From a virus: 40,900 nucleotides of DNA. The notes beneath the pieces were generated by a model, which worked only from the letters and a program-made list of their open reading frames with translations, did not search any database and had not been told where the DNA came from. Position numbers and translations under genes: made by a program. This document shows, one piece after another, positions 1-40,900 of the stretch; the first letter of the stretch is position 1; each line of letters starts with the position of its first letter. The DNA lies in IMG/VR virus record IMGVR_UViG_3300011258_000874, positions 1 through 40,900 of that record. One strand, written 5' to 3'.

Positions 1-22
1 AAAATAAATATAAAAAAAGTAC

Positions 23-52
23 TTGAGTTTTAGTACCATGTTCCGATATAGT
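23..52 (+). promoter_or_regulatory. Sigma70-like promoter for the left accessory operon
   Basis: TTGAGT (23-28), an 18-base spacer and TATAGT (47-52) match the sigma70 consensus at 4-5 of 6 positions in each box. The expected start near 59 leaves a short leader with the ribosome binding site AAGGAGG before the ATG at 76. It would drive the run of plus-strand genes to 3563. Assigned by pattern only. Confidence 0.6.
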
Positions 53-75
53 ATATGTAAGCCAAAGGAGGCAAC

Positions 76-468
76 ATGAAGAGAGTAATCGGATTAATCG
101 CGTTAATGGGTTTAACAGCCTGTGGGAACGCAAGTTTTCAAGCAGTAAAGTACACGTGTTCTATTGATGGACCACAGATCGTATGTCCTGATGGAACGTC
201 AGCTGATCTACCAGAAGATGGTAACGATGGCGTTGATGGTGTTAACGGAATTGACGGACAAGATGGAACACAGGTTAAGATCATCGATCCTTGTGGTGAC
301 GGTCCTGGTGTTGACGAGGTTGTTATGGTGTTCGGTGATGGAACAGTCCTGGCTTGGTACCTTAACGTAGGTTTCAGTGTATTACAGGAAGGTGTTAGAT
401 ACCAGACCACAGATAGTCAGAAGTGTCAGTTCAGCGTTGTTGCTGGTGAGGTAATTGATGCCAACTAA
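76..468 (+). CDS. Exported lipoprotein with a short collagen-like Gly-X-X stretch
   Basis: The 130-residue product starts with a lipoprotein signal: basic MKR, a hydrophobic core, and lipobox LTAC with the lipidated cysteine at residue 16. It should be anchored to the inner or outer membrane of a Gram-negative host. Residues 49-66 are six Gly-X-X triplets (GND GVD GVN GID GQD GTQ), and four further cysteines (28, 37 and two later) could form disulfides. A strong AAGGAGG ribosome binding site precedes the ATG. It is the first gene after the promoter at 23-52 and overlaps the next gene. Possible roles are modification of the infected cell surface, superinfection exclusion or an outer-membrane lysis function. 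None is proven, and the collagen-like part is too short to say it forms a triple helix. Confidence 0.85.
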   Translation: MKRVIGLIALMGLTACGNASFQAVKYTCSIDGPQIVCPDGTSADLPEDGNDGVDGVNGIDGQDGTQVKIIDPCGDGPGVDEVVMVFGDGTVLAWYLNVGFSVLQEGVRYQTTDSQKCQFSVVAGEVIDAN

Positions 469-622
469 CTCTTACATAGAGTTGTTGCAAGCGGGCCGTA
501 AAAACGCCCGTAAGCAGTATGTACTCTCTAAAACAAAAAAAGAAAAGATCCAGTGGTTAACAAGCAGTGAACAGTATCTCATTATGATACACCAAGAAAG
601 GATGAAACATGAAAAAGTATAA
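458..622 (+). CDS. Small basic hypothetical protein (54 aa)
   Basis: The frame opens at ATG 458 behind GGTGAGG, overlaps the lipoprotein gene by 11 bases, and closes at TAA 622 inside the next gene. It fills what would otherwise be a 140-base gap, which supports it. The product begins MPTNSYIELLQAGRKNARKQ and is rich in Lys/Arg, predicted helical, with no membrane segment. No family was recognised. Confidence 0.65.
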   Translation: MPTNSYIELLQAGRKNARKQYVLSKTKKEKIQWLTSSEQYLIMIHQERMKHEKV

Positions 623-872
623 GGAATTTTGGTTGCATACCGATTCTATAGGTGGATTAACCGTACATTATGTAGTATCACACCACGCTTATTGTCACGT
701 CATAGAAAAGAAAGCCTACGATGACCTGAAGGTAGAGAACACCAAGTTGCGTGAGGTTATTGAGAAGATAGAAGGTTATGCTTTACTAGCAGATCACAGT
801 AAAAAACAATATGTTTGGGTTTGTGATATCAGGAGTGCTTGCGAGAAAGCCCTCGATAAGGAGACAAAATGA
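609..872 (+). CDS. Hypothetical protein (87 aa)
   Basis: ATG 609 follows AAAGGATG at good spacing. The product has an N-terminal beta-like part with His/Tyr-rich HYVVSHHAYCHV, then a Lys/Glu-rich helix (VENTKLREVIEKIEG, about residues 40-55) that could form a short coiled coil. It overlaps both neighbours, as expected in an operon. No family was recognised. Confidence 0.75.
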   Translation: MKKYKEFWLHTDSIGGLTVHYVVSHHAYCHVIEKKAYDDLKVENTKLREVIEKIEGYALLADHSKKQYVWVCDIRSACEKALDKETK

Positions 873-1135
873 AAACAGTAGTCAAAGCAGTAACTAAGAG
901 ATTAGCGGTAGATGGTTGGAACAGGAAGTTTGACTCAGACTTTGACATGGTAATCGGTGAGACATACCTTTGTCATAACAAGAAGATCAAACATATGTTA
1001 ATACCACAGACGGTACTAGACAAGAGCGACACTAAAATTACTTTACAAGAATACGTTAAGGATCTCAACCACTTAGTGAATCATGGTGAGATTTTACTTG
1101 ACAAGCCTATTGAATCAGTGGTATACTGTTCCTAG
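869..1135 (+). CDS. Hypothetical protein (88 aa)
   Basis: The ATG overlaps the preceding TGA as ATGA, with AAGGAG eight bases upstream, so it is translationally coupled. The product is basic at the N-terminus and mixed alpha/beta, with two Cys but no clear metal motif. No family was recognised. It is followed by about 140 bases that hold only one weak ORF. Confidence 0.75.
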   Translation: MKTVVKAVTKRLAVDGWNRKFDSDFDMVIGETYLCHNKKIKHMLIPQTVLDKSDTKITLQEYVKDLNHLVNHGEILLDKPIESVVYCS

Positions 1136-1169
1136 GTTAGCAACAAAGAAAGGAGCGTAATACGACAGT

Positions 1170-1268
1170 ATGCAGCGTTCCTCTGATGAATCAATGAACA
1201 GGTTTGTCTACAGACAGTTGAAACAAAGAGTGATCCCTTTCGGCTTGGGGCCTACAGGGACTAACTAA
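1170..1268 (+). CDS. Possible 32-aa peptide gene
   Basis: ATG 1170 to TAA 1268 encodes a short basic peptide starting MQRSSDESMNRF. The only Shine-Dalgarno-like sequence (AAAGGAG, 1149-1155) lies about 15 bases upstream, which is too far for a normal start. The stretch may instead be an untranslated leader for the gene at 1280. Kept as a weak candidate because the gap is otherwise unexplained. Confidence 0.25.
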   Translation: MQRSSDESMNRFVYRQLKQRVIPFGLGPTGTN

Positions 1269-1279
1269 GGAGAGAGCAA

Positions 1280-1606
1280 ATGAAAATTAAAAGACCGGAT
1301 TGGGACGAATTTAATGTTGACAAATCATACAGCCTTAATCAACTAAATGACTGGTTCGACGAATACATTGAGCCTGTCAATAAGATGTTAGGTGGTGGTA
1401 TAGAAGTTTATGTAGGAGACTCCGGTATATGGACGCATGATCACGATGGTGTAAAAACAACCAAAGCTTTACTAATAGATATCAAGCTTATTAAAAGAGA
1501 AACGGCTGAGGATGTGTTGAGAGAATTAATTTATAAAGGAACGCCTAGAACCCAACACCAAAAAGAGATATGGGAAAGAGCCAAAGCAGTCCTGGAGGAC
1601 AAATGA
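1280..1606 (+). CDS. Hypothetical protein (108 aa)
   Basis: ATG 1280 follows AAGGAGAGAG. The product is acidic and begins MKIKRPDWDEFNVDKSYS. The N-terminal half is rich in Trp and Asp, and the C-terminal half is helical and charged (AEDVLREL, QKEIWERAKAVLEDK). The stop overlaps the next start as ATGA, so it sits in the accessory operon. No family was recognised. Confidence 0.75.
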   Translation: MKIKRPDWDEFNVDKSYSLNQLNDWFDEYIEPVNKMLGGGIEVYVGDSGIWTHDHDGVKTTKALLIDIKLIKRETAEDVLRELIYKGTPRTQHQKEIWERAKAVLEDK

Positions 1607-1860
1607 ACATTTTAAAAGGTTTTTATATTACATGCGAGGTTATGGTACAACTATATAACCCTCAGTTAAACGCTATAATGGGACAATCCCTGGTTGCAAG
1701 CTGCCTCGTAGTTGACGACCAGTTTATGCCAGTTGGTACACCCGGTAATGAGAAACATCCGATTATCGTAGATTGCTCAAGTGATAAGAACTTCAAGATG
1801 TTAGCGCCCGGCGACAATGGTATTTTCTTGTTTTACAAGGGAGAGCAGTGTGAGCAATAA
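1603..1860 (+). CDS. Hypothetical protein (85 aa)
   Basis: I chose ATG 1603 (MNILKGFYI), which overlaps the upstream TGA and follows CTGGAGGAC, over an earlier in-frame start that lacks a ribosome binding site. The sequence is mostly beta-like with hydrophobic strands and four Cys spread through the chain. No family was recognised. Confidence 0.75.
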   Translation: MNILKGFYITCEVMVQLYNPQLNAIMGQSLVASCLVVDDQFMPVGTPGNEKHPIIVDCSSDKNFKMLAPGDNGIFLFYKGEQCEQ

Positions 1861-2269
1861 AAAGCCTATGGTTGGTGAGATTTTTGTTATTCAAGGTGAA
1901 AGGTTTATGATAGATCATGTCATTGCAGATACAGATAACAACGGTGTTATGTATGGTAGATCAACATCGAATATATTATCAGAATACTCATGTCCACTCT
2001 ATCTCATGGATTTTGACATATGTACAAGAACCTGGGTTGAAAAGGATACAGCAAGAGAGTTTGTTATAAACAAAGAAGACCGTGACAGTTTAGATGAAAT
2101 AACCAGAGATAGTTTAGATCATGCCATTGACTCTATGCGAGAAGGTCCAAAGCCCGATCCATTAGTCAAGGTATTGAAGCCAGATGACTGTAAGTATCAT
2201 GACTTTGTTGAGGTACTACTGTTTAGAACAAGTGTAACTGAATGTAGTAAGTGTGGAACAAGAGGATAA
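1850..2269 (+). CDS. Hypothetical protein with C-terminal zinc-finger-like cysteines (139 aa)
   Basis: The likely start is GTG 1850 (MSNKKPMVGEIF), placed behind AAGGGAG. The in-frame ATG further upstream has no ribosome binding site. The N-terminal 60 residues look like a small beta barrel (VGEIFVIQGERFMIDHV). The middle is acidic and helical. The C-terminus carries C-x-x-H (CKYH) followed about 20 residues later by C-x-x-C (CSKC), a plausible zinc-binding pair. It overlaps the preceding gene by 11 bases. The function is unknown; nucleic-acid or protein binding is only a suggestion. Confidence 0.7.
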   Translation: MSNKKPMVGEIFVIQGERFMIDHVIADTDNNGVMYGRSTSNILSEYSCPLYLMDFDICTRTWVEKDTAREFVINKEDRDSLDEITRDSLDHAIDSMREGPKPDPLVKVLKPDDCKYHDFVEVLLFRTSVTECSKCGTRG

Positions 2270-2271
2270 CA

Positions 2272-2571
2272 ATGAGTAAACCAGATCGTATACAAATTAG
2301 ACACTGTTGGTTATCGTGGGAGATACTAAGAAACAAGGTCCTATACTATCGACCTAGTAACAAATACGTCAAGGCCCGTTCCAAAATGATTACAGATGAT
2401 GAATACGACACGTTAGAAAAAGAATACCTGAACTTATGTGAAGTCCTTGACAAACCCAATACATTGGTACATAAGAGCTATTGTGGTATAGATGTAAAGG
2501 GTATGATGGAACTTGATATGGACAGACCGTCCGTTAAATACATGATTAGATACTTGAGAGGTGATATATGA
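2272..2571 (+). CDS. Hypothetical protein (99 aa)
   Basis: ATG 2272 (MSKPDRIQIRHCW) follows AGAGGAT just after the previous stop and is preferred to an upstream in-frame start inside that gene. The product is charged and helical, with the repeated feature of Tyr-rich acidic segments (DDEYDTLEKEYLNL). Its stop overlaps the next ATG. No family was recognised. Confidence 0.7.
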   Translation: MSKPDRIQIRHCWLSWEILRNKVLYYRPSNKYVKARSKMITDDEYDTLEKEYLNLCEVLDKPNTLVHKSYCGIDVKGMMELDMDRPSVKYMIRYLRGDI

Positions 2572-2759
2572 ATAAAAAAGAACAAAACAAATATATAAAG
2601 AGTTTAGAACTTGAGATTACAATGCTTAAGAATACGATAGACGCGATGTACACTGGCCAGCTTGCTGTAGACAGGTTGAACGGGGAATGGCTTTTAAAAG
2701 CACGAAAACTTATACATAAACTCCCTGATAATAAACATAAAGGATTTATCCATGAATAG
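2568..2759 (+). CDS. Small helical protein (63 aa)
   Basis: The ATG overlaps the upstream TGA as ATGA. The N-terminal 25 residues (KSLELEITMLKNTIDAM) have heptad-like hydrophobics, consistent with a short coiled coil. No family was recognised. Confidence 0.65.
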   Translation: MNKKEQNKYIKSLELEITMLKNTIDAMYTGQLAVDRLNGEWLLKARKLIHKLPDNKHKGFIHE

Positions 2760-2994
2760 CTTTATACTGTCCGCCGCCCTGACATTCGGCCAGCCAGTTG
2801 GTGAGATCCTACCAGACAGAGACGCCCCTAGGTACATAGCAAAGGCTGTGTATAAAGAACAGGGTTTAGATAAGATTGTATCAAAGCTAGAAAAAAAGTA
2901 TTTAAAGCTTGAAGATTACCCTGCTCTGGGTTATATTGGAGTAGTAGTAAGAATATCTACAGAGAAAAGAATAACATATAGATGGGAGTTTTAA
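2752..2994 (+). CDS. Hypothetical protein (80 aa)
   Basis: ATG 2752 overlaps the preceding stop by 8 bases, with AAAGGA upstream. The N-terminus (MNSFILSAALTFGQPVGE) is moderately hydrophobic but lacks the basic residue of a signal peptide. The rest is a charged helix followed by a beta-like end. No family was recognised. Confidence 0.65.
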   Translation: MNSFILSAALTFGQPVGEILPDRDAPRYIAKAVYKEQGLDKIVSKLEKKYLKLEDYPALGYIGVVVRISTEKRITYRWEF

Positions 2995-3279
2995 ATGAAT
3001 CAAAGTTATTGGTCAGGAATGCATAACATACAAGAAGATAAAGAAATATATAACAGTACAAAGAGCTACCCGTTCACATTCCTAGTTAATGAGTGTGTAG
3101 ATTATCAGGTCCTTTTAGACATAACTATATACATGGATGGAAGCCGGGATGTTGAAGTTGTTGGACAACACGTGTGTATCTTTAATGAAGACGGTGATAT
3201 CGTGGATACATTAGAATGTTCACTACCGATTAGCTTTATAGAAGAAGCGTTGTTAAATGCAGAGGATGTGGAACTATGA
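2995..3279 (+). CDS. Acidic hypothetical protein (94 aa)
   Basis: ATG 2995 follows the preceding TAA directly, with GATGGGAG upstream. The product is acidic and beta-rich (LLDITIYMDGSRDVEVVGQHV) with an all-acidic C-terminus. It could be an inhibitor or mimic protein, but nothing in the sequence establishes that. Its stop overlaps the next start. Confidence 0.7.
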   Translation: MNQSYWSGMHNIQEDKEIYNSTKSYPFTFLVNECVDYQVLLDITIYMDGSRDVEVVGQHVCIFNEDGDIVDTLECSLPISFIEEALLNAEDVEL

Positions 3280-3563
3280 GACTAACCCTTGAGCAAGAAT
3301 ATAAACAATGGTTAATGAACTATGAGTTACTGTTGGTGGACATGAAATCTGCTTATTACTTTAAAAACAAGAAGGCTATAGACAGACTAGGTAAAAGGAT
3401 ATTGACGACTCAGGTACAGATAGCTATATGCGCACGTAAGTTAGAAGAAAAACGTCGCACCAACGCCAACAACGCCGTCCGTCCGGCCATAGACAGAAAC
3501 GTAAAGATCCGAAAAGACTCTACGGTGAGCCTCGATCGTATAAGCTGGTTGTGGAGAAAATAG
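3276..3563 (+). CDS. Basic helical protein, last gene of the accessory operon (95 aa)
   Basis: The ATG overlaps the upstream TGA. Residues 1-60 are a convincing helical, Lys/Arg-rich domain. The last 40 residues (from about 3441) lie antisense to the end of the convergent gene at 3441-3830 and look less constrained, being Arg- and Asn-rich. Either two genuine genes share 123 bases tail to tail, or this gene has run on past an older stop codon. No family was recognised. Confidence 0.6.
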   Translation: MRLTLEQEYKQWLMNYELLLVDMKSAYYFKNKKAIDRLGKRILTTQVQIAICARKLEEKRRTNANNAVRPAIDRNVKIRKDSTVSLDRISWLWRK

Positions 3564-3830
3564 GTCTGTCTTAACGGAGATACCCCAATCCTTCTTAACG
3601 GGGATAGACTCCTTACGTTTAGCAACCTGTTTCTTCTTCTCATCCTTGGTGACGTGACGTTCTGTCACTACGGAACCATCAGGGTTCTGTGTTATAACTT
3701 CTTTTATAACGGTCTTTATCCTGTCCTTGGTAACGACCTTCGTTTCGATAGTATGTTTCTGATTAAAGTATGTACCAAGCCCCGCTCCGATTGCTAGAAC
3801 AATAACGTATGAACTAATCTTTTTTAGCAT
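3441..3830 (-). CDS. Membrane-anchored periplasmic protein, spanin-like
   Basis: The 129-residue product has one N-terminal membrane helix (about residues 5-22, ISSYVIVLAIGAGLGTYF) with basic residues before it. A charged, probably coiled region follows (about 30-80, KVVTKDRIKTVIKEV), then a beta-like C-terminus ending GVGATFFF. This is the layout of inner-membrane spanins and of related phage envelope proteins. It is the last gene of the minus-strand cassette with the amidase, which fits a role in disrupting the outer membrane at lysis. No partner o-spanin is evident beside or inside it; the lipoprotein at 76-468 is a remote candidate. Its start overlaps the nuclease gene by 17 bases, and its 3' end overlaps the plus-strand gene ending at 3563. 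Confidence 0.6.
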   Translation of the reverse strand: MLKKISSYVIVLAIGAGLGTYFNQKHTIETKVVTKDRIKTVIKEVITQNPDGSVVTERHVTKDEKKKQVAKRKESIPVKKDWGISVKTDLFSPQPAYTIEAHRRVFSDLYVSVYGRTDGVVGVGATFFF

Positions 3831-4173
3831 TTAAGTATACCTCATATATTTCTAGGAATTTGTCCAATGGCATAGACATTTGTGCATCTTCGTGATTCTT
3901 TTTAAAAACAATAAACGGAGTAGACCCATCAGGACAATTCTTCCGAGCCTGATCAATAGTAGGCCATATAGAGAAGCGCTCAACATTCTTACACTCAATA
4001 GACATGGGAAATTGCTTACGAGCCGCGCTAGAGAACAGTACATCCTCTCCTCCGGCTCCCATGCTTGTCGATCTGATATCATCCTTAGTAAGTCCATGAC
4101 TAACCTCCAGAAGTTTTTCACAAACCTCTTGTTGTAATCGCCTACCTTTTGCCTTAGCACTACTCGTCTTCAT
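3814..4173 (-). CDS. PD-(D/E)XK nuclease, Holliday-junction-resolvase-like
   Basis: The 119-residue protein has the layout of small PD-(D/E)XK nucleases. There is a basic N-terminal helix (KAKGRRLQQEVCEKL), the aspartate of motif II in GGEDVLF (Asp44), and the E-x-K motif in SIECKN (Glu60, Lys62), followed by an alpha/beta end. Such proteins act on branched DNA, or trim packaged DNA in concert with terminase. The start is supported by AGGAG five bases before ATG 4173. It is odd that it lies within the lysis cassette rather than among the replication genes, although cutting of host DNA or packaging intermediates late in infection would explain it. The substrate is not known. Confidence 0.75.
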   Translation of the reverse strand: MKTSSAKAKGRRLQQEVCEKLLEVSHGLTKDDIRSTSMGAGGEDVLFSSAARKQFPMSIECKNVERFSIWPTIDQARKNCPDGSTPFIVFKKNHEDAQMSMPLDKFLEIYEVYLNAKKD

Positions 4174-4181
4174 CTTAACTC

Positions 4182-4859
4182 CTAGTTAAATAATGGACAG
4201 TCAGAAACCTTGCGTTCAAATGAACCGAAGAACGACTTAACCTTAACTGTCTTCATTGTATCCATTAATCTGTTGGAACATCTTACCGTAGATATAACAT
4301 CAAGCGTGTTTTCTTTTATGTTGTCAGAACCATAAATCCACCATTCGTCTTTTACTAGTTTCTTGTATTTCTTAAGTGTGATACCCACCCTATTAGAGTT
4401 CGTCTGTTCCATACCGCGAACAATTCTTTTCCAAAGCTTAAGTTGTGTCTCAACCTCACCATCTTCAAACTGACCACGAAAAGATCCCTTAGCTCTATGA
4501 AACATTGTCAGAGCATTCTCTGTTCCGTGTCTTTTACCGGGTAAAGCCTCAACAATAGCAGACGCCATACTAGCAGCATATATAGTAACAGTCTCAAGAT
4601 CTCGAATAGTCTTAGCAAACTCGATAAAACGTAACCCATCATAAACACTACCACCACCAGAGTTAATAACTAAGTAAATCTTTTTCTTAGAACTTCTTCT
4701 GTCTCTACTTCTTTTAAATAAACATGATTTAAGTTTAAACATACTTGCGGAATTTACGGGTCCGTTAAGTGAACAATGGTTAGTTGTTGTTAACATGATA
4801 TCGTCAGCATTAGCAATTTGCAAACCGCAAATCATTAGAATTGTTAGTAGTATCTTCAT
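4182..4859 (-). CDS. Exported ClpP-like serine protease
   Basis: The N-terminus MKILLTILMICGLQIANA is a Sec signal peptide with probable cleavage after residue 18. The mature part shows the ClpP/crotonase fold signature: INSGGGSVYDGL (66-75), the nucleophile region AASMAS (95-100, Ser97), MFHRA with the catalytic histidine (His121), and a likely third member at Asp171 in KDEWWIYGSDNIKENTLDVI. At 225 residues it matches ClpP-like and phage head-protease lengths, but it would act in the periplasm. It lacks the second domain of SppA. Its ATG overlaps the amidase stop (TAATG), so the two are translationally coupled, suggesting a shared role in lysis or envelope remodelling. Several cysteines fit an oxidising compartment. 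The substrate is unknown, and activity in the absence of a Clp ATPase remains to be shown. Confidence 0.8.
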   Translation of the reverse strand: MKILLTILMICGLQIANADDIMLTTTNHCSLNGPVNSASMFKLKSCLFKRSRDRRSSKKKIYLVINSGGGSVYDGLRFIEFAKTIRDLETVTIYAASMASAIVEALPGKRHGTENALTMFHRAKGSFRGQFEDGEVETQLKLWKRIVRGMEQTNSNRVGITLKKYKKLVKDEWWIYGSDNIKENTLDVISTVRCSNRLMDTMKTVKVKSFFGSFERKVSDCPLFN

Positions 4860-5284
4860 TACCTTACCTTTGGTTTGGGTTGTACAAAAATTAGTTCCGC
4901 TCTAAGTCGGTCCATATCTAAATTAGGGCAGGTCTTTGAAGTTTTAACAGCCTCATTGTGACCCAATACGTTTTCAATAGGTACCCCATATTTCCCCATA
5001 AGGAAGTGGATCATAGCTATTAAAGAGCTCTCTTGTCTAGGATCTATGTTATTAACACCAACCCAGACTATACCAATACTCGTTGAATTAACACCACGGG
5101 CGTGAGCGCCAGGGATTCGGTCAGGACGACCTTTCTCAATCTCGCCATTACGTCTAACAACATAATGATATCCATTATCCGACCAACCACGATCTAGATG
5201 CCAACGCTTAATTGTGTTAGCCCCTATGTCCATATGGTCAGGAGATGCGGTACAATGTACTACTATCTGTTTAATTTTACGCAA
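4859..5284 (-). CDS. N-acetylmuramoyl-L-alanine amidase (T7-lysozyme-type endolysin)
   Basis: This 141-residue protein is an Amidase_2 enzyme that cuts the amide bond between MurNAc and L-Ala in peptidoglycan. Expected zinc ligands are His10 (VVHCTAS), His109 (GHNE) and Cys119 (KTCPN). Lys117 sits two residues before the cysteine as in T7 lysozyme, and Tyr39 falls in GYHYVVRRNG. The start is a TTG at 5284 behind GGGAGG at ideal spacing; no ATG precedes the first zinc ligand. There is no signal peptide or SAR anchor, so release probably needs a holin, for which the gene at 15043 is a candidate. Some T7-type amidases also inhibit a phage RNA polymerase, but no such polymerase is seen here. It is first in the cassette, read leftward from the divergent region at 5285-5373. 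Confidence 0.93.
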   Translation of the reverse strand: MRKIKQIVVHCTASPDHMDIGANTIKRWHLDRGWSDNGYHYVVRRNGEIEKGRPDRIPGAHARGVNSTSIGIVWVGVNNIDPRQESSLIAMIHFLMGKYGVPIENVLGHNEAVKTSKTCPNLDMDRLRAELIFVQPKPKVR

Positions 5285-5373
5285 GATTGCCTCCCTGCTT
5301 TAATATATGATATTCGATAAGTCTGAAACCACTGGAATATAATCAAATGACTAACGTTGGTAACGGAGGAATA
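5285..5373. promoter_or_regulatory. Divergent promoter region between lysis and structural operons
   Basis: These 89 bases separate the leftward amidase from the rightward terminase genes. On the plus strand TATAAT occurs at 5338-5343 without a good -35 box. On the minus strand TATATT and TATCAT lie just upstream of the amidase ribosome binding site. Both late operons probably start here, perhaps with help from a phage activator. Which hexamers are used cannot be told from sequence. Confidence 0.45.
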
Positions 5374-5793
5374 ATGTCCAGAAATCGAGCAACTCAGGCT
5401 GAGCTAATCAAAAGACGCGAGGAAATTCAGCAACTTATACTAAAAGGTGTCAGCAGCATAGATATTCAAGCTGCAATGTCAAAGAAATGGGAAACTTCTA
5501 AAAGAGCAATAGCTGACGATATGCGTGCTATAGCAAAGGAGTGGGAGGAAAAGGCATCGGAAACAACTCAATTAATGCGAAACAAGTTTGCCGACAGGCT
5601 CGAAATGCTTTTAAACAAGGCTTTGGAGGAAGGTCATATAAAAACCGCCCTCGAAGTTCAAAAGGAAATCCACAAATTGAACGGCGTATACAAGGAAAAA
5701 GAGACAAGCGAAGAAGTCACACCAAAGTTCATAAACGTGTCGAAACGAAGTTCCAGTTTAAAAGTAGTTGGTCAAGATGACGAAAAACATTGA
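5374..5793 (+). CDS. terS: Small terminase subunit-like DNA-binding protein
   Basis: The 139-residue protein lies directly before and overlaps the large terminase gene, the usual place for the small subunit that recognises viral DNA for packaging. The N-terminal part (RATQAELIKRREEIQQLILKG, then SSIDIQAAMSKKWETSKRAIADDM) looks like a helix-turn-helix. The middle is a long helix suited to ring oligomerisation (EKASETTQLMRNKFADRL). The C-terminus is polar. I chose ATG 5374 behind AACGGAGGA; an in-frame ATG at 5347 would add nine residues. The assignment rests on position and fold pattern rather than a diagnostic motif. Confidence 0.75.
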   Translation: MSRNRATQAELIKRREEIQQLILKGVSSIDIQAAMSKKWETSKRAIADDMRAIAKEWEEKASETTQLMRNKFADRLEMLLNKALEEGHIKTALEVQKEIHKLNGVYKEKETSEEVTPKFINVSKRSSSLKVVGQDDEKH

Positions 5794-6967
5794 GCTTAGT
5801 GATCCACAATACGACTTTCTTTATGCGAATGAGTCTACAACGCTTTTTTGTGGTGGAGTTGGTAGTGGAAAGACATTCGCTGGTGCAATCTGGGCTATAG
5901 AAATGGCCTTAAACTTCCCTAATTGCAGGGGTTTAATAACAGCAAACACACATTCACAACTACGTAAGGCGACACTCGCTGAAGTATTTAGTATATGCAC
6001 TGAACTGGGAATTAAATACAAATATCTTGTTAACCAGAACAGATTGTTTATCCATGATTCAGAAATACTATGTTACTCTATGGAAAACCCGGATAACTTA
6101 GCCGGACCAACTGTTGGTTGGTGGTGGGGAGATGAAGCAGCGTTTTATAAGCAGCTCGCTTTTGATAAAGGTTCTGCCCGTGTTCGTGATCCCAAAGGAC
6201 CAGGACAAATTAAGTTTACTACAACACCTAACGGATTTAACTGGCTATTTGAATACTTTGTTGGGAAGCCAAGTACTAAAAAGAAGGTTGTTTATTCAAA
6301 GACGGCGGATAACACGACATTGGGTTCCGATTATCTTGAACGATTAACCGGACAATACGACACAAAAATGGCACAACAGGAGTTAGAAGGACAATTCGTT
6401 AATATGAACTCGGGGCAAGTGTACTACGCCTTTGATAGAAATAAACATGTCAAACAAATAGACATACGTCCACAAGATCTACTGATGGTCGGTCTAGATT
6501 TTAACGTACACCCACTATGTGGTGTTTTTGTTGCTAAACGTGGAGAAATGATATATGTCATCGATGAACTCTACCTCGAGAACAGTAATACCTTTGAGGC
6601 AGCCAAAGAGATTCTCAAAAGGTTTCCCGCTCGTTATATGCAGGTTGTTGCTGATGAAACTGGGAATCGACGTCGGACTTCCTCTAATAAAACTGACCAT
6701 GAGATTATTAGACAGTCTGGGTTAGATCTGTTGAAATTCCGTAATCCCGGAGTTAAGGATAGATATAACAATATAAATAGGCTTTTTGACAAGAATTACA
6801 TAAAAATACACCCACGTTGTAAGAACCTGATCAGGGACCTAGAACAGCTAACCTATGATAATGACGACCCTTTATTGTCACATATGTCCGATGCATTCGG
6901 GTATGTTTCATGGAAAATTAACCCACTCGAGAAGCCAAAACGCAAGGCTCGAATATCATATAGTTAA
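5777..6967 (+). CDS. terL: Terminase large subunit (packaging ATPase-nuclease)
   Basis: The 396-residue motor pumps DNA into the prohead and cuts it. The ATPase half has Walker A GGVGSGKT (26-33) and Walker B VGWWWGDE (Asp119, Glu120), with a coupling-type TTTPNG at 148-153. The nuclease half has the RNase H-fold aspartates Asp241 (VGLDFNVHP), Asp293 (VADETGN) and Asp372 (HMSDAFGY). The length is typical of the shorter phage large terminases. The start is set at ATG 5777; the longer frame would begin with TTG inside the small subunit. It overlaps the small terminase by 17 bases and is followed closely by the portal. Confidence 0.96.
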   Translation: MTKNIELSDPQYDFLYANESTTLFCGGVGSGKTFAGAIWAIEMALNFPNCRGLITANTHSQLRKATLAEVFSICTELGIKYKYLVNQNRLFIHDSEILCYSMENPDNLAGPTVGWWWGDEAAFYKQLAFDKGSARVRDPKGPGQIKFTTTPNGFNWLFEYFVGKPSTKKKVVYSKTADNTTLGSDYLERLTGQYDTKMAQQELEGQFVNMNSGQVYYAFDRNKHVKQIDIRPQDLLMVGLDFNVHPLCGVFVAKRGEMIYVIDELYLENSNTFEAAKEILKRFPARYMQVVADETGNRRRTSSNKTDHEIIRQSGLDLLKFRNPGVKDRYNNINRLFDKNYIKIHPRCKNLIRDLEQLTYDNDDPLLSHMSDAFGYVSWKINPLEKPKRKARISYS

Positions 6968-6981
6968 GGACGGAACCGTAT

Positions 6982-8517
6982 ATGAAGACAAAAAAACCTT
7001 TAGAAATGCTTATTCCAGACATAATGCTCGCTTTTGAGCGTTACCAGGGACAGCTACAGTTTGACTTTGAGTTATACCAGATGCATGAAGGGCAGATCCG
7101 TAAGAAGGTTGAAGAGTCTTTAAAATCGGAAATAATCTCGTATTCGGCATACAAAAGGGCAATACAACGTATCCCAAGCCTGAACATCCCAAAGAAAGTC
7201 ACAGAGAAACTATCTAAAGTATACGCAGAAGCTCCAATGAGGTTTTCAAAGAAAGACCAACAGATCATGGAAGACTTTGCTAATAGAATGGGTCTTAACT
7301 CCGTTTTAAACCATGCTAACAAAATGGCTAACCTAACAAAACGTTGTGCTCTAGAGATATATCAATCTGAAGGAACACAAAAGGTTCGTGTACTTAACGC
7401 CCATCAATTCTTTGTCTATTCTGACAGCCCAACCGATCCAAACAAACCCACCGTATTCTGTAAGCTTCTTGGAAGAGAAGAAAAGTTCATTGAACAGACG
7501 GTATCAGTAAACGGAACACGTAAAAGCACACAAGACCAGGTAACATTGGTTGATATCCTCGCTTTATACTCAGAAGACCAGATATTGATCGTTGATTCTT
7601 CCGGAGCAGTAAGAGAAGACAAGATGTTAGAGATGGGATTTAAAAGTACGAAAAATCCATTCGGAACTATACCTTTTGTATACGTAAACAAGTCAATGAC
7701 CGAGTTAATGCCGTATCCTAATCAAACAGCGTATGATATGGGTATTCTAATCCCGAAATTACTTACAGATCTAAACTACTCTGCACAATTCCTAAGTCAC
7801 TCTCTTATATATACAGTTAACACAGATATCGAAGGCGCTGAGATTAATCCCGACGGAGTTATTAACCTTGGTGACGGAAACGCTACTGACGGTATCCCAT
7901 CTATCGGAACAATTGATCCTAAGACAGACATTGACGGTGTTTTAAAGCTTATTGAGTTTGAACTCGGTATGTATCTAACAACTGAAGGTATGAAAACTGG
8001 TTCTGTCGGTCAAATGGAAGGATCTAGCTCAGCCTCAGGTATATCTAAGATAATTGACGAATCCGATGCTACAGAAACTAGAAAAGCACAAACAGAGTTA
8101 TTCCGTTGGGTTGAATCTAAGTTCTGGAAAAAATTCACACAGATGCAGGCAATCTGGGCAAAGAATAATGTTGTTGAGAAGAAGGAAGTATTCGCCGCCG
8201 ATTTTAGCGAGTCATTCTCGGTTAAGTTTGCGGAGATCAAGCCTATTGAATCAGAAAAAGACAAATACGATAAAATGAAGGTTGCTAGAGACCTAAAGCT
8301 AATCACAAAACGTCAAGCACTAAAAGAGTTATACCCAAGTCTTCCTACAGAACAATTAGACAAACGTTTAGAAGAGCTAGAAGAAGAATTAACAAAAGAA
8401 AAGAAAGAGATGATGTCAATGGGATTAACTCCTGGTGCATCACAACTTGACCGTCAACAACAAGGTGTTTCAGACCAAAAGCTAGTAGAGAAGCAAGATG
8501 GAACCAAACCAGAGTAG
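6982..8517 (+). CDS. Portal protein
   Basis: The 511-residue protein follows the large terminase and precedes the minor head proteins, the standard portal position. It has long helical segments at both ends, a central beta-rich wing (VRVLNAHQFFVYSDSP, TIPFVYVNKS), and the region GSVGQMEGSSSASGISKIIDES, typical of SPP1/HK97-type portals. The C-terminus is a Lys/Glu-rich helix with Gln-rich tail. Twelve copies should form the DNA channel at one capsid vertex. ATG 6982 follows a weak AAGGA. Confidence 0.88.
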   Translation: MKTKKPLEMLIPDIMLAFERYQGQLQFDFELYQMHEGQIRKKVEESLKSEIISYSAYKRAIQRIPSLNIPKKVTEKLSKVYAEAPMRFSKKDQQIMEDFANRMGLNSVLNHANKMANLTKRCALEIYQSEGTQKVRVLNAHQFFVYSDSPTDPNKPTVFCKLLGREEKFIEQTVSVNGTRKSTQDQVTLVDILALYSEDQILIVDSSGAVREDKMLEMGFKSTKNPFGTIPFVYVNKSMTELMPYPNQTAYDMGILIPKLLTDLNYSAQFLSHSLIYTVNTDIEGAEINPDGVINLGDGNATDGIPSIGTIDPKTDIDGVLKLIEFELGMYLTTEGMKTGSVGQMEGSSSASGISKIIDESDATETRKAQTELFRWVESKFWKKFTQMQAIWAKNNVVEKKEVFAADFSESFSVKFAEIKPIESEKDKYDKMKVARDLKLITKRQALKELYPSLPTEQLDKRLEELEEELTKEKKEMMSMGLTPGASQLDRQQQGVSDQKLVEKQDGTKPE

Positions 8518-8896
8518 AATAATTAACATACCAAGACAGTATAAACCATCCACTAGACAAAAAATAGCCGATGATATACTAAGTCGTATAAAAGAGAGAA
8601 CATCTCTTGGTTTAAGCGTGGCCAATAGCCCGTTCCCTGGTTACAGTCTAAGTTATGATAAGACTGGGATAGTAAATCTACTTGAGTCAGGAGATATGTT
8701 ATCTTCGTTAAAGGTTTTATCACATGGTCCTGGATTTGTACGAATAGGGTTCACTAGTTCTGAAGCAAACGATAAGGCAGCTTATATACAAAAACCTACT
8801 GGTCAAAAAGCCGGTAAACAACCAAGAAGAGAGTTCGTTGGTATATCACAGCCGGACTTGAATACGATATTAAAAAGGTACCCACTTGACGTTTAA
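8498..8896 (+). CDS. Minor head or connector protein
   Basis: The 132-residue protein overlaps the portal gene by 20 bases. Its C-terminal half contains GQKAGKQPRREFVGIS, resembling the conserved RxFLGLS-like stretch of phage virion-morphogenesis proteins related to Mu gpG. A head-completion or tail-connector role is likely. The family match is by eye from one motif, so the exact function is open. Confidence 0.55.
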   Translation: MEPNQSRIINIPRQYKPSTRQKIADDILSRIKERTSLGLSVANSPFPGYSLSYDKTGIVNLLESGDMLSSLKVLSHGPGFVRIGFTSSEANDKAAYIQKPTGQKAGKQPRREFVGISQPDLNTILKRYPLDV

Positions 8897-9353
8897 AGAG
8901 CTAGAAAAAAAGTTAGCTAAGTTAGTTGACAACATTGGAAACAGAAGTCAGATGCAAGATGTTGCAGACGAAGCAACAAAGATTGTTAAGACTAGAACAA
9001 AACAGGGTAAAGGTGTTGACAAGAATGGTGGATCAACACAGAAGTTAAGACAGTTAAAGACATCTACAATAAAGAAACGATCCCAGTTAAAAAGAGCAGG
9101 TAAACTAAGTGATGAAACAACACCTTCAAAATCAAACCTGACACAAAAAGGTGAGATGATAAATTCCGTCCAGGGACAAGGTCAAAAAAACCTTGCTACA
9201 GTCAGTTTAAAAGGACGTAAAAACCAGTCTAAAGCCGAACACCAGGCCGATGTTGGTAGAAAATTCATGAACCTAGCGAAGAAAGAGATTTCAGACCTAG
9301 CGAATATAATAGAAGATGATATAAAAAAAGACATAAAAAAACAAGGCTTGTAG
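8886..9353 (+). CDS. Basic minor structural protein
   Basis: This 155-residue, strongly basic, helical protein (repeated Lys/Gln/Thr segments, C-terminal KKEISDLANIIEDDIKKDIKKQ) most likely starts at TTG 8886 behind AAAAAGG, overlapping the upstream gene by 11 bases; no ATG is available near the N-terminus. Its size, charge and position resemble HK97 gp10-like or virion-morphogenesis proteins placed between portal and scaffold. That comparison is an inference. Confidence 0.6.
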   Translation: MTFKELEKKLAKLVDNIGNRSQMQDVADEATKIVKTRTKQGKGVDKNGGSTQKLRQLKTSTIKKRSQLKRAGKLSDETTPSKSNLTQKGEMINSVQGQGQKNLATVSLKGRKNQSKAEHQADVGRKFMNLAKKEISDLANIIEDDIKKDIKKQGL

Positions 9354-9365
9354 CCAGGAGGAAAT

Positions 9366-9956
9366 ATGTCACAAGAAAACAACGACAGTGTCGTAACGCC
9401 CGAGGAAGTTCCAAAGGAAACCAAAGCAGAAGTAGTTTCGAGAAAAGCCTATGAAGAAGTCACTCGCGACATGCATAAAAACAAGCAGAAAGCTAAAGAA
9501 TTGGAAATGGCTCTCAACGAGACCCAAGCCCAGCTCAAGGCGCAAGAAGAAGCCAAGATGCATGAACAACAGCAGTACAAAGAGCTATTTGAGAAACGCG
9601 ATGCCGAATTAGAGCAGGCTAGGCAAGCCGCCCAACAAGAACGTAGTAAGTTTACTAGGTCCGTAAAGATGGCAGCCTTAAAGCAAGAACTTGGTGGATC
9701 TATTAAAGATCAGTACCTTAGTTTTGCTAACCTTGATGCAATAGCTGTAAACGATGATGGAACGATTGATTCTGAGGCCTTACGTAATGTGGCGAATGAC
9801 TTTAGAACTGAGCACGGTCAATTGATCCCAACCGACACGTCAGCAAACGTAACAGGTCATGCTCCTAGTACAGGCGAACCCGCTAAGCCTTTAGAACTTA
9901 GTCAAATGACGAAGGAACAACTATTGGCTAGAGCAAAACAACTTAAATCTAAATAG
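9366..9956 (+). CDS. Capsid scaffolding protein
   Basis: The 196-residue protein lies directly before the major capsid gene. Residues about 25-105 are a long, charged coiled coil (KNKQKAKELEMALNETQAQ onward, rich in Glu, Lys, Gln and Ala). A small C-terminal part with Lys-rich helix TKEQLLARAKQLKSK follows, the usual capsid-binding element. Such proteins fill the prohead and leave before or during packaging. AGGAGG precedes ATG 9366. No capsid maturation protease is encoded in the head block, so how the scaffold leaves is unclear. Confidence 0.85.
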   Translation: MSQENNDSVVTPEEVPKETKAEVVSRKAYEEVTRDMHKNKQKAKELEMALNETQAQLKAQEEAKMHEQQQYKELFEKRDAELEQARQAAQQERSKFTRSVKMAALKQELGGSIKDQYLSFANLDAIAVNDDGTIDSEALRNVANDFRTEHGQLIPTDTSANVTGHAPSTGEPAKPLELSQMTKEQLLARAKQLKSK

Positions 9957-9967
9957 GAGATTAAATT

Positions 9968-10831
9968 ATGTCATTTACTAGTGCTGCACATACTGGTGCA
10001 ACTGAAATGGAACTTATTGTTAATCAGCTTGTTCAAACTGAGCTTTTGGAAAACACTGTTATCCTTAACTCTGTTACTGATCATTCTGATAAAATTGTAG
10101 ACGGTATTAAATCGTTAGAAATCATGCGTTTTGAAGCAGACGCTACTGCCGGTTCTGGTCGCCTTGGTGATCCAGCTGATATGAACCAAGATGGTACAAC
10201 GCCTGCCCCTTTTCAAACTGCTGTTCTTGCGACTGACCGCATTGACCTTAACAAACACAAAATCCTGCCTTACAGAGTACAGGACACTGTTGCTATGCAA
10301 TCACGTTCTAACCTTTCTGCTGAGCTAGCTTCTAAAGCTGGAAAAGAATTTGCTATTTACATGGACAAAGAAATTCGTGATGTATTAAGAACTCTTACTG
10401 CAAACATCGTTATGTCTGGTCCCGGTGCCACAATGTCTCTTGCAGACATTACAGAAGCTCGTAAGCAATTAAACGACGCTAACGTACCACAATCTGATCG
10501 TATTCTTCTTATCTCAACTAAGCAAGAAAAAGCTATGCTTAACATCGAAAACTTCATTCACGCTGACAAGTATGGAGCCAGAACTGCTCTTCTTAACGGT
10601 GAGATTGGTCAAGTTTTTGGTTTCCGTGTTCTTGTTTCTAACTTGGTTGATGAAGATGAGTCTTTTGCTTACCATAGAGAAGCTGTTGGTTACGCTATCC
10701 AGAAAAATGTCGACTTCGAAAGCGATCGTCCTAGTGTTGCTTTACGTGTAACTGATTACTCGTATGCTGCTACTTGGGGTTGTACTTTGATGTACGATGG
10801 TAAAAAAGGTGTTACTTTTAGCGCTGTTTAA
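9968..10831 (+). CDS. Major capsid protein
   Basis: The 287-residue protein follows the scaffold and is followed by a hairpin, as expected for the most abundant product. The N-arm (ATEMELIVNQLVQTELLENTV), the E-loop-like acidic region with RIDLNKHKILPYRVQD, the spine helix region (LSAELASKAGKEFAIYMDKEI) and the A-domain end (DYSYAATWGCTLMYDGKKGV) fit an HK97-fold coat protein of the P22/N4-like coat group. Codon choice looks more uniform (many CTT, GCT, ACT) than in the neighbours, which is common in highly expressed genes. AGGAG precedes ATG 9968. Confidence 0.88.
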   Translation: MSFTSAAHTGATEMELIVNQLVQTELLENTVILNSVTDHSDKIVDGIKSLEIMRFEADATAGSGRLGDPADMNQDGTTPAPFQTAVLATDRIDLNKHKILPYRVQDTVAMQSRSNLSAELASKAGKEFAIYMDKEIRDVLRTLTANIVMSGPGATMSLADITEARKQLNDANVPQSDRILLISTKQEKAMLNIENFIHADKYGARTALLNGEIGQVFGFRVLVSNLVDEDESFAYHREAVGYAIQKNVDFESDRPSVALRVTDYSYAATWGCTLMYDGKKGVTFSAV

Positions 10832-10841
10832 TTTTTACTTG

Positions 10842-10861
10842 GCGGGACTTTCGGGTCCCGC
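10842..10861 (+). terminator. Hairpin after the major capsid gene
   Basis: GCGGGAC and GTCCCGC form a perfect 7-bp GC-rich stem around the loop TTTCGG, starting 11 bases after the capsid stop and followed at a short distance by ATTTTT. It is probably a partial terminator or mRNA-stabilising end that raises capsid output relative to downstream genes. Confidence 0.7.
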
Positions 10862-10884
10862 TCTCATAATTTTTATGGAGAACA

Positions 10885-11085
10885 ATGGACGGAATCAGTA
10901 TCACACTTAGTTTAATGGCAGACACACAAGAGCTTTTATCAGCTTTAACGGTCCAGGCTCAAGTAAACTTTGGAATGAAACTACACTTTAGAGAGTTCTC
11001 ACAACTTAAAAACGGTAAATTCGTATGCTGGTATGAAGTACCCTATTCTATATATGTGGAGAAATTAGGCAATGGCGAAGGTTAA
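10885..11085 (+). CDS. Small structural-block protein (66 aa)
   Basis: ATG 10885 follows ATGGAGAAC. The 66-residue product has no membrane segment and no recognised family. Its place between capsid and decoration-like genes suggests a small virion or assembly protein. Its 3' end overlaps the next gene by 14 bases. Confidence 0.65.
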   Translation: MDGISITLSLMADTQELLSALTVQAQVNFGMKLHFREFSQLKNGKFVCWYEVPYSIYVEKLGNGEG

Positions 11086-11566
11086 TACAGATCATTGTGA
11101 TAATGCTGCAAGTATGGAACAAGAGAAGTTCCGTAAGGATGATGTAACCGGCGAGAAATTCGTTGCTGTTACTGACCAAGCCGCTTTAGATAAGCTGTGT
11201 GAAATAAACGATAATTTGAGCGGTGGCCTTTGTTCCAAGGTTGCCTCTGAGACTATTTCTGCTATGCAATTAGTTCGATTAACAAACCCAACTGATGTTC
11301 AAATCGCTGATACATCTACTTGTCCCGACGCCACAGTTTTTGGTGTTGCACGGGTCGCTGCAAACGCTGCAACAAACATAGAGATACAAAGGTCTGGCAA
11401 GCTTTACGATAGTTCGTTTAACTTCGCCGTAAATACACCATTGTTTCTTAGTGCCACTGGATCTATAACAGATGTAGCACCGACAACAGGGTTTCTTACA
11501 CAAATCGGATACGCAGGTGGACCAGGACTCATAATAATAGAAATAAACGATCCAGTCGAACTATAA
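11072..11566 (+). CDS. Capsid decoration-like protein 1
   Basis: The 164-residue protein ends in a beta-rich stretch (NTPLFLSATGSITDV, then TTGFLTQIGYA and a hydrophobic strand) typical of head decoration or DUF2190-like proteins encoded just after major capsid genes. The next gene encodes a product with the same C-terminal pattern (LS..G..T......G....LG.A), so the two are likely paralogues that stabilise or decorate the shell. The N-terminal 60 residues are helical and charged and may make the species-specific contact. No direct binding evidence is available from sequence. Confidence 0.6.
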   Translation: MAKVNTDHCDNAASMEQEKFRKDDVTGEKFVAVTDQAALDKLCEINDNLSGGLCSKVASETISAMQLVRLTNPTDVQIADTSTCPDATVFGVARVAANAATNIEIQRSGKLYDSSFNFAVNTPLFLSATGSITDVAPTTGFLTQIGYAGGPGLIIIEINDPVEL

Positions 11567-11575
11567 GGAGAAGAC

Positions 11576-12073
11576 ATGGCAGATAAATACATGACATTAG
11601 AAAATGGTAAAAGAAAACTTAACGAAGCCGCTGACGCATCAGCCGGTGCAGCAAACGCTGGCGACATCGTTGCATTAAACGCAGCCGGTCAGATTGATCC
11701 ATCTATGCTTCCTACTACAGGTACAAAGTCAATTGAAGTTGGTGAAGCTGTTAGTGCTGGCGACTTCATAGAAATCTACGACGATGGTGGAACAACTAAA
11801 GTTCGTCCTGCTGATAACTCTAACGGTAGAGAAGCTAACGGATATGTTTTAGCCGCTGGTACTGTTGCTTCAAACGTTAACGTATATTTTGACGGTGGAA
11901 ATAGTTCACTTTCTGGTATGACTCCTGGTGCAAGACAATATCTAAGTACAGCTGGTGACGTTACCGAAACTCCTCTAGATCCTGCAACTCAGACTGGTAT
12001 TCATCAGTTTCTTGGTGTAGCGTCAAGTGCGACTGAGCTATGTGTTCAAATTGAGGACTGTATCTCAATCTAA
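11576..12073 (+). CDS. Capsid decoration-like protein 2
   Basis: The 165-residue, beta-rich, Gly/Ala-rich protein follows AAGGAG. Residues 1-40 include KRKLNEAADASAGAANAGDI, a low-complexity stretch also seen in fibre proteins. The C-terminus (ARQYLSTAGDVTETP, THQFLG-like and SSATELCVQIED) parallels the upstream protein. A head decoration or fibre-base role is inferred from position and similarity. The stop overlaps the next start by one base. Confidence 0.6.
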   Translation: MADKYMTLENGKRKLNEAADASAGAANAGDIVALNAAGQIDPSMLPTTGTKSIEVGEAVSAGDFIEIYDDGGTTKVRPADNSNGREANGYVLAAGTVASNVNVYFDGGNSSLSGMTPGARQYLSTAGDVTETPLDPATQTGIHQFLGVASSATELCVQIEDCISI

Positions 12074-12234
12074 TGCCGATAGTATATGTTGTAACCCTTA
12101 ATAATGGTAAACGAGAGATCGTAGAACTTGACACTGACGTCCAAGTCGGAGACGACGAGGACATAGAAGGTGGCGGTGCTATGGTCGTTTACCAAACTGA
12201 TGACTGTGTAGACGGAGGAGACGCGAATGGCTAA
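12073..12234 (+). CDS. Small acidic protein (53 aa)
   Basis: The frame runs from ATG 12073, sharing one base with the previous TAA, to TAA 12234, eight bases into the fibre gene. It fills an otherwise empty 150-base gap. The product has a beta-like start (MPIVYVVTLNNGKREIVELD), then an acidic middle (VGDDEDIEGGG). Coupled initiation through TAATG is likely, as no ribosome binding site is evident. No family was recognised. Confidence 0.6.
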   Translation: MPIVYVVTLNNGKREIVELDTDVQVGDDEDIEGGGAMVVYQTDDCVDGGDANG

Positions 12235-13948
12235 TAAAATTCAATGGCGACGCGATACTGCGGCTAACTGGACTTCGGTTAATCCCGTCTTATCTGACGG
12301 CATGCCTGGCTACGAAAAAGACACAGGTAAACTTAAGATAGGGGACGGCGTAACTGCGTGGAATTTACTACCATACAGTTTTGAGGGTGTAACCGATCAC
12401 GGGGGACTTAGCGGTCTTTCTGACGATGACCATTTACAATATCTTAATGAAACTAGACACGATGCATTACCTGCCGATAATCCACACAACGTAAATAAAT
12501 CACAGGTCGGCCTTGGTAGTGTACCTAACATAGACGCGACCGACAGATTAAACCACACGGGAACGCAGTTAGCTAATACTATTTCAGATTTTGCAACACA
12601 AGTGCAGCTAGATGAAACCACTACGTCAATATCACTTATTGGTAATAACCTAGCCTTTGTTGACGAAGACGGCGCGACTACGAATATTGACTTATCTCTT
12701 TATTTAGATGATACGAACCTAGCAAGGATTGTTAACGGAACTCTAAACCCGGCAACAGGGATTGTGACTTTTACTAGAGACGATTCAACTACGTTTACTA
12801 TTGACATGAGCTCGCTGCTAGACGATCAAAATGCATCCGAAGTTCCCGTTACACCTATTGGAAACCTATCGTCAACTGACGTCCAGGCTGCATTAATGGA
12901 GCTACAGATAGATATCGACAATGTTAATACGGCACAGGGTGTTCAAGATGGTAACATATCTAACAACGCGTCAGGTATTAGTACAAACTCTGGCAACATT
13001 TTATCAAACTCTGGGAATATAACAACAAATCAAACTAACATATCTAACTTACAAGCAAGTCAAGCTACGCAGGATTCTGCAATAGCATTAAACACTGCTA
13101 AGGTTAGCGCTACAGGATCTATTGATACACATTCAGATGTTGATACAACCACTGTCGCACCTATTGTCGGATCACAGTTAGAATGGAATGGAACAAACTG
13201 GGTACCTAAATCTATTAACAACGGATTTACTATTTTTCCAATATGGGCCGAAGAAAGTGGAGGCCTATCTAACTCCAACGCACAGTGGTCTTTCGGTAAC
13301 GGTGCTACTGGTTTTATCGGTATACCAATGGGAATTGACTGTGAACTATTTGCAATATCGGTTAACGCAGACACTCCAGGAACTTCTGTAAGCATAAACA
13401 TAAAAAGAGACGCAGTAAATGTTGCAACACCAAATTTTACAGCAAATAATCAAGTAATACCAGTAACGGCAATACCGTATACAACTGGTCAATTGTTAAA
13501 CTTTGAAACACAGACTGAAGTAGGTGCATGGTCAGATGTAAGAGTATGTGCCTGGATGCGCGTGAAATCTACCGCATTGTTTCCAACTCCCGACAGAAGT
13601 GTTGTAAATAACTCCGGCATAGCATTTACGTCAACAGGATTTGCAACAATACCAGGAATGTCAACAACTGTTACAATTAATGATACCGGAACTATAGATG
13701 GAACATTTACATACTCAGCGGCAAGGAGTGGTGGTACAAACTCAGAAGTACAATTCCGGGTTGTAATAAATGGCAACAACGGACAAACGTTTAATGACAC
13801 ACTATCTACATTTAATGACACAGGTGCTGTGTCACATAATGTTAACGCATTGCCTGCTGGTACGTATACAGTCTTGGTTCAAGCTGCGGCATCTCAACCT
13901 ATAACAATTGCGGCATGTCAGTTATCAGCAGTCGGAGTGGAATCATAA
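12227..13948 (+). CDS. Fibre protein (head or side fibre)
   Basis: The 573-residue protein opens with a module common at the start of phage fibres and tropism determinants (IQWRRDTAANWTSVNPVLSDG, then KIGDGVTAWNLLPYS, residues about 4-50). The DDHLQYLNETRHD repeat type follows (about 65-80). Residues about 230-290 are a Asn/Ser/Thr/Gln-rich coiled region (NISNNASGISTNSGNI), then comes the module GSIDTHSDVDTTTV..NWVP that recurs in the fibre at 22236. The C-terminal 230 residues form beta-rich, possibly Ig- or lectin-like domains. Because it lies among head genes rather than beside the tail hub, it may be a head fibre. GGAGGAGAC precedes ATG 12227. Confidence 0.75.
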   Translation: MANKIQWRRDTAANWTSVNPVLSDGMPGYEKDTGKLKIGDGVTAWNLLPYSFEGVTDHGGLSGLSDDDHLQYLNETRHDALPADNPHNVNKSQVGLGSVPNIDATDRLNHTGTQLANTISDFATQVQLDETTTSISLIGNNLAFVDEDGATTNIDLSLYLDDTNLARIVNGTLNPATGIVTFTRDDSTTFTIDMSSLLDDQNASEVPVTPIGNLSSTDVQAALMELQIDIDNVNTAQGVQDGNISNNASGISTNSGNILSNSGNITTNQTNISNLQASQATQDSAIALNTAKVSATGSIDTHSDVDTTTVAPIVGSQLEWNGTNWVPKSINNGFTIFPIWAEESGGLSNSNAQWSFGNGATGFIGIPMGIDCELFAISVNADTPGTSVSINIKRDAVNVATPNFTANNQVIPVTAIPYTTGQLLNFETQTEVGAWSDVRVCAWMRVKSTALFPTPDRSVVNNSGIAFTSTGFATIPGMSTTVTINDTGTIDGTFTYSAARSGGTNSEVQFRVVINGNNGQTFNDTLSTFNDTGAVSHNVNALPAGTYTVLVQAAASQPITIAACQLSAVGVES

Positions 13949-14790
13949 TGGAACATTTATTTAATAAAGAATCATTTAATGTAAACCACATTAACGTAGA
14001 GTTATCCGAAACTTTAAAAGTAAAAATATCCGGATTTAAGCATACCGGAAAAATACTTCACGTATATGTGTCTCAAGTATTAACAGACCAAGAATACCAG
14101 GAACTAAAAACTTCGGTTGAAAATCATAATGGGGCCTCTGATTCTAACCTTAGGATTTACAGAGTATTACCCACGGACCAAAATCCTTTAATAGCTGACT
14201 TTTCAATATTGGGATTCCGTAAAGTTTCTCCTAGTTACGAGAGAGGTAGGAAAACTCGGTCTTTATACAAATGTACGGAAAATGACGAAGTTATAGTTGA
14301 AAAAATCTTTGAAGATGTCAGAGATGAAAATGGCACACTTTCAGGATTACAGATTACATTTAACTGGTACAATGAAGACGGCGAAATCGGCCTAACTAAA
14401 ACACAACAGGTTAAATCCTTTAATAAGTACCAGGCGGAAACACAAGAACGTCAGCGTCGTGAAAGACAGATAGACTATCTTGTTGCCGGAGCCAAAGGTA
14501 CGCCCATAGAAGCTAATATTAATATGGTATTTGATTTCTTATATGACGAAGTTATGTTATACAAAGAAAAGGCTAATCCTCAACCAATGGTAGATAAACT
14601 AAACTCTATACAATACATTGCTAACGCGTCAACACAACAGGAATTAGAAAACAATGGTATGTGGTACATATTAAACGCCGTAGCCTTACCTAGAGTAGAT
14701 GATCCTAATAAGTATATATACGTTATTCAATCCATTAAATATCAGATAGGTGTTATGACTTTAGCTGAAATAGAGGCCGAAAATGTCTAA
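13948..14790 (+). CDS. Fibre-associated or unknown structural protein (280 aa)
   Basis: ATG 13948 shares one base with the fibre stop; an upstream in-frame start inside the fibre gene is unlikely. Residues 1-150 are beta-rich. A charged helix follows at about 155-185 (KSFNKYQAETQERQRRERQ), then a helical C-terminus. It may be a fibre base, chaperone or capsid-associated protein. I do not recognise a family. Confidence 0.6.
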   Translation: MEHLFNKESFNVNHINVELSETLKVKISGFKHTGKILHVYVSQVLTDQEYQELKTSVENHNGASDSNLRIYRVLPTDQNPLIADFSILGFRKVSPSYERGRKTRSLYKCTENDEVIVEKIFEDVRDENGTLSGLQITFNWYNEDGEIGLTKTQQVKSFNKYQAETQERQRRERQIDYLVAGAKGTPIEANINMVFDFLYDEVMLYKEKANPQPMVDKLNSIQYIANASTQQELENNGMWYILNAVALPRVDDPNKYIYVIQSIKYQIGVMTLAEIEAENV

Positions 14791-15040
14791 GAGGTATTAC
14801 TGTGGTCCGTACTGGGTTCCTGAATGGGGACAAAAGATATTATCAAAATGGTTTAACGCCAGTTGTAAAATTCACGACATGGACTATGAATCAAAAAAAT
14901 ATACAAGACAAGATGCTGATATAAGATTTCTAACCAACTGTATAAAACAGTCCGAAGGAAAGTTCTTTCGTGAAGTATGTGCATGTGTTTACTTTATCTT
15001 AATTCGTATAGGCGGTAAACTAAGTTGGGATAAGGACTGA
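14783..15040 (+). CDS. Phospholipase A2-like protein
   Basis: The 85-residue protein carries the core signature of secreted-type phospholipases A2. There is a CGPY segment near the N-terminus (7-10) that could be part of a calcium loop, and CKIHDMDY (28-35) with the His31-Asp32 dyad. A second helix follows with DADIRFLTNC (44-53), matching the D...C pattern after the active site. A hydrophobic end (CACVYFILIRIGG, about 66-78) could bind membrane. Such domains hydrolyse the sn-2 ester of phospholipids; parvoviruses use one in the capsid for entry. Here it overlaps the upstream gene and sits just before a holin, so either virion entry or membrane disruption at lysis is possible. The calcium loop is not fully canonical, so activity needs proof. 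Confidence 0.65.
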   Translation: MSKRYYCGPYWVPEWGQKILSKWFNASCKIHDMDYESKKYTRQDADIRFLTNCIKQSEGKFFREVCACVYFILIRIGGKLSWDKD

Positions 15041-15042
15041 TT

Positions 15043-15432
15043 ATGAAGGAATGGCTAATCAAAGGATTGATAGTTTTATGTGCAGTATTCGCACCAATAA
15101 AAGCAATGTTGATTACATGTGGTGTACTAATAGTCGCAGATATGTTAACAGGAATCATGGCAGCAAAGAAACGCAAAGAAGAAATACAGTCAGCAGAAAT
15201 GCGCAGGTCCGTATCTAAATTCGTTGTATACCAGATAGCCATTATGTCCGCATTTTTACTTGAAACATATATGCTTGATAATCTAGTACCGGTATCTAAA
15301 GTTGTTGCCGGAGTAATAGGAATGGTTGAATTTAAGTCTATTCTAGAAAACGCCAGCACAATTGCCGGTAAAGACCTGTTAAAGCTTGTTATCGAAAAGC
15401 TCGGGTCTAAGAACGCGAAGGGATTAAAATAA
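15043..15432 (+). CDS. Holin-like membrane protein
   Basis: The 129-residue protein has hydrophobic helices at about 6-20, 22-40, 60-78 and possibly 86-100, with a charged stretch AAKKRKEEIQSAEMRRS (about 40-55) and a basic C-terminus. This matches the phage holin 4-type family (VLIVADMLTGIMAAKKRKE is characteristic). It would form holes or depolarise the inner membrane so that the amidase reaches peptidoglycan. It is encoded within the virion block, ten genes from the endolysin, next to the phospholipase-like gene. ATG 15043 follows the preceding stop by two bases. Confidence 0.75.
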   Translation: MKEWLIKGLIVLCAVFAPIKAMLITCGVLIVADMLTGIMAAKKRKEEIQSAEMRRSVSKFVVYQIAIMSAFLLETYMLDNLVPVSKVVAGVIGMVEFKSILENASTIAGKDLLKLVIEKLGSKNAKGLK

Positions 15433-16253
15433 TGGATCAAAGATCAAAACTTTGTATAGTATATAGTGATGGTGGTGTTGAAACTGACCTATCCATGGAA
15501 GCACAGGATTTCAAAAGAGATCCACTGTCTATACAATTGACAATAGATGACTTCATATACGTTGGTTACAGAAAACCAATAAACGCTCTATATATGCACA
15601 TTAATACCCCCAATTCGATAGCCTCAACACTATCAGTGGAATACTATACCGCAGCAGGATGGGCACCACTGGAAGTATGCGACGAGACCAATGCATTGAG
15701 CAGGTCAGGATTCATCACGTGGGAGAGACAGACTGACGGAGCTAATATCACTGTTGCAGGAAAAGAACTGTGTTGGTTTAGAATTGCCTCTAACGACGAT
15801 CTGGACGCAGTTGAGTTTCAAGCTATTAACCTACTGTTCTCAGATGACAACACTATATGTGCTTTAGACCCAGCTCTGATAGACGAATGTTATTACCCTG
15901 CAGGTCAAACAAGCCACGTACTATCTCACGTTGCAGCTAAGAACTATATCATGTCACAACTTCGTGGGCAGGGATACGTAAAAAGTGTTGACGGTGTTGA
16001 AGAGAACATTAACCAGTGGGATATACTAGACATTTACGAGTTAAGAGACGCAGCTAATTACTACGTTATATCTCAGATCTATTTCCAACTATCTGACGAT
16101 CCAGAAGATCAGTACTGGGCTAAGTATGAAGAATACCGCCGCAAATTTGATTCAGCATTTGCATTAGGAAGATTACGTGTGGACCAAAATGAAGACGGTC
16201 AAGCAAACTCTAATGAGAAAAGACCTATAAAAACAACTAGATGGGCTAGATAA
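15432..16253 (+). CDS. Head-tail connector-like protein
   Basis: The 273-residue protein has a beta-rich N-terminal half (about 1-140). Its helical C-terminal half (WDILDIYELRDAANYYVISQ, then YEEYRRKFDSAF) ends in an acidic loop LRVDQNEDGQ and a basic tail KRPIKTTRWAR. The C-terminal half resembles adaptor proteins that bind below the portal. Its position between head genes and the tail terminator/tube genes supports a connector role. No diagnostic motif was recognised. Confidence 0.5.
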   Translation: MDQRSKLCIVYSDGGVETDLSMEAQDFKRDPLSIQLTIDDFIYVGYRKPINALYMHINTPNSIASTLSVEYYTAAGWAPLEVCDETNALSRSGFITWERQTDGANITVAGKELCWFRIASNDDLDAVEFQAINLLFSDDNTICALDPALIDECYYPAGQTSHVLSHVAAKNYIMSQLRGQGYVKSVDGVEENINQWDILDIYELRDAANYYVISQIYFQLSDDPEDQYWAKYEEYRRKFDSAFALGRLRVDQNEDGQANSNEKRPIKTTRWAR

Positions 16254-16702
16254 TGTCTGACGCATCCAGAGTAATAAGAGATCAACTACTAGTATGCTTA
16301 GCAAGTGTTGCTGGTGTGGAATATAATGAATTAAAGTACTTAGAGGATATTACCCAAAATTCGTTTACTCAAGGTAAAGATAAGAGGTTCGGAGTCCGAC
16401 CCGGTGTTACCCCAGAGATAGGCGAAGATGGTGTTAATAAAACCTTAACGTACAACCAGACCTTTGAATTCGTGTTAGTAAAAGGTTATAAACAAAGTGC
16501 TCACAGCGATTCCGGTAAGTATGAGGCGTTCCTCGACCTACACGAAATTGCACTTCGTTTTTATACAAAGGCTATGAATGGTTTACCGTCCCGTGCATTG
16601 AACGCGATAAACTTAGTAATTGATGAGCCTACGTTTGAAAACAAAGATAAAGTGGCCGTGCTCACGGGAAATATAGATATACTCTATAGGTTAACTTTAT
16701 AA
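16253..16702 (+). CDS. Tail terminator / completion-like protein
   Basis: The 149-residue alpha/beta protein lies immediately before the tail tube gene, where siphophages place the tail terminator that caps the tube and joins it to the head. The pattern of N-terminal helix (ASRVIRDQLLVCLASV), paired strands (TYNQTFEFVLVKGY) and C-terminal strand (VLTGNIDILYRLTL) is compatible with the lambda gpU / HK97 gp10-12 fold. The assignment rests mainly on gene order. Confidence 0.5.
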   Translation: MSDASRVIRDQLLVCLASVAGVEYNELKYLEDITQNSFTQGKDKRFGVRPGVTPEIGEDGVNKTLTYNQTFEFVLVKGYKQSAHSDSGKYEAFLDLHEIALRFYTKAMNGLPSRALNAINLVIDEPTFENKDKVAVLTGNIDILYRLTL

Positions 16703-16715
16703 ACAGGAGATTAAA

Positions 16716-17909
16716 ATGGCAATAGCTAGAAAGAATACAACCTCCTACGCTGTGGAAATCGAACCAACTGAAGGAACATACCAGCCGCCTCAAAGCGCTG
16801 ACGCATTTGTTCAAGTACTTCAAGATGGTGCCGAAATGACACGGTCGCAGGAAACTCTAACAAGGAACATTTTTACCGCTTCTATTGGTCAGACTCAACC
16901 TAGGTTGGGAACTAAATCAGTAAGTGGATCTTTACCAGTAGAATTTAGAGCTGGTGAGACTGAAGGAGATGCTCCAGAAGCAGATGCTCTGTATACTTCC
17001 GCGTTAGGTTCTAAGAAACAAAGAGCAGCAGTTACTTCTAAAACAGGTAACACTGCAAGTCAAATTGAAATTGAAGACGCAGACATCTCAGGATTCAGCG
17101 TAAATGATATCGTATTAGTAAAAGAAGCCGGAGCTTACGAGCTTAGTTGGGTTTCCGCTGTTGATACTACTGCCGCCGCTGCGCATATCCAACTTGGTCA
17201 AGCATTAGCAGCAGCACCTGCCGATAACGTAGAAGTTTCTGCAGTATCACAATACTCAACAGCTGAGTCCGGACACCCAAGTCTTTCAGTTACTAAGTAT
17301 ATTGATAACGCAAAAGACGAAACTGCCGTAGGAAGCAAGGTAAATTCAATGAGTATGGAAGGTTTTGAAACTGGATCTATTCCTCAGATCAACTTTGGTT
17401 TCGATGGATTGTCTTTTGACAGTACATTAACTGCACCAGCGTTCACACCTAGTTACGACACAACCTTACCACCAATCGCGCTTCGTGCTTGTGTGTTCCA
17501 GGACGGACAAGAGATTAAAGTAAATAGCCTTAGTTTTTCAATGGAAAACACACTAGGTTTCGTTACTGCAACTTGTGCACCAAACGGACGTATCTCATCT
17601 AGACCAACAGCAAGAACAATTACTGGTTCATTCAACCCGTATAAGTCTGACGACGAACTTATTCAGTTTAACCTATTCAAATGTAACACACCTTACACGT
17701 TGTTTGCATACGCTTTTAATCCTAGATTAGATGCTAACTGTAATCCAACAGGTGAATTTGATAACGCTGTAGCAGTGTTGTTAACTAATGTTGTTACTAC
17801 TGAACTCGGTGAAAGCGACACAGACGGTCTTTTAGTTGAAGACGTTACTTTTCAAGCAACTCGCGGACCTGCTGGTACCGAAGAAGAAATGAAAATAGCA
17901 TTCATGTAA
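16716..17909 (+). CDS. Major tail tube protein
   Basis: The 397-residue, beta-rich protein precedes the assembly chaperone and tape measure, the usual place of the tail tube subunit. Its start (ARKNTTSYAVEIEPTEGTYQ) and the segment LTRNIFTASIGQTQPRLGTKSVSGSLPVEFRA resemble phage tail tube or SPP1 gp17.1-like proteins. A middle segment of about 60 residues (TSKTGNTASQIEIEDADISG to about PADNVEVSAV) looks like an inserted beta domain, which may decorate the tube surface. AGGAG precedes ATG 16716. Confidence 0.78.
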   Translation: MAIARKNTTSYAVEIEPTEGTYQPPQSADAFVQVLQDGAEMTRSQETLTRNIFTASIGQTQPRLGTKSVSGSLPVEFRAGETEGDAPEADALYTSALGSKKQRAAVTSKTGNTASQIEIEDADISGFSVNDIVLVKEAGAYELSWVSAVDTTAAAAHIQLGQALAAAPADNVEVSAVSQYSTAESGHPSLSVTKYIDNAKDETAVGSKVNSMSMEGFETGSIPQINFGFDGLSFDSTLTAPAFTPSYDTTLPPIALRACVFQDGQEIKVNSLSFSMENTLGFVTATCAPNGRISSRPTARTITGSFNPYKSDDELIQFNLFKCNTPYTLFAYAFNPRLDANCNPTGEFDNAVAVLLTNVVTTELGESDTDGLLVEDVTFQATRGPAGTEEEMKIAFM

Positions 17910-17952
17910 GCTTTATTCAACACCCAGAGGTTGAAAGGCTTGAAGGTGTTCA

Positions 17953-17973
17953 CCCCGGAGTTAATAGCCGGGG
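17953..17973 (+). terminator. Hairpin between tail tube and chaperone genes
   Basis: CCCCGG and CCGGGG pair around a 9-base loop; a weaker upstream stem (AACACC 17919-17924 with GGTGTT 17945-17950) lies just before it. The following sequence is only moderately T-rich (GTTTAATTTGTTG), so it is likely a partial terminator or processing stem that keeps tube mRNA above that of downstream tail genes. Confidence 0.55.
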
Positions 17974-18000
17974 GTATGTTTAATTTGTTGGGAGGCAATA

Positions 18001-18408
18001 ATGGCAAGAATACACAAAACAAAAGATAAGATCAAAGTAAAAGTAGACGATATCTGGGTTAAGATTAGCCCACTAAGTTTCGAACAGAAATGTGAAGTAC
18101 AGACACAATTGATTACAGGAAACGCAATGGATATAGTCCGTGCAGCCAGAATGGCTTTAAAGTTTGCTATCAAAGAAATCGGCGGAGTTGAAGACTCAGA
18201 GGGCAACCCTTACGAGTTAGAAGTTGAGAACAACGAGTTAACCGACGAATGTGTCGATGACTTACTCAACCTTGAGCAGAACGAGAAACTAAGTATTTTA
18301 TGTACAACGCTTTTACATGGAGTTCCTAAGCAACTTATGGATCCAAACACTGGTGAAAAGATGCAGGGAGTAACAATAGAAAGAGGGCCTTCTAGAAAAA
18401 AGAAGTAA
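18001..18408 (+). CDS. Tail assembly chaperone, short form (gpG-like)
   Basis: The 135-residue protein lies between tail tube and tape measure. Its mixed start (KIKVKVDDIWVKISPLSFEQK) and helical body fit the G-type tail chaperone that coats the tape measure during tail assembly. The last codons are AGA AAA AAG AAG TAA, and within them lies a perfect -1 slippery heptamer, so this is the unshifted product. GGGAGGC precedes ATG 18001. Confidence 0.78.
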   Translation: MARIHKTKDKIKVKVDDIWVKISPLSFEQKCEVQTQLITGNAMDIVRAARMALKFAIKEIGGVEDSEGNPYELEVENNELTDECVDDLLNLEQNEKLSILCTTLLHGVPKQLMDPNTGEKMQGVTIERGPSRKKK

Positions 18409-18839
18409 GCCCGTGGTTCCTAGGTTTCTTATGGGAGTATCTATACTTCAAGGTAATGGACCTATCATCACTTTCTGATGTTGAGTACGTTCAAATCATT
18501 GCAAATTACAATAATGCAGACAAGGATGACGAAGAACAAGTTTTAAGAGATCGCGGGTATTCCGAAGACAAGATACGTTATGTACTTAAGGACAAACAAG
18601 GAACGTCTTATAAGTCACTGAATGTTGTTTTCCATACAACTAAGCTATATAAATACCCTCGTTTCACATACATATATGGCGCATATACAGCATACAAAAA
18701 TGGTATATTACCGACTCCTGGAAGTTTTTCGGAACAACCAGCTAAACTAATCGATATATTTAACACCCTCCAACAATTAGAGTTTGAAGCCAAAGAGGCT
18801 GCGCAGAAAGCTCTTCAGAAAAAGAGAAAACATGGCTGA
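18001..18839 (+). CDS. Tail assembly chaperone, -1 frameshift fusion (gpGT-like)
   Basis: Translation of 18001-18402 followed by slippage and 18402-18839 gives a fusion of about 279 residues. After the shift the chain continues EVSPWFLGFLWEYLYFKVMD and runs into the open frame whose first ATG is at 18456; that ATG has no good ribosome binding site, so the downstream part is best read as the T extension. Lambda-type G and GT proteins are made the same way and in a fixed ratio, with T recruiting tail tube subunits to the tape measure complex. The extension is helical with an aromatic, basic middle and a Lys-rich end. It overlaps the tape measure start by 8 bases. Confidence 0.82.
18396..18402 (+). 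promoter_or_regulatory. Programmed -1 ribosomal frameshift site (A AAA AAG)
   Basis: The heptamer AAAAAAG is in the reading phase A AAA AAG relative to the chaperone frame, which is the strongest -1 slippery site known in bacteria (as in dnaX). Slipping back one base continues in the frame that has no stop until 18839. The zero-frame stop follows three bases later at 18406. I could not identify a clear downstream stem-loop. Confidence 0.85.
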
Positions 18840-20991
18840 TATTAAAATTGACATTTCGGTTAATCAACGTAACGCGCAGCAACGCATTGATAACCTACGC
18901 AAGTCTGTTAACAGGACTGGTAAAGAATTCACTAACCTAAATAAGGGAATAACCGCTTCTGGAGTTGCTCTAGGATCTTTCGTTGGTAATATCGCTGCCG
19001 CTGGATTTGGTAGAGTTGTTTCGGGGATTAAAAGTCTGGCATCCGCCGCTATTGGTACTGTCGGTGAATTAGAAACATTATCAACACAGTTTGAAGTACT
19101 AACTGGATCAGCAGCCGAGGCAGCAAACATAGTAAAGGATTTACAGGAGTTTGCGGCATCAACCCCGTTTCAGTTTAAAGATCTAGCAAAAGCAACACAG
19201 AGATTATTATCATTTGGGTTTACAGCTGAAGAAGCTAAAGAAAATTTAGTTGATCTTGGTGACGTTTCCGCCGCATCTGGTGCTGACATCTCTGAGTTAT
19301 CTTTGATCTTTGGTCAGGTGGCGGCCGCGGGTAAATTAACAGGAGAGAGACTATTACAGTTTCAAGAACGAGCCATTCCAATCGGACCAGCATTAGCGGA
19401 AACACTCGGTGTTGCGGAGTCTGCCGTTAAGGACCTGGTTTCTAATGGTAAGGTTGACTTTGATACATTCGAACGTGCTTTCAAGTCTCTTAACGAAGAA
19501 GGTAGTTTTGCCTTTGAAGGTCTTACTAAACGTAGTAGGACACTAGAAGGACGTATATCTACTCTTGGTGATAACCTTGAACTTGTAACAGCTAAGCTAG
19601 GTTCTCAATTTGGGCCAGCAGTAAAAGCAATAACAACAGCAACTACAACATTTATACAAACATTAAGTAATACAAAAGCATTTGAAAAGTTCGGTCAGTC
19701 TGTCGGCGACTTTGTTCCTGCGGCAATTCGTATTGGTATAGACGCGTTTCAGTTATTATCAAACGTAGTTCTAAACTCATTAAAGGCTTTCGACCTGTTC
19801 CGTTCTGGTATTTCGACAGCGCTATCGGGAATTGTTTCTATTATTAGCGATTTTCTTGGTACGGTAAGTAATGTTGCTTCGGCTTTGGGTCTACAGGATA
19901 CGGCATTTCAGAAGGCAGCGGAAGCAGCAAAGAACTTTACATCTGACGTATCTGACGCACTAGGATCTACAGCGGACACTTTTGCAGAATCAGCAGCATC
20001 TATTGATGCCTCACAAAAAGAAGTTAACTTAGCAATTGAAGCAGGAAGACAAAGTTTTGAAGATGAGCTACAAAAGATTACTGAAGCATCAAACGCTGAA
20101 ACTGAGACTGTAGTTGGAAATAATACAAAGAAAGTTGAATCAATCAAGGCGTTAACTGCGGAAGAAATTAAAGCAGCTGAAGATAAGCTAAAAAGAGAAC
20201 AAGAGCTTCAGGAAAAACTTAGATCGGCTAAAGAACAAGTAGCTATAGCCGAGGAAACGCAGAGATTATTTGGTCAAGAACAAGAGCAGATATTCACAGA
20301 CGAAAGACTTATCCGTTTGGAAGAGAGCTTTAGTCGAGAAGAAGAAGCACGCATACAGGCCGGAATAAATGCAGCAACAAATGAAACTGAGAAACAAATA
20401 CTTATCAACCAGGCAATTGAAAAAGGATTAAACGAACAAACCAAGCTCCGACAAAAAGCAGCAGACGATGAAGTACGTATACAGAAACTAAAACAACAAT
20501 TTGCTTTACAAGGCGCGTCAGGAACATTCGGTGCATTAGCTGATATCGCAAGACTTGGTGGTAAAAAGAACTTTGAAATAGCAAAGGCATTCTCTTTAGC
20601 AGAGGCAAGCATTCGTGGTGTTCTATCTGTCCAACAAGCAATTGCTACACCACCTGGGCCGCCGTTTACAATCCCATTGGGTATCGCGGCTGGTGCACAG
20701 GCAGCTGCTCGTGTTGCAACAATAGCTTCGACTAAACCTTCTTTTGAAACAGGCGGTATTGTTCCTGGTAATTCGTTTACTGGTGATAATGTCGCGGCAA
20801 ACGTAAACTCAGGTGAGATGGTTCTAACACGTCAACAACAATCTAATTTATTTAACATGGCTAATCGTGGTGGTGGATCTGGTGGACAACCGATGAACAT
20901 AACAGTACAGTCTGTGTTAGATGGCGAAGTTGTTTCTGAATCAGTATCTAGATGGGTTGCTAACGGTGGACAATTAGGAGAAGTACAATAA
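18832..20991 (+). CDS. Tape measure protein
   Basis: I set the start at ATG 18832 (MADIKIDISVNQRNAQQR); an earlier in-frame ATG lies in the chaperone frame. The 719-residue protein has the TP901-type core (ELETLSTQFEVLTGSAAEAA, ATPFQ/LLSFGFTAEEAKENL, GERLLQFQERAIPI, KSLNEEGSFAFEGL; about residues 80-260). Hydrophobic segments follow near 300-350, then long coiled coil (EEIKAAEDKLKREQELQEKL to about 560). A Gly-rich C-terminus contains FETGGIVPGNSFTGDNVAANVNSGEMVL, typical of tape measure ends. Its length predicts a tail of roughly 100 nm by the usual 1.5 angstrom-per-residue rule. It sets tail length and may help DNA entry. Confidence 0.93.
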   Translation: MADIKIDISVNQRNAQQRIDNLRKSVNRTGKEFTNLNKGITASGVALGSFVGNIAAAGFGRVVSGIKSLASAAIGTVGELETLSTQFEVLTGSAAEAANIVKDLQEFAASTPFQFKDLAKATQRLLSFGFTAEEAKENLVDLGDVSAASGADISELSLIFGQVAAAGKLTGERLLQFQERAIPIGPALAETLGVAESAVKDLVSNGKVDFDTFERAFKSLNEEGSFAFEGLTKRSRTLEGRISTLGDNLELVTAKLGSQFGPAVKAITTATTTFIQTLSNTKAFEKFGQSVGDFVPAAIRIGIDAFQLLSNVVLNSLKAFDLFRSGISTALSGIVSIISDFLGTVSNVASALGLQDTAFQKAAEAAKNFTSDVSDALGSTADTFAESAASIDASQKEVNLAIEAGRQSFEDELQKITEASNAETETVVGNNTKKVESIKALTAEEIKAAEDKLKREQELQEKLRSAKEQVAIAEETQRLFGQEQEQIFTDERLIRLEESFSREEEARIQAGINAATNETEKQILINQAIEKGLNEQTKLRQKAADDEVRIQKLKQQFALQGASGTFGALADIARLGGKKNFEIAKAFSLAEASIRGVLSVQQAIATPPGPPFTIPLGIAAGAQAAARVATIASTKPSFETGGIVPGNSFTGDNVAANVNSGEMVLTRQQQSNLFNMANRGGGSGGQPMNITVQSVLDGEVVSESVSRWVANGGQLGEVQ

Positions 20992-21767
20992 TGGCTTGTG
21001 GTATATCATTTTTATCAGATAACTTAGTAAACGATGGTGTTGTTACACTAACTACAGGTACAGAGAATGCCCAGTTCCCTTTGTCAAACGTAAAGAACGA
21101 CGCAACAGCGGTTAAGTTTCGTAGTCAGGAAAACGATGTTGTTATGGTAATCGACGTACAACAAACCCGGACAATGGACACTTTTGCTATACATGGTGAT
21201 ACAAACGAAGAATTGGGTTTAACATCTGTGTCTATTAAAACGTCGCTAACTACAGACTTCAGTTCATCCGTTGCAATTCCTATAACACTTTCCGCTGAAA
21301 ATCTCATGGGTTACGAGTATATTGATCCTGTTTCACATCGCTTTGTTGAGATCACAATGTCTGGATCTGGATCGTTTGTGGAGGTCTCGAATATATTTAT
21401 TGGGGAGAGAATCGAATTACTACAACAAAACCTATCTATATCTAGCTTTCAGTACGGATTCAATGACCAAAGCTCTGTTTCAGCAAATAAATATGGACAA
21501 AAGTTTATTGACAAACGTAATAAAATTAAGACTTTAGGTGGGGCCGTAGAGTTTTGTATAAAGGCCGAACAAGAAGAACTTGATGAAATGTTTATAAGAC
21601 ACGGTAGTAGTATACCATTATGGATGATTATTGATAAACAGGGTGATGGAATGAATAGTGGTGAATATAAACTAACTGTATATGGCTACTTTAATTCTAT
21701 GCCAACATGGACAGCATCTGGCGGACAAACTTACAACACGTCAGTTGACGTACAACAGGCAGGATAA
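20991..21767 (+). CDS. Distal tail (Dit)-like protein
   Basis: The 258-residue, beta-rich protein follows the tape measure gene with a one-base overlap. Its first half (AQFPLSNVKNDATAVKFRSQ, then VMVIDVQQTRTMDTFAIHGDTNEELGL, FVEITMSGSGSFVEVSNIFIGERIEL) looks like a galactose-binding-like fold, and the second half resembles the tail-tip disc part of Dit proteins. The role would be the hub adaptor at the tail tip. Based on position and fold pattern. Confidence 0.6.
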   Translation: MACGISFLSDNLVNDGVVTLTTGTENAQFPLSNVKNDATAVKFRSQENDVVMVIDVQQTRTMDTFAIHGDTNEELGLTSVSIKTSLTTDFSSSVAIPITLSAENLMGYEYIDPVSHRFVEITMSGSGSFVEVSNIFIGERIELLQQNLSISSFQYGFNDQSSVSANKYGQKFIDKRNKIKTLGGAVEFCIKAEQEELDEMFIRHGSSIPLWMIIDKQGDGMNSGEYKLTVYGYFNSMPTWTASGGQTYNTSVDVQQAG

Positions 21768-22234
21768 TGACACTAGTAGTAGATGAGTTATTCGACGGCA
21801 TTACGTTTCCTTCTAAGTTTCGTATTAAACGCAGCATGAATGTCGCACATATAAGACCTTGGATTATCAAATGGGGAACGCCCGCGACCGGAGAATTGGT
21901 TGTACAGGTTTATCAGAACGACGAATTATTGGCCGAGAGTGTTAGAACATCTGAAGAGATAAACGCAGAAGTAACAGGAACTTACTTTCACGGTATGATC
22001 CGTTTTGACTTTGATTCGTTACAGTTGAATCATGATAGAGAGTCTGAGTATACAGAGTACGAACTTAGAGTTTTTATGCGTGGTTACACTGATGATACAA
22101 ATAACTTTATCGGCTTAAACAGAAGATATGAACTAAAGATTTATGATACCTACGGTGAAGGTGTTGTTAACGGGGAAGCCCCTAATGACATGGTTGAGCC
22201 TTTAGGATACGAACTATACAAATGGGACCAATAA
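21767..22234 (+). CDS. Tail tip protein (155 aa)
   Basis: The 155-residue, beta-rich, acidic protein overlaps the Dit-like gene by one base. Tyr- and Trp-containing strands (MNVAHIRPWIIKWGTPATGE, ELVVQVYQNDELL) suggest a carbohydrate-binding or jelly-roll-like domain, but no diagnostic motif was found. Likely a tail-tip or fibre-attachment protein. Confidence 0.5.
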   Translation: MTLVVDELFDGITFPSKFRIKRSMNVAHIRPWIIKWGTPATGELVVQVYQNDELLAESVRTSEEINAEVTGTYFHGMIRFDFDSLQLNHDRESEYTEYELRVFMRGYTDDTNNFIGLNRRYELKIYDTYGEGVVNGEAPNDMVEPLGYELYKWDQ

Positions 22235-22235
22235 T

Positions 22236-23708
22236 ATGAGAATTGTTAATTTCGCAGATGGCGCAGAGTCAGAAACTACACCAGTCATTGGTAACATAAA
22301 AGCCAGTGCATTAATCGAATACCCAGATGACGCAACCTATGAAGCAACAGAACAGGGTGCTCCAGCTGAGGGTAACCTATATTTCAACACTACTGATAAG
22401 ACAATACGTTACTATAACGGCACAACGTGGCAAGAAATCATTGATGAGAATACGGTACAGGCTGTTGAAAATAAAGCAATTGACGCTGATACTAACATGA
22501 TCACAAATATTGATAATAACGAAATCAAGACAGGTGCAGCGATTGACGTAACTAAGTTACATGATGGTACGGTTGATAATACTGAATTTGGACATCTCGA
22601 CGGAGTAACCTCTAACATTCAAACACAGCTAGATACTAAACAGAATACATCTGAAAAGGGAATCGCAAACGGATATGCTTCGCTTGATGGTTCGGGTACT
22701 GTTCCTTCAACACAACTTCCTTCATACGTAGACGATGTTGAGGAGTACGCAGATTTTGCTAGCCTACCAGTAACAGGTGAGTCCGGTAAGATATACATAA
22801 CAATAGATGACAATAAACAGTATCGATGGACTGGATCCGCTTACATAGATATAAGCGGAAAAGTTGACTCAGTGAATACACAAACAGGTGTCGTTGTTTT
22901 AGACACTGATGATATAGCTGAGGGAACAAACAAATACGCAAACGGTTCTATTGATACACACTCCGACGTAGATGTAACGACAGTGGTTCCTGTTATCGGT
23001 GATAACCTACAATATGATGGATCAAATTTTGTTCCTGTAGCAGCAGGATCTGGTGGTGCCGGATTTAAACTTGTTTCTTCTCAGGTATTTGAATCTAGTG
23101 GAACGTGGACAAAGCCCGCTGATGTAACGGCGGTCGTTGTTGAGGTCGTTGGTGGTGGTGGCGCAGGCGGTGGTACTCCATCAACTGGTGCATCACAAAT
23201 GGTTGCCGGTGGTGGAGGCGGTTCTGGTGGTTACTCTAAAAGATTTATAACAGCAGGTCTTGGTGCAACGGAAACCGTTACTGTTGGTGCTGGTGGACTT
23301 GGTGTCGCAGCTGGAACAGGCGGAACAGGCGGAACAACTTCTTTTGGTGCGTTTATAGATGCAACCGGCGGAAATGGCGGAACATCAACCTCGGCATCTT
23401 CTTCACCTCGAGTAACAAACGGTGGACAAGCTGGTGTCGGCGGTAGTGGAGATTTTAACGCTAAAGGTGGATCAGGTCACGCGGGTTTTACAACAGGAAC
23501 AGTTGGTGTCAGTGGCGCAGGAGGCAACAGTATCTGGGGCGGCGGCGGTGTTTCCAGAGTTGGTATTGCAGCAACGGCAGTAACACCTGGACAAGCAGGT
23601 GGAAACTATGGTGCTGGTGGTAGTGGTGGATTAACCGGACAAAATCAATCTCCTTCTACTGGAGCAAGCGGTGATTCTGGTATAGTAATTATCTGGGAGT
23701 ACGAATAA
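22236..23708 (+). CDS. Tail fibre with glycine-rich adhesin tip
   Basis: The 490-residue protein has an N-terminal attachment part and fibre-type repeats (GNLYFNTTDKTIRYYNGTTW, HLDGVTSNIQTQLDTKQNT, then GSIDTHSDVDVTTV..NFVP at about 235-270). The motif SSGTWTKPADVTAVVVEVV comes next (about 285-305). The last 180 residues consist of GGG, GGSGG, GGTGGTT repeats ending DSGIVIIWEYE. Gly-rich ends after a GTWTKP motif occur in T-even-like adhesins with polyglycine sandwich tips, where variable loops between Gly runs recognise the receptor. A related tip is encoded at 26965. The receptor is unknown. Confidence 0.8.
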   Translation: MRIVNFADGAESETTPVIGNIKASALIEYPDDATYEATEQGAPAEGNLYFNTTDKTIRYYNGTTWQEIIDENTVQAVENKAIDADTNMITNIDNNEIKTGAAIDVTKLHDGTVDNTEFGHLDGVTSNIQTQLDTKQNTSEKGIANGYASLDGSGTVPSTQLPSYVDDVEEYADFASLPVTGESGKIYITIDDNKQYRWTGSAYIDISGKVDSVNTQTGVVVLDTDDIAEGTNKYANGSIDTHSDVDVTTVVPVIGDNLQYDGSNFVPVAAGSGGAGFKLVSSQVFESSGTWTKPADVTAVVVEVVGGGGAGGGTPSTGASQMVAGGGGGSGGYSKRFITAGLGATETVTVGAGGLGVAAGTGGTGGTTSFGAFIDATGGNGGTSTSASSSPRVTNGGQAGVGGSGDFNAKGGSGHAGFTTGTVGVSGAGGNSIWGGGGVSRVGIAATAVTPGQAGGNYGAGGSGGLTGQNQSPSTGASGDSGIVIIWEYE

Positions 23709-23896
23709 TGAAAACAGTAATAGTTGAGAACAATGTCGTTATTAACATAATCGAATCAACAACAGAACATAACGCTAACATACAAAGTCAACATCAACAT
23801 ATTGAAGTCATAAACGAAAGTTCTCCGATACAAATCGGTGCAACATGGGATGGAACTGACTACACAAATCCTGCTCAAGAGGAACAAATTGTTTAA
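23708..23896 (+). CDS. Short fibre-associated protein (62 aa)
   Basis: It starts at ATG 23708, overlapping the fibre stop by one base. The end IQIGATWDGTDYTNPAQ is the kind of short strand-turn found in small proteins encoded after phage fibre genes, sometimes tail fibre assembly proteins. The N-terminus (MKTVIVENNVVINIIEST) is beta-like. The next gene begins within its last codons. Confidence 0.55.
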   Translation: MKTVIVENNVVINIIESTTEHNANIQSQHQHIEVINESSPIQIGATWDGTDYTNPAQEEQIV

Positions 23897-26444
23897 CAAT
23901 AGACAAGAATTTATATCGGCGGCAGCCAGTGAGAAGATCACGTTAGCAACTGTAGAGGCCAAGAAACGTTTATACGTATTCTCCGGGCCGACCACAAACG
24001 TCTATTCTAAGATTGTACCAAATTTTGTTGCACAACTGAAGCAGGACGACCAAGCTCTAGTACAAATGTCAAGTGAAAACCTTACTATAGACGGTACATT
24101 CTATTACGATATTAAAACAAGTACGTTATATGCACGTTTCTATGGGGATATTGATCCAAAATCGGCTGAAATCATAGCTACATACCGCCTTTTTTACTCA
24201 ACAAAGGGCTTACAAACATCAAATAGTCTCGAAAATGTAGCAGAAGAAGTACATTGGGAGGGTAGAATATTATCTAGCCCTGGATATAAACATAAAATAG
24301 GAATAGGACAGTCACTTACATCATTGATCGGTGAAGGAACACTAGCGTTAGCTAACTCTGATGGTGAAATAGATAACATATTTGATCAATACATCTTTGA
24401 GAACCAAAGCGTTGTTGTATACAGTTGGAATACGGACCTAGATCCTTCAGAATCTCGAGTCATATACCGAGGTAGCATAACAAATAAATCATATAACGGA
24501 AACAACGTAACCTTTAAGATCAAAGACCAAACCTTTGCTTTGCTTGATTCGCCGCAATTACAACCATATACAAATGATGACAACGTAGCAGACTCTGTTA
24601 AGGGTCGATATAAACGCCGTGTATACGGTAGAGTAGACGGACTTAGAGCACAGGCCTTGGACCAAATAGCCAACGGAATTCAGCTAACCGGAACAGGTTT
24701 CATGGGTGCTAATACCAACGTACTTATTGGAACTGGAACTTCCTTCTTAACAGAGGTGGTTCAAAACGATACCATAGTTGTTGGAACACAGGAGTTTTCA
24801 GTAGATAGTGTGGACAGTGACACACAAATTACTGTAGGCGACGAGGCTGACTTTTCTTTTTCCGGACAACAGCTTCTGTTGAGGTCCGAGCGTGGTAGCT
24901 CATTAAAGAACAGAACATTTCTTGGTGCTGCACACGTATGTGCGGAAGTGACATATCAGGTAGTTGAAGCATTACAGTTCAATAGAATACAACTGAGCGG
25001 AACAGAAGGTCTTATAGACGGAGATTTCGTTGAGTTCTCAGATACAGGAGAGCGTGTTGAGATTAAGAACGTCGCACCAAATAACATAGTTGTTCTACAA
25101 CAAAACGTTGTACTAAAGCCTGGTGTCGGAACGGACGTCGTTAGAAGACCTGTACAAGAAGTATACATCGGTAGTCGCAAGGTTAATTCTGACGACTTTA
25201 CTGTGTTCAACACTTCTTCTGGTTGTGGTATAACGTTTGATTCTGACACGGAATTTAACTTATCTCAAACTAAGAACAGTCCACTATCCGGTACCTTCAC
25301 TAACGGTAGTAGAGAAATAACTGTATCAACAACAGAGGTTAGTTTACAGGATTCTTTTACTGCGGGAGACTTCGTTAAGCCCAACTTTACAACATACTCT
25401 ACATTTTACAAAATCACACACGTTACTGATTCTTCTCTGTTTTTATCCGAAAACTTTGTTGATCCAACCATATCTGACACTATAGAAATTAAGTCACCGG
25501 ACTATCTAAACGATGAGAGTGTGGTCAGCCTGAATATATTAGGTAAGACAGAAGACGGAACAGCGTCTGGCGTTTGGATAACCACAGCAGGGCAAGCCAG
25601 TAAAGATTTAATAGCTGAAGTCGGTATAACAAATGTCAATACACAGAGTTTCATTGACGGAACAGAAGATGCATCACAATTGATATCTATGGCAATACCA
25701 TTTTCGTTTGATTCAAAGAGTATCCCCAATGTAAAGACATTAACTGATGCGTTGAATAAGTCGGTACATAGTAGTCTAACTTTGGATAATCAGCTGTTAA
25801 TTAAGTACCAAGTGTTAAATGTTTACACAGATGAGAACTTACCTGTTATAAGAGACCATGATGTGATTGACTGGAAAGTTTCCACAACCAACGGAAAAAC
25901 GTACAAAAAAGCTTTGGTTAAATACCGCCATACAGACATCGATTTATCAACGCTACAGGACGGTAACGCGTTTATTGAGTTTGATTCACAGTTTGTGGAA
26001 CGTTACATCGGAACAAACAAGGTTGATGAACTAGACATCTATCTATACGAAGACCGCGACGCAGAGATTTCAGCACACAGACATTTATATTACAATAGCT
26101 TAAGTGTGTCGACATTGACAGTTAAAAGTGATTTACGTCTTGAAAACAGCGAAATTGGTGATGTTGTAATCATGGACTTCCGTCGTTTGTATAGAAGAAA
26201 AGGCGATAACGTTCGTAAGAAAGTGATGTTGATCACGGGTAAAACCATAGACGGAGAAAAGACGCAGTTTGAGATGAGCGACCTCGGTAATACATTTAAT
26301 ACATCGTCTTACATAACACCGAATGATGCTCCAGATTGGATAGCAGCAGACGAAGACCAGAAACTTATATATGGATACATTACAGATAACCAAGGAATCG
26401 TCAATGACGAAGAAGATACCACAGGCACGCACTTAATTAGTTAG
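23889..26444 (+). CDS. Tail hub / tip protein
   Basis: The largest structural gene encodes about 851 residues. The frame is open from 23838, but TTG 23889 with AGAGGA five bases upstream is the best start. The protein is beta-rich. It has a module starting KITLATVEAKKRLYVFSG, then RVYGRVDGLRAQALDQIANG, IGTGTSFLTEV, and a C-terminal region with the DFRRLYRRKGDNVRKKVMLITG strand pattern, followed by MSDLGN. It resembles phage-tail hub proteins that form the central baseplate. It may carry cell-wall-penetrating activity, but no lytic motif is seen. ATG 23850 would be an alternative start without a ribosome binding site. Confidence 0.7.
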   Translation: MFNNRQEFISAAASEKITLATVEAKKRLYVFSGPTTNVYSKIVPNFVAQLKQDDQALVQMSSENLTIDGTFYYDIKTSTLYARFYGDIDPKSAEIIATYRLFYSTKGLQTSNSLENVAEEVHWEGRILSSPGYKHKIGIGQSLTSLIGEGTLALANSDGEIDNIFDQYIFENQSVVVYSWNTDLDPSESRVIYRGSITNKSYNGNNVTFKIKDQTFALLDSPQLQPYTNDDNVADSVKGRYKRRVYGRVDGLRAQALDQIANGIQLTGTGFMGANTNVLIGTGTSFLTEVVQNDTIVVGTQEFSVDSVDSDTQITVGDEADFSFSGQQLLLRSERGSSLKNRTFLGAAHVCAEVTYQVVEALQFNRIQLSGTEGLIDGDFVEFSDTGERVEIKNVAPNNIVVLQQNVVLKPGVGTDVVRRPVQEVYIGSRKVNSDDFTVFNTSSGCGITFDSDTEFNLSQTKNSPLSGTFTNGSREITVSTTEVSLQDSFTAGDFVKPNFTTYSTFYKITHVTDSSLFLSENFVDPTISDTIEIKSPDYLNDESVVSLNILGKTEDGTASGVWITTAGQASKDLIAEVGITNVNTQSFIDGTEDASQLISMAIPFSFDSKSIPNVKTLTDALNKSVHSSLTLDNQLLIKYQVLNVYTDENLPVIRDHDVIDWKVSTTNGKTYKKALVKYRHTDIDLSTLQDGNAFIEFDSQFVERYIGTNKVDELDIYLYEDRDAEISAHRHLYYNSLSVSTLTVKSDLRLENSEIGDVVIMDFRRLYRRKGDNVRKKVMLITGKTIDGEKTQFEMSDLGNTFNTSSYITPNDAPDWIAADEDQKLIYGYITDNQGIVNDEEDTTGTHLIS

Positions 26445-26452
26445 GAGAAACT

Positions 26453-26965
26453 ATGCCATTTTTAGAACTACCAGCAGCCTGGATTGAAGCAGGTAAAGCA
26501 ACAAAAGAAGAGATATTTCAATACATACGTGATAACCAGGCGTCTTTTAACACAGACATTGAGGCGTTAAAACAGACCTCACAGATTGATATGATTGATG
26601 TTGCTATCTCTGGTCCCATCTTCAACTATGAAAACTCCGAAATACAAACACGAATGCCAATATTCAAGGCACCTATAACAGGGTCTATAACTAGTGTTGT
26701 TGTAACATTGATAGAGGCTTCTACATCAGGGACTTTACAAATCGATCTACAAAAATCAACGGATAACGGGGTTAATTGGTCAGCATTGTTTAGTAGTCCA
26801 GTTGAGGTTACAACAACTACAGTTGGCAGTATTAGTGGTTCGGTTAACTTTATTAATGTTGCCGCACAAAACTATAACCAAAACGATCTTATCCGCCTTG
26901 TAATAACTAACACACAGGTTAATCAAGGTAAATTTCACGTTTCAGTCTACGGGGAGGTAGTCTAA
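26453..26965 (+). CDS. Tail fibre accessory protein (170 aa)
   Basis: ATG 26453 follows AGGAG. The first 50 residues are helical (AWIEAGKATKEEIFQYIRDNQ), probably an attachment helix bundle. The rest is a beta domain (SITSVVVTLIEASTSGTLQID, NGVNWSALF) like the distal domains of fibres. Its place between hub and glycine-rich adhesin suggests a fibre shaft or adaptor. Confidence 0.55.
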   Translation: MPFLELPAAWIEAGKATKEEIFQYIRDNQASFNTDIEALKQTSQIDMIDVAISGPIFNYENSEIQTRMPIFKAPITGSITSVVVTLIEASTSGTLQIDLQKSTDNGVNWSALFSSPVEVTTTTVGSISGSVNFINVAAQNYNQNDLIRLVITNTQVNQGKFHVSVYGEVV

Positions 26966-27540
26966 TGAGTTCATCATCTGTACATTTTGACGAAACACTA
27001 TATAGTTCACAAACATTTACAACAAGCGGGACATTTACTGTACCAAAAGGTGTTAATTTAGTGTTCATTGAATTATGGGGCGGTGGAGGCGGCGGTAGTG
27101 AGCCTCCTAGTCTTGGTACAGGAAACGGCGGAAGCGCTGCGGCTAGTTACGTTGGTCAAGTTTTAGTGACACCTGAAGCTTCGGTTACCGTTACAATAGG
27201 TTCTGGCGGTGCAGGTAATAGTGGCGGTGGACCGGGAGCAGACGGAACAGATAGTAGGTTTGCTAACATATTTTCTCGAGGCGGTAAAGGCGGAACCGAA
27301 AGCGCTGCTGTGTCAACAGTCGCCGTTGCTGGAGACTCAAGTTTTAGAGCAAATGGTGGTGCAGGGCTCTTCTTTTCATCAACAGCATATAATGGTGGTG
27401 AAGCAGGGTATGGAAACGGTAGTGCGGGTGTTCTTGGTGACGCAGCTGACGGTGGACTTGGTGCAGGCGGCGGTGCAGGTTCTGGATCAGGCGGAGACGG
27501 TGGCAACGGTATCTGTATAGTTTACTGGTACGTAGGGTAA
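26965..27540 (+). CDS. Second glycine-rich adhesin-like protein
   Basis: The 191-residue protein has SSQTFTTSGTFTVPKGVNLVF (13-33) followed by Gly-rich runs (GGGGGG, GNGGS, GGGPGADG, GGKGG, GAGGGAGSGSGG) and ends ICIVYWYVG. This is the same layout as the C-terminal domain of the fibre at 22236-23708, where GTWTKP precedes the Gly-rich block and the end is IVIIWEYE. It is probably a paralogue that provides an exchangeable receptor-binding tip. It is the last gene of the rightward block, overlapping its neighbour by one base. Confidence 0.72.
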   Translation: MSSSSVHFDETLYSSQTFTTSGTFTVPKGVNLVFIELWGGGGGGSEPPSLGTGNGGSAAASYVGQVLVTPEASVTVTIGSGGAGNSGGGPGADGTDSRFANIFSRGGKGGTESAAVSTVAVAGDSSFRANGGAGLFFSSTAYNGGEAGYGNGSAGVLGDAADGGLGAGGGAGSGSGGDGGNGICIVYWYVG

Positions 27541-27544
27541 TAAA

Positions 27545-27739
27545 TCAAAGTCCTGGTGGGACCGGCTCAATGCCTCCCTTGTCGTTCTCATCAGGCATTT
27601 TTACAATAACTAACTTCTCTTCAGTAAGAAGGACCTCTAAGGCCCACAGTGTTGCCTTAAAGGGATTATCCATAGTATATTGCATCTCTCTTTTTGCTAA
27701 ATCTAGCATCCTATCTAATTGTTTCTGAGTAAACTTCAT
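27545..27739 (-). CDS. Small helical protein downstream of DNA polymerase (64 aa)
   Basis: ATG 27739 overlaps the polymerase stop (ATGA) behind GGAGG. The product is helical (QKQLDRMLDLAKREMQYTM), acidic at the end and Pro-rich at the C-terminus. It is the last leftward gene, five bases from the end of the rightward block, with only a weak hairpin between them. No family was recognised. Confidence 0.7.
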   Translation of the reverse strand: MKFTQKQLDRMLDLAKREMQYTMDNPFKATLWALEVLLTEEKLVIVKMPDENDKGGIEPVPPGL

Positions 27740-29889
27740 ATTTCCTCCAACAGGCTCTGATTCTTTTTCAGTTTGTAGTTAGGGAACTTAGAGATATCAA
27801 GCACAGGAGCTAACACCTTGACCGTCTTGAAGAGCTTTTCATACATACGCTTAGCATCATACTGTCCGTCAAAGTTCTCTTCTAAGGCAACCTCAGTGTC
27901 CGATTTAAAGAAAACCCTGATTTTATCCCCTTCTTGTACCTGTTTGTCACCAATCGCGTCTAATATACGTTGTTCTGTTGTTCTCTTCGGGTTTAACACA
28001 GCGTCTGTGACAGTCTTCTTTGAACACCAATCTTTGATGTCCTGAAGGTACTTAATCTCTTCTGCTGCCTCTTGATATAGGTCCATTGCCCCTTTAACAT
28101 TCTGGTCCAACAACAACTCTAAGGTGTTTTTCAAGAAGTTTTTTAAAGCAATCTCTTTCATTGTAGCTTTCAGTGACGCACCCTTGTACGTAAGTTTATC
28201 TCCCTGTTTAAGAAGATAGTTCTTAGCTGCAACGACAATAACCCCGTCGAATGTACCATCATCCTCCCACACAATACCTTCCGGAGACAAGGCATTAACT
28301 TCGTCTAAACACTGTTTCATAAGCATTGGATTATTTACCACGTCCGTGTGAATTTCGGGGTTTAATACAAATGAGATCGAATCTGTGTCAGCATTCACAA
28401 GAACGTGTGAATTTTTTGATGCCCAATCCATAGCATCTGTGAGTATTTTACGTCCGTGTCTTGTTGTGTCGGCAGCGCCTTTAGGGTAGTTAAAGTTAAG
28501 CCCTGGTGCACCCATGAATCCATAAAATGAGTTAATCATAATCTTACGACCATTACTCATGTCACTGTAATACCTATCCCCGGTCTCTTCAGCAAGACGC
28601 TTATCCTCAAGCCGTTGCTCTGTGAACCATTTAACAGCCTCTAAGAATAGATTGTCCGGGTCCTTCTTTGTGTTGGTAACGTTATGAACCATCATGATAC
28701 TAGGATAAAGAGACGCTACATCTATCTTGTATACGTTCTTATATAGACCAGGGTTTGCAGCAACGAGACCGCCTTCAAAATCTACCCTATCGCTAGCCTT
28801 AGGAACGCTCTGTCCGCGCTGCAAGTAAGCACGCATCATAAATGAGTTAACCTGTCCGCCTGTACCTGATACACCAATCTCCTGGAATGTTCTAGGGATC
28901 GACTGTGTGTAGTAGAAAAACTGCGGCGCGAATAGATCAAACAACTTCAACGCATCATCAGCATCTTCTTCAGCATACTGCTTAAAACGTTTCCAATCCT
29001 GGACATTATTCCATGGCTCTTTGTTCTCGGTACTGAAGTCCCAGAACTTTCTTCCTTCAACCTCAAGACCCTCAAAGTCAATGATGCCCTTAAGTTTATT
29101 GTTAGGATACTTACGTAATACATCATACCTGTACGACATAAAAAAGGTGTCAATAACCTCGCGACCAAAGATTTCTACGTTATTAAACAAGTAATCCTGT
29201 GAACCATCCCGCCGAAATTTTCTCTCAAAGTTCTGAATCTTTAGTTTAGATCCGTCTCTACCGAGCTTAAGTTCTGCTTTATAGTTCTTAGCGACTTGGG
29301 CAAGGTATTTGAAGTCAAACCCATAAATATTGTGACCCAACATAATATCAGGATTAACCTCACGCACCCACTTACACCAGGATTCGAGGAATTCTTTAGG
29401 GGATTCATAATCATCGAAACTAAAAAGTTTCCGAGAAACACTCCCGTCACGATTGCGATAAGTGTTGGATATAAGTGTGATATAGCTGTTATCATTTATC
29501 TTTACTCCTGTTGTTTCAATATCAAAGGATAGTACAGAGACGTCCTTTAGTTTCATACCTTTATAAAGCGTGTCGCCCTTAGTAATCATGTACGACTCGA
29601 TGTCATTACACTTCCAGTAGTCCATATCGTTGTAGTCTAACTGTTTTTTATACTGCCAGAACTCTTGTTTTGAATTGAACTTAGTAAAGTATTTATAGTG
29701 ATTAGAACCCTCTAACCGACCACAAGACCGTGCTTGATCATAGTCCTTTAGTAACATATAGCGTTTGAACTCCTCCTTAACAAGGCGAGTCTTGGTACCA
29801 TCAGCAATGTACTTATGTAATACGTTGCCTTTTAGTTCTATTGATACGATGTTTTCTTGTTTTGATTTACCATATATTAATTCATTCAT
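27736..29889 (-). CDS. Family B DNA polymerase with 3'-5' exonuclease
   Basis: The 717-residue replicative polymerase has all core motifs. Exo I is SFDIETTG (Asp123, Glu125), Exo II GHNIYGFDF (185-193) and Exo III YAEEDADDAL (305-314). Motif A is DVASLYPS (390-397), motif B KIMINSFYG (449-457) and motif C DTDS (501-504). These bind metal and nucleotide and proofread. The spacing between exonuclease and polymerase parts is short, as in compact phage enzymes, and I see no TPR1/TPR2-type protein-priming insertion, so it probably extends primase-made primers. ATG 29889 follows GGAGAGAG and overlaps the primase-helicase stop. It belongs with the helicase, ERF and nuclease genes. Confidence 0.97.
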   Translation of the reverse strand: MNELIYGKSKQENIVSIELKGNVLHKYIADGTKTRLVKEEFKRYMLLKDYDQARSCGRLEGSNHYKYFTKFNSKQEFWQYKKQLDYNDMDYWKCNDIESYMITKGDTLYKGMKLKDVSVLSFDIETTGVKINDNSYITLISNTYRNRDGSVSRKLFSFDDYESPKEFLESWCKWVREVNPDIMLGHNIYGFDFKYLAQVAKNYKAELKLGRDGSKLKIQNFERKFRRDGSQDYLFNNVEIFGREVIDTFFMSYRYDVLRKYPNNKLKGIIDFEGLEVEGRKFWDFSTENKEPWNNVQDWKRFKQYAEEDADDALKLFDLFAPQFFYYTQSIPRTFQEIGVSGTGGQVNSFMMRAYLQRGQSVPKASDRVDFEGGLVAANPGLYKNVYKIDVASLYPSIMMVHNVTNTKKDPDNLFLEAVKWFTEQRLEDKRLAEETGDRYYSDMSNGRKIMINSFYGFMGAPGLNFNYPKGAADTTRHGRKILTDAMDWASKNSHVLVNADTDSISFVLNPEIHTDVVNNPMLMKQCLDEVNALSPEGIVWEDDGTFDGVIVVAAKNYLLKQGDKLTYKGASLKATMKEIALKNFLKNTLELLLDQNVKGAMDLYQEAAEEIKYLQDIKDWCSKKTVTDAVLNPKRTTEQRILDAIGDKQVQEGDKIRVFFKSDTEVALEENFDGQYDAKRMYEKLFKTVKVLAPVLDISKFPNYKLKKNQSLLEEI

Positions 29890-31409
29890 AGACTCTCTCC
29901 GTAGTTCTTATCCTTAGCTTTACCCAAGGTATATGTCTCATTCTTGGGATTAAACAATATCTCTTGATCGTCAAAGTGATCACCATGCTTACCGGTACTA
30001 AAAAGATATCGGCGGTCTTGTTCTGGGTGAAACCTGATTAACGTATCTAGAGCACCAAGAATGGCATTAGAGCCCATAATAGAGTTATTACCAGCGCCAC
30101 CTTTGTTGGTGTGGTGAACGCCCAGTATATGAGTATCGGTATCGCGAGCAAGTTTAGTAATATGAGCGAGCGCATCCTGTACCTCTTTGTAACTGTTAAT
30201 ACTTTCAAGCTGACTGATCTTAAATAACGTATCCAAAACAACCAACTCAGGTACATGTTCAATTATAGCATCTTTAAGGTCCTCTAACATAGTCTCTCCG
30301 AAAACAATACCAGCATGTATCATAATAGGATCGTTGGGGCTAATACCAACAGCAGCGAACTGTGTTTTAAGTACAGCAGGTTGCTCCTCAAATGTTAGAT
30401 ACAATACCTTACCCTGTTTAATGGGACGATCAAGGAACGGGAGACCCTGCGCAATAGACTTAATTAACTGCCGCACAAGGGTCGATTTCCCTGCCTTAGG
30501 TGGACCGACCATGAGACTGAAGCCCCCCTTAGTCAATAATCCTTCCACCAACCAATTTATCTCTCCAGCTTCCTGTATCAATTGTAGAATATTCTGGAAA
30601 TTAAACATACTTTTTCTTGTAACTTCGTTTTCACGAGCGGGGTATTTAACCTCACGTCCGTATATATCGTCAATAGTTAAGACATCCTTGTCATTTAGAT
30701 AGTCCGTTGCCCACGTTCCACCAGACTTAATCATTGCTTCAACTTTAAACTTAGCCTGGTCGGCAGTGTATCCCTGTTCTTTTAGGTCAATACACGCCTT
30801 AACCAAAACACCGTGTGCTTCGCCTGCCCTGGCTCCATCTTGTAGGAAACGTAACGTGTTCATTGCCAGTTTACCTTTGGGTGCGTCGGTGTCTGCTAAC
30901 GCAAGATCAAGATCTGTTGGTTCCGGTGCAATATACTTTGTTACAGGCCATAACTTGCCTTCGTCGCGTCTACTAACAACCTCTGTTGACGGGTAGTAAA
31001 ACCTACTAGGGTCCTTACATTGCTTATCCATCTCTGGACAAAGCTTTTGTAGAGCATACCATGTTGCTTTGAAGTCTTGTGGTGAGGTAATTGTGTCTTC
31101 AAGGAATAGAATAACACGAAACCTGTCGCAAACCACGCCGTTTTTTTCTTTACGATGTGACTTGGACGGCATAATGAGGTGTTTATAATCACCAAAACGC
31201 ACCTGGGCTTCATCGATTGTCATACCATCATCAACATCGATTCCTATAGACTGTGCTTGTAGGAAGTTCTTAGTTGTTCTATGGTTATTATCAAAGATAC
31301 CCGTTGAGTAGTGCCTTGTTGTTGCGATCTTCACGAAATCCTCAAGAGAATTAATCTCCTGAGGCGCGAAGTCTTTATTGTTTCCTAGGGGGGCTGAGGA
31401 AATCTTCAT
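29886..31409 (-). CDS. Primase-helicase fusion (AEP-like N-terminus, RecA-fold C-terminus)
   Basis: I chose ATG 31409 behind AAGGAG rather than a TTG eight codons upstream. The 507-residue protein has an N-terminal region resembling archaeo-eukaryotic primase or RepB'-type PrimPol domains, with the acidic motif IDVDDG (57-62), a SKSHRK segment (82-87) and DPSRFYYPS (133-141). A helical linker follows. The C-terminal RecA-like ATPase has Walker A GPPKAGKST (302-310), FEEQ, Walker B LVVLDTL and a sensor-type GVHHTNKGG. Such proteins unwind DNA and prime synthesis. It is coupled to the polymerase gene, so the two form a replisome core. Primer-synthesis activity is inferred from motif pattern only. 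Confidence 0.82.
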   Translation of the reverse strand: MKISSAPLGNNKDFAPQEINSLEDFVKIATTRHYSTGIFDNNHRTTKNFLQAQSIGIDVDDGMTIDEAQVRFGDYKHLIMPSKSHRKEKNGVVCDRFRVILFLEDTITSPQDFKATWYALQKLCPEMDKQCKDPSRFYYPSTEVVSRRDEGKLWPVTKYIAPEPTDLDLALADTDAPKGKLAMNTLRFLQDGARAGEAHGVLVKACIDLKEQGYTADQAKFKVEAMIKSGGTWATDYLNDKDVLTIDDIYGREVKYPARENEVTRKSMFNFQNILQLIQEAGEINWLVEGLLTKGGFSLMVGPPKAGKSTLVRQLIKSIAQGLPFLDRPIKQGKVLYLTFEEQPAVLKTQFAAVGISPNDPIMIHAGIVFGETMLEDLKDAIIEHVPELVVLDTLFKISQLESINSYKEVQDALAHITKLARDTDTHILGVHHTNKGGAGNNSIMGSNAILGALDTLIRFHPEQDRRYLFSTGKHGDHFDDQEILFNPKNETYTLGKAKDKNYGESL

Positions 31410-31419
31410 TTGTTTCTCC

Positions 31420-31542
31420 TTAATTTGACACAATTAAACTAAAACCAAGACAATACGTCATCTCGTGTGTTTCCTTTTTGAGATAGTAGTAAATTGCCGC
31501 AACGCTAAAAGATAAAGATAGACACATTCTTAGTTCTTCCAT
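31420..31542 (-). CDS. Tiny membrane protein (40 aa)
   Basis: ATG 31542 overlaps the ERF stop (TAATG) and the frame ends at TAA 31420 just before the primase-helicase. The product has a hydrophobic stretch SLSFSVAAIYYYL (about 9-21), a charged spacer, then a second hydrophobic part ending in LIVSN. It fills an otherwise empty gap. No family was recognised. Confidence 0.55.
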   Translation of the reverse strand: MEELRMCLSLSFSVAAIYYYLKKETHEMTYCLGFSLIVSN

Positions 31543-32027
31543 TAGAATTGGTCCGTTGATGCTACCTTAGTCTTAGCTTTACCTACAACTTTTCTTCCAA
31601 CTGCTGTTTCTCCGTCATCGTCTGCTTCTTCAAGTCCCAATAGAGCCGATAGAGTGTATCTACGTCCGTAAGTAATGGCCCCGCCGAGTCCTTGCATGTC
31701 TGGTCCGTTTTTGCCTTTGATGAGGTCGTTGTTAATCGCAAGTTTTGCAGTGTCTGCGAGTCCAGTTTCTGCGTGAGTAATTGAAGAAAATACAACATTT
31801 ACAATCCCCGTTTGTGTGTTAGCAACATCTGTTGGTTGACTAAGAATGAACCCATGTTTCTGTAAGATAGGTTTAAGAGTACGAATCATCTTTGGTAGTG
31901 ATACATACTTTGATTTGAAGAAAGGATTTGACTCACCCTTTTTCATTACTTCAATGTCTCCATGTAAAGCTAGTAATGCCTTTTGGAATATGATTTTCTG
32001 TGATACATCTACTGGTACTTGGCTCAT
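31542..32027 (-). CDS. erf: ERF-family single-strand annealing protein
   Basis: The 161-residue protein matches the ERF family: NPFFKSKYVSLPKMIRTLKPIL (about 34-55), HGFILSQPTD (58-67), and the conserved end GLGGAITYGRRYTLSALLGLEEADDDG (about 113-139). ERF proteins form rings that anneal complementary single strands and support recombination-dependent phage replication. ATG 32027 follows AAGGAGA and overlaps the upstream stop. It is paired in the operon with a Cas4-like nuclease that could supply the single strands. Confidence 0.93.
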   Translation of the reverse strand: MSQVPVDVSQKIIFQKALLALHGDIEVMKKGESNPFFKSKYVSLPKMIRTLKPILQKHGFILSQPTDVANTQTGIVNVVFSSITHAETGLADTAKLAINNDLIKGKNGPDMQGLGGAITYGRRYTLSALLGLEEADDDGETAVGRKVVGKAKTKVASTDQF

Positions 32028-32299
32028 TTTATCTCCTTGATTATAGTTGTTAGTTTAAGTTCGTTTTTTAATTGTTTAAGTTCTTCGCGACCTTTCTTTA
32101 TTTGATCACGTATGTCTCTTAGGTCTTTTCTGTCTTCAAGCCCGGCTTCCATTCTATTACCCATGATCTGTAACTCTTCTATCAAACCAGGAAACGGAGC
32201 AAAGTTCAAAACCTTACAACACTTCCGCATCTCGGATAAAACGTCACATAATGTCCTGTTCGGAAAACTTGATGGTGTGTATTCATCGACTATACTCAT
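32024..32299 (-). CDS. Small helical protein between nuclease and ERF (91 aa)
   Basis: The ATG at 32299 (MSIVDEYTPSS) overlaps the nuclease stop as TAATG and follows GGAAAG, so it is preferred over an in-frame start 18 bases upstream. The C-terminal half is a charged coiled coil (EDRKDLRDIRDQIKKGREEL). It may be a partner of the recombination proteins, but that is only context. No family was recognised. Confidence 0.65.
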   Translation of the reverse strand: MSIVDEYTPSSFPNRTLCDVLSEMRKCCKVLNFAPFPGLIEELQIMGNRMEAGLEDRKDLRDIRDQIKKGREELKQLKNELKLTTIIKEIK

Positions 32300-33282
32300 T
32301 ACTTTCCTTTCCAACACTTGTCAAAATAAATACAGGGCTTACCAAAGATCCAAGAACACGTATCTAAGTTCCTTGGAAATCTGTTCTCCCTGATATTCTC
32401 TATTGTAGCACGCATTGCTTCTGCTGTCAAGTTAATATTACGAGCGGGCATCCTATCTATCAGGACCTGTACGTAACTTGTTGGACTTACAGTGAATTCT
32501 AGTGTCTCTTTACAAGACGGGCACTTCTTTGTATTACCACCCTCTATTCTGACGTCACTGCAGTTCTTACATGTCTTAACCTTGTTCTTCTTCATTGTCT
32601 TATTTAGTACGATGAATCCTGCGTAATCATACTTCTCTATACCACAATACAAAGCCAACTGTGGTGACTTAAGAACTGCGTCACGGTCATATGAACTCTT
32701 GGAGGTTTTGATATCAAACAGAACACGGCGTCCATCCTTTAACGTGCAGGTAAAATCTAAGTAACCATGAACATCTCCCTGTTTACTAACCAGGTGTTTC
32801 TGAACGTCATGAACGGTGTCTATAGTCGGTAGAACCCACTTAATAAAGCCGTCTAACATTGCCTTACCTTTGGTATGTAACGATGTCCAAACAGCGAGCT
32901 GTAAAACATTAAGCTGTCCTTCTGACAAGCTATCCTGGTCCTTCATAAACGACTTAAGAGCAGAGGATATGTCCTTGCCTTTCCATCCCTTTTCCATTGC
33001 ACGAACTTTAATTAGATCTAAGTTAATTAAATCAACGTCTAGGTCATCAACGTAAAACATCATAGGATCGTGCATTACTTTGATACAAGCTCGAGCCAAT
33101 TCGGTGTATGGATCAGTTTCTTTGTTTAACAAGATATTGTTTATAACGTCATCCATTATTGACCCAAAAGCCAAAGCCGAAGTCATTGACCCCGGTCTGT
33201 CCTTATCTACGTAGTGGTACTCATACATCTTAGGACACTGCATATACTTTTTGTATCCGCTTATACTTAATGGTTTGTCCAT
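32299..33282 (-). CDS. Cas4/RecB-like PD-(D/E)XK nuclease with an inserted zinc ribbon
   Basis: The 327-residue protein has the RecB/Cas4 nuclease core: HGYLDFTC (Asp176), LFDIKTSK (Asp190, Lys192) and the QLALY motif (208-212). Cys16 near the N-terminus and Cys309, Cys317, Cys323 at the C-terminus match the arrangement of 4Fe-4S cysteines in Cas4 and AddB. Between core and C-terminus lies an added C-x2-C...C-x2-C zinc ribbon (Cys238, 241, 254, 257), which is not standard for Cas4. It probably resects DNA ends for ERF. The gene lies between a semiSWEET-like gene and a small helical protein in the same operon. No CRISPR array is present, so an adaptation role is unlikely. Confidence 0.85.
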   Translation of the reverse strand: MDKPLSISGYKKYMQCPKMYEYHYVDKDRPGSMTSALAFGSIMDDVINNILLNKETDPYTELARACIKVMHDPMMFYVDDLDVDLINLDLIKVRAMEKGWKGKDISSALKSFMKDQDSLSEGQLNVLQLAVWTSLHTKGKAMLDGFIKWVLPTIDTVHDVQKHLVSKQGDVHGYLDFTCTLKDGRRVLFDIKTSKSSYDRDAVLKSPQLALYCGIEKYDYAGFIVLNKTMKKNKVKTCKNCSDVRIEGGNTKKCPSCKETLEFTVSPTSYVQVLIDRMPARNINLTAEAMRATIENIRENRFPRNLDTCSWIFGKPCIYFDKCWKGK

Positions 33283-33540
33283 TTACAGTCTCCTAGGAAA
33301 ATATTTGTACTTAGCGATAATTGTTAGTATAGCAACATTAACTGCGTAGTTTACGAATAGGGGACTGTCGTGCGCAACGGTGTCATAACAAAAGATGAGC
33401 ATTAAGATCTCACCGAAGTACCATGACAATAGAAACAAATGACTGATTCCCTTAGCATGACCATCGATCATACACATAATCATCTGAGGGACAGCGCAGA
33501 CAGCAAGTAATAAGGCACCAATGTATCCTAAACTTTCCAA
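33283..33540 (-). CDS. SemiSWEET-like (PQ-loop) three-helix membrane protein
   Basis: The 85-residue protein is almost entirely hydrophobic, with three helices (about 5-22, 33-52, 60-77). It has the PQ-loop Pro18-Gln19 in CAVPQM after helix 1, Trp40 in helix 2 (LFLLSWYFGEILML), and Pro60 with Asn64/Asn68 in helix 3 (SPLFVNYAVNVAILTI). These are the hallmarks of bacterial semiSWEETs, three-helix half-transporters that dimerise to carry sugars or other solutes. The start is TTG 33540 behind AAGGGAG; no ATG is available. A possible role is altering membrane transport of the host. The resemblance is by pattern, and a structural holin- or Sie-like protein with a similar layout cannot be ruled out. 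Confidence 0.6.
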   Translation of the reverse strand: MESLGYIGALLLAVCAVPQMIMCMIDGHAKGISHLFLLSWYFGEILMLIFCYDTVAHDSPLFVNYAVNVAILTIIAKYKYFPRRL

Positions 33541-33704
33541 TTGATCTCCCTTTTGTATTGCTCGCGGCGGGCTAACTTTTGTTCCATACGAACTCTAAGT
33601 ATTTCTTTTATCATGTATTGTTTATCACGACGTAACCTCTCGGTATAGTAGACGAGGTATACGTACATGTATAATGTATTAATAAGTTGTTTTACGGCGG
33701 TCAT
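33528..33704 (-). CDS. Small basic protein (58 aa)
   Basis: ATG 33704 follows AGTTAGGAAAAG and the frame ends 13 bases into the semiSWEET-like gene, filling a 170-base gap. The product has a hydrophobic aromatic start (TLYMYVYLVYYTERL), then a Lys/Arg-rich helix. It could be a membrane-tethered peptide. No family was recognised. Confidence 0.6.
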   Translation of the reverse strand: MTAVKQLINTLYMYVYLVYYTERLRRDKQYMIKEILRVRMEQKLARREQYKREINWKV

Positions 33705-33710
33705 CTTTTC

Positions 33711-34259
33711 CTAACTCCTCAGTTTCGTGTGTTCATAAACTCTCGTTATGTTGTCGATAAATTGTTTAACAGTAAGTGTAGATTTAGCAAAGTTACAGAA
33801 TTTACAACAAGGTACTGTATTTAATTTACTATATCCAAGGGAAGAATCAATTCTGTCAACACCCTGTCTATATTTCGTTTCCGATTTACTATATTTATTT
33901 TTATAAACTTCTATTAATTCAGGATGCTTACCACAGTAATGACAATCCATTCCGCATATTTTTTCGTAGTCGGATACTGATAAAGACACTGGTATTTTTC
34001 TTTTTCGAGCCCGTCCTAAAATATATAAATTAAAGAGTCTTTCATATACAGAAAATCTCCGCTGGGATTGTTTTCTTGATGCATACCCACATGATTTACA
34101 TTGTGTTACTGAGTTTGTACGAAGCTTCGTACCTGAAACAATTCGTTCTTTGCCACAATCACAGACACATAACCACATTTTTCTTACAGTATTTTTCCAT
34201 CTATAAGGCTCACTTTGTTTTAATATAGTAAGCTTATTTATTTTTGTACCTATTGTCAT
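33711..34259 (-). CDS. Free-standing HNH endonuclease with N-terminal zinc finger
   Basis: The 182-residue protein has N-terminal cysteines WLCVCDCGKERIVSG (Cys31, 33, 35) and QCKSCG (Cys54, 57). Its C-terminal HNH-type fold has CHYCG (Cys106, Cys109), the GVDRIDSSLGYSKLNTVPCC segment (Asp135, Asn147) and CNFAKS (Cys155). The usual first His is replaced by Arg in VDRID, which is also seen in some phage HNH proteins. It is the local peak of A+T content (runs of ATATTT and TTTATAA), unlike its neighbours. It overlaps the preceding gene by 26 bases. Together these suggest a mobile homing-type endonuclease that arrived separately; its target is not known. Confidence 0.83.
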   Translation of the reverse strand: MTIGTKINKLTILKQSEPYRWKNTVRKMWLCVCDCGKERIVSGTKLRTNSVTQCKSCGYASRKQSQRRFSVYERLFNLYILGRARKRKIPVSLSVSDYEKICGMDCHYCGKHPELIEVYKNKYSKSETKYRQGVDRIDSSLGYSKLNTVPCCKFCNFAKSTLTVKQFIDNITRVYEHTKLRS

Positions 34260-34734
34260 TACCTATTTCCTTTGTATAGTATTCAATCAATATCATGATG
34301 TTCGCACCAGCATGAAACAAGTGATTTAGTTTACTATCAGTAGCATGGTCTTCACCATCATTGAATGCACTAAGATGTCTGTCTGTTGCCGAAATTATTC
34401 GTGACCAATCCATGCCCTTTAAATAGTTATACCGACCATATTTTTTCTCACCATCCATCAAAGCCATGGAAATCCCTTCTTTAGCTGATCTTGGTAATAA
34501 AGAAAGGTCAGGTTTCGTGTCATCGGATTTTTTTGCTATGTGTAACTCTGTTGTATCTTCAATTCTTTTTTCACCCATAAGTCGTAACTCCTTGCGTCCG
34601 GATAATAGTTCAGGTCCCATATCTACTTCAACTAGGTAAGGATAACAATCAACTGGATTTATTTCTTTTATTGTTCCACCACGTTGTTTATCTCTACCAA
34701 CGGTAATCCATACTCGATCACCAACATTAAACAT
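34234..34734 (-). CDS. DUF5664/dNTP-diphosphohydrolase-like protein with N-terminal SH3/KOW-like domain
   Basis: The 166-residue protein has two parts. Residues about 1-45 (NVGDRVWITVGRDKQRGGTIKEINP) look like a KOW/SH3-type barrel. Residues about 70-155 (KPDLSLLPRSAKEGISMAL, YGRYNYLKGMDW, TDRHLSAFNDGEDH, HLFHAGANIMILIEYY) match the DUF5664 / dATP-dGTP diphosphohydrolase N-terminal family in conserved HxxxF, D and H positions. This family shapes nucleotide pools in some phages. No PurZ-like adenylosuccinate synthetase is present, so there is no support for 2-aminoadenine DNA. The fusion with a barrel domain is unusual. GAGGAAAC precedes ATG 34734. Confidence 0.7.
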   Translation of the reverse strand: MFNVGDRVWITVGRDKQRGGTIKEINPVDCYPYLVEVDMGPELLSGRKELRLMGEKRIEDTTELHIAKKSDDTKPDLSLLPRSAKEGISMALMDGEKKYGRYNYLKGMDWSRIISATDRHLSAFNDGEDHATDSKLNHLFHAGANIMILIEYYTKEIGNDNRYKNK

Positions 34735-34960
34735 CTGTTTCCTCTTTAGGAGGATTTTGTTTCTCTACCTGTGCTTTAAGCTTTTTTAACATAAAGTCCT
34801 TAGCCTGTACAGCAGTTAACGGATGTCTACGAAGGTAGTGTCTACCGTTATCTTGTTCGACAGTCATAACGCCCTGCGTCATTAGTTTTTTCCACTGGTA
34901 TTTTTTACCATACAAGGAAGTTGATAGCGCTTCCATGATTTTATTATCTTCTCTCTTCAT
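34727..34960 (-). CDS. Hypothetical protein (77 aa)
   Basis: The ATG overlaps the exonuclease stop as ATGA, behind AAGGAG. The product is basic, helical and hydrophilic, starts MKREDNKIMEALS and ends in an acidic tail. No family was recognised. Confidence 0.65.
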   Translation of the reverse strand: MKREDNKIMEALSTSLYGKKYQWKKLMTQGVMTVEQDNGRHYLRRHPLTAVQAKDFMLKKLKAQVEKQNPPKEETDV

Positions 34961-35481
34961 ACATTCTCCTTAATTGCTTTGAAACATTTAACACAGTACT
35001 TAACTTGGTGTAAACAGTCAGCTAAAGCGTCATGATGAGTTCCTTCTCGTTTTATGTTCTTGATATAAACACCACTCATGTCAACTAACGTACGAATGTC
35101 TCTTGCTTTCCTAAACGGTAATTGTCTCATGTTTAATCTGCGGCATGTCTCGTTAAGCATAACAAAGTCATAGGTTGCGTGGCTCCATATAGCTTTCGCC
35201 GGTCTAACAAAGTCTACAAACATAGCAATTGATGTCGCGAGCTTTAGTTTATCACCATTAAGTATAGACTCTCTTGCTTCCTGTGACTGACTTAACCACC
35301 AAATAACAGTGTCAGCATCTAATTCTGCACCATGTTTCTGTGCGTCAACAGGATCAATATTAACTTTAAACGTTTTGCCGATTTCACCAGTACGTCTATC
35401 AAAGTAACACGCCCCGATCTGACATATCAAACCGTTCTTGCCGTTACCAAGGGCCTCTATGTCAACCATTACATCGTTCAT
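34957..35481 (-). CDS. DEDDh-type 3'-5' exonuclease (DexA-like)
   Basis: The 174-residue protein belongs to the phage-type DnaQ-fold exonucleases. It has Asp7 and Glu9 in MVDIEALG, Asp105 in SHATYDFVML, and the H-x4-D pair His150/Asp155 in HHDALADC. It would degrade 3' ends of DNA or RNA, perhaps host DNA, or proofread. ATG 35481 overlaps the upstream gene by four bases (ATGA). With the DEDDy gene next to it and the PolB exonuclease domain, the phage encodes three separate DnaQ-fold activities. Confidence 0.88.
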   Translation of the reverse strand: MNDVMVDIEALGNGKNGLICQIGACYFDRRTGEIGKTFKVNIDPVDAQKHGAELDADTVIWWLSQSQEARESILNGDKLKLATSIAMFVDFVRPAKAIWSHATYDFVMLNETCRRLNMRQLPFRKARDIRTLVDMSGVYIKNIKREGTHHDALADCLHQVKYCVKCFKAIKENV

Positions 35482-36257
35482 AACTTCTTACCTTGAGTTG
35501 ACGAACCACAATCCTTACATCTGTACCTACGGAACTTGCCGCTCTTAGTTGTACGAAGGCCTTTACTCTCAACCTTACTAGAACCACAGTTCTGACAGTT
35601 AGGACGATCTTTATCTACCTTTTTACCCATGATCTTATCTATAGTAGGATGGTTCTTGATGTATGGTAATAACTTGAAGTATAGTGATGCTCCAGCTCTG
35701 ATATCGCCTTTATTATAGTCAACTAACTGCTTCAATGCCTTAGGACATCCGTTATCAGCTGCATGCATGACACCCTTCGGTAAGTCAATCTTCATTGGTA
35801 CTTCAAACTCTTTAGCGAGGTAGTACAGAGAGTTACTCGTGGACCTAGCATACTTCTTCGCAGACTTTAACGTGTCAACAGTCGGCGGTAAATCTAACGC
35901 AGGTAGTCCATATTTGATGAACTTATAATTAATCTTCTTTAAATCAAACGAATCAGAGTTATGTCCCACAATGAGATCAGCTTGCGAAATAACCTCATGC
36001 AGTTTCTTGACTAACAATCTATCGTCTCTAAAGTCTTTCTTGTACGTCTTGAAGTCGTTAACAGCAACGGTCTGGATCTTCTGAATCTTCTGTGTCTTGT
36101 TGTTTAACCAACCCCACGCGGCACAGGTGATGTACCAGTCGTGTTTGATATCCTTTGGACTAATTCTGTTATTATCATACAACGAGTACGTTTGGAACTC
36201 AATCACCATACGGCTGTTCTCTATATCTATGTATAGAATCTTTGGTTCATTACTCAT
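35478..36257 (-). CDS. DEDDy-type exonuclease (RNase_H_2-like) with C-terminal zinc ribbon
   Basis: The start is ATG 36257 (MSNEPKILYIDIENS) behind AAGGGA, 24 bases inside the longest open frame. The 259-residue protein has Asp11/Glu13 in YIDIEN, Asp105 in GHNSDSFDL and Tyr181-x3-Asp185 in VDYNKGD, the DEDDy set. A C-terminal zinc ribbon follows (Cys221, 224, 247, 250; CQNCG and CKDCG), like the nucleic-acid-binding ribbons of transposase InsA. A nuclease tethered to RNA or DNA by the ribbon is a fair inference. It is coupled to the adjacent exonuclease gene. Confidence 0.85.
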   Translation of the reverse strand: MSNEPKILYIDIENSRMVIEFQTYSLYDNNRISPKDIKHDWYITCAAWGWLNNKTQKIQKIQTVAVNDFKTYKKDFRDDRLLVKKLHEVISQADLIVGHNSDSFDLKKINYKFIKYGLPALDLPPTVDTLKSAKKYARSTSNSLYYLAKEFEVPMKIDLPKGVMHAADNGCPKALKQLVDYNKGDIRAGASLYFKLLPYIKNHPTIDKIMGKKVDKDRPNCQNCGSSKVESKGLRTTKSGKFRRYRCKDCGSSTQGKKL

Positions 36258-36480
36258 TTGTTTTCCCTTCAATAAATGCATCTGTTTGTTCTGTCAATTC
36301 ATCGCATAATTCTTGGTTCATCTGTTCGTTTAGCTGATTTAAGACTTCTAAGGCGGTTTGGGGACATATATTTGCCAATGCGGAATATGTATCTGCGATA
36401 GAATTACACAGCTGTGTTTTAGCGATATCTTGCTTTTTTAGCAACACCATACATATACGTTTTGTTCTGTCTTCGCTCAT
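36250..36480 (-). CDS. Acidic helical protein (76 aa)
   Basis: ATG 36480 overlaps the upstream tiny membrane gene by ATGA, behind TTGGAGG. The product is helical and acidic in the second half (NQLNEQMNQELCDELTEQTD), with several Cys. No family was recognised. Confidence 0.65.
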   Translation of the reverse strand: MSEDRTKRICMVLLKKQDIAKTQLCNSIADTYSALANICPQTALEVLNQLNEQMNQELCDELTEQTDAFIEGKTNE

Positions 36481-36617
36481 TTTTCCTCCAAGGGAATAGT
36501 TAACAATATCATAAGTGTTACACAGTTTATTATAACACCTAATTGGTTTCGATACAAGAGATTTATCACCATGAGACTAATATTTATGAAGTAAGCGAGT
36601 TTCATTAAGTTAATCAT
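36477..36617 (-). CDS. Tiny membrane protein (46 aa)
   Basis: ATG 36617 overlaps the preceding TGA as ATGA and the stop overlaps the next ATG, as in a compact operon. The product has two hydrophobic stretches (LAYFINISLMVINLL and IINCVTLMILLTI) joined by RNQ, a probable helical hairpin. No family was recognised. Confidence 0.65.
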   Translation of the reverse strand: MINLMKLAYFINISLMVINLLYRNQLGVIINCVTLMILLTIPLEEK

Positions 36618-36739
36618 TTTTTGTCCTTATAATGTATTTCTGAAAGTATAAGCCACATCATAAGCAGTATCGCTGGTGTTTCGTTGCCTGTTGTAGATAG
36701 ATATAAACATGTTGCATATCCAATAAAATTAACTAACAT
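36614..36739 (-). CDS. Tiny membrane protein (41 aa)
   Basis: ATG 36739 follows GAGGAAAC, lies within the last codons of the upstream gene and ends four bases into the next. The hydrophobic segments VNFIGYATCLYL and AILLMMWLILS with a charged end (HYKDKK) suggest one or two membrane helices. No family was recognised. Confidence 0.65.
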   Translation of the reverse strand: MLVNFIGYATCLYLSTTGNETPAILLMMWLILSEIHYKDKK

Positions 36740-37364
36740 TTGTTTCCTCACATGTATTACACTTAGTCTTTAGTTTATCTTTTGTTCTTTTATCAGAGCT
36801 ATACTCATTCTTAAGTCTTGATTTGTTACACTCTGTACATCTTTTCTTTTGGTTTTTCATATCTAAACGTATCATTCTAATAAACTTTTTAACACGGAAG
36901 TAGTTACGTAGTAGGTTCTTTGCTGTGTCAATGTCATAATCCAGGGCTAATTCCTCACAACTCTGTTTTAACATTTCTATTGCTGCATCCTCGTACGTTG
37001 ATGTGTTAAGTTTGTCCTCCCATGGCTCGGCTTCTTCTTTATAGTCTGCTTCTGATACATGAAACAGTGTTGCTATCTTACCTGACTTCTTTATAATGTT
37101 TAGTACGTCGCGGTTAGTATTGTTGTTATTACGTGTTGCCCATTGCTTTTGTTTCTTAGTCTTAAGTATATTGTTCTTGTTGTTCTTACGATCAAAGTTG
37201 TTTGCGTATGCCTCGTGCATAAATCTCTTCATGTAGGCGTATTCGCTCATTGTAGATCCATCGGGTAGCTTCACTAGCTTAGTCTTAGACAGCTTGTGCC
37301 AATAGTCTATGTCATCAAATTCTTGTCGTACACCTAAAGGTATGTTCTCTTTTTTGCTACTCAT
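36729..37364 (-). CDS. Helical protein with C-terminal zinc ribbon (211 aa)
   Basis: ATG 37364 overlaps the ClpP-like stop by one base. The N-terminal and middle parts are helical and charged, including a Lys/Asn-rich stretch (RKNNKNNILKTKKQKQ). The C-terminus has C-x2-C...C-x2-C (CTECNKS ... CNTCEET), a pattern found after many phage nucleases and DNA-binding proteins. No catalytic motif is visible. A DNA-related role is a guess. Confidence 0.7.
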   Translation of the reverse strand: MSSKKENIPLGVRQEFDDIDYWHKLSKTKLVKLPDGSTMSEYAYMKRFMHEAYANNFDRKNNKNNILKTKKQKQWATRNNNNTNRDVLNIIKKSGKIATLFHVSEADYKEEAEPWEDKLNTSTYEDAAIEMLKQSCEELALDYDIDTAKNLLRNYFRVKKFIRMIRLDMKNQKKRCTECNKSRLKNEYSSDKRTKDKLKTKCNTCEETNVS

Positions 37365-37939
37365 TAGAACAACTCATCTATGATGTTAAGCTCTAAGCAC
37401 TTCTCTGCTGTGATGTAGAAATCCTTACCCACACCTTTGGTCATCCAATAATCTACTGATACACCTGTTAACTCAAACATAAGCTCGGACCACTTTACAG
37501 ATAAGCTCTGTGACTGTTTTACTTCGTGTTGAATATCGCTATGACGACCCTCAACTGAGTAACTCGATTCGTGGTGCATGAACTCTGCTAAAGTTGACAT
37601 GTATCTTTTATCTCCTGCAGCTAATATCGCCGTAGAAGCACTCATTATCTTACCATAACCCTTCGTTATCAACTGACACTTGGACTCTCGCATACGTCCT
37701 ATAATTCCAAGCGCGGCATAAACATCGCCACCATAGCTGTTGATCTTAATGGTTATAGCTTTACGTCCGTCGGACTCAAGGGCTGTCATCGCCGTATCAA
37801 ACCAATCGAACGTATGCTCTTCAATGTCCTCAGTCAACCGTATGATACGATTCTGGAGGTCAATGCCTTTGTTGAACGCGTACTCTAGGTTAAGAGCGAG
37901 TTCGTCCAGGGCAACTTTCTTTTGTACGGCAGTAGACAT
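37364..37939 (-). CDS. Cytoplasmic ClpP-like serine protease
   Basis: The 191-residue protein keeps the ClpP signature: KINSYGGDVYAALGIIGRM (66-83), KGYGKIMSASTAILAAGD with likely nucleophile Ser100 (Ser102 is an alternative), AEFMHHESS (His122 or His123), and Asp173 in GKDFYITAEKCLELNIIDEL. There is no signal peptide. In many phages such proteins are prohead proteases placed between portal and capsid genes; here the gene lies in the early leftward operon and none is found in the head block. It may process host proteins or act as a displaced maturation protease. It is only distantly alike in sequence to the exported ClpP-like protein at 4182. Confidence 0.85.
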   Translation of the reverse strand: MSTAVQKKVALDELALNLEYAFNKGIDLQNRIIRLTEDIEEHTFDWFDTAMTALESDGRKAITIKINSYGGDVYAALGIIGRMRESKCQLITKGYGKIMSASTAILAAGDKRYMSTLAEFMHHESSYSVEGRHSDIQHEVKQSQSLSVKWSELMFELTGVSVDYWMTKGVGKDFYITAEKCLELNIIDELF

Positions 37940-37948
37940 GATTATCCC

Positions 37949-38227
37949 TTACAGTTCTTCAGTTTTAGTTTTCGGCTTAGCTAAACGACATGAGTACTTA
38001 GTCTCACGATTAAACTTCTCGTCAAGCTCACGGATACGTCCTAGACGCTCTGTTGCTTCTTCTTGGCTGATTACGTTATGTTCAACTTTCTTTTCAAAGC
38101 TCTCTTCGATGTCATTAAGATAGAATGTAGATCCTTTCTTAAGTACGATATCCTGAGTTACATAACCCTGAAAACGTTTTACATTACCTGCATCATCTTT
38201 AATCTTTAGAATTCTTCCGAAATCCAT
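37949..38227 (-). CDS. Hypothetical protein (92 aa)
   Basis: ATG 38227 follows GAGGAGAC. The first half is beta-like (ILKIKDDAGNVKRFQGYV, DIVLKKGSTFYLND); the second half is a charged helix with a Lys-rich end. No family was recognised. It is the gene just upstream of the ClpP-like protease. Confidence 0.7.
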   Translation of the reverse strand: MDFGRILKIKDDAGNVKRFQGYVTQDIVLKKGSTFYLNDIEESFEKKVEHNVISQEEATERLGRIRELDEKFNRETKYSCRLAKPKTKTEEL

Positions 38228-38240
38228 ATTGTCTCCTCGT

Positions 38241-38513
38241 TTAGTGTGTTAATTTACTTTCATGTGATTCATCAGTACCATACCTCTTCCCAAAGGCGTG
38301 ACCCAATATAAAGCTGTGTAGATTGCGTAGGCTTATACCCGGTGTAAAATCAACCATGTTGGAATATGCTTCCAGTAAGTCCGTGTCAAAGCTAGCATCC
38401 TCGAACGCGGCCCAGAATACAAGCTGGGCTTCTGTCATTTGATCGGGTGTAACTTTGCTGTACACAACTTCTTTTAGTTCTTTACACAATGCATCTATCT
38501 CTGCTTTAGTCAT
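38241..38513 (-). CDS. Hypothetical acidic protein, probably leaderless start (90 aa)
   Basis: The first in-frame ATG lies at 38528, but it falls inside the spacer of a strong minus-strand promoter (38519-38547). Transcription should start near 38513, exactly at the second ATG (MTKAEIDALCKEL). No ribosome binding site precedes either ATG. The product is helical and acidic with Phe/Leu-rich segments (QLVFWAAFEDASFDTDLLEAY). No family was recognised. Confidence 0.7.
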   Translation of the reverse strand: MTKAEIDALCKELKEVVYSKVTPDQMTEAQLVFWAAFEDASFDTDLLEAYSNMVDFTPGISLRNLHSFILGHAFGKRYGTDESHESKLTH

Positions 38514-38518
38514 GGGAT

Positions 38519-38547
38519 ATAGTACCATAACATGTTAACTATGTCAA
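38519..38547 (-). promoter_or_regulatory. Strong sigma70-type promoter, leftward
   Basis: On the minus strand TTGACA (38547-38542) is a perfect -35 box, the spacer is exactly 17 bases, and TACTAT (38524-38519) matches the -10 consensus at four or five positions. It lies in the short gap before the gene at 38241 and should drive the leftward early/replication operon. Confidence 0.8.
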
Positions 38548-38550
38548 GCA

Positions 38551-38784
38551 TTATCTTAAAATACTTTTGATTTCCTGTTTCTTGTGGTATTCCATGGTGT
38601 TATACAAGTTATCAATGTATTGTCTAGCGTATGTATCAGGCATCTTCTCGTATCCAGGTGGAATAGATATGTACAGTTCACCATTGCGTGCTGTGATACC
38701 GGCCTCTCTACGGACTCCTGCTTTGTTAAATAGCTTAATAAAGTTCTTTTCCCATATTGTGTACTCAATCTGTCTATATATCAT
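38551..38784 (-). CDS. Hypothetical protein (77 aa)
   Basis: ATG 38784 shares one base with the upstream TAA and is preceded by GGAGG. The product is basic at the N-terminus and mixed alpha/beta, containing ARNGELYISIPPGYEKMPD. No family was recognised. Confidence 0.65.
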   Translation of the reverse strand: MIYRQIEYTIWEKNFIKLFNKAGVRREAGITARNGELYISIPPGYEKMPDTYARQYIDNLYNTMEYHKKQEIKSILR

Positions 38785-38924
38785 TAGTTCTTACCTCCGT
38801 AAAATACGATTACTTCAAGTCCCATTTTGGTATACACTTCAACCATGCGATTAGCTCTAAATTCGTTACAAACAACTCCGTAATCTCTACCTGGTTCAAT
38901 GTTTCTTACAATTACTGTTACCAT
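38784..38924 (-). CDS. Small hypothetical protein (46 aa)
   Basis: ATG 38924 lies just after a CTAAGGAG ribosome binding site that is the end of the repeated leader A (38931-38977). The 46-residue product begins MVTVIVRNIEPGRDYG, has aromatic strands and ends GGKN; the stop overlaps the next ATG. No family was recognised. Confidence 0.7.
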   Translation of the reverse strand: MVTVIVRNIEPGRDYGVVCNEFRANRMVEVYTKMGLEVIVFYGGKN

Positions 38925-38930
38925 GTTTAT

Positions 38931-38977
38931 CTCCTTAGTTATATATACCTATCGGCGGTATTTCGAATAACTTTAGT
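38931..38977 (-). repeat. Leader repeat, copy A
   Basis: A 47-base element ending in the Shine-Dalgarno CTAAGGAG. Against copy B (39409-39455) the first 11 bases and last 28 bases are identical; the eight bases between differ at seven positions. It lies between the end of one gene and the start of the next, so it is most likely a regulated 5' leader or translational operator. Confidence 0.7.
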
Positions 38978-38981
38978 ACTT

Positions 38982-39164
38982 TTAATCAACTATTTCATGT
39001 TTTTCTGTTAATTCTGATTCAAGTATCAATTCGGGATTATCCTCAACAGTCTCGTATGCGTTCTCGTTATGAACCTCGCCACAACACATATCCTCTGTTT
39101 CTGTTAAGCAATATGGGCATACAATACCAATCTCAATTACTTTGATTTTATTTGCAATATTCAT
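38982..39164 (-). CDS. Small protein with cysteine cluster (60 aa)
   Basis: The ATG overlaps the preceding TGA as ATGA. Residues IVCPYCLTETEDMCCGEVH hold CPYC, CC and a His in close spacing, a possible single zinc site. The C-terminus is strongly acidic. It could be a small transcription- or host-interaction protein, but the sequence does not show more. Confidence 0.65.
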   Translation of the reverse strand: MNIANKIKVIEIGIVCPYCLTETEDMCCGEVHNENAYETVEDNPELILESELTEKHEIVD

Positions 39165-39403
39165 GCCTGTGCCTCAGCCCTTTCAACAATGGGCCATGCG
39201 TCTAGGATTTCATAGTTTCTGTTCATATGTGCGCTACACTCATTTATCGCGGATTCTTCGGACCCCTGGTGGCCCCAAATCATTAGACGAATCTCACCGT
39301 CTTCCTTGTTTACCATCATAACTTCATATAAAGACTCAATTGGAAAATGATCTAGGTCAATTGATGTAATTTCTTTTTTTGGTATCAAACAGTTGTATAA
39401 CAT
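39161..39403 (-). CDS. Hypothetical protein (80 aa)
   Basis: ATG 39403 follows the CTAAGGAG end of leader copy B. The product is alpha/beta (LDHFPIESLYEVMMVNKEDG, IRLMIWGHQGSEESAI). No family was recognised. The next gene overlaps its stop. Confidence 0.7.
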   Translation of the reverse strand: MLYNCLIPKKEITSIDLDHFPIESLYEVMMVNKEDGEIRLMIWGHQGSEESAINECSAHMNRNYEILDAWPIVERAEAQA

Positions 39404-39408
39404 TTGTT

Positions 39409-39455
39409 CTCCTTAGTTATATATACCTATCGGCGGCTGTGTGGATAACTTTAGT
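39409..39455 (-). repeat. Leader repeat, copy B
   Basis: A 47-base element with the same 11-base start and identical 28-base end as copy A, including the Shine-Dalgarno of the gene at 39161. It begins three bases after the stop of the gene at 39458. Confidence 0.7.
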
Positions 39456-39457
39456 GT

Positions 39458-39634
39458 TTATTTGTACTTTCTATTGATTTTCGGTCTCAATTTCTTTGTA
39501 TATACCATAATAGCGAAACAACGTCCCTCGTTTACACGAAATGTGTGTAATTTGTAATATTTCTTTGTATACTTAGCTATTAGCTCTTCAATTTCTAATA
39601 CGTTATTATGTACCAATATCTTTACTGTTTCCAT
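39458..39634 (-). CDS. Small basic protein (58 aa)
   Basis: ATG 39634 follows the AAGGAG of leader copy C. The 58-residue product begins METVKILVHNNVLEIEELIA, is rich in Lys and Tyr, and ends in a basic tail RPKINRKYK. It is one of the first genes of the leftward operon, a position typical of host-takeover proteins. No family was recognised. Confidence 0.65.
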   Translation of the reverse strand: METVKILVHNNVLEIEELIAKYTKKYYKLHTFRVNEGRCFAIMVYTKKLRPKINRKYK

Positions 39635-39640
39635 TACAAT

Positions 39641-39687
39641 CTCCTTGCTTATACTTATTAATCGGTGTTTATTTCAATTACTTTAAC
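39641..39687 (-). repeat. Leader repeat, diverged copy C
   Basis: Aligned without gaps to copies A and B it keeps TAAAGT at the left, CCGAT in the middle and AAGGAG at the right, with substitutions elsewhere. It is probably an older or functionally relaxed version of the same element, before the gene at 39458. Confidence 0.5.
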
Positions 39688-39717
39688 ATTATTTTCATTT
39701 ATTTTAACTTTTTTCAT
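39658..39717 (-). CDS. Possible 19-aa leader peptide
   Basis: ATG 39717 opens a 19-codon frame rich in Lys, Asn and Val that reads through leader copy C. No ribosome binding site is evident. It might be a leader peptide that controls the downstream genes, or chance. Confidence 0.2.
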   Translation of the reverse strand: MKKVKINENNVKVIEINTD

Positions 39718-39739
39718 GTTTTTATTAATTTCATGTATC

Positions 39740-39777
39740 ACTATGAGACAGATTCTGTAATATTCCAATATGGAATA
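39740..39777 (-). promoter_or_regulatory. Candidate early promoter overlapped by a palindromic operator
   Basis: On the minus strand TTGGAA (39768-39763), 17 bases and CATAGT (39745-39740) form a weak sigma70 promoter. The -35 box lies inside a perfect palindrome, TATTCC-AATAT-GGAATA (39761-39777), a natural site for a repressor or activator dimer. It is upstream of the first leftward genes. Confidence 0.45.
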
Positions 39778-39779
39778 CT

Positions 39780-40900
39780 GAATACTTAGTAATACCGTGT
39801 ATTTAGCTTTTTTTCGGGGTTATATCCGTGTAATTACGGTGGGTTACAGGGCGGGCCGGAATATAGGGCGCGGTATGTGTTATAGCAAGTACCCAGTATC
39901 ATTACCTTTATTTACGTAATTGTGTCCATTATGGGTGTAACGGAATATTATAAAACAATAGTGTTCCAATCCCGTCACGGTATGTAACGGAGTTAGTCGC
40001 CATTAGGATTAGTGGAGCCCCAAGCGTAACGGATTACGAGAGGGTGCATATGGCGGTATGTACATACAGTGGGGTCAATCTATGAGGCGCTACCTACACA
40101 GTGCTTACGTGCTAGGGCACTACAGCCCCCGAGTACTAGGACCGCTACTATGTATATAGCCTACGTTGGTACATACCATGGTTATCACCAATGCAATACG
40201 GTACATATATAGGACATGGTAGTCCACAGGGCGTGGTGTGATAATATGTATATGTGCATAGCATTACACGTATATGGTACGTAAATATGCATACTCTGTA
40301 CATACATGCATCAATGATTACCGTAGGTTACAAGGATATGTGGAGGCTATGTAATCCCAAGTCATCCTCTCTGTCAACATATATTTCATCCACTGTATCA
40401 TTATGGGACTGGCATCATATGTGTATACTGCAATGATTGTGCCACCTTACATGGCATGACTCTTGCAATGCAACTCTTATGCCACCTAATCTGCTACAAC
40501 CCCGTCGAGGGTTTGAAACCTGGCATGGAATGTGCAGGTGGGTGGGGTATACAAGCCCCGTACAAAAAAATAAGAACACTTCCCGACGGTAACGCTGTCC
40601 TAGCGCATACCCTTAAACCCAGAATCAATACATTGTAGTACACAGCTTCTAATCCGCTTATATTAGATGTGGTCAATATCTGGGGCGCGGTGTGTATCAA
40701 TGCTTACGTAATCCTTTCCACCTTCTACAAAGCCTTAAACAGCCCTGTAACAGAGTCAGTGTAGCATACCTATGTCCGAACCTAGGTTATGAGTATGCAC
40801 GTGGTGTAGAGCCTCTGAGGGCGTCCTTGAGCCTTGATAACGTAGTTTACCTCCAACTGTCTAAATCCTAGACACAGTGCCCGTCCTGGGTATGTTAAAA
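39780..40900. other. Intergenic region of about 1.1 kb: candidate origin or large structured RNA
   Basis: No frame on either strand holds a credible gene. The longest open frames are 60-68 codons, lack ribosome binding sites, have many Cys and rare codons, and fall at random. The stretch is visibly richer in G+C than the neighbouring genes and is full of TAC/GTA and ATATG words. It carries three copies of GTAACGGA (39937, 39984, 40026), three copies of GGGCGYGGTRTG (39866, 40229, 40682), and a diverged pair of ATTACSGTRGGTTACA (39833, 40317). Local hairpins include CGTAA-CGGA-TTACG (40025-40038), CCATTA-GGAT-TAGTGG with one G-U pair (40000-40015), TGGCAT...ATGCCA (40452-40484) and TCTAAT...ATTAGA (40648-40667). 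In an otherwise gene-dense phage it must have a role, most simply replication origin or packaging, or a long ornate RNA. Confidence 0.55.
39937..40033. repeat. Three GTAACGGA direct repeats
   Basis: GTAACGGA occurs at 39937-39944, 39984-39991 and 40026-40033, 47 and 42 bases apart. Short, evenly spaced direct repeats are typical of protein-binding iterons near replication origins. The third copy forms the loop side of a perfect 5-bp hairpin with TTACG. Confidence 0.5.

Follow-up and report, generated by a model that had tools for sequence, protein, structure and literature searches.

The window analyzed here, a complete virus record of 40,900 bases, carries on its minus strand an open reading frame (ORF) for a 225-residue ClpP-like protein, which lies between the gene for an Amidase_2 endolysin and a nuclease-like ORF (Table 1). 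The original prediction had placed a ClpP-like product here and named no strand; the ORF is real and is read from the minus strand, the plus-strand reading of 4182–4859 being ruled out by stops throughout. Residues 53–181 of the product match the Pfam family CLP_protease (E = 1.3e-14), and a chance ORF is unlikely, because the entire protein is conserved among relatives of 42% to 61% identity.

The amidase and protease genes overlap as had been claimed, with the TAA stop of the former and the ATG of the latter sharing one base (TAATG). This arrangement, which it had been proposed to seek in other phages, is kept in all 5 closely related phages found: in each phage with a 62% to 99% identical amidase, the protease gene starts at −4 to +2 nt from the amidase stop. 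The nuclease and spanin-like protein previously assigned to the cassette were likewise recovered, as a nuclease-like ORF (phrog_244) and a spanin-like ORF with one transmembrane (TM) segment, both downstream of the protease. These 2 ORFs are common to the 4 contigs that extend far enough, out of the 5 amidase-related phages, and the spanin-like family is kept in L003, L011, and L012 and, distantly, in L059. With a nuclease inside, the cassette is not purely lytic.

Beside the holin gene, an 85-aa ORF (14783–15040, plus strand) contains the stretch CKIHDMDY, which is reminiscent of the active-site motif of phospholipase A2; the ORF matches Pfam Phospholip_A2_4 at only E = 0.099 and phrog_6098, of unknown function, at 8e-11. 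Another ORF of the window (76–468, plus strand) has collagen-like Gly-x-x repeats after a lipoprotein-like signal. L004 contains a similar ORF (10510–10932) and also encodes, several genes from the protease cassette, a lipoprotein-like ORF (12094–12534, minus strand) matching PhageMetallopep (PF18894, E = 6.8e-6).

Table 1. Coordinates of the predicted protease, its residues of interest, and other genes of the window.
Feature	Coordinates	Strand	Remarks
ClpP-like serine protease, predicted to be exported	4182–4859	−	225 aa, ATG at 4859; CLP_protease match and predicted ClpP fold
Predicted Sec signal peptide, codons 1–18	4806–4859	−	Cleavage expected after ...ANA
Ser97 codon, predicted catalytic nucleophile	4569–4571	−	Invariant (81/81); aligns with E. 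coli ClpP Ser97
His121 codon, predicted catalytic base	4497–4499	−	Invariant (81/81); aligns with E. coli ClpP His122
Glu172 codon, at the position of the catalytic Asp171 of ClpP	4344–4346	−	E in 79/81 rows
Cys194 codon	4278–4280	−	Invariant (81/81); putative disulfide with Cys221
Cys221 codon	4197–4199	−	Present in 80/80 rows reaching that position
Amidase_2 endolysin	4859–5284	−	141 aa, TTG start, no signal peptide; PF01510 E = 4e-18, phrog_822 E = 1.4e-39
Nuclease-like ORF, Holliday-junction-resolvase type	3814–4173	−	phrog_244 E = 7.5e-16; Pfam PDDEXK_15 under its cut-off
Spanin-like ORF, single N-terminal TM, charged	3441–3830	−	No Pfam/PHROG family match
Holin (PF05105)	15043–15432	+	E = 7.8e-13; away from the amidase–protease cassette
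Second, cytosolic-type ClpP-like protein	37364–37939	−	191 aa, no signal peptide

Fold, active site, and export signal

An AlphaFold2 monomer model, computed with 50 family members in the alignment, had a pLDDT of 94.6 and a pTM of 0.88. The top Foldseek matches of the product in the PDB were all ClpP structures (TM-score by target of approximately 0.8, rmsd of approximately 2 Å), and structure prediction, which had been suggested as a check on the 225-residue product, thus returned a ClpP fold. In BFVD, the best full-length structural match was another uncultured phage protein; the second-best full-length match was a protein of the giant virus Fadolivirus (23% identity, TM-score by query of 0.77). 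The profile alignment starts only at about ClpP residue 24, and the axial loop and first helix that serve ATPase docking are therefore missing; in the model, the predicted mature protein begins at residue 19, right before the first strand. A long helix (residues 135–158) takes the place of the ClpP handle helix and may correspond to the handle through which ClpP rings stack.

The triad originally proposed was Ser97, His121, and Asp171. The serine and the histidine are borne out, both being invariant in the family alignment, and the acid is off by one residue. A profile alignment with Staphylococcus aureus ClpP and a multiple alignment including E. coli ClpP both put the catalytic Asp column of ClpP at Glu172 (E in 65/66), so that the triad expected from these alignments is Ser97–His121–Glu172. 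Asp171 (codon 4347–4349) was rejected as the catalytic acid on the same 2 alignments: its counterpart in E. coli ClpP is Arg170, and among the 81 family rows this position holds N in 46 and D in 29.

Asp187 is also invariant across the 81 rows of the family alignment. Cys194 and Cys221 probably form a disulfide, and the mature domains of 61 of 65 members contain 2 or 4 cysteines; the invariant pair and these counts fit an oxidizing compartment. A second pair, Cys29/Cys46, whose members are both present or both absent, was found only in the group of the window.

The protease begins with MKILLTILMICGLQIANA followed by DD, which has the form of a classical Sec signal peptide with the cut expected before DD. 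To signal peptides and membrane anchors we applied a crude heuristic with controls (hydrophobic core, positive N-region, uncharged stretch, and cleavage) rather than SignalP, and the sample comprised 65 non-redundant family members with an intact N-terminus. The test was passed by 62 of these 65, compared with 25 of 710 neighbor genes (≥80 aa) and none of the 30 second ClpP genes located close to the protease. Family members had an advantage in that their best start codon was picked; with any start allowed, the controls rose from 25 to 30 of 710, no more. Among the 3 failing members, 2 have a hydrophobic start without positive charge and 1 has a long basic lead and then a hydrophobic stretch. 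In one subfamily, an N-terminal membrane anchor with a linker of approximately 45 to 60 residues replaces the cleavable signal, and the L091 member has a lipoprotein-like signal. The Sec signal peptide of the original prediction is thus supported across the family by a heuristic with controls. From the family-wide signal or anchor, the invariant cysteine pair, the mostly even cysteine counts, the ClpP fold, and the missing ATPase-docking segment, we infer with good support that the ClpP-like protease is exported, and the window product is very probably an exported ClpP-type protease belonging to a coherent phage family.

A phage family and its genomic settings

A single-sequence scan of IMG/VR yielded 9 relatives. 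With an alignment as the query, at least 146 contigs encoding relatives were recovered, of which 80 were retained for analysis; the protein aligns over its full length with relatives of 30% to 61% identity. Among isolated phage and plasmid records, we found no relative with ≥80% coverage, only ordinary ClpP-like proteins. A first genome scan for bacterial relatives found none, and a second one returned 4 MAG contigs with relatives (L088–L091) and phage-like neighbors, plus an ordinary ClpP (L092). A bacterial origin of the family was rejected on these matches, all of which are phage-like MAG contigs or ordinary ClpP. Matches to the window terminase come from many proteobacterial phages and from some Gram-positive ones, with an identity of only about 31%. 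The family is apparently phage-only, large, and undescribed; a literature search on exported, periplasmic, or phage ClpP, with most subscription journals outside its reach, gave nothing relevant, and the family may still be described.

All 63 members tested match CLP_protease (PF00574) and no other Pfam family, and 60 of them match PHROG families labeled “head maturation protease,” with the match confined to the catalytic core in those members that were inspected. Neither Pfam nor PHROG yielded a dedicated family for the exported clade with these 63 members. Given that nearly all members carry export signals, their present database naming as capsid-maturation enzymes is probably wrong.

In a maximum likelihood tree of 94 sequences, the exported proteins grouped in a single clade (100/100) with a long stem; the second ClpPs encoded nearby in the same phages formed a separate clade (99/94), and 2 bacterial ClpPs also fell apart from the exported proteins. 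Two or three ClpP-like genes are present in 27 of the 43 records with the exported family, the window included, and the second copy is often only a few genes off. This count is a lower bound, since the records are fragmentary.

In most relatives, the gene adjoins packaging and head genes (terminase, portal) or a prohead protease, not lysis genes. The terminase cluster is at +2 in 23 loci and the prohead protease at +2 in 20 loci, with the exported gene upstream of both; the TM-anchored subfamily has a separate prohead protease (phrog_1028, E = 4.5e-39). Other relatives have replication or recombination-type neighbors, and Amidase_2, the sole endolysin type covered by the systematic search, occurs in only 4 of 42 records. 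Membrane proteins were not enriched near the gene: they made up 23/350 at a distance of up to 3 genes and 43/522 beyond it. The window protease is on the strand opposite to the terminase–portal–coat genes; relatives adjoin the terminase, upstream of it.

Two distant lineages (L059 and L038) place the protease gene near other lysis-like genes; the row in L059 consists of a holin/anti-holin-like ORF (weak match), an exported metallopeptidase-like protein, the protease, and a spanin-like protein.

Several individual genes in these surroundings deserve mention. The L059 metallopeptidase-like ORF (7390–7929, plus strand), directly before the protease, is predicted to be membrane-anchored or exported (HEYGHYLGAEHD) and matches Reprolysin_5 under the cut-off (E = 2.6e-5). 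Four genes past the protease, the 85-kb phage L038 encodes an SLT transglycosylase with a signal peptide (10288–10842, plus strand), an apparent exported endolysin. In L066, a subtilase with a signal-like N-terminus (Peptidase_S8, E = 5e-21; 8771–9490, plus strand) lies directly downstream of the exported ClpP-like gene.

Possible roles of the putatively exported protease

Co-translation with the amidase endolysin and the spanin-like protein makes a role late in infection most likely. In the mechanism we propose, the Sec system would export a ClpP-fold serine peptidase to the periplasm, where it would be active without a Clp ATPase, perhaps assembled into rings; for nearly all family members, secretion or an anchor with the protein on the periplasmic side is predicted. 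In the window phage, the protease would be co-translated with the spanin-like protein and the amidase endolysin, itself cytosolic, would wait in the periplasm, and would cut exposed, flexible, or peptide-sized envelope targets, thereby contributing to envelope failure after release of the amidase by the holin. The location of the holin gene elsewhere counts against a lysis role. That the window protein acts at or with lysis is, in our estimate, slightly short of an even prospect. A lysis protease is plausible for the lineage of the window and not as a general function, because most relatives lie beside packaging/head or recombination genes without Amidase_2. Thus, of the periplasmic lysis protease originally proposed, export stands as a strong expectation for the family, and the lysis part is kept as plausible for the window's lineage, not as the rule. 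We advance the full proposal tentatively, giving it a clearly lesser chance: tailed phages of diderms would possess an ancient exported ClpP family (Ser–His–Glu, disulfide), often beside a cytosolic ClpP, that cuts host envelope proteins and, in the lineage of the window, serves as a fourth lysis component with endolysin, holin, and spanin.

Universal export without universal lysis linkage would also suit a protease that remodels the host envelope during infection, cutting a receptor, an envelope defense protein, or incoming peptides or toxins, and thus serving superinfection exclusion or counter-defense. The position of the gene within packaging or recombination operons in most relatives favors such a role, and the additional ClpP-like gene of many records would fit paired proteolysis in 2 compartments. 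However, no known exclusion or defense gene was recognized nearby, and the translational coupling to the endolysin, kept in 5 related phages, points to late expression; we regard envelope remodeling as rather unlikely. The enzyme might also be a clean-up peptidase resembling SppA, with a housekeeping function for phage proteins that are produced in bulk; its substrates would be signal peptides after cleavage, exported phage proteins that have misfolded, or small peptides of the envelope. ClpP-type chambers that lack an ATPase do cleave peptides, the N-terminal docking segment is lost here, and other exported or membrane phage proteases adjoin the gene (the metallopeptidase-like protein of L059 and the subtilase of L066). 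Yet peptidases of the S49/NfeD type use a Ser–Lys dyad, here replaced by Ser–His–Glu, and hosts already have such enzymes; we consider this role improbable.

A capsid-maturation protease held at the inner face of the membrane by its hydrophobic N-terminal segment would account for the best PHROG label of 60 of the 63 members and for the many genes adjoining terminase and portal. This reading is opposed by the cleavable-type signals with AxA sites and by the invariant cysteine pair, by the separate prohead protease of the TM-anchored subfamily, and by the separate second ClpP of many records. The window, moreover, has a P22-like coat and a scaffold-like ORF, and the P22-like capsid type needs no protease. 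We therefore judge capsid maturation very improbable.

Relation to known systems

Phage lysis cassettes consist of holin, endolysin, and spanins (PMC6139136). The window group resembles them in the co-translation of the protease with an amidase endolysin and in the presence of a spanin-like ORF downstream, and differs in that the holin is encoded elsewhere and a nuclease lies inside the cassette. In the literature searched, with few subscription journals within reach, no protease was found as a phage lysis component, and the family offers a directly testable candidate for the means by which phages might weaken those envelope layers that lie beyond the reach of endolysin and holin.

The head maturation proteases of phages (phrog_94, phrog_133, and NF045542) provide the best sequence labels, and they too belong to tailed phages and are often near terminase and portal. 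However, the matches are confined to the catalytic core, scores against NF045542 and NF045540 (49 and 55 bits) are far under the curated cut-offs of 120 and 475, the phage family is predicted to be exported, and some relatives have a separate prohead protease. Head maturation proteases are encoded within the head block (portal–protease–coat), whereas the window protease is outside it. If our reading is true, an annotation error is corrected, as libraries now call these genes “head maturation protease.”

SppA (S49) and NfeD/1510-N are proteases of the ClpP class that are active outside the cytoplasm and independent of an ATPase, the working mode also predicted for the phage family. Unlike them, none of the 63 members has a Pfam match to these families, and the Ser–Lys dyad is absent, with His121 invariant at the ClpP His position.

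ClpP itself (S14, PF00574) is the textbook ATP-dependent cytosolic protease. The phage protein shares with it the fold, the oxyanion-loop glycines, the positions of Ser and His, and a handle-type long helix, but has a signal peptide, Glu for the catalytic Asp, and no N-terminal axial loop or first helix. Its family further adds a C-terminal beta-hairpin with the invariant cysteine pair and forms a clade of its own. Whereas ClpP works in the cytosol with a Clp ATPase, the phage protein is predicted, by the heuristic with controls, to be exported; if true, this would give ClpP a new biological use, in which the fold has been moved outside the cytoplasm, the docking segment dropped, and the catalytic acid swapped.
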